24,273 nt of DNA from a virus: IMG/VR virus record IMGVR_UViG_3300032215_000044, positions 1 through 24,273 of that record, one strand, 5' to 3'. Both the position numbers and the translations under genes were made by a program. The notes beneath the pieces were generated by a model. The model saw only the letters and a list, made by a program, of their open reading frames with translations. It had not been told where the DNA came from and made no database searches. Numbering within the stretch: position 1 is the first letter of the stretch; each line of letters starts with the position of its first letter. Positions 1-24,273 of this stretch are shown here, piece after piece.

Positions 1-144
1 TCAAACTTCTTGGTTCAGGATTACATGGGTATTCAATGGCCTGTTAATCAGTTTGCTTATGAATTCTCAACTTACTTCCGTGGAACATTCTTCTGTACTG
101 CCCCAGCATGGAACGGTGCAGTCTCAGGAATTGTTAACGCATAG
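1..144 (+). CDS. Major capsid protein, C-terminal end (partial)
   Basis: Frame 1 is open from the window edge to a TAG at 142-144 and gives the last 47 residues of a protein, ending in GIVNA. It is rich in aromatic residues and Gly/Ala and would form the end of a capsid shell subunit. The assignment rests on position: it lies just upstream of a head-tail connector and tail genes, and a strong hairpin follows it, as is usual for the abundant capsid gene. The N-terminal part is outside the window, so the fold cannot be checked. Another head protein is possible but less likely. Confidence 0.6.
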   Translation, partial: SNFLVQDYMGIQWPVNQFAYEFSTYFRGTFFCTAPAWNGAVSGIVNA

Positions 145-160
145 CAATTAGTTAAATAGG

Positions 161-194
161 AAGGGGAGAGAGTCGTACATGCCTCTCTCCCCTT
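161..194 (+). terminator. Hairpin after the capsid gene
   Basis: A perfect 12-bp inverted repeat (161-172 with 183-194, purine arm AAGGGGAGAGAG) encloses a 10-nt loop. It lies 17 bases after the capsid stop. Only a short pyrimidine-rich tail (CTTCTA) follows, so it may be a partial terminator or an mRNA-stabilising 3' structure that sets capsid expression apart from the genes downstream. The ribosome binding site of the next gene (AAAGGAG, about 204-210) lies just after it. Confidence 0.55.
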
Positions 195-215
195 CTTCTA
201 ACAAAGGAGAAGGTA

Positions 216-503
216 GTGGCAAGATTGTTAGCAAGCGATGGCGGAGTGCGCGGAGTTGATATAACAACCGAACGCGGTACTCGTTCTTACAATCCTGACC
301 GCAAAGGTGTTATCACAGTTGATAATCCTAATCACGCAAAACAATTAAAATCAGAAGGCTTTTTTGAGGCTTCACTTATGGGGTCTGTTGCAAATAGCAG
401 TACTGTTGGATTTAATTGTACGGAATGTGGATTTGGAAGTTTCTTTCGCAAGTGTTCGCGTTGCGGACACAAGAATGGAACACCAGAAAGAGATGGTGAA
501 TAA
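216..503 (+). CDS. Small zinc-ribbon protein of the head-tail region
   Basis: A 95-residue protein with a GTG start preceded by AAAGGAG at a good distance. The N-terminal half is Gly/Arg/Asp-rich (MARLLASDGGVRGVD), and the C-terminal 30 residues hold two CxxC knuckles (CTEC and CSRC), a zinc ribbon. Short proteins with this N-terminus sit directly after the capsid gene in other actinophages, from memory, with no proven role; capsid decoration or a head-tail accessory function is a guess. Its stop overlaps the ATG of the next gene (TAATG), so it is translated with the connector genes. Confidence 0.7.
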   Translation: MARLLASDGGVRGVDITTERGTRSYNPDRKGVITVDNPNHAKQLKSEGFFEASLMGSVANSSTVGFNCTECGFGSFFRKCSRCGHKNGTPERDGE

Positions 504-670
504 TGACTGTTGGAATTACTACCATAACGCCACTTAATGAAAAGCCTTACATAACGGTTGCTGAATATCTTAACGCGCCAACTTCTATTGATTCTAGTAA
601 TTTAGTTGTAGGCGGTAATTCAGTCGCACAAACGGCAGAACTTTACAATGTAATTATTCGCGCCTCATAA
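503..670 (+). CDS. Head-tail connector, N-terminal fragment before an in-frame stop
   Basis: Starts at ATG 503, overlapping the previous stop, and runs 55 residues (MTVGITTITPLNEKPYITV...) to TAA 668-670. The end, NVIIRAS, reads like the first helix of phage head-tail connector/adaptor proteins and continues naturally into the ORF that begins at 674 in the same frame. I read the two as one connector gene (503-1393, 297 codons) broken by a single nonsense codon. Possible explanations are a sequencing error, a mutation, stop readthrough or a real two-piece protein. A separate 55-residue gene is the alternative. Confidence 0.6.
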   Translation: MTVGITTITPLNEKPYITVAEYLNAPTSIDSSNLVVGGNSVAQTAELYNVIIRAS

Positions 671-673
671 TTT

Positions 674-1393
674 ATGAACGAGTATTTAAACCAAGACTTA
701 AACGCCACCACAAATACAGAAAATCAACGCACCCGATTTACGCCAGAAGGTTTTATAGCGTTACACCCTAATAACAATCCTGTAATTTCTTTATCGGCAT
801 TTAGTTATGGTTCAACACCAAACAACATGACCTCGCTTTCAGATTGCTCTACTGTTTGGTTTGAAGACCAGCAAATCATTATTCCTGTATCTCAACTATC
901 AACAAGTTATTCAAGTCAAGGTCCGCTATCTTTTGGCGGCGCTGGAAGCAATAGAAATCAAATCTTTACCAGTTACACCTATGTTTCAGGATTTGTCAAC
1001 AACTTAATCTCGGTTGCAACCGCAGGTCAGACTTCATTAACAGTTCAAGATGCTACGGGAATTGTTGTTGGCATGACTTTAAGAATTACTGACGGCGCAA
1101 ATAGTGAAAGCGTTACAGTTGGAAGCACTTATACCTACGGCTCCACTACCGTGCCATTAGCCTCTGCGCTGTCATACAGCCACGCAAACACGATTACCTT
1201 AGGTAATATGCCAACCACCATTAAACAAGCCTGTATCCTTGTCACAACGGCTTTTCTGAAGATGCGTGGTGATTCATCAATGACTATGGCGCTTTCAGTT
1301 AATCCATCTCGTAATGTTACAAATAATTCACTTTACGGCACAGAAGTAAGCACCGCGTTACAAATGCTTGACCTTTACAGACGAGTCCGATAA
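674..1393 (+). CDS. Head-tail connector/adaptor protein, main part
   Basis: A 239-residue protein that would join the portal to the tail. It starts with FMNEYLNQDLNATTNTE if read through from upstream, or at ATG 674 if re-initiated. The ATG lies only 3 bases after TAA 668-670 and has no Shine-Dalgarno sequence of its own, which argues for translational coupling or for one interrupted gene. Residues around 40-80 (NPVISLSAFSYGSTP, then a TVWFEDQQIIIPVSQ-like strand pattern) resemble actinophage connector proteins. The Ser/Thr-rich middle (about 110-170) looks like an inserted beta domain. The tail terminator gene follows with a TAATG overlap. Confidence 0.6.
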   Translation: MNEYLNQDLNATTNTENQRTRFTPEGFIALHPNNNPVISLSAFSYGSTPNNMTSLSDCSTVWFEDQQIIIPVSQLSTSYSSQGPLSFGGAGSNRNQIFTSYTYVSGFVNNLISVATAGQTSLTVQDATGIVVGMTLRITDGANSESVTVGSTYTYGSTTVPLASALSYSHANTITLGNMPTTIKQACILVTTAFLKMRGDSSMTMALSVNPSRNVTNNSLYGTEVSTALQMLDLYRRVR

Positions 1394-1878
1394 TGAGTAG
1401 AAGTCAGGTACGCGGCGCGGTATCCGATTGGGTTGCGGTTGGTAATGTTACAAATCTAAATCAGGTTTGGACTTCATTTCCTAAGCGTATTGACTTCCAA
1501 GTAAATGCAACTCCAGGACAATTAACTCGCGCCGCCGCAGTTGTTTTTATATCTGCGGAAAGCGAGTCACGCGTTGCGATTGGTGGCGCTTATAGCGGTT
1601 GGAAAAGAATTGACTATGTAACTCATTTGCAAATCTTTTGTCATCAAATGTATCGTAATGCAGAAGATGGAATGAATGATTTTGATGCTTTAATTGATGA
1701 TGTCAAAGACCAATTAAGAGCAGGCGGACACACTCTTGACCAAGTAGGTTCAATTATCTGGCAAGCGGCAGAACCAGAAATAGCAGTTAGTTATGGGGAG
1801 CCAGTAACAAACGATAGTGGAGCAACCGAAACGTGGGCAGATATTCAATTTACTGTAACGCAAATGATTCAATCATAG
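1393..1878 (+). CDS. Tail terminator / tail completion protein (probable)
   Basis: A 161-residue soluble protein whose ATG overlaps the connector stop (TAATG). It has a mixed alpha/beta pattern and a central acidic helix (about residues 92-110, NAEDGMNDFDALIDDVKDQL) followed by repeated beta strands, in the size range of tail terminators that cap the tail tube. The order connector, this gene, a small gene, major tail protein is the expected place for a tail terminator in siphoviruses. There is no decisive motif, so the call rests on position, length and secondary-structure pattern. Confidence 0.55.
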   Translation: MSRSQVRGAVSDWVAVGNVTNLNQVWTSFPKRIDFQVNATPGQLTRAAAVVFISAESESRVAIGGAYSGWKRIDYVTHLQIFCHQMYRNAEDGMNDFDALIDDVKDQLRAGGHTLDQVGSIIWQAAEPEIAVSYGEPVTNDSGATETWADIQFTVTQMIQS

Positions 1879-1885
1879 GAGAAAA

Positions 1886-2029
1886 ATGAAGTTCAAATAT
1901 ACTGGCCAAGATGAGCGCATTATTGCGCCGTTAAGTTTAATCGTTAATTTGGGTGATATTATTGAAGCACCTGAAGATTTTTCTGCCTATAACTTTTCTG
2001 CCGTAACTTTAACAAAGGAGAAAGAATAA
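1886..2029 (+). CDS. Small hypothetical protein before the major tail gene
   Basis: A 47-residue ORF (MKFKYTGQDERIIAP...LTKEKE) with AGGAGAA just upstream of its ATG and a TAATG overlap with the major tail protein gene. It is predicted to be beta-rich with an acidic C-terminal third (LGDIIEAPEDF). Small proteins of this form often sit between tail terminator and tail tube genes of actinophages; no function is known to me. Spacing, ribosome site and overlap support a real gene. Confidence 0.65.
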   Translation: MKFKYTGQDERIIAPLSLIVNLGDIIEAPEDFSAYNFSAVTLTKEKE

Positions 2030-3015
2030 TGTCCGTCCAAGCATCCGTCCGTTCCTACTTAGGAATAGCGAAAGAAGCAACAAAAGGAACTGTGGTTGCG
2101 CCTACTGACTTCATTCCTGTTACAAAAGATTCATTTAAGCCAGTTGATGTAATCGACCCACTTTATGATATGGGTCTACGCGGTTCTAATGTAGTAAACT
2201 ATAACTATATTCCGGGACGCGCTCACTCAACCGTAGACTTTACTAGCGCAGTATTTGCCGACACGGTTGGCTATTCACTTGCTGGCGTTATGGGTTCAGT
2301 AGCAACAACTGGTTCAACTGCTCCTTACACTCACACGATTTCATTAAAGAACGCAAGTGCAACCGCCACAGATGCACAACCAATTTCTTATACGCTTACA
2401 GATTTTTATGCGGCTAATGTTCGTTCATATCCAGCGTGCCAATTTCATGATTTCTCGTTAAAGTTTAACGCAGATGGAATGCTTGAATATGATTCTAAAG
2501 CAACTGGTTGGTTAAGCAGTACTGTATCAACGCCATCGCCTACATTTTCTACAGTTCTACCAACACCAGTTTGGCAAGGTACTGTTTCAATTGGTGGTTC
2601 ATCTATCAGCAATTCAATTTCTGGCAATATAGACATGAAACGAAACGTAACTCCTATTTATGGAATTTCACAGACCCAGAATCCTTATCAAGTTTTCTTA
2701 GGTGGGTTAGAAGTATCTGGCAAAATTACTTTTGTAATGGAAGCAGATACAGAACTAACTCGCTACTTAACTAATACACAACCAGCCATTGTTCTTAATT
2801 GGGCTTATGGAACAGGTTCTACTGCTGTTCAGATTCAAGCAACTCTTACTAAGGGTGCTTATACTGCCGCGGCAATTGACCGAGGAACTGACATGGTAGA
2901 GATTTCTGTTGATATTAACGGAATGTCTAATACAACAGATGCGGGTTCAACTGGTGGGTATGCACCTATTAAGTGGGTTTTGCAAAACGCAAAGGCATCA
3001 GGCACCTACGCCTAA
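2029..3015 (+). CDS. Major tail protein (tail tube subunit)
   Basis: A 328-residue protein with AAAGGAG upstream and ATG at 2029. The N-terminus (SVQASVRSYLGIAKEATKGTVVAPTDFIPV) is typical of siphovirus major tail proteins: YLGIAKE(x)TKGT followed by a proline strand. The rest is beta-rich, with many Thr/Ser/Gly residues and the pattern SGKITFVMEADTE in the C-terminal third. It would polymerise into the hollow tail tube around the tape measure. The gene is followed by a long hairpin (3024-3080), as expected for a product made in large amounts, and then by the tail assembly chaperones. Confidence 0.85.
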   Translation: MSVQASVRSYLGIAKEATKGTVVAPTDFIPVTKDSFKPVDVIDPLYDMGLRGSNVVNYNYIPGRAHSTVDFTSAVFADTVGYSLAGVMGSVATTGSTAPYTHTISLKNASATATDAQPISYTLTDFYAANVRSYPACQFHDFSLKFNADGMLEYDSKATGWLSSTVSTPSPTFSTVLPTPVWQGTVSIGGSSISNSISGNIDMKRNVTPIYGISQTQNPYQVFLGGLEVSGKITFVMEADTELTRYLTNTQPAIVLNWAYGTGSTAVQIQATLTKGAYTAAAIDRGTDMVEISVDINGMSNTTDAGSTGGYAPIKWVLQNAKASGTYA

Positions 3016-3023
3016 TTAAATGT

Positions 3024-3080
3024 GACAGAGGGAGAAATGGTCGTAGCAGCCGCCTTCCCTGCTCCTACTCTCCCTCTGTC
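3024..3080 (+). terminator. Long-loop hairpin after the major tail gene
   Basis: A perfect 12-bp inverted repeat (GACAGAGGGAGA at 3024-3035, its complement at 3069-3080) encloses 33 nt that hold a second 5-bp stem (AGCAG 3045-3049 with CTGCT 3059-3063). It fills the 100-nt gap between the tail tube stop and the chaperone ATG. No U-run follows, so it may attenuate or stabilise transcripts rather than terminate fully. A similar hairpin follows the capsid gene. Confidence 0.5.
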
Positions 3081-3115
3081 GCTTAACTTGAAGGCAACTA
3101 ACGAAAGGCAAAATC

Positions 3116-3472
3116 ATGGCAGGTAAGACGATTAAACTCCCTAAGTCTGGCGCAACAGTTGTTCTGCGAGACCCTTTAACGCTTAAAGTAAAAGACCGCA
3201 ATAAAGTCTATGCGGCCGCAAGTGAAGCCGAAGGATTGTTACAAGGGGTTTATTTTATTCAAGGCATTGTGGCAATTTTGGTTGAATCATGGACTTTAGA
3301 GTTAATTATTCCATCAGTTTCTGCTTCGTCTTTAGAAGAATTAGCAATTGAAGATTACGACACTTTAGCCGCCGAAGCAAAAGAAGTTCAAAATGCGTTA
3401 TTCCCAATTCTGGGGGAAACGGTTGAAGGTGCGAAAGATATTGATAGCCCTTTCGACAACTCCAACGGCTAA
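3116..3472 (+). CDS. Tail assembly chaperone, short (G-type) product
   Basis: A 118-residue protein with CGAAAGGC upstream of its ATG. It sits between the major tail protein and the tape measure region, the invariant place for tail assembly chaperones, and overlaps a -1 frame ORF as in lambda G/GT and most siphoviruses. It opens with a beta-rich stretch (GKTIKLPKSGATVVLRDPL) and ends in an acidic helical tail (residues 80-118). The slippery heptamer CCCTTTC at 3448-3454 lies eight codons before the stop. It would hold the tape measure during tail assembly and is not part of the virion. Confidence 0.85.
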   Translation: MAGKTIKLPKSGATVVLRDPLTLKVKDRNKVYAAASEAEGLLQGVYFIQGIVAILVESWTLELIIPSVSASSLEELAIEDYDTLAAEAKEVQNALFPILGETVEGAKDIDSPFDNSNG

Positions 3473-3660
3473 AATGGCTGTTGGACGGGAGACAAAGACA
3501 TAAAGATTTTACCTATCCAGACACGGAATGGTTCTATTATTTATGTGCAGAAAGATTTGGTTGGACGCCTAACGAAGTTGATGAGCAACCTGCTCGGATA
3601 ATTGATTGGGTCATAGCAATTTCTTTAACAGTAAAGGAGATGGAAAATGATAACCAGTAA
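3116..3660 (+). CDS. Tail assembly chaperone, frameshifted (GT-type) product
   Basis: A -1 slip on C CCT TTC lets ribosomes continue from 3454 in the -1 frame to TAA 3658-3660 (join 3116..3454 and 3454..3660), giving 181 residues. The added 68-residue T domain contains LLDGRQRHKDF, then TEWFYYLCAERFGWTPNEVDE and DWVIAISL, which looks like genuine coding sequence with a conserved-type aromatic helix. It has no start codon and ribosome site of its own at a useful place. It would bridge tape measure and tail tube subunits. The frameshift itself is inferred from sequence; the arrangement is well established in the family. Confidence 0.85.
3448..3454 (+). promoter_or_regulatory. -1 programmed ribosomal frameshift site
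   Basis: CCCTTTC fits X XXY YYZ exactly in the chaperone frame (agC CCT TTC). After slippage, both tRNAs re-pair on CCC and TTT. The zero-frame stop is 18 bases downstream. I see no obvious strong pseudoknot, though CG-rich sequence around 3461-3495 could pair. Confidence 0.85.
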
Positions 3661-4027
3661 TCTATCTCTTGTACGCAAAAAACTAACTAAAGACACTTTA
3701 AGTATTGATGTAAAAGCCCGTCTCATGAGAGATGAAATGGCTATAACTTTTACACAATTAGCGCACGAACAAATTAGAAAAAGCGGCGACCCTAAACCAG
3801 ATGAACCGCCAGTAAATAGAACTGGTAATTTACGTCGCTCAATTAAACCAATGAAATTTCGCGTAGGTTTTGGTTCTTATGGCGCAATAGTAGGACCAAC
3901 TGTTATTTATGGACGAATTCTTGAACTAGGATTTCCTAACGGCAATAAGTATCCTTATATGAAACCAGCATTTAAGAAATTTCAAGAAGTTTATCCTGCT
4001 ATTCTTGCTAAATACTACGGACATTAG
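3647..4027 (+). CDS. HK97 gp10-like structural protein
   Basis: A 126-residue basic protein with AAAGGAG upstream of its ATG; it overlaps the end of the frameshifted chaperone by 14 bases. The core pattern NRTGNLRRSI, then GAIVGPTVIYGRILELGFPN and KYPYMKPAFKK, is the signature of the HK97 gp10 family, whose members act at the head-tail joint or tail tube end. Those proteins usually lie upstream of the major tail gene; here it sits between chaperones and tape measure, a less common position. A tail-tip or tail-tube accessory role is therefore possible. Confidence 0.7.
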   Translation: MITSNLSLVRKKLTKDTLSIDVKARLMRDEMAITFTQLAHEQIRKSGDPKPDEPPVNRTGNLRRSIKPMKFRVGFGSYGAIVGPTVIYGRILELGFPNGNKYPYMKPAFKKFQEVYPAILAKYYGH

Positions 4028-4038
4028 GGGAGATAATT

Positions 4039-5307
4039 ATGTTCTATCCACCCGTTATATTTGAAGTCCGCGCTCATGTCGGTCAAGCAATTGCTGAACT
4101 TAAAACCCTTAATGCGCAACTTGCCAAAATAGAAGTCACGGCTGGCGCTTCTGGAGTTGCACTTGCTCGAATGGGCGTTATGAGCAAAATGGCTGGAACT
4201 GCATTGTTAGGTATTGGCTCAGTCGCAGGGATTGTTGCAGTAACAAGTCTTGAAGCGTTAGACAAAGTTGAAGTCGCGCAAGCGAACTTAACAACTGCAA
4301 TTGAAAATACTGGCGTTGCTTATTCAGACGCCGAACCTTATGTTAATAAGCAAGTTGTCGCTATGCGCAAACTTGGATTTACACAAAAAGATGTATTAGG
4401 CGGACTTGCTTATATGACTGCCGCTCTCGGAAGTCCTAAAAAAGCATTAGATTCATTATCTGTTGCCGCTGATATGGCGCGATTTAAACACATGAGTTTG
4501 GCTGATGCTGGACGATTGTTAGCAAAAGCAAGCACGGGTCAAGCAAGAGGTTTGGCTGACTTAGGTTTGCGTATGGGTGTCACCATTAAAAAGGGTGCAA
4601 CTTATGCCGAAATTCTTAAAGCAATTGAAGATAGAACTAAAGGTGCGGCTGACGCTTACAAACACACATTAGGCGGAAGTCTTGAAGTTGCAAAGGCTAA
4701 CTTTGAAGCATTACAAATACAAATTGGAACTTATCTTTTACCTTATGCTATTCAATTTACTGACTGGATAACTAATACGGCTATTCCAAAAATGAAAGAA
4801 TTTTTTGAATATATTAAAACACACACTGGTCAAGTCCAAGCATTAGGAATTGCAATTGCAGCAATTTGGATTGGTTCTAAAATAGCGGCTGGAGTTACTG
4901 CGACAATTGTTGTCGTTCGAAGTCTTATTGCTGTTTATACCGCGTTAAAAGTTGCGGCTGGTTTAGCAATGATTGCAGAAGCGGGTGCAACAGGGGGGGT
5001 AAGTTTAATCGCGGCAGGTGGGGCAATGGCGGCGGCTACGGCATTGCTTGCTGGTGTTAGCGTTCTTGCAAACAAAGCGGGTCAAGATCATGGATCAACC
5101 GCAAAACCTTTTACGACTCCAATGAGTATATCAGGTCAAACGCCTGTTCCTAAAAAACCTGGCAGTATTCAAGGTAAAGGCGTAAAAATAATTCCACCAA
5201 AATCAACTGTTGTTCAAAATATTACGGTCTACGCATCAAATACAAATGATATTTCTAAAAAATTATCCAAAGCCGCCTCAAACGGTTTGCCGATTGGGAA
5301 GAAATGA
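4039..5307 (+). CDS. Tape measure protein (short)
   Basis: A 422-residue protein located after the chaperones and before the distal tail gene. It has an N-terminal coiled region (VGQAIAELKTLNAQLAKIEV), hydrophobic segments near residues 50-70 and 264-350 (AAIWIGSKIAAG, IAVYTALKVAAGLAMIAEAG), and a Lys/Pro-rich C-terminus. TMPs of this type contain conserved ALGSPKKAL and RGLADLGL-like helices. TMP length sets tail length; about 0.15 nm per residue predicts a tail of roughly 60 nm, so a short siphovirus tail. Membrane-like segments may help DNA entry. The stop overlaps the next ATG (ATGA). Confidence 0.85.
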   Translation: MFYPPVIFEVRAHVGQAIAELKTLNAQLAKIEVTAGASGVALARMGVMSKMAGTALLGIGSVAGIVAVTSLEALDKVEVAQANLTTAIENTGVAYSDAEPYVNKQVVAMRKLGFTQKDVLGGLAYMTAALGSPKKALDSLSVAADMARFKHMSLADAGRLLAKASTGQARGLADLGLRMGVTIKKGATYAEILKAIEDRTKGAADAYKHTLGGSLEVAKANFEALQIQIGTYLLPYAIQFTDWITNTAIPKMKEFFEYIKTHTGQVQALGIAIAAIWIGSKIAAGVTATIVVVRSLIAVYTALKVAAGLAMIAEAGATGGVSLIAAGGAMAAATALLAGVSVLANKAGQDHGSTAKPFTTPMSISGQTPVPKKPGSIQGKGVKIIPPKSTVVQNITVYASNTNDISKKLSKAASNGLPIGKK

Positions 5308-6104
5308 CACTTAGTAACTATCAAATAACTTTTAATGGCTTAACTATTGGTTCTGGCACTCAGTATCAAATTACAAATTATGACGGTCTTGGCGGTACTG
5401 CACCGTTGCGCATACAAGACGAAAATCGTGGGTATATTGATGGCTCGTATTCAGGTAGAGATTTTTATGATGAACGGACTGTAACAATTGATATGTTAGT
5501 GCTTGGCGATGCTAGTCATTCTGCTCAGTATTATTATCAACTTTTACAGTCCGCGTTTGCGCCGCAATCCGTTGGTTTATATGTAGACCCTACTGGCAAT
5601 ACACCAACCGCCAGCCAATTACAATTATTTACTTATAGATTAACTAGCGATACTGGCGACAAGCGTTTATATGGTCGCGCAAGAGGATTAACTACGCCAA
5701 TTGATGCCGACTTTACTTATGGTTATATTGTCACGCAAGCGCAATTTTCATTTCCAGACCCGCGCTATTATGACGATACAGGAACCACAAAAACTGGTAC
5801 AAGTTTTACTTTGTCAAATAGCGGTTGGGCAATTTCATGTCCTGTTATTACTATTGCTTCTTGTAATGCAAGCGGCACAATTACAGACGGCACTTCAACA
5901 ATGTCATTTTCTGGTTTGACTGCCGCGCACGCGCTGACAATAGATTTATTACAGCGCGTTGTTTATTATGATGGCTACCCTGCGCGTAATTTTATGACTT
6001 CCGCAAGTACAGGTTGGTTGCAAATTAACCCTAATACAAGTTCGGTTACTTGGACAAGTACTGTTGGTTCAATGTCTGTTACATATAGGAATGCTTTTAT
6101 CTAA
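5304..6104 (+). CDS. Distal tail protein (Dit-like)
   Basis: A 266-residue protein starting in an ATGA overlap with the tape measure. The N-terminal domain has the siphovirus tail component pattern: ITFNGLTIGSG, then RDFYDERTVTIDMLVLGD with a galectin-like beta region, and DPRYYDDTG near residue 152, which begins the C-terminal domain. Dit forms the hub ring joining the tail tube to the baseplate or fibres. The order TMP, Dit, hub protein, fibre supports this. The next gene overlaps by one base. Confidence 0.8.
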   Translation: MTLSNYQITFNGLTIGSGTQYQITNYDGLGGTAPLRIQDENRGYIDGSYSGRDFYDERTVTIDMLVLGDASHSAQYYYQLLQSAFAPQSVGLYVDPTGNTPTASQLQLFTYRLTSDTGDKRLYGRARGLTTPIDADFTYGYIVTQAQFSFPDPRYYDDTGTTKTGTSFTLSNSGWAISCPVITIASCNASGTITDGTSTMSFSGLTAAHALTIDLLQRVVYYDGYPARNFMTSASTGWLQINPNTSSVTWTSTVGSMSVTYRNAFI

Positions 6105-7240
6105 TGGCTACGGCTGAGTTTAGATATGTAATTACAAAAGTTTATCAAAGCGGTTCTACTGCAAACCCAATTATTGCAGAACTTCCTTTTACTAATGTTA
6201 ATTTTACTCAGCAGTTAAACTCTATTGGTACATTTCAAGGCGAAGTTTTGCTATCGGGAATTAACTCGTATGACTTAAATGTTTACAACAGTACAATTCC
6301 GGGTCAGACAATTCTTTGGGTTTTGTATTCGAACCCACCAACCTTTAGCGGTATTCCTGTTTGGTCGGGAGTTATTTGGAATCGTGAATATGATTCTGAT
6401 TCACAAACATTACACATAACAGCGCAAGAAATGATGAGTCTTTATCAACGCCGCCGTATTGCCACTACTAAAACTTATACAGCACAAGACCCTACATATA
6501 TTGCTTACAATCTTTTAACCTACACAGAAGCAAGGTCGTATGGTAAGACTGGGTTAACAAATAACTCTCCAGTTTCATCTGGGCTTACAACAACAAGAGT
6601 GTATAACGCTTATGAATACAAAACCGTATATCAAGCAATTAAAGATTTGGCAACTGGATATTTTGATTTTAAGATTAAACCTTCGGCCGCTACTGGCGTA
6701 TTAACTAACAAATTTTATATTGGTATTCCGTTGGGAACTGTTTATAGTTCGTCAGACCAGTATGCTTCTGTGTTTCAATTTCCGGGAAATGTTATTTCAT
6801 ATTCCTTTCCCGAAGATGGGCAACAGGCGGCAAATGTTCTTTACGGTTTGGGGTATGGTGCAAATGGAACTAAATTAGTGGCAACTGCTACCGATTCTGG
6901 TATGTATACGAATGGTTTTCCACTATTAGAAGATTCGGCAAATTATGTAGATATTGGTGACATTAACTTGCTAAAGAAAGTAACACTAGGGCAACTAAAT
7001 GCAACTTCTTATCCGCCAACTACTATTCAAATTGTCATTGCACCTTATGTAGACCCTTACTATACGGAATACAATATTGGAGATGAAGTTCGCTTAGATA
7101 TTCGTGACGATTATTTCCCGACTGGGCTTAATGGATTTATTTTACGCATTGTTGCAATTAGCGTTAATCCTGGAGAGAATGGTCCAAGTAGAGTAACGCT
7201 TACACTTACTAGACAATTAGCGGCTGGGTCGGTGACATAA
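6104..7240 (+). CDS. Minor tail / baseplate hub protein (ReqiPepy6 Gp37-like)
   Basis: A 378-residue protein beginning MATAEFRYVITKVYQ; the ATG overlaps the Dit stop. The pattern FTQQLNSIGTFQGEVLLSG, then ILWVLY...WSGVIWNREYD and LHITAQEMMSLYQRRRI, is typical of actinophage minor tail proteins related to Gp37 of ReqiPepy6 and to Tal/gp27-like hub proteins. The C-terminal third has VDPYYTEYNIGDEVRLDIRDDYFP, a conserved-type beta element of this family. It would sit at the tail tip and hold the receptor-binding fibre encoded next. No lytic domain is apparent. Confidence 0.75.
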   Translation: MATAEFRYVITKVYQSGSTANPIIAELPFTNVNFTQQLNSIGTFQGEVLLSGINSYDLNVYNSTIPGQTILWVLYSNPPTFSGIPVWSGVIWNREYDSDSQTLHITAQEMMSLYQRRRIATTKTYTAQDPTYIAYNLLTYTEARSYGKTGLTNNSPVSSGLTTTRVYNAYEYKTVYQAIKDLATGYFDFKIKPSAATGVLTNKFYIGIPLGTVYSSSDQYASVFQFPGNVISYSFPEDGQQAANVLYGLGYGANGTKLVATATDSGMYTNGFPLLEDSANYVDIGDINLLKKVTLGQLNATSYPPTTIQIVIAPYVDPYYTEYNIGDEVRLDIRDDYFPTGLNGFILRIVAISVNPGENGPSRVTLTLTRQLAAGSVT

Positions 7241-9042
7241 TGACATTTGTAAATCTTCCACCTAATTTGCAGGATATTTTTGGCAGTATTACTGATCGCG
7301 TTGCAAAGTTAGAAACAGGTCCAAGTGAAGCAATGTATACAGCAGATACGGCACAAACAACTGCGGTTAACGCATCTGCTCAGGCTCTTGATGCGGCGGC
7401 TCAAGCCGCTTCTGCATCTGCTCAGGCATTAACCGCCCAGACTACTGCTTCGACTGCTCAAGGAATGGCGACCATTGCTTCGGCACAAGCCGTAAGCGCG
7501 CAAGCAGTTGCTAACACCGCGTATCTAGCGGCAAATGTTGCATCCGCGCAAGCAATTACCGCGCAAAATACTGCAAACTCCGCTTCTTCACAAGCAACAG
7601 TTGCTCAATCAACTGCCAGTTTTGCGCAATCATTATCTTATGCGGCATCCGCGCAAGCAACATCAGCACAAGGAACTGCGGCTCTTGCACAAACAACTGC
7701 CGATGGCAAGAATACAGTTTTTTATTCTTTATCAACTCCAGGTTCAACTGCAAATACTGCTGGTGATATTTGGTTTCAATATAGCGGTTCGGGTTTGGTT
7801 ATTGCTCAGTATATTGGTCTTGGCACAACTTCATGGCAACAACAAACAATTACACAAGCCGTTATTGGCACTTTAGATGCTGGAAAAATTACAACAGGAA
7901 CTTTAAGTGCAATTTCAATTGATGCAGGAACTGGCGGCACAAAGTTTAATGTTACTGCTGCTGGCTATATGTCTGCACAAGGCGCATATATTAAAGGTAA
8001 TATAACGGCAGACTCAGGAACTTTTAATGGGCAAGTTAATGCCTTATCAGGATACTTTGGAAGCAATACCAATGGTTGGCAAATTAACTCAGGCGGTATT
8101 GCTGGATTAGGTAGCGGATATATTTCAGGCGGTGCAATTCAAGGCACAAGTTTCAACAATGGTTCAGGTACTTTTTATGTTAATTCATCTGGTGATTTAG
8201 TTGCTCAAAGCGTCTATATTAAAGGCGCAGTATTAGGAACTTCAGGATACTTTGGAAATGTATCTAATGGTTGGCAAATTGACGCCACAGGTATTACTGG
8301 TATTGGTTCAGGTTATATTGCTGGTGGTGCAATTCAAGGTACTTCTTTTAATAACGGTTCTGGAACTTTTTTAGTTACTTCTGCTGGAGCATTAACCGCT
8401 ACAAGTGCAACCATAACTGGCGTAATTACCGCAACATCTGGTTCGTTTACAGGCACACTTACATCAACTGCTGGCAACATTGGCGGTTGGAAAATAAGTA
8501 GCGATAGAATTTATACGGGCGCTTCTTCGTCAAGCCCCGACCAAGCAATTTATTCAGCAGGTGGAGCATTATTCACGGGAACGGTTACTGTTGGTTCGCT
8601 TGGAACCGTAACAACAGCAACAATTGGCGGAAACTTAACAGCAGGTGCTTACATTTACAATACGGGTTATCCAAGTACAACGGGTGCTGCAAATATGCGA
8701 ATCAACACTACAAGCGGTTTGATTGCTTATACTTCATCATCTGCTCGCTATAAAGTTGCCATTGAAGAACAACTTATACCTGCGATGTCAATTTTTTCTT
8801 TAATTCCTAAATCGTATGTTGATAAAGTGGAATCTGAAGAAAAAGGAACGACGCAGGGCTTGCAACGCTGGGTTGGTTTAATTGCTGAAGATGTAGCACA
8901 AATCCCCGTGCTTAAAGACTTATTGGTAGAATATAATGCTCAAGGTGAACCCAATTCTATTTATTATGACCGTATTGGCGTAGCGTTAATTCCTGCAATC
9001 CAAGACTTAAATAATCGTTTATTGAAGTTGGAAGGTAAATAA
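7240..9042 (+). CDS. Tail fibre with coiled-coil repeats and C-terminal S74 intramolecular chaperone
   Basis: A 600-residue fibre. Residues about 28-155 are Ala/Gln/Ser-rich with repeated SAQA motifs, a trimeric coiled-coil stalk. A linker follows (FYSLSTPGS...GDIWFQYSG), then beta-rich units including two nearly identical 65-residue repeats. The last 100 residues form a peptidase S74 domain: SSARYK near 500-505 matches the SDxRxK cleavage site (Ser500/Lys505 dyad), with GLIAEDVA, NSIYYDRIGVALIPAIQDLN and a closing LLKLEGK helix. S74 domains fold the trimer and then cut themselves off. It probably binds the host surface; no enzymatic head domain is visible. Confidence 0.85.
   Translation: MTFVNLPPNLQDIFGSITDRVAKLETGPSEAMYTADTAQTTAVNASAQALDAAAQAASASAQALTAQTTASTAQGMATIASAQAVSAQAVANTAYLAANVASAQAITAQNTANSASSQATVAQSTASFAQSLSYAASAQATSAQGTAALAQTTADGKNTVFYSLSTPGSTANTAGDIWFQYSGSGLVIAQYIGLGTTSWQQQTITQAVIGTLDAGKITTGTLSAISIDAGTGGTKFNVTAAGYMSAQGAYIKGNITADSGTFNGQVNALSGYFGSNTNGWQINSGGIAGLGSGYISGGAIQGTSFNNGSGTFYVNSSGDLVAQSVYIKGAVLGTSGYFGNVSNGWQIDATGITGIGSGYIAGGAIQGTSFNNGSGTFLVTSAGALTATSATITGVITATSGSFTGTLTSTAGNIGGWKISSDRIYTGASSSSPDQAIYSAGGALFTGTVTVGSLGTVTTATIGGNLTAGAYIYNTGYPSTTGAANMRINTTSGLIAYTSSSARYKVAIEEQLIPAMSIFSLIPKSYVDKVESEEKGTTQGLQRWVGLIAEDVAQIPVLKDLLVEYNAQGEPNSIYYDRIGVALIPAIQDLNNRLLKLEGK
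8049..8438 (+). repeat. Two tandem 195-bp units in the fibre gene
   Basis: Units at about 8049-8243 and 8244-8438 encode 65-residue repeats starting SGYFG, then NGWQI and GGAIQGTSFNNGSGTF. They are in frame and differ mostly at silent or conservative positions, so this is an internal duplication lengthening the shaft. A weaker third copy of the motif may follow. Confidence 0.8.
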
Positions 9043-9180
9043 ATGGACATAGATATAGATGAAGTGCTAAAAGCGTTACGCGAACAAATTGGCGTACTTG
9101 CACAAGAAAAAGCGGTATTGACTGCTACTATTGTGACATTACAAACAGAACCGACCACAAAACTCACCACAAAACCGTAA
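9043..9180 (+). CDS. Small coiled-coil hypothetical protein
   Basis: A 45-residue ORF (MDIDIDEVLKALREQIGVL...) whose ATG follows the fibre stop directly (TAA ATG). It has an acidic N-terminus, a helix with heptad-like Leu/Ile spacing (residues 7-35) and a Thr/Lys-rich end. Similar tiny coiled-coil proteins lie between fibre and lysis genes in other actinophages, without known role; a tail accessory or lysis modulator are both possible. Confidence 0.55.
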   Translation: MDIDIDEVLKALREQIGVLAQEKAVLTATIVTLQTEPTTKLTTKP

Positions 9181-9189
9181 GGTGTAATC

Positions 9190-9384
9190 ATGACAATAGC
9201 AAACTGGGCAACACTACTTGTAGCAATTTCAACACTAATAGGCTCTTTTGCTTTTAGTATTAGATTCCTAGTTAAGCATTTCTTATATGAACTTAAACCA
9301 AACGGCGGCACTTCGCTAAAAGATTCAATTTCAAAACTAGAGGCTCAAATGGAAATTGTATTAGGACTATTGGGAAAAAAATGA
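9190..9384 (+). CDS. Small single-TM membrane protein, possible holin partner
   Basis: A 64-residue protein with one hydrophobic segment (about residues 4-26, ATLLVAISTLIGSFAFSI) followed by a basic stretch, KPNGG, and a C-terminal amphipathic helix (ISKLEAQMEIVLGLLGKK). It overlaps the endolysin start (ATGA 9381-9384). This arrangement and location suit a lysis accessory membrane protein or a second holin; the family is common in actinophages but not tested to my knowledge. Confidence is high that it is a gene and moderate for the lysis role. Confidence 0.65.
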   Translation: MTIANWATLLVAISTLIGSFAFSIRFLVKHFLYELKPNGGTSLKDSISKLEAQMEIVLGLLGKK

Positions 9385-9839
9385 CAACAATAATTGAAGC
9401 CGCAGTTTCTAAATTAGGTTATGCAGAAACTGGCAATAATGACACAATGTTTGGCAAATGGTATGGCTTAAATAATCAACCTTGGTGTGCGATTTTTGTT
9501 TCTTGGTGCTATTCAGAAGCAGGATTGTCTTCTTCTATTACCGCACAAACCAAAAAAGGATTTGCTTCTTGCGATGCTGGCTTAAAATGGTTTGCAAAGA
9601 ACAACAAATTGGTGCCAGTAGGTCAAGCAATTGCAGGTGACATAGTTTTTTATCAGTTTGATACCGATGCTCAGCCAGACCATGTAGGAATTGTCAAAGG
9701 CAACAATACGACTTTGAAATATATCTACGCTTACGAAGGTAACACTTCAGGCGACACAAAAGGAAGCCAGTCGAACGGCGGTGGCGTATACTTAAAAAAG
9801 CGAGGCTATGGTACAATTATGGCAGTCGCTCGACCATAG
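9381..9839 (+). CDS. CHAP-domain endolysin
   Basis: A 152-residue cysteine peptidase/amidase that cuts peptidoglycan for release of progeny. The single CHAP domain fills the protein: catalytic Cys36 in PWCAIFVSW, His101 in PDHVGIV, and an acidic/Asn partner in AYEGNTS (Glu119/Asn121). No cell wall binding domain or signal peptide is present, so it needs a holin. It is short for an actinophage endolysin, which often have several domains. The gene overlaps the preceding small membrane protein by 4 bases and precedes a two-TM holin candidate. Confidence 0.9.
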   Translation: MTTIIEAAVSKLGYAETGNNDTMFGKWYGLNNQPWCAIFVSWCYSEAGLSSSITAQTKKGFASCDAGLKWFAKNNKLVPVGQAIAGDIVFYQFDTDAQPDHVGIVKGNNTTLKYIYAYEGNTSGDTKGSQSNGGGVYLKKRGYGTIMAVARP

Positions 9840-9851
9840 AGAGGGCAAGAC

Positions 9852-10094
9852 ATGGATACGAAAATGACAGCAGTAGTTAAATCTTATTTACGTGGCGTTC
9901 TAGTAGCGATCACTCCACTCATCGTAATTCACACCACTGACGTTTGGGCTTATGTAGTTGCAATTTTGGCAGGCGTCATTAGCCCTGCTTTGCGCGCTAT
10001 GGACGGCAAAGATCCAGCGTTTGGAATGGTCGCAGACATAGTTGATGTCGAAACAGATAAGTTGGCTAAGAAGACAGCAGCAAAGAAAAAGTAG
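9852..10094 (+). CDS. Holin candidate, two transmembrane segments
   Basis: An 80-residue protein with GAGAGGG ahead of its ATG. Two short hydrophobic segments (about residues 14-28 and 31-48: RGVLVAITPLIVIHTT, AYVVAILAGVISPALRA) are followed by a charged tail ending KKTAAKKK. This is the size and pattern of class II holins, and it lies next to the endolysin. It would form membrane lesions that let the endolysin out. The gene is the last of the late operon: a strong terminator begins 13 bases after its stop. It also holds the first two of the GATC sites that become frequent downstream. Confidence 0.75.
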   Translation: MDTKMTAVVKSYLRGVLVAITPLIVIHTTDVWAYVVAILAGVISPALRAMDGKDPAFGMVADIVDVETDKLAKKTAAKKK

Positions 10095-10106
10095 CAAGAT
10101 AAGATC

Positions 10107-10146
10107 CAACCGTCAGCGTGTCGTGCGTTGGCGGTTGTTTCTTTTT
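10107..10146 (+). terminator. Rho-independent terminator ending the late operon
   Basis: A 12-bp stem (10107-10118 with 10126-10137; ten Watson-Crick and two G-U pairs), a 7-nt loop TGTCGTG and the tail TTTCTTTTT (10138-10146). This is a textbook intrinsic terminator directly after the holin gene. Confidence 0.88.
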
Positions 10147-10178
10147 GCGTTACGCTTTGTCGTAGAGAGGCGACCCCT

Positions 10179-10403
10179 ATGACGCTTGCAGATAGATACA
10201 AACAAACCCTCACCAGCCAACCTTGCCCATACATGCTCACAGTCAATTCAATGTCGGCTGAGGATCAAAAAACACTTGAAGAGATGTGGGCAAACGGGAT
10301 TTCTCAAAGAACAATACTGCGCTTGTTGCGCGCTGAAGGATACAAGACAAGTAATGAAGCGATCATGGCGCATAGAACAAAGACGTGTAAATGTCCAAAG
10401 TGA
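10179..10403 (+). CDS. Small helix-turn-helix protein
   Basis: A 74-residue protein. I place the start at ATG 10179, preceded by AGAGAGG; an upstream ATG at 10128 lies inside the terminator stem and is unlikely. Residues about 26-70 form a likely HTH: EDQKTLEEMWANGISQRTILRLLRAEGYKTSNEAI, with a Cys-containing end CKCPK. This looks like a DNA-binding protein of the type found at the start of actinophage early or middle operons, perhaps regulatory. The stop overlaps the following gene by 13 bases. Confidence 0.7.
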   Translation: MTLADRYKQTLTSQPCPYMLTVNSMSAEDQKTLEEMWANGISQRTILRLLRAEGYKTSNEAIMAHRTKTCKCPK

Positions 10404-10645
10404 ATGAAGTCTTGAACAATAGAGAGATCGAATACGGATCTGCTCATACTAACTTTGCGCAAGTGGGTAGGGGTTGGGGCGCACTGCTAGGCGTAGATGA
10501 CATACCTGCTTGGAAAGTCGCGCTGATGATGGATTTTTTCAAGTCAATACGTTGCGCAGCCAATCCAGCGCATGAAGATAGTTGGATAGATAAGCAGGGG
10601 TACACCCAACACGGGCTAGAGATTGCGATGACTGATGAGCCTTAA
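10391..10645 (+). CDS. Phage protein, DUF6378-like
   Basis: An 84-residue protein. The pattern VNEVLNNREIEYGS, then KVALMMDFFKSIRC, HEDSWIDKQGYTQHGLEIA matches a family of small phage proteins (DUF6378, from memory) with conserved YGS, DSW.D..GY elements. Function is unknown; the family often lies among nucleotide and DNA metabolism genes. It overlaps both neighbours, so the start may lie slightly downstream. Confidence 0.65.
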   Translation: MSKVNEVLNNREIEYGSAHTNFAQVGRGWGALLGVDDIPAWKVALMMDFFKSIRCAANPAHEDSWIDKQGYTQHGLEIAMTDEP

Positions 10646-11669
10646 AGATCAATTAGACAATTTACCTGAAGAAATAGAAAGCCAGGACGTAAAAGAGTTG
10701 CGTTCTGCGCTGATCCGATTGCAGAAACAATTGCGTCAATCTAAAGAGCGCACTCAGGATCTAGTTGAAACTTCACATCAAGCCGCGTATGACGCGATGA
10801 TCACAATGGGCAAAGTTGTTAACGTGCCTGCTCCAAATACGGATAAGCGCAAAATAAAAGCGGAAGTTGCGCTTTGGCACATGACCGATTGGCAAGGCGC
10901 AAAACGCACCACCTCATACAACAGTGAGATTATGCGTAAACGCGTCTTAGAGTTTTGCCAGAAAGCAGTGCGAATCACTGAGATCCAGAGAGCAGATCAC
11001 CCAGTCAAAGAAGTAACAATTTGTTTCGGCGGAGACATGGTAGAAGGATTGTTTAACTTTCCAACGCAGGCATTTGAGGTAGACGCGACATTATTTGAAC
11101 AATATGTGAACGTATCTCGATTGTGTGTTGATGTAGTGCGCTATGCGCTTTCTAATTATGAAAAGGTCACAGTAATTGCAGAGTGGGGTAATCACGGGCG
11201 GATCGGATCCAAGCGCGACAACGTGCCACGCTCAGACAATTTTGACCGTATGTGCTACGAACTTGCCCGTCAGTTGCTTCAAGGGGAGAAGCGGCTGACG
11301 TGGCAAGATTGTCCTGAAGACATACAACGCGTAGAGATCGGCAATTATCGCGCACTACTTATTCACGGAGATGAGGTGGGCAGAAATGGATTTGCTAGTC
11401 CAGGAGCAATTGTTCAACACGCAAACAAGTGGCGCTCAGGATCTTATCCGTGGGAGTTCAGAGACGTATACATTGGTCACTATCACACGCACTCAGAGTG
11501 GGCTATGGCAAACGGTCAAGGTAGTGTCTATCAAACGGGTAGTACGGAGAGTGACAACAGGTACGCAGGTGTAATGCTTGCGGCGAGTGCAACACCGTCT
11601 CAAAGATTACATTTTATTGATCCAGTTAAGGGACGCGTGACGGCAGTGTATAAAGTGTGGCTTGATTAA
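10635..11669 (+). CDS. Calcineurin-like metallophosphoesterase
   Basis: A 344-residue protein with an N-terminal helical or coiled region (residues 1-60) and a two-metal phosphoesterase core. The motifs are in the canonical order: HMTDWQG (82-88), GGDMVEG (132-138), GNHGR (185-189), LIHGDE (242-247) and GHYHTH (281-286). The first motif is DxQ rather than DxH, a variation in several phage members. Substrate is unknown; a DNA 3' end, cyclic nucleotide or phosphorylated protein is possible. It follows the DUF6378-like gene with an 11-base overlap. No signal peptide, so cytoplasmic. Confidence 0.85.
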   Translation: MSLKDQLDNLPEEIESQDVKELRSALIRLQKQLRQSKERTQDLVETSHQAAYDAMITMGKVVNVPAPNTDKRKIKAEVALWHMTDWQGAKRTTSYNSEIMRKRVLEFCQKAVRITEIQRADHPVKEVTICFGGDMVEGLFNFPTQAFEVDATLFEQYVNVSRLCVDVVRYALSNYEKVTVIAEWGNHGRIGSKRDNVPRSDNFDRMCYELARQLLQGEKRLTWQDCPEDIQRVEIGNYRALLIHGDEVGRNGFASPGAIVQHANKWRSGSYPWEFRDVYIGHYHTHSEWAMANGQGSVYQTGSTESDNRYAGVMLAASATPSQRLHFIDPVKGRVTAVYKVWLD

Positions 11670-11672
11670 ACA

Positions 11673-12314
11673 ATGACAGAAGCGATCAAGTTTGTAACTT
11701 TTGATGAAGTAGAGAAGATCATTGATAATTCAATCAAAGGTACGAACACTAGGTTTCTGTCGTCTGCTCACTCGTTGTGGTATCGGTTTGGCAATTACGA
11801 TAAGACGCCACCTATGAGTTATGAGATAAATGGTGAGGTCGTATCGCTGATCTTTGCTACTTACAATCGTGATACCTATTCCAATCTGTATGAAATTGTC
11901 ACAATTCAAGGCAAAGAAGCAAATGGATACGCTACAAGAATTTGGGACATCTGGATAAATTATGCGGTTCAAGAACGCCAGATAACCAGATTGAAAATGT
12001 CTTGTACGCCAAGTTCTATTACGTGGCACCAACGCAACGGTTTGCTTTGGTGGGCGGTAGATCCCTCTGGTTCTTTGAGATCAGATCAACCGTTGTTTTC
12101 CACTAGGTCAGAACAAATTGCGTATAGGGAATTCGCTATATCCAACCCGATAGCAGCATTGCCACCAGCAAAGGTAAGACGTAAATTGCTTGCTGAGGGA
12201 TTGGAGAATTACGCGTGGGGATCGAAGAAGAGATCCAAAACGGAAGAAGCAATTAAGGCAGCAGGGCAATCGTGGTTACGTGAGACTATGATTAAAGCGG
12301 ATTGTCCAACATAG
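11673..12314 (+). CDS. GNAT-like acetyltransferase-fold protein
   Basis: A 213-residue protein. Residues about 30-140 follow the GNAT fold: strands GEVVSLIFATYN and LYEIVTIQ, then GKEANGYATRIWD in place of the acetyl-CoA loop, and SSITWHQRNGLLWWAVDPSG near motif B. The C-terminal 60 residues are basic and helical (KVRRKLLAEGLENYAWGSKKRSK). Such GNAT-like proteins are common in phages, sometimes as modifiers of DNA, tRNA or host proteins. The target is unknown here. It converges with the minus-strand pair, overlapping the smaller gene by 23 bases. Confidence 0.65.
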   Translation: MTEAIKFVTFDEVEKIIDNSIKGTNTRFLSSAHSLWYRFGNYDKTPPMSYEINGEVVSLIFATYNRDTYSNLYEIVTIQGKEANGYATRIWDIWINYAVQERQITRLKMSCTPSSITWHQRNGLLWWAVDPSGSLRSDQPLFSTRSEQIAYREFAISNPIAALPPAKVRRKLLAEGLENYAWGSKKRSKTEEAIKAAGQSWLRETMIKADCPT

Positions 12315-12381
12315 CGTCTATCGCATCATCTATTGTATTGGCTGCGTGTTCAGTGGCACAATTGCCGCAATTTTTACACAT
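12292..12381 (-). CDS. Tiny CxxCxxC protein (minus strand)
   Basis: A 29-residue ORF (MCKNCGNCATEHA...) read on the minus strand from 12381. Its start overlaps the stop of the larger minus-strand gene (TGATG). It has CxxCxxC at the N-terminus and an acidic helix TIDDAIDAMLDN. It could bind a metal; it resembles the other mini zinc proteins of this phage. Very short, so support rests on the translational overlap and the clean composition. Confidence 0.45.
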   Translation of the reverse strand: MCKNCGNCATEHAANTIDDAIDAMLDNPL

Positions 12382-12605
12382 CAATCTTCGTCTTCATCAC
12401 CGTCAAAAATGAACGGATCCACGGCGCGAATGTCAATACCTACTTCTTTACAATGATCCAGAGCCGCTTTGAACAATTCCAGAGCGCGGTTGCTCAGATC
12501 CGTAAGTTGATCTGGATACGATGACTCGTGCTCCACCTCAATCCATAATTGGTGCAGGCTAATAGCAATCTTGCCGCTGGGCGGGGTATCGGGGATCTTG
12601 GACAT
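12381..12605 (-). CDS. Small hypothetical protein on the minus strand
   Basis: A 74-residue acidic protein (MSKIPDTPPSGKIAI...FDGDEDED). It has a central helix (SNRALELFKAALDHCKEVGIDI) and a DGDEDED tail. It stands alone against a plus-strand genome, diverging from the gene at 12735. The only open plus-frame ORFs in the same stretch look like noise. Function unknown; in temperate phages a lone divergent gene here is often a regulator, but this protein has no visible DNA-binding motif. Confidence 0.6.
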   Translation of the reverse strand: MSKIPDTPPSGKIAISLHQLWIEVEHESSYPDQLTDLSNRALELFKAALDHCKEVGIDIRAVDPFIFDGDEDED

Positions 12606-12734
12606 AGGCTAAGTCTGCCATCTTTTACAGGGAAAAACCAGAGACTCGCCAGCCGAAATGCCCAGATCTTGTAATTCATGGGTCATAATTGTCAGGACAG
12701 GGCAAAAACTGCCCCCCAACCGAAAGGCAAACAC
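12606..12734. promoter_or_regulatory. Divergent intergenic region, probable promoters
   Basis: 129 bases between the divergent starts at 12605 (minus) and 12735 (plus). It contains CATAAT at 12684-12689 (a -10-like hexamer with no good -35), an inverted repeat GGGCA-AAAAC-TGCCC at 12700-12714 and CAACCGAAAGGC in front of the plus-strand gene. Back-to-back genes need promoters here; the exact ones cannot be fixed by eye. Confidence 0.4.
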
Positions 12735-13298
12735 ATGGCAGGTAAGTTTGATCTAGAAAACTACGAGACGGTGGAACTCAGATTACGCCGTTTGTATACC
12801 AAATTCCCAGAAGCAAGAGTTTTGACAGATCTTGTCTTCCACGATGACCGCCGTTTTATTATCAAAGCGGAAGTTTATCTATCAACAGATGATCTAAGTC
12901 CAGTAGCCACAGGTTACGCTGAAGAGATCGTAGGAGCATCACCCGTAAATAGAACCTCAGCACTAGAAAATGGAGAAACCAGCGCAATTGGCCGCGCAAT
13001 TTCCAATTCTGTAATGTGTTTGGAAGCGCCAGTAGGCGCTCGTCCAAGCCAGCAAGAGATGCAGAAGGTAGAGCGATACAAGGCTGAGCCGCGTATGCCA
13101 GTGACTAAGGCTAAGGAATGGACACCCGCTGACGAAAAGCAAGCGCTATTAGCAATTGAGGCGGCAAACCTCAGCAAAGATATAAATAAATTAAAAGAAA
13201 TTTGGGACGCGAACAAGGTAGTTGCGGATCTGGAAATTGACGGGATAACTTTGCTATCAAAGGTCAATCAAAAGAAGGCTGAGTTCACAGGTGAATAA
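12735..13298 (+). CDS. ssDNA-annealing-like recombination protein (ERF/Rad52-like)
   Basis: 187 residues from ATG 12735 (CGAAAGGC upstream; an earlier ATG at 12678 has no ribosome site). The N-terminal domain contains KFDLENYETVELRLRRLY, a strand-rich stretch with IIKAEVYL and TGYAEEIV, and the key block NRTSALENGETSAIGRAISN (about 75-94). The ENxETSAIGRAL motif is shared with ERF and related phage annealing proteins. The C-terminal third is charged and helical. It would anneal ssDNA during recombination-dependent replication, working with SSB and RusA encoded later. A full family match needs a profile search. Confidence 0.6.
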   Translation: MAGKFDLENYETVELRLRRLYTKFPEARVLTDLVFHDDRRFIIKAEVYLSTDDLSPVATGYAEEIVGASPVNRTSALENGETSAIGRAISNSVMCLEAPVGARPSQQEMQKVERYKAEPRMPVTKAKEWTPADEKQALLAIEAANLSKDINKLKEIWDANKVVADLEIDGITLLSKVNQKKAEFTGE

Positions 13299-13728
13299 GG
13301 ATTGGAGCAATACACCAATTCTTCCATACGCAGGAACTATGGGTTGGGACGGATCTGGCGCTACAAGTCTCAATCAATCTTTGACACTCAATCACGTTAG
13401 GCATCAAGGCAAACGCGGTCTAACTTGGTACGAATTGGCTGAGATTACTAACTGGCATCACGGAACGGCTTCTGGTCAATTATCAGTATTAGACAAAGTT
13501 GGTCTGATTAGACGCCTGAAAGAAAAGCGCGGTAGATCCTCAGTTTATGTGTTGGCTCAATATGTAAACGGCAGGGAGATTGCCAAGCGTAAACAAGGCA
13601 AACTAAAGTTAGTCATAGATCTGGCTGACGGGATTGATCGTCAAACGATTATTGATTACATCAATTGCGTGGCGCTTTGCAAACTAGAAGAAGACGACAA
13701 AGAAATCATTGGTTGGGAGTGGAAATGA
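13291..13728 (+). CDS. Winged-helix DNA-binding protein
   Basis: A 145-residue protein with GTG start overlapping the previous stop by 8 bases. N-terminus PILPYAGTMGWDGSG is a pattern I recall from actinophage HTH proteins of unknown role. Residues about 38-85 form a winged helix: GLTWYELAEITNWHHGTASGQLSVLDKVGLIRRL, then the wing EKRGRSSVYVL. The C-terminal third (KLVIDLADGIDRQTIIDYINC) is helical. It may regulate early genes or take part in replication. It overlaps the next gene (ATGA). Confidence 0.7.
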   Translation: MNKDWSNTPILPYAGTMGWDGSGATSLNQSLTLNHVRHQGKRGLTWYELAEITNWHHGTASGQLSVLDKVGLIRRLKEKRGRSSVYVLAQYVNGREIAKRKQGKLKLVIDLADGIDRQTIIDYINCVALCKLEEDDKEIIGWEWK

Positions 13729-13922
13729 ACAAACTTGAATTGCTGAGCGCAATGACGAAGGTAAATGCTGCGCTTAATACAAACGATCACGGACAACTAG
13801 CGCTGGCGTTAGGAATGACAAAAGCAATGGTAGAAGAGATGTCAATTGCGGAGATTATAGAAGCAATGACAGTACGGCTATCAGACCTCAATAAAGAGTT
13901 GGAAAGGGAGTTACATAAATGA
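13725..13922 (+). CDS. Small helical hypothetical protein
   Basis: A 65-residue protein starting at ATG 13725 (ATGA overlap with the winged-helix gene). Almost wholly helical (MNKLELLSAMTKVNAAL...LNKELERELHK), with LALALGMTKAMVEEM as a possible HTH-like segment. Function unknown. It overlaps the following gene by ATGA, so it is part of one tightly coupled operon. Confidence 0.6.
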   Translation: MNKLELLSAMTKVNAALNTNDHGQLALALGMTKAMVEEMSIAEIIEAMTVRLSDLNKELERELHK

Positions 13923-14203
13923 GCAATCAAAAGAAGTTCAAAGCACCGCAGGGCTGGGTGACGGCGGTACACATTAACGCGATTGGTATCACTGAGGTCG
14001 CCAAGCGTTTGGAGATCAAAGCCAGTGTTTTGGCTTTGGCTATGGAAGAAAGCGGCTTCCAAATGCTCCCTGATCCTATGGACATAAGCGCAGATACCGC
14101 GAAAGTAATGATGATCGAAGAAAAAAAGACTGAGACGAAATTGGAGGTAGTGCCAAATGAGCCAAATAATAACGCCGCAGATGATCGAACAGAAACTGCG
14201 TGA
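13919..14203 (+). CDS. Small HTH-like hypothetical protein
   Basis: A 94-residue protein. Residues 20-47 (AIGITEVAKRLEIKASVLALAMEESGFQ) look like a short helix-turn-helix; the C-terminal half is acidic, disordered and Lys/Glu/Asn-rich. Function unknown; DNA-binding or host-interaction roles are possible. The start overlaps the previous stop (ATGA) and the end overlaps the next gene by 47 bases. Confidence 0.6.
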   Translation: MSNQKKFKAPQGWVTAVHINAIGITEVAKRLEIKASVLALAMEESGFQMLPDPMDISADTAKVMMIEEKKTETKLEVVPNEPNNNAADDRTETA

Positions 14204-14516
14204 TCTATCTAAAGAAGTAGATCAATCTCATAGAGATCTTGCTGAGGCTGAACAAGTTTATTACACTACAAAAGCCAAGTACGAATTGGCGTTGGCAAAG
14301 TCACGTTTATCGCTTGCTGGTAAACAAGACATGAAACTAACCGTGTCAGACAAAACAGACATGGCGCTAGTCTCTACTGAGGATCTACATTTACAAATGG
14401 CTATCGCAGAGGCAATGGTGCGCGCAGCAAGATCCAACGCTCAACGCATTCGCACGCAGGTAGACATAGCCAGATCAGTCGGTACATCAGTTCGCACAAG
14501 TATGGAGTTATCGTGA
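14157..14516 (+). CDS. Coiled-coil hypothetical protein
   Basis: A 119-residue helical protein. Residues 10-50 form a coiled coil (KLRDLSKEVDQSHRDLAEAEQVYYTTKAKYELALAKS in heptad register), and the C-terminal half has SNAQRIRTQVDIARSVGTSVRTSMEL. I recall close relatives of this C-terminal block in actinophage early regions, without function. It overlaps the previous gene; its stop overlaps the next GTG. Confidence 0.6.
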   Translation: MSQIITPQMIEQKLRDLSKEVDQSHRDLAEAEQVYYTTKAKYELALAKSRLSLAGKQDMKLTVSDKTDMALVSTEDLHLQMAIAEAMVRAARSNAQRIRTQVDIARSVGTSVRTSMELS

Positions 14517-14641
14517 GTGGGCCATACGGGCGCGCGCAGTGCGATCCTTGTGAGCAATTTGTAGAGAAGATTTGTGCCATGACTGGTAGTTGTACAGATT
14601 GTTGTACAGATTGTCAGAAGATAGGAACAGAACATGAGTGA
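14513..14641 (+). CDS. Mini zinc-binding protein (42 aa, Cys-rich)
   Basis: 42 residues from GTG 14513 (GTGA overlap with the previous stop). Eight cysteines or so in CDPC, IC and CTDCCTDC; the last eight-residue block is a duplication at DNA level (12-bp tandem repeat at 14590-14613). Two zinc sites are likely. Function unknown; it belongs to a set of tiny CxxC proteins in this phage. Confidence 0.55.
   Translation: MSGPYGRAQCDPCEQFVEKICAMTGSCTDCCTDCQKIGTEHE
14590..14613 (+). repeat. 12-bp tandem duplication encoding CTDC-CTDC
   Basis: Two perfect copies of TTGTACAGATTG in a row, in frame inside the mini zinc protein gene; they double the CTDC motif. It looks like a recent slippage or duplication. 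Confidence 0.85.
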
Positions 14642-14774
14642 CAATGAGGCATTCTCCACAACACCGCTAGGGCAATCAGTCTTCTTCGCTTACGTTGAGG
14701 CATACGCCAAAAAGCACAACATCACAAGAGAAGAAGCGATAGTCCAACTAAGCAATGGAGATACTGATGATTGA
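14634..14774 (+). CDS. Small hypothetical protein
   Basis: A 46-residue ORF (MSDNEAFSTTPLGQSVFFAYVEAYAKK...LSNGDTDD) overlapping both neighbours. A central helix (SVFFAYVEAYAKKHNITREEAIVQL) has the look of a real small globular protein. The SD of the next gene (GGAG 14757-14760) lies in its end. Function unknown. Confidence 0.6.
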   Translation: MSDNEAFSTTPLGQSVFFAYVEAYAKKHNITREEAIVQLSNGDTDD

Positions 14775-15438
14775 TTTGAACGAGATGCTCGTGAAATCTT
14801 TACACGCGTTCGATGCCAGCAGGTCGAGATCTCAGCAGGTTGAGGTTGGGCCAAGCAGCATTGGCGGTTGTCGCAGGCGTGTCTGGCACGACTTAAAGCA
14901 AACGCCAGAGACCAACCCCAATACTGAGTCACTCGCCGCAATTCTTGGCACGTTTATTCATTCTGGAATTGAGAAATCAATTAGGCGCGAAGATCCCTTC
15001 GGCGATAACTTTATTATCGAAGGTGAGTTCAAGTCTGGAGATCTCAAAGGTCACGTAGATCTATTTATCAAAGACATAGGTTTGGTCGTGGATTGGAAAA
15101 CTACGAAGGTCAAATCATTGCGCTATTTCCCGTCACAGCAACAACGCTGGCAGGTTCAGATCTACGGTTGGTTGCTGGAGCAGAACGGTCACGCGGTAAA
15201 TGAAGTGGCGCTAGTGGCAATTCCGCGTGACGGCGAAATGGCAGACATACGTGTTCATAGAGAAGCCTACGACGCTCCAACGGCATTGGCTGGTATTGCG
15301 TGGCTTGAAGCCATAAAGTTGATAGTAGAGAACAACGATCCAGCGCCACTGCCAACAGAGACGCCTTTGTTCTGTACTAAATACTGCACTTACTATGATG
15401 CGACAGGAGAAGTAGGTTGCCCAAGTACGAAGAAATAA
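14767..15438 (+). CDS. Cas4/RecB-like PD-(D/E)XK nuclease with Fe-S cysteines
   Basis: 223 residues from ATG 14767, six bases after GGAG; an in-frame ATG at 14755 has poorer spacing. Domain order fits Cas4/AddB-type exonucleases: GPSSIGGCRRRVW with Cys35, GTFIHSGIE with His65, GHVDLF (Asp98), VVDWKTTK (Asp109, Lys111), QVQIYGWLL (Gln131/Tyr133), and a C-terminal FCTKYCTYY...GC cluster (Cys203, Cys207, Cys218). The four cysteines would hold a 4Fe-4S cluster. It is predicted to resect DNA ends for recombination and replication. No CRISPR array is present. WhiB begins inside its end. Confidence 0.85.
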   Translation: MIDLNEMLVKSLHAFDASRSRSQQVEVGPSSIGGCRRRVWHDLKQTPETNPNTESLAAILGTFIHSGIEKSIRREDPFGDNFIIEGEFKSGDLKGHVDLFIKDIGLVVDWKTTKVKSLRYFPSQQQRWQVQIYGWLLEQNGHAVNEVALVAIPRDGEMADIRVHREAYDAPTALAGIAWLEAIKLIVENNDPAPLPTETPLFCTKYCTYYDATGEVGCPSTKK

Positions 15439-15791
15439 ATTGGGACATTGCTGAGTGTCGCGGTATGTACACCGATCTGTTCTACCGCGTAGAAGAAGAG
15501 CGCAGCGCTGACGCATACATCTATATAAATGCGGTCAGGGAAGTATGCGCGCGCTGCCCTCTTTGGCAACAATGTTTCCAATACGCCTACGAACATGAAC
15601 GGTATGGAGTTTGGGGCGGAATGACCTCACTTGAACGAGCGTCATTTCACGCACCAGACAAATATCCCAACCAACGGCAGAGGGCGCTGAGATCGTTATC
15701 GGATTTCGGCATCACATTAGAGAACATTAGGAGATCAATTGAGCATACGTCTCATGTCGGAAGTTTGGCTAACAAGGCTTCCACTGACTGA
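15417..15791 (+). CDS. WhiB-family iron-sulfur transcription regulator
   Basis: 124 residues from TTG 15417, with a GACAGGAG-like site upstream. Cys14, Cys44, Cys47 and Cys53 have the family spacing Cx29Cx2Cx5C and bind a 4Fe-4S cluster; YGVWGGMTSLER (63-74) is the WhiB turn that contacts the host sigma factor region 4; it is followed by a basic C-terminus. WhiB proteins occur only in Actinobacteria and their phages, so this fixes the host phylum. Phage WhiB can dominate host WhiB control (known for mycobacteriophage TM4). Here it precedes the replication initiator gene, suggesting a role in redirecting host transcription. Confidence 0.88.
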   Translation: MPKYEEINWDIAECRGMYTDLFYRVEEERSADAYIYINAVREVCARCPLWQQCFQYAYEHERYGVWGGMTSLERASFHAPDKYPNQRQRALRSLSDFGITLENIRRSIEHTSHVGSLANKASTD

Positions 15792-16557
15792 AAAGATGAT
15801 CTTGCTTGTCATTGCAGATCACGCCAGCGATGACGGGACTGAGGCTTGGCCGAGCCAGATCACGATTGGCAAGAAGGCTAGTGTTAGCGTTCGTACTGTT
15901 CAGCGCTCAGTCAATTCTTTGGTAGCCAAAGGTTACCTTCGGCTCCAGAAGGGCGCTGGTGGATCAGCCACGTGCCGAGAAGATCGCAGACCTCATAAGT
16001 ACACAATCAATCTTGCTGTTCTACGGGGCGACTCTCAGACCACTCGTAAAAGACGGGGCGACTTAGAAGACTTGGACGGGGCGACTTTGGCGCCGTCTAC
16101 GGGGCGACTCTCACGACCTATGAACCTTCCTTTAGAACCACCCATAGAGACACCCGTAATTATCAATACGGCATTTGATTTATTTTGGAGATCTTTTCCA
16201 TTGAAAGTCAGCAAAGGAGCAGCGCGCAAGGCTTGGGACAAAGCCACAGCAAAGGTAGATCCAGAAGTCATTATCACTGGCGCGATAAATTACGCCCGAG
16301 ATCCAAATAGGCACCCGTCCTTTACTGCTCACCCTGCGACTTGGCTCAATGCCGAAAGGTGGGGGGACGAACCGTTGCCGCCATTGGAGATCAGTACGGA
16401 ACAGAAACGTGTCTTAGAAGCCGCAGCAGCCCGTTTGAAGACTGAAAAAGATAGGGCTGACAGTTTGGCTTGGTTTGCCGAACAAGAGGCTCAGAAAGGC
16501 AGATCAGTACCAATGCCAGAAAACTTGAAGAAATTAGTGCGACAAAATCTTCTGTAA
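15739..16557 (+). CDS. Replication initiator, O-like (HTH + C-terminal loader domain)
   Basis: 272 residues from TTG 15739, five bases after AGGAG. The N-terminal domain is a winged helix of the HTH_36 type (WLTRLPLTEKMILLVIADHASDDGTEAWPSQITIGKKASVSVRTVQRSVNSL, residues 10-60). A variable linker (about 90-135) contains the four iteron copies in DNA; a C-terminal helical domain (FDLFWRSFPLKVSKGAARKAWDKA, 145-170) resembles the helicase-loader contact of phage replication proteins. It probably binds its own gene to start replication, as lambda O does. No helicase or polymerase gene is visible, so host replisome use is likely. Overlaps WhiB by 53 bases. Confidence 0.8.
   Translation: MSIRLMSEVWLTRLPLTEKMILLVIADHASDDGTEAWPSQITIGKKASVSVRTVQRSVNSLVAKGYLRLQKGAGGSATCREDRRPHKYTINLAVLRGDSQTTRKRRGDLEDLDGATLAPSTGRLSRPMNLPLEPPIETPVIINTAFDLFWRSFPLKVSKGAARKAWDKATAKVDPEVIITGAINYARDPNRHPSFTAHPATWLNAERWGDEPLPPLEISTEQKRVLEAAAARLKTEKDRADSLAWFAEQEAQKGRSVPMPENLKKLVRQNLL
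16023..16109 (+). other. Four iteron-like direct repeats, candidate replication origin
   Basis: ACGGGGCGACT occurs perfectly at 16023-16033, 16053-16063, 16076-16086 and 16099-16109 (start spacing 30, 23, 23). Copies 1 and 4 share a longer core (CTACGGGGCGACTCTC). They sit in three different reading frames of the initiator gene, so the DNA rather than the protein is conserved. An AT-rich stretch follows at about 16156-16190, suitable for unwinding. The layout matches iterons inside lambda O. Confidence 0.8.
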
Positions 16558-16583
16558 CCATTACACTTTATGTAACTATTACA
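16553..16583. promoter_or_regulatory. Two TGTAA-N3-TTACA palindromes, candidate operators
   Basis: TGTAACCATTACA (16553-16565) and TGTAACTATTACA (16571-16583) are perfect TGTAA-N3-TTACA dyads, 18 bases apart centre to centre. The first overlaps the stop of the initiator gene; both precede the start at 16599. A pair of dimer-binding operators is the simplest reading. I found no clear promoter with them. Confidence 0.55.
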
Positions 16584-16598
16584 GAAAGGTAGAGACGA

Positions 16599-16790
16599 TT
16601 GCCAAAGACAACCGTTGTTGAACCAATGCATCTCAATATGGGAGATCACGTAGTAATTAATAATCAAGAACTAACAGTAAAGTATGTTGATACGCCAGAT
16701 CGAATTGGAACTTTTGATTTGTACGGAACAGATCAGAACGGGCGCGACCGACACGCAATTGTTACAGGTCTGGTTACAATAGTCGTGTGA
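16599..16790 (+). CDS. Small hypothetical protein
   Basis: 63 residues from TTG 16599, after ACAGAAAGGTAG. Beta-rich (MGDHVVINNQELTVKYVDTP...GTFDLYGTDQNGRDRHAIV), like small OB or SH3-type folds of phages. Function unknown. It overlaps RusA by 4 bases (GTGA). Confidence 0.65.
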   Translation: MPKTTVVEPMHLNMGDHVVINNQELTVKYVDTPDRIGTFDLYGTDQNGRDRHAIVTGLVTIVV

Positions 16791-17164
16791 TCCAATTTCG
16801 CGTAGACGGTAAGCCCATACCCCAAGGGTCGATGTCTGCTGTCAATGGACATATATTTCATTCGCAAGGATCAGCGTTGGCTTCTTGGCGCGCAGGAATT
16901 GCGATAGCGGCGCGACACGCGGGTGCTCAGCCGTCGTCTAGACCGATCTTGATGACAATGGTGTTTGTATTTCAAAAGCCTAAGACCGTTACAAGATCCG
17001 AGCCGACCGTTCCACCCGATCTGGACAAACTCGTACGGGCTGTCCTAGACGGTCTGACGGCGGTCGCCTATAAGGACGACTCTCAGGTGACTGAGATCCG
17101 TGCAGCCAAGGTTTACGGGGCTAGACCAGGCGTAGAGGTACAAATAGTCGAGAAATACACATGA
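16787..17164 (+). CDS. rusA: RusA-like Holliday junction resolvase
   Basis: 125 residues from GTG 16787 (GTGA overlap). N-terminus FRVDGKPIPQGSMSA is the RusA PxPxGS motif. The catalytic region is PDLDKLVRAVLDGLTAVAYKDDSQVTEIRAAK (residues 77-108): Asp78 and Asp80 then Lys81, Asp88, and Asp97/Asp98, matching PDxDNLxKxxxDxLxxxxYxDDxQV. RusA dimers cut four-way DNA junctions at the end of recombination or before packaging. It fits with the annealing protein, Cas4-like nuclease and SSB encoded nearby. Confidence 0.88.
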   Translation: MIQFRVDGKPIPQGSMSAVNGHIFHSQGSALASWRAGIAIAARHAGAQPSSRPILMTMVFVFQKPKTVTRSEPTVPPDLDKLVRAVLDGLTAVAYKDDSQVTEIRAAKVYGARPGVEVQIVEKYT

Positions 17165-17276
17165 AATAAATCGCAAAAACTTTGTCAAATAGTATTGACC
17201 TTAGACCCGCCGACCCCCAAAATTATCTTATTGAGGCCAGATCGGCTTCTACGAGATAGAAGGCAGGTAAGTAATT
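17165..17276 (+). promoter_or_regulatory. Intergenic region with a candidate promoter
   Basis: 112 bases without a gene. TTGACC (17195-17200) and CAAAAT (17218-17223) are 17 bases apart, a fair sigma-70-type promoter for the zinc-protein operon that follows. TTGAC is also one arm of the inverted repeat GTCAA-N6-TTGAC (17184-17199), a possible operator. A CTTCTA/TAGAAG hairpin lies at 17246-17262, before the ribosome site. Confidence 0.4.
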
Positions 17277-17426
17277 ATGATCAAGACATGTGACGAGTGC
17301 CAAACAGATTTCAACATTTTCCAAGGCGGCTTTGGTAATCAATTCTTCGTCGTTTGCGATAAGTGCTGGAAAACCGAATTACAACGCCGCGCAACAGGTG
17401 GCGTATTCGCGAAAGGCGGTAAATAA
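17277..17426 (+). CDS. Mini zinc-ribbon protein (49 aa)
   Basis: MIKTCDECQTDFNIF...: 49 residues with two knuckles, CDEC (residues 5-8) and CDKC (27-30), 18 residues apart, a classic zinc ribbon. The basic tail ends AKGGK. First gene after a candidate promoter. Function unknown; may bind nucleic acid or a host protein. Confidence 0.65.
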   Translation: MIKTCDECQTDFNIFQGGFGNQFFVVCDKCWKTELQRRATGGVFAKGGK

Positions 17427-17428
17427 TC

Positions 17429-17764
17429 ATGGCGAGTAACGTGGTTAAAAAACTTCAAATTGAATTAGATGGACATAGTTTCTCTGATCTTGCAGGTTTG
17501 ATTGAAGAGAAGGTCATTGAGAAGATCCAAGAACTCATTGAAACTGAATGCTCAGAACTATCGAACATGGGAGATGACGGCAACACAGAACTCTCTTTGG
17601 AAGACACTGATGTTTCAGTGACAGGTGACGGCTTAGAAGCCACAATTTATTTCAACCGCGAGTCAGGCAAATTCGCGTCAACAGGCGACATAGAAGACGA
17701 AGTTATCAGTCGTCTGCAAAATCAAGATATTGAAGTGTCATTTAACTTTTCACTTGTAATCTAA
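17429..17764 (+). CDS. Acidic hypothetical protein
   Basis: A 111-residue acidic protein. The N-terminal helix contains EEKVIEKIQELIETECSELSNM; the C-terminal part alternates strands (DVSVTGDGLEATIYFN, IEVSFNFSLVI). GCGGTAAATAATC precedes the ATG. Many actinophage early genes have this composition. Function unknown; anti-host roles cannot be excluded. Confidence 0.6.
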   Translation: MASNVVKKLQIELDGHSFSDLAGLIEEKVIEKIQELIETECSELSNMGDDGNTELSLEDTDVSVTGDGLEATIYFNRESGKFASTGDIEDEVISRLQNQDIEVSFNFSLVI

Positions 17765-17782
17765 CAGAAGGAAGGCGAAATA

Positions 17783-17941
17783 ATGAGCAACAAGGCATTT
17801 ATTTGCAAGGGTTGTAACAAGACTGAGGACGTGTTAGCGATGTTCCCAAACAATCTATGTTTGATCTGCTACGCGATGACTCCAGAGGCAAACCGCGTGA
17901 TTACGGCGGAAGAGTTGGCTCAAATGTGGGGTGGCAAATAA
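17783..17941 (+). CDS. Mini zinc-finger protein (52 aa)
   Basis: MSNKAFICKGCNKTEDV...: 52 residues with GAAGGCGAA in front. CKGC (8-11) and CLIC (26-29) form a zinc ribbon; the second half is helical (NRVITAEELAQMWGGK). The stop overlaps the next ATG (TAATG). Function unknown. Confidence 0.65.
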   Translation: MSNKAFICKGCNKTEDVLAMFPNNLCLICYAMTPEANRVITAEELAQMWGGK

Positions 17942-18126
17942 TGACAACACTACCAATGCTAATTATTTGTTCATGGTGCAATAGCAAAACACCTATGAAC
18001 ACAAACAAAATGTGGTGGAACTTTGACGACAAGGTATGGGCAGATCCGATTGGGTATTGCTCAGAAGATTGTATTAAACAAGCGCAAGCGCGCAAAGAAT
18101 TGATTAAACAGAGAGCAGGTATGTAA
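17941..18126 (+). CDS. Mini zinc-finger protein (61 aa)
   Basis: 61 residues from ATG 17941 (TAATG overlap); a longer frame open from 17857 only runs through the previous gene. CSWC (residues 10-13) and CSEDC (40-44) form a treble-clef or ribbon-like zinc site, followed by a basic helix (IKQAQARKELIKQRAG). Similar to phage proteins with a YCSEDC-type end. Function unknown. Confidence 0.65.
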   Translation: MTTLPMLIICSWCNSKTPMNTNKMWWNFDDKVWADPIGYCSEDCIKQAQARKELIKQRAGM

Positions 18127-18291
18127 ATGATTACAAAGCGTGGCAAGCGCGTACGCGCAGTGGCAATTCTTGTCGGTCTGTTCCTCTTATGGCAGATTGC
18201 TACAAACGTGTGGTGGGTTGGTATCGGCGCTCCAACGGCAGATTTCTTGGGCTGGTGCTTTGACGGCATGACCGAATGTGTGGTGCTGTAA
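18127..18291 (+). CDS. Small single-TM membrane protein
   Basis: A 54-residue protein: basic N-terminus MITKRGKRVR, one hydrophobic helix (about 11-32, AVAILVGLFLLWQIATNVWWV), then a short outer part with Cys44 and Cys51. The start follows the previous stop directly, and the stop overlaps the next ATG (TAATG). Likely inserted in the host inner membrane; superinfection exclusion is one plausible role, unproven. Confidence 0.6.
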   Translation: MITKRGKRVRAVAILVGLFLLWQIATNVWWVGIGAPTADFLGWCFDGMTECVVL

Positions 18292-18485
18292 TGGCTAAGT
18301 TCAAAGTAGAAATAGAAGTTGAGATCCAAACAGATTTAGCGACATACGCTAATCGGCAAACTCCAGCCAGCCAATCAATGCTGGTCGGATTAGCAAAGGA
18401 TCAGTTATGGCTAGATGTCAATGACGCGGTTCGCTTGTACGGTATTCAAGGGCGCGTGTTCAGAGTAGCCAAGGTGCAGTCATGA
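18291..18485 (+). CDS. Small hypothetical protein
   Basis: 64 residues from ATG 18291 (TAATG overlap; a GTG-like start upstream at 18276 lies inside the previous gene). Strand-rich start (MAKFKVEIEVEIQTDLATYA), central helix and a basic end (IQGRVFRVAKVQS). The stop overlaps the next ATG. Function unknown. Confidence 0.6.
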   Translation: MAKFKVEIEVEIQTDLATYANRQTPASQSMLVGLAKDQLWLDVNDAVRLYGIQGRVFRVAKVQS

Positions 18486-18631
18486 TTGCCTGTGAGATGT
18501 GCGGTAAACCTTCGCGGGTTCTTTGGCACCGCTGGTTCAAGTATGACAATGGAGATCAGGCGCGTTATCAGATCTGCGCAAAGTGCGTAGATATCCACGA
18601 CATGAGTTTGAAGGGACAGGTGAATGTCTAA
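18482..18631 (+). CDS. Mini zinc-ribbon protein (49 aa)
   Basis: 49 residues from ATG 18482 (ATGA overlap). CEMC (4-7) and CAKC (32-35) are 24 residues apart and hold a zinc; HRWFKYDNGDQ lies between them. An HNH-free, ribbon-only protein. The end overlaps the next gene by 8 bases. Function unknown. Confidence 0.65.
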   Translation: MIACEMCGKPSRVLWHRWFKYDNGDQARYQICAKCVDIHDMSLKGQVNV

Positions 18632-18875
18632 CACATACGAAGGTTGGAAGAACCGCCAGACATGGAATGTTGCATTGTGGCTTAACAACACTTATGACAT
18701 TTACGTTGCAGCAGTGCGATTTATGGAAATCAACCCAAAATTAAAGCGACCATACACGCAATTTATTCTTAGCGCGGGTTTAGAAAGCGAGCGCACAGAC
18801 GACAACATTGCTTGGCTAGGATCTCGTTTGGATCACAAATCACTGGACGACATGATGAGAGAGTTGGTGGCGTAA
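18624..18875 (+). CDS. Phage protein of the GWKNRQTWNVALW family
   Basis: An 83-residue protein. The N-terminus YEGWKNRQTWNVALWLNNTYDIY matches a family of small phage proteins found widely in tailed phages (DUF7249, from memory); function unknown. The rest is helical (AAVRFMEINPKL, DDNIAWLGSRLDHKSLDDMMRELV). It is one of the better-conserved unknowns in the early region. Confidence 0.7.
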   Translation: MSNTYEGWKNRQTWNVALWLNNTYDIYVAAVRFMEINPKLKRPYTQFILSAGLESERTDDNIAWLGSRLDHKSLDDMMRELVA

Positions 18876-19088
18876 ATGGGTTATTGGCATGGCTCAGGAA
18901 CGCTAGGACACACAATCACCCGCGAAATAGTTTGCGCAGAAAAGTGCGAACCTTGTCAAGAAAACAAAACTACTTGCTCAGCAGTCTGGGAAGAAGACTT
19001 TGAAACAGACGATTGGGGCAACGTAGAGCAGGAAGTGAGTTGCAAGATCTGCAATCACAGTTTCACATACAAAGAAGAGAGAGAGTGA
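18876..19088 (+). CDS. Mini zinc-binding protein (70 aa)
   Basis: 70 residues. Cysteines in CAEKCEPCQENKTTC and CKIC can form one or two zinc sites; between them is an acidic stretch (EEDFETDDWGNVEQEV). The ATG follows the previous stop without a gap (TAA ATG). Function unknown. Confidence 0.65.
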   Translation: MGYWHGSGTLGHTITREIVCAEKCEPCQENKTTCSAVWEEDFETDDWGNVEQEVSCKICNHSFTYKEERE

Positions 19089-19342
19089 AGGCAATGGAAG
19101 ATTACATATTTCAGTTATCTGCTTCATCAGACGGCGCTGTGACATATACAAAAATGTTCAACAATGCGCTGGACGCTGTGAGGGTCTATAACTCATTTGT
19201 AGATTACGGCTTTGCCCGTTATGAGCGTGAGATTGTTCTGGTTGAGCCTAACGGCAAAGTTCATACCAAGATCTTTCAAGTGCCATACGCAATGGCTATG
19301 TCTCACAAAAAAGGTGAGTGTATATGTCCAGAATTAGCGTAA
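19085..19342 (+). CDS. Small hypothetical protein
   Basis: 85 residues from GTG 19085 (GTGA overlap); ATG 19094 is an alternative and gives 82. Mixed alpha/beta (MEDYIFQLSASSDGAVTYTKMFNNALDAVRVYNSF, then EIVLVEPNGKVHTKIFQV). The second half looks like a three-strand sheet. A longer frame from 19013 only covers the previous gene. Function unknown. Confidence 0.6.
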   Translation: MKAMEDYIFQLSASSDGAVTYTKMFNNALDAVRVYNSFVDYGFARYEREIVLVEPNGKVHTKIFQVPYAMAMSHKKGECICPELA

Positions 19343-19380
19343 AATAGATCCTGTCCCAAAATCAACCGAAAGGCGAAAAC

Positions 19381-19470
19381 ATGGACACAATGATTAAGCG
19401 CTGCATCTGCGGCAGTTGGATTTACGGTATCAATGCTTGCGAAGTCTGTAGAAAGTTGGCGATCGGCTAA
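19381..19470 (+). CDS. Micro zinc protein (29 aa)
   Basis: 29 residues (MDTMIKRCICGSWIYG...) with CIC and CEVC. CAACCGAAAGGC is upstream (19363-19374), a strong ribosome site also used at 12717. The TAA 19468-19470 is in the same frame as the lysozyme-like gene that follows. Very short but well supported by its ribosome site. Confidence 0.55.
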   Translation: MDTMIKRCICGSWIYGINACEVCRKLAIG

Positions 19471-19473
19471 CCG

Positions 19474-19878
19474 CTGAAGCGTGTTGCACAAATCCTTTTA
19501 AGTGCTGCGTTAGCAGTAGGAATTGTGTTTGCGTCCCCTAGTCAGGCGCAGGCTCCAACAGATTACATAGAATTGCTGGCGCCAAAGCAATACGCAGAGA
19601 TCAGGGTTGCTGCGATTTGGGGCAACCGAAAGCATTACGGGTGTCTGGCGTCTCTCTGGGGCAAAGAGTCTGGGTGGAACCCAAAAGCCTTCAACCCAAC
19701 TAAGGTCAATGGACGCAATGCGGGTGGCATACCGCAGATCTTGGGTTTGTCGCCTAAACTACCCGCACACGTTCAAATTGATCTTGGTCTAAAATATATA
19801 AAGCACCGATACTCCAACCCTTGCAGCGCTTGGGCTTTTTGGTTATCCAAGGCTAAGAAGGGAACTGGCTGGTACTAA
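19474..19878 (+). CDS. Secreted lysozyme-like (SLT/Rpf-type) peptidoglycan hydrolase
   Basis: 134 residues if begun at CTG 19474. That start gives a complete signal peptide (L/M-KR-VAQILLSAALAVGIVFA-SPSQAQA); a GTG at 19525 would begin inside it, and no ATG, GTG or TTG fits. The mature part matches actinobacterial lysozyme-like C-terminal domains: CLASLWGKESGWNPKAFNP with the catalytic-type Glu, GIPQIL, VQIDLGLKYIKHRY and a closing CSAWAFW...GWY. It would act outside the membrane, unlike the CHAP endolysin, and lies far from the lysis cassette. Entry, exclusion or wall remodelling are possible. CTG as start is rare, hence the caution. Confidence 0.65.
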   Translation: MKRVAQILLSAALAVGIVFASPSQAQAPTDYIELLAPKQYAEIRVAAIWGNRKHYGCLASLWGKESGWNPKAFNPTKVNGRNAGGIPQILGLSPKLPAHVQIDLGLKYIKHRYSNPCSAWAFWLSKAKKGTGWY

Positions 19879-19976
19879 TGACTACCTCACCGTTTGGATT
19901 ACCTTTGCGCATAGAGACACCGAACATAGATCCTACTGAGTGGGAAGAAGATGAAGACGAAGAGGAAGATGATTGA
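19878..19976 (+). CDS. Tiny acidic protein (32 aa)
   Basis: 32 residues (MTTSPFGLPLRIETP...) ending in an acidic run EWEEDEDEEEDD. The ATG overlaps the previous stop (TAATG). The acidic tail could mimic DNA or bind a basic partner. It overlaps the HNH gene. Very small, so moderate confidence. Confidence 0.5.
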   Translation: MTTSPFGLPLRIETPNIDPTEWEEDEDEEEDD

Positions 19977-20319
19977 TAAAAAGATTGTTGTGCTGGTCGA
20001 ACAACGCGCCAAGGGTTATTGCGAAGTCTGCGGTGATCCTGCGCAGGAAACAATGGCGTTACATCACCGCAAATTAAAGTCACGCGGCGGTAAAGACAGC
20101 GCCAGCAATCTAATCCGCGTTCATCATTCGTGTCACAACATGAGTACGGGTAGCATTCACGCCAACCCCGCTTGGGCTGAGGATCAGGGGTTCATGGTTC
20201 CTTCGTGGAGAGAGCCAAGCGAACACCCAATGCGTACGCCTGAAGGCGGAATTGTTTTATTACAGAATGACGGTACTATAATTACACTAGAAAGAGGCAA
20301 ACATGGACATAGTAATTAA
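19969..20319 (+). CDS. HNH endonuclease
   Basis: 116 residues from ATG 19969; ATG 19951 in the same frame is an alternative. Zinc knuckle CEVCG, then LHHRKLKSRGGKDSASNLIRVHHSCHN: the first His pair, Asn and final His of the HNH motif, with the closing SCHN. A nickase or small DNA-cutting enzyme. It could be the packaging-type HNH or free-standing; its place next to SSB suggests DNA metabolism. The end overlaps SSB by 17 bases. Confidence 0.85.
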   Translation: MIDKKIVVLVEQRAKGYCEVCGDPAQETMALHHRKLKSRGGKDSASNLIRVHHSCHNMSTGSIHANPAWAEDQGFMVPSWREPSEHPMRTPEGGIVLLQNDGTIITLERGKHGHSN

Positions 20320-20662
20320 AGGCAATTTAGGCACGGATCCAGAACTAAAGTTCACAAAGAACAATAAGGCTTACGTTAGTTTCAGTTTGGCTTATACGCC
20401 ACGCGTAAAGCAGGGAGAAGTCTGGATTGACGGGGAAACTATTTGGTTTCGAGCAGTCCAATGGGGCGAAAAGTCTGAGTTGCTAGTAGATAATTTATCA
20501 AAAGGCGATACCGTGTTGATACAAGGATCTTGGAAGCCAAGCGCCTACACAGGCAAAGACGGCATAGAGAAGACAGGTTTGGAGTTGAACATCAACGAAA
20601 TTGGCAAAGTCATCAAGGCTAACGCTCGCGCATCAAGACAAAGCGAACCAGCGCCATGGTAG
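20303..20662 (+). CDS. ssb: Single-stranded DNA-binding protein
   Basis: A 119-residue protein. OB fold of the bacterial SSB type: IVIKGNLGTDPELKFTKNNKAYVSFSLAY, then IWFRAVQWGEKSELLVDNLSKGDTVLIQGSW. The last residues are SRQSEPAPW, so the acidic DDDIPF-type tip that recruits host partners is missing. It would coat ssDNA in phage replication and recombination, and may not contact host SSB-binding proteins in the usual way. Confidence 0.88.
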   Translation: MDIVIKGNLGTDPELKFTKNNKAYVSFSLAYTPRVKQGEVWIDGETIWFRAVQWGEKSELLVDNLSKGDTVLIQGSWKPSAYTGKDGIEKTGLELNINEIGKVIKANARASRQSEPAPW

Positions 20663-20862
20663 ATCCAATACGCCTATCGGCAGACCAGACCGCTGAGCGA
20701 TTGAACATTACACTCAATCACTTGCGCCAATTACAATTTCGCAAGCAGTTGGTGTGGAAGACCAAACAAGGCAAGGCTGTTTTTTATGTCGAAGATGACG
20801 TAATTGCCTACGCAGAGATAAGAAAGGCGAAGCATGAAACTAGACAAAGAAAGAGTCAATGA
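20656..20862 (+). CDS. Excisionase-like / MerR-type HTH protein
   Basis: 68 residues. DQTAERLNITLNHLRQLQFRKQLVWKTKQGKAVFYVEDDVIAYA is a winged HTH of the excisionase/AlpA kind: a helix-turn-helix followed by a wing and a Tyr-terminated strand. It binds DNA, either as recombination directionality factor or as a small regulator. No integrase is seen in this window, so the excision role is not supported. Basic tail. Confidence 0.7.
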   Translation: MVDPIRLSADQTAERLNITLNHLRQLQFRKQLVWKTKQGKAVFYVEDDVIAYAEIRKAKHETRQRKSQ

Positions 20863-21010
20863 CGCTTTAAATCGTTTTGCAGACTCACTGCGCTCACGTG
20901 GTCATGAAGATCTGGCGTTTATGATTGAAAATTACGATGTGCTACTCAAAGAAGAATGGCAAGCAGAACAAACCGAGCCAAAGAAGCGCCAGCCCCGTAA
21001 TAAATTGTAG
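20834..21010 (+). CDS. Small hypothetical protein
   Basis: 58 residues (MKLDKERVNDALNRFADSL...) with AAAGGCGAAG upstream. Two helices, then a basic tail (EPKKRQPRNKL). Likely nucleic acid-associated by charge; function unknown. Overlaps the HTH gene. Confidence 0.6.
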   Translation: MKLDKERVNDALNRFADSLRSRGHEDLAFMIENYDVLLKEEWQAEQTEPKKRQPRNKL

Positions 21011-21019
21011 TATTTACGA

Positions 21020-21202
21020 ATGGCACTAACAATCGAAGCGGATCTCACCATTGAAGAAATAGATGAGGCGCTGGCTCATGCCAGTAAGATGCTGCAAACA
21101 GATGTGTATGGCAACCGCATGGATTGGCGCAAACGACAATTATTGAATGGCAGCATAGACGATCTACTTGACGCAAGATTACAGTTGCGTGTAAGGTCGT
21201 AG
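21020..21202 (+). CDS. Small helical hypothetical protein
   Basis: 60 residues (MALTIEADLTIEEIDEALAHASKML...). Helical with a WRKRQLLNGSIDDLLDARL block that looks conserved-type. It lies just before the ParB-like gene. Function unknown; a part in the modification cassette is not shown. Confidence 0.6.
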   Translation: MALTIEADLTIEEIDEALAHASKMLQTDVYGNRMDWRKRQLLNGSIDDLLDARLQLRVRS

Positions 21203-21203
21203 C

Positions 21204-21875
21204 ATGGAAATCATCAAGGCACAGGTAACAGAACTCAACGAGTACGCCAATAACCCACGCAAAGGCAATGTGGATCTTATTGCCGAGTCATTGTCTAAAT
21301 ATGGTCAATACAAGCCAATTACGGTAAACAAAGAAAACAACGAAATCTTGGCAGGCAATCACACATACCGTGCTGCCAAGCAATTAGGTTGGGAGACAAT
21401 TGACATAGTCTATGTAGATGTAGATAGCGTCACCGCAGCCAAGATCGTCGCAATTGACAACAGATCATCAGACATTGGGCAATACGACAATAAGATTTTG
21501 GCTGATTTATTAAACAGCATGGACAACCTTGAAGGATCTGGATACACGTTCGATGAATACGATGACCTAAAGGCTGAAATCCAAGAACGAGATTTACCAG
21601 TATTAGACCAAAAAACTACGTTCACTTCACTACAAGTAGGCGAAACAGGTCAATCTGGTACTACTTTTATACCTTCTTTGAGCGATTATGCAGAACGTTA
21701 TGTCAATAAAGCGACGCGTATGCTCATGTGCGATTACCACAACGACATTTATGTTTGGCTAATAGACGCTTTGATAGAATACCGCGCAGCAAATAACTTA
21801 GTCAGCAACGCTGACGCCATAGTTAAATTGCTAGAAGACGCAGTAGGAAAGAAAAGCCCAAGTGAAACTAACTGA
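21204..21875 (+). CDS. ParB/Srx-like nuclease-fold protein
   Basis: A 223-residue protein. The ParB N-terminal domain is clear: LNEYANNPRKGNVDLIAESLSKYGQYKPITV (residues 11-41), then LAGNHTYRAAKQLGW (49-63), with the G-H-R-AA pattern of CTP/nucleotide-binding ParB proteins. The C-terminal half (DLLNSMDNL..., then LMCDYHNDIYVWLIDALIEYR) is not a familiar HTH. In phages, ParB-like genes often lie next to DNA methylases or base-modifying enzymes; this one is followed by an oxygenase, so it may bind DNA or a nucleotide for that system. The end overlaps the next gene by 14 bases. Confidence 0.8.
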   Translation: MEIIKAQVTELNEYANNPRKGNVDLIAESLSKYGQYKPITVNKENNEILAGNHTYRAAKQLGWETIDIVYVDVDSVTAAKIVAIDNRSSDIGQYDNKILADLLNSMDNLEGSGYTFDEYDDLKAEIQERDLPVLDQKTTFTSLQVGETGQSGTTFIPSLSDYAERYVNKATRMLMCDYHNDIYVWLIDALIEYRAANNLVSNADAIVKLLEDAVGKKSPSETN

Positions 21876-22740
21876 GTTACCTGTTCATAAGATCAAGCGC
21901 GTTATGTCTGTCGAAGACGCTTCAGCGCTAGTAGGTACTGTTGTTCCTGATTACAAGGCAAACTGTACCGAAGCAGGTATTTGGGTAGATGAGGACACAG
22001 ACGAAGTTATTTTCGTTTATTTCCCGATGGAAGAAGAAGTCGAATTGTTGCGAGCCTCAGTGCTAAAGATCAATTACGGTCAAACAATTAGACAATCAAC
22101 AGGCTTAAAGAACGCGTCACGCACCTTTGGAATGGCTCCACGCAAGATCTTCCAGCGCAGAGAGAGTTGCAGACCAACGACATTGGCACAAGAACAGCCC
22201 AACGAACACGCGGTATTGATCGCTTTCGCTGAAAAGTTTGCCAATATGTATAAAGAGTTCGCGCCTGATCTGTATGAGGCGGATCGTAAAGCACTCTCAG
22301 ACAACAATGTATCTGATGAGTGGCGCATGACTGATGACGCACTTTGGACTTCTGGCGTGGTCAATAAAGCCTCAACACTTCCTTATCACCGAGACGGTTT
22401 CAATTTCGCTACGTGGTCGGCAATGCCAGTGATCCGCAGAAAAATGAAAGGCGGATACCTAACACTGCCTGAATACGACTTCACTTGTTCTTGTCGTGAC
22501 GGCTGGGTGACTTTCTTTGCTGGATACAAGTACGTTCATGGCGTGACACCAATGACGCCTAGCGCTGATGACTCATACCGTTACTCAATTGTTTATTACG
22601 CATTGCGTGGAATGAAAGATTGTTTCACTTACGCGGTAGAGACAGCGAAGGCACGTGAGAGCAGGACTGCGCGTGAGGACAACATGGCAAAAGCGCTCAA
22701 AGGCGAAATTGCTATGCCAACCTTGGGCAACGGTAAGTGA
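21862..22740 (+). CDS. 2-oxoglutarate/Fe(II)-dependent oxygenase (predicted DNA base hydroxylase)
   Basis: 292 residues from GTG 21862. The C-terminal double-stranded beta helix has the full iron and cosubstrate set: LPYHRDGF (His176, Asp178), HGVTPM (His226) and SYRYSIVYY (Arg240). The N-terminal 110 residues include MEEEVELLRASVLKINYGQTIRQSTGLKNASRTFG, similar in kind to phage TET/JBP-like proteins. Such enzymes hydroxylate the methyl of thymine or 5-methylcytosine in DNA. The neighbours (ParB-like, amino acid transferase-like, FAD enzyme) support DNA base oxidation; a free-nucleotide or protein substrate is not ruled out. The next gene overlaps by GTGA. Confidence 0.8.
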   Translation: MKLTELPVHKIKRVMSVEDASALVGTVVPDYKANCTEAGIWVDEDTDEVIFVYFPMEEEVELLRASVLKINYGQTIRQSTGLKNASRTFGMAPRKIFQRRESCRPTTLAQEQPNEHAVLIAFAEKFANMYKEFAPDLYEADRKALSDNNVSDEWRMTDDALWTSGVVNKASTLPYHRDGFNFATWSAMPVIRRKMKGGYLTLPEYDFTCSCRDGWVTFFAGYKYVHGVTPMTPSADDSYRYSIVYYALRGMKDCFTYAVETAKARESRTAREDNMAKALKGEIAMPTLGNGK

Positions 22741-23621
22741 GTCTTTGGTCTGATTACACACAGTTCCATGAAGCGCAAACTCAGTCGCGTGACATGGATC
22801 CTGCTTATCCAGTATTGAAATGGTTTGCTGACTCTATGAATAGAGAAAGCGGTTTGTGGCTGACTTTCTTGTTTGTCGGTTATTACCACATGGGCTCAGC
22901 GCTCAAAGCGTTCAGTTTGTATCCCACACCCACGGTTCCAGCGCAAGAAGATCTGAAATTACCAATCGCGCAGCCACGCAGATCTCACAGAGCCACACTG
23001 CGATTCGCACAACACCTGGACTCACTTTGTGCCAAAGCAGAAGAACACGGCGGCTTGGGCACTTGGCTGGATAGCGCAAGTGAGTCTGAGGATCCAATCA
23101 CAAATTGGAAAACACTCAATGATGAACTAGCAACGGTGTTTGGTAACGGGCGTTGGGCAGCGTACAAAACAGCAGAGATCTTGTATAAATCTCACGGGTT
23201 CAATCTGGAAGTACCTGATATGGGCAACGCAAACTCCAGTGGGCCACGCAAAGGGCTGGGCTTGTTCTTTCCTGGGCTACCGCAAGGCAATTCACCCACT
23301 GAAGTAGCACAATTAGATGATCTGAGCACAAAGGTTGTCGATTATCTTCAAGGCAAAGTTTCACAAGTCAGCATGGAGACTGCTGAGACTTCATTGTGTG
23401 ATTTTTATGCAATGACCAAAGGGCGTTATTATGTCGGCATAGACATAGATGAGATGCAGGAGCAGTTGTTACGCGTCCCTTCTGACTTAACTGAAATGGC
23501 TTTTAAAGCCAGACACGACACATTACCTCATGCCTATTTAGGCGAATTAAACGACTGGGAAGGCATAGACAAAATGCGCAAATCCGTTTATCGCAACACA
23601 CGCCAGATCGCGCTTAGATGA
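22737..23621 (+). CDS. Amino acid:DNA transferase-like protein (predicted hypermodification enzyme)
   Basis: 294 residues from GTG 22737. The layout matches the ADDT/AADT family of phage DNA hypermodification, from memory: SLWSDYTQF...RDMDPAYPV at the start, GLWLTFLFVGYYHMGSALKAF, GRWAAYKTAEILY, SSGPRKGLGLFF (167-178), ETSLCDF (217-223) with the invariant-type Cys, GRYYVGIDIDEM, and the ending LGELNDW. These proteins are predicted, with a DNA glycosylase-like fold, to attach an amino acid to a hydroxymethyl-pyrimidine activated as phosphate. Here it follows the oxygenase that could make the hydroxyl. The family label needs a profile check. Confidence 0.7.
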   Translation: MSLWSDYTQFHEAQTQSRDMDPAYPVLKWFADSMNRESGLWLTFLFVGYYHMGSALKAFSLYPTPTVPAQEDLKLPIAQPRRSHRATLRFAQHLDSLCAKAEEHGGLGTWLDSASESEDPITNWKTLNDELATVFGNGRWAAYKTAEILYKSHGFNLEVPDMGNANSSGPRKGLGLFFPGLPQGNSPTEVAQLDDLSTKVVDYLQGKVSQVSMETAETSLCDFYAMTKGRYYVGIDIDEMQEQLLRVPSDLTEMAFKARHDTLPHAYLGELNDWEGIDKMRKSVYRNTRQIALR

Positions 23622-24273
23622 AACTTATTGTCATAGGCGCTGGTATTGCAGGATCATCAGCCACGCGTATAGCGCGCTCAAAGGGGTGGGACGTGACATT
23701 AATTGACCACGCACCAGAGCAATCAGCGTCCAGATCCGCGCTCGCCACAATTAGACCGACTTGGTTCAATAAGGCTGAGCGTAAAGGTCTTGAAAGATCT
23801 TGGGAGTGGTACAGCACTTGGGGAGCAGCGGGTACAAGAGAAGCACACGTATCGAATTGGAAGAACAAAGAAGTTAAAACACAGAAAGATTGGTGGCTAG
23901 TAGATCCAATTCTTCCACTTGTGGCACCAGATCTTGTCGAGCGCGTAGTAGGGATCTATAAGACATTCGTCACCACGCCTACGAAAGAGATCGCTGCTGA
24001 CGCTATCTTGAATTGTACGGGTGCGTACGGGGACGATCTGGCGCATGATGTGACATTATTTGCTGGCGTCACTTGGATCTCGCATAACGCAGAATTGGAT
24101 TATTCACCATACCGTGTCCACCATTTGAGACCATACAAATCACTCTCAGCGGCGCAGATCAACGGGGTGACGCGTGTTGGATCCTCAATAGCCAAAACAG
24201 CCGATAAAGCCATAGATGACGGCAAAGAATTACTGATGACGGCTATTGCGTTAGGCATAATAAAGTCAGGAGA
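23618..24273 (+). CDS. FAD-dependent oxidoreductase (partial)
   Basis: Starts at ATG 23618 (ATGA overlap) and stays open to the window end, 218 residues. The Rossmann FAD motif is KLIVIGAGIAGSSATRIARSKGWDVTLIDH (GxGxxGS, then Asp at the strand end), followed by SALATIRPTW, LNCTGAYGDD, and VHHLRPYKSL. The pattern resembles DAO/glycine-oxidase-like and MnmC C-terminal oxidases, which act on amino acid adducts. Next to an amino acid:DNA transferase, it may oxidise the attached amino acid on DNA. The substrate-binding end is missing from the window. Confidence 0.75.
   Translation, partial: MKLIVIGAGIAGSSATRIARSKGWDVTLIDHAPEQSASRSALATIRPTWFNKAERKGLERSWEWYSTWGAAGTREAHVSNWKNKEVKTQKDWWLVDPILPLVAPDLVERVVGIYKTFVTTPTKEIAADAILNCTGAYGDDLAHDVTLFAGVTWISHNAELDYSPYRVHHLRPYKSLSAAQINGVTRVGSSIAKTADKAIDDGKELLMTAIALGIIKSG

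Follow-up and report, generated by a model that had tools for sequence, protein, structure and literature searches.

A predicted thymine hypermodification cassette with a TET/JBP-family oxygenase in an actinobacterial phage

The sequence analyzed here, which we call "the window", is a complete IMG/VR entry of 24,273 bp (IMGVR_UViG_3300032215_000044) from a tailed phage. A WhiB-family regulator gene at 15417-15791 (PF02467, 4.1e-14) points to an actinobacterial host. At the end of the window four reading frames follow one another with overlaps of 14, 4 and 4 nt (Table 1). The Pfam matches of all four products, to ParB_N, Tet_JBP, ADDT and DAO, exceed the curated cut-offs, bearing out the series of ParB, oxygenase, transferase-like and FAD genes in the original prediction, which was made from the nucleotide sequence alone. 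The gene for the FAD enzyme is truncated by the end of the record.

Table 1. Genes of the cassette; positions are those of the window, except for the kinase, which is placed on an overlapping contig (L030).
Feature	Position	Strand	Length and evidence
ParB-like protein, ParB_N domain and GNHTYRAA box	21204..21875	+	223 aa; PF02195
TET/JBP-family 2OG-Fe(II) oxygenase, predicted T -> 5-hmU hydroxylase on DNA	21862..22740	+	292 aa; PF12851
Amino acid:DNA transferase (ADDT, aGPT-Pplase2 type), predicted glycinyltransferase	22737..23621	+	294 aa; PF18724
DAO-type FAD enzyme, predicted N-alpha-GlyT lyase	23618..24273	+	218 aa, open at record end; PF01266
P-loop kinase	L030:6963-7496		177 aa; PF18751 7.8e-26; Walker A GAPGSGKT

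A search for relatives yielded 23 contigs with transferase identities of 80-100%. The contig IMGVR_UViG_3300034198_003490 (L030) overlaps the record over 7537 bp with one mismatch, extends about 2 kb beyond it, and comes from the same phage. On this contig the FAD enzyme has its full length of 269 aa (L030:6001-6810) and is followed by the kinase, a small terminase-like protein and the large terminase, the terminase names being read from gene position and sequence with no profile match behind them. Projected onto the window, the kinase gene starts at about 24580, past the record end. The full cassette consists of genes for the ParB-like protein, TET/JBP oxygenase, amino acid:DNA transferase, FAD enzyme and kinase, and the record carries four of the five. 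An activating kinase had been expected, and the P-loop protein encoded just downstream supplies it; the ParB-like protein, once considered for that role, was dropped as a candidate when the P-loop kinase turned up on the overlapping contig. Comparisons among close relatives gave dN/dS ratios of 0.04-0.15 for every one of the five genes, rough values in that several dS estimates exceed 1, indicating that these are coding genes under purifying selection.

The ParB-like protein matches ParB_N at E = 3.7e-7 and, in PHROGs, phrog_723 at 9.5e-46; its N-terminal part also matches phrog_498, a family named DNA methyltransferase. The oxygenase matches Tet_JBP (1.5e-11; 44.3 bits against a cut-off of 34.9) and is 43-49% identical to the homologues of Tonitrus, MO526, Wooper and Phelemich. 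The HxD...H...R pattern that had been noticed in it corresponds to the TET ligands H176-x-D178, H226 and R240, which are invariant in 10 of 10 aligned homologues. Judging by its cassette partners and by the missing C5-methyltransferase, the enzyme is predicted to hydroxylate the 5-methyl group of thymine in DNA, as the JBP type does. In phrog_6059 and in RefSeq (e.g. NC_011044, NC_047987) the protein bears the name queuine tRNA-ribosyltransferase, which is backed neither by the Pfam match nor by the active site.

Membership of the 294-residue protein in the amino acid:DNA transferase family, also foreseen, is confirmed by its profile match to PF18724 (6.2e-19; 69.1 bits against a cut-off of 26.2). 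A Foldseek search with its AF2 model (pLDDT 96) placed 8z2n/8z2m at the top, the 5-PmdU glycinyltransferase gp46 of Pseudomonas phage PaMx11 (TM 0.64); the identity of 8z2m with gp46 was verified by sequence. Only three PDB matches have E <0.001, all of them gp46, and the next structural matches are 8-oxoguanine DNA glycosylases.

The FAD enzyme matches DAO at 1.2e-11 and falls in phrog_16743 (4.6e-16), the PHROG of PaMx11 gp47. A phmmer comparison of the single protein with the PDB gave no match; the relation emerged only with a sequence profile, for which the best match was 8z2o/8z79 at 2.2e-9. The model (pLDDT 94) is closest to 8z2o, the N-alpha-GlyT FAD-dependent lyase gp47 (TM 0.80), with glycine oxidases next. 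The glycines of the GxGxxG motif (G7, G9 and G12) are invariant, as is Arg252 (39/39), which in the alignment falls on the RNG motif of glycine oxidase. The carboxylate of the substrate is bound by the Arg in this motif, which fits an amino-acid adduct as the substrate of the FAD enzyme. PaMx11 gp47 has Lys at the position of this Arg, and identity to the PaMx11 enzymes in structure alignments is low (14-17%). The best structural matches of the transferase and the FAD enzyme are thus two consecutive PaMx11 enzymes, gp46 and gp47, which supports a pathway to 5-aminomethyl-2'-deoxyuridine (5-NmdU). The work on gp46 and gp47 reportedly established 5-NmdU as the end product in PaMx11. Similarity to gp46 and the lyase partner make glycine the most likely donor for the transferase, and the FAD enzyme is predicted to be a lyase that releases glyoxylate to yield 5-NmdU. 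The original prediction allowed for a new final base; with the PaMx11 GlyT lyase as the closest solved relative of the FAD enzyme, a known product is favoured instead.

The kinase matches PF18751 and not PF18748 (HMUDK_HMUD1), which Pfam names 5-hmdU DNA kinase. It has phrog_800 in common with gp54 of Pseudomonas phage M6 and PaMx11 gp49, and a profile comparison with the M6 5-hmdU kinase family gave a moderate match. Though it lies outside PF18748, its function is probably that of a 5-hmdU kinase, as these links to M6 gp54 suggest. The label terminase small subunit is given to the kinase in many records (L044:1592-2176, L043:1786-2382, L045:1802-2377, L006:3761-4333) and in PHROGs (phrog_800). 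Unlike the Phelemich and MO526 cassettes, the window phage has a separate small terminase-like gene 3' of the kinase, so this label is probably wrong.

The source of 5-hmU was traced in eleven records: M6, PaMx11 and nine TET-bearing relatives, of which four are near relatives with possibly incomplete records and five are complete named phages. M6 and PaMx11 both carry PF00303, against 0/9 TET relatives, and PF12851 shows the opposite pattern; PF00145 (C5-methyltransferase) and PF02511 are absent from all eleven. The TS-type enzymes that mark nucleotide-pool synthesis of 5-hmdUMP in the manner of M6 and ViI (PF00303, PF02511) are therefore lacking in the nine, in agreement with the earlier proposal that hydroxylation occurs in place, with no hydroxymethyl-dUMP synthase. 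Such a synthase elsewhere in the genome was also considered, and none was found in the four near relatives, possible fragments like the window record, or in the five named phages. The absence of both TS-type genes and C5-methyltransferase fits a TET enzyme that replaces the nucleotide-pool enzyme and acts on thymine, not cytosine.

From the identity, homology, conservation and linkage of these genes we infer a post-replicative pathway, its glycine donor, its product and its protective role, and give this reading a probability of roughly 75%. The TET/JBP oxygenase, with the ParB-like protein as its DNA-binding partner, would turn thymine in DNA into 5-hmU, which the kinase would convert to 5-phosphomethyl-dU. 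The ADDT protein would then swap the phosphate for an amino acid, most likely glycine, attached through its amine. Finally, the FAD enzyme would act on the newly formed C-N bond, oxidising it on the amino-acid side to give glyoxylate and 5-NmdU; if the amino acid is N-linked, this step would yield 5-NmdU irrespective of which amino acid was added. The modified bases would protect the phage DNA against host nucleases. The idea that the chemistry runs in gene order does not hold, since the kinase gene is last, yet its product would act second. A more tentative extension, which we think possible but doubtful, is that thymine is converted to 5-NmdU wholly on DNA with no nucleotide-pool step, and that a ParB-like clamp brings or controls the TET enzyme, so that the modified thymines are programmed and not set by incorporation of 5-hmdUTP.

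The FAD enzyme might have other chemistry within the same cassette, such as oxidation without release or action on another amino acid or linkage, in which case the final base would not be 5-NmdU and may be new. Its identity to PaMx11 gp47 of just 17% in the structure alignment leaves room for this, and tailoring clearly varies, because some relatives have an unrelated Rossmann-like protein, no tailoring enzyme or, in LilMcDreamy, an Asp/Asn-hydroxylase-like gene. We nevertheless consider it unlikely, as the GlyT lyase outranks all glycine oxidases by both profile and structure, and the FAD enzyme shares a PHROG with gp47. Some phage TET enzymes act on 5-methylcytosine produced by a phage methyltransferase, and a cassette that oxidises 5-methylcytosine and hypermodifies cytosine would have that precedent; it is very improbable here, given that PF00145 occurs in 0/9 related records (the nearest four possibly incomplete) and that the kinase and transferase fall in 5-hmdU/5-PmdU families. 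Least credible is a host target such as tRNA, which the queuine tRNA-ribosyltransferase name and the parallel between the predicted product chemistry (glycine adduct to aminomethyl, as in wobble-uridine modification) and MnmC might suggest, but the MnmC match is limited to a 35-residue FAD-binding segment, the TET protein matches Tet_JBP and no tRNA-ribosyltransferase family, and the nearest relatives of the ADDT and FAD enzymes have 5-PmdU and GlyT in DNA as their described substrates.

Cassettes of this type are already present in phages of Mycobacterium, Gordonia, Rhodococcus and Microbacterium and are annotated in several actinophages. Close variants have been published for Tonitrus and CaiB as a putative thymine hypermodification system (PMC11955845, PMC9302106). 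Like other TET-type actinophage cassettes, that of the window phage groups its ParB, TET, ADDT and kinase genes close to the terminase, and by sequence it adds one more member to a family known from cultured actinophages. Phelemich/Reprobate (Mycobacterium) and MO526 (Microbacterium) share all five functions, in identical order and adjoining the terminase, and differ from the window phage in host range and in sequence distance (identities of 43-45% for TET, 37-43% for ADDT and 32-37% for the kinase); MO526 has an extra gene between the ParB-like gene and TET. Tonitrus (Rhodococcus) and CaiB/Wooper (Gordonia) share the ParB, TET-like, aGPT-Pplase2/ADDT and kinase genes, but their fifth gene encodes a Rossmann-like protein. 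The Pseudomonas phages are more distant. PaMx11 (N-alpha-GlyT to 5-NmdU; 8z2m, 8z2n, 8z2o, 8z79) has homologues of the transferase, FAD lyase and kinase and, in addition, an acetyltransferase, but it carries a TS-type gene and no TET, whereas the window family carries TET and no TS-type gene. M6 (5-NedU pathway) shares the ADDT family and the P-loop 5-hmdU kinase; it has a TS-type enzyme without TET, and other tailoring genes (annotated as threonine dehydratase and photolyase).

The cassette joins the structurally solved PaMx11 enzymes with the TET-type cassettes of actinophages. It leads to a concrete prediction, that 5-NmdU is made from thymine on DNA, which can be tested in phages already in culture. 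No base measurement for a TET-type cassette turned up in the literature searched, which is weak evidence that none exists. The family may also provide a thymine-directed TET enzyme and amine-tagging enzymes for DNA chemistry.

Of the 60 related loci, 58 were found to have TET, 57 the kinase, 55 ParB, 44 DAO and 8 the Wooper-type protein. In the subset flanked by 2.9 kb or more on each side, ParB, TET, ADDT and kinase were present together in 31/31, at most 30 of which are independent because L075 and L121 are one Streptomyces contig, and near-duplicates also remain. DAO accompanies them in 23 of these, the Wooper-type protein in 5, and neither in 3. A scan of bacterial genomes returned just one Streptomyces contig, itself present in IMG/VR.

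The Wooper-type protein (about 290 aa) begins with a Rossmann-like segment, matches no Pfam family above cut-off, and sits in the place of the FAD enzyme (L003:3054-3926, L004:3761-4642 and eight IMG/VR loci, e.g. L103 and L119). Wooper gp5 and Tonitrus gp8 were considered as distant DAO enzymes, and this was rejected when profile comparison detected no full-length relation to the DAO family. The three loci with full flanks and no recognised tailoring gene are L088, L092 and L096; the product of these cassettes may be the bare amino-acid adduct. Nigel (L043), MementoMori (L044) and KayaCho (L045) have ParB, TET and kinase, with an ADDT match nowhere in these complete phages, and the modification of their DNA may stop at 5-hmU or phosphomethyl-dU, or another transferase may be used. 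LilMcDreamy gp4 (L006:2656-3759), an Asp/Asn beta-hydroxylase-like protein (PF05118, 1.5e-10), occupies the slot of the FAD enzyme, which suggests a different final base. In L067, L069, L072 and similar loci the arrangement is altered, with a divergent TET gene after the kinase instead of before the transferase.
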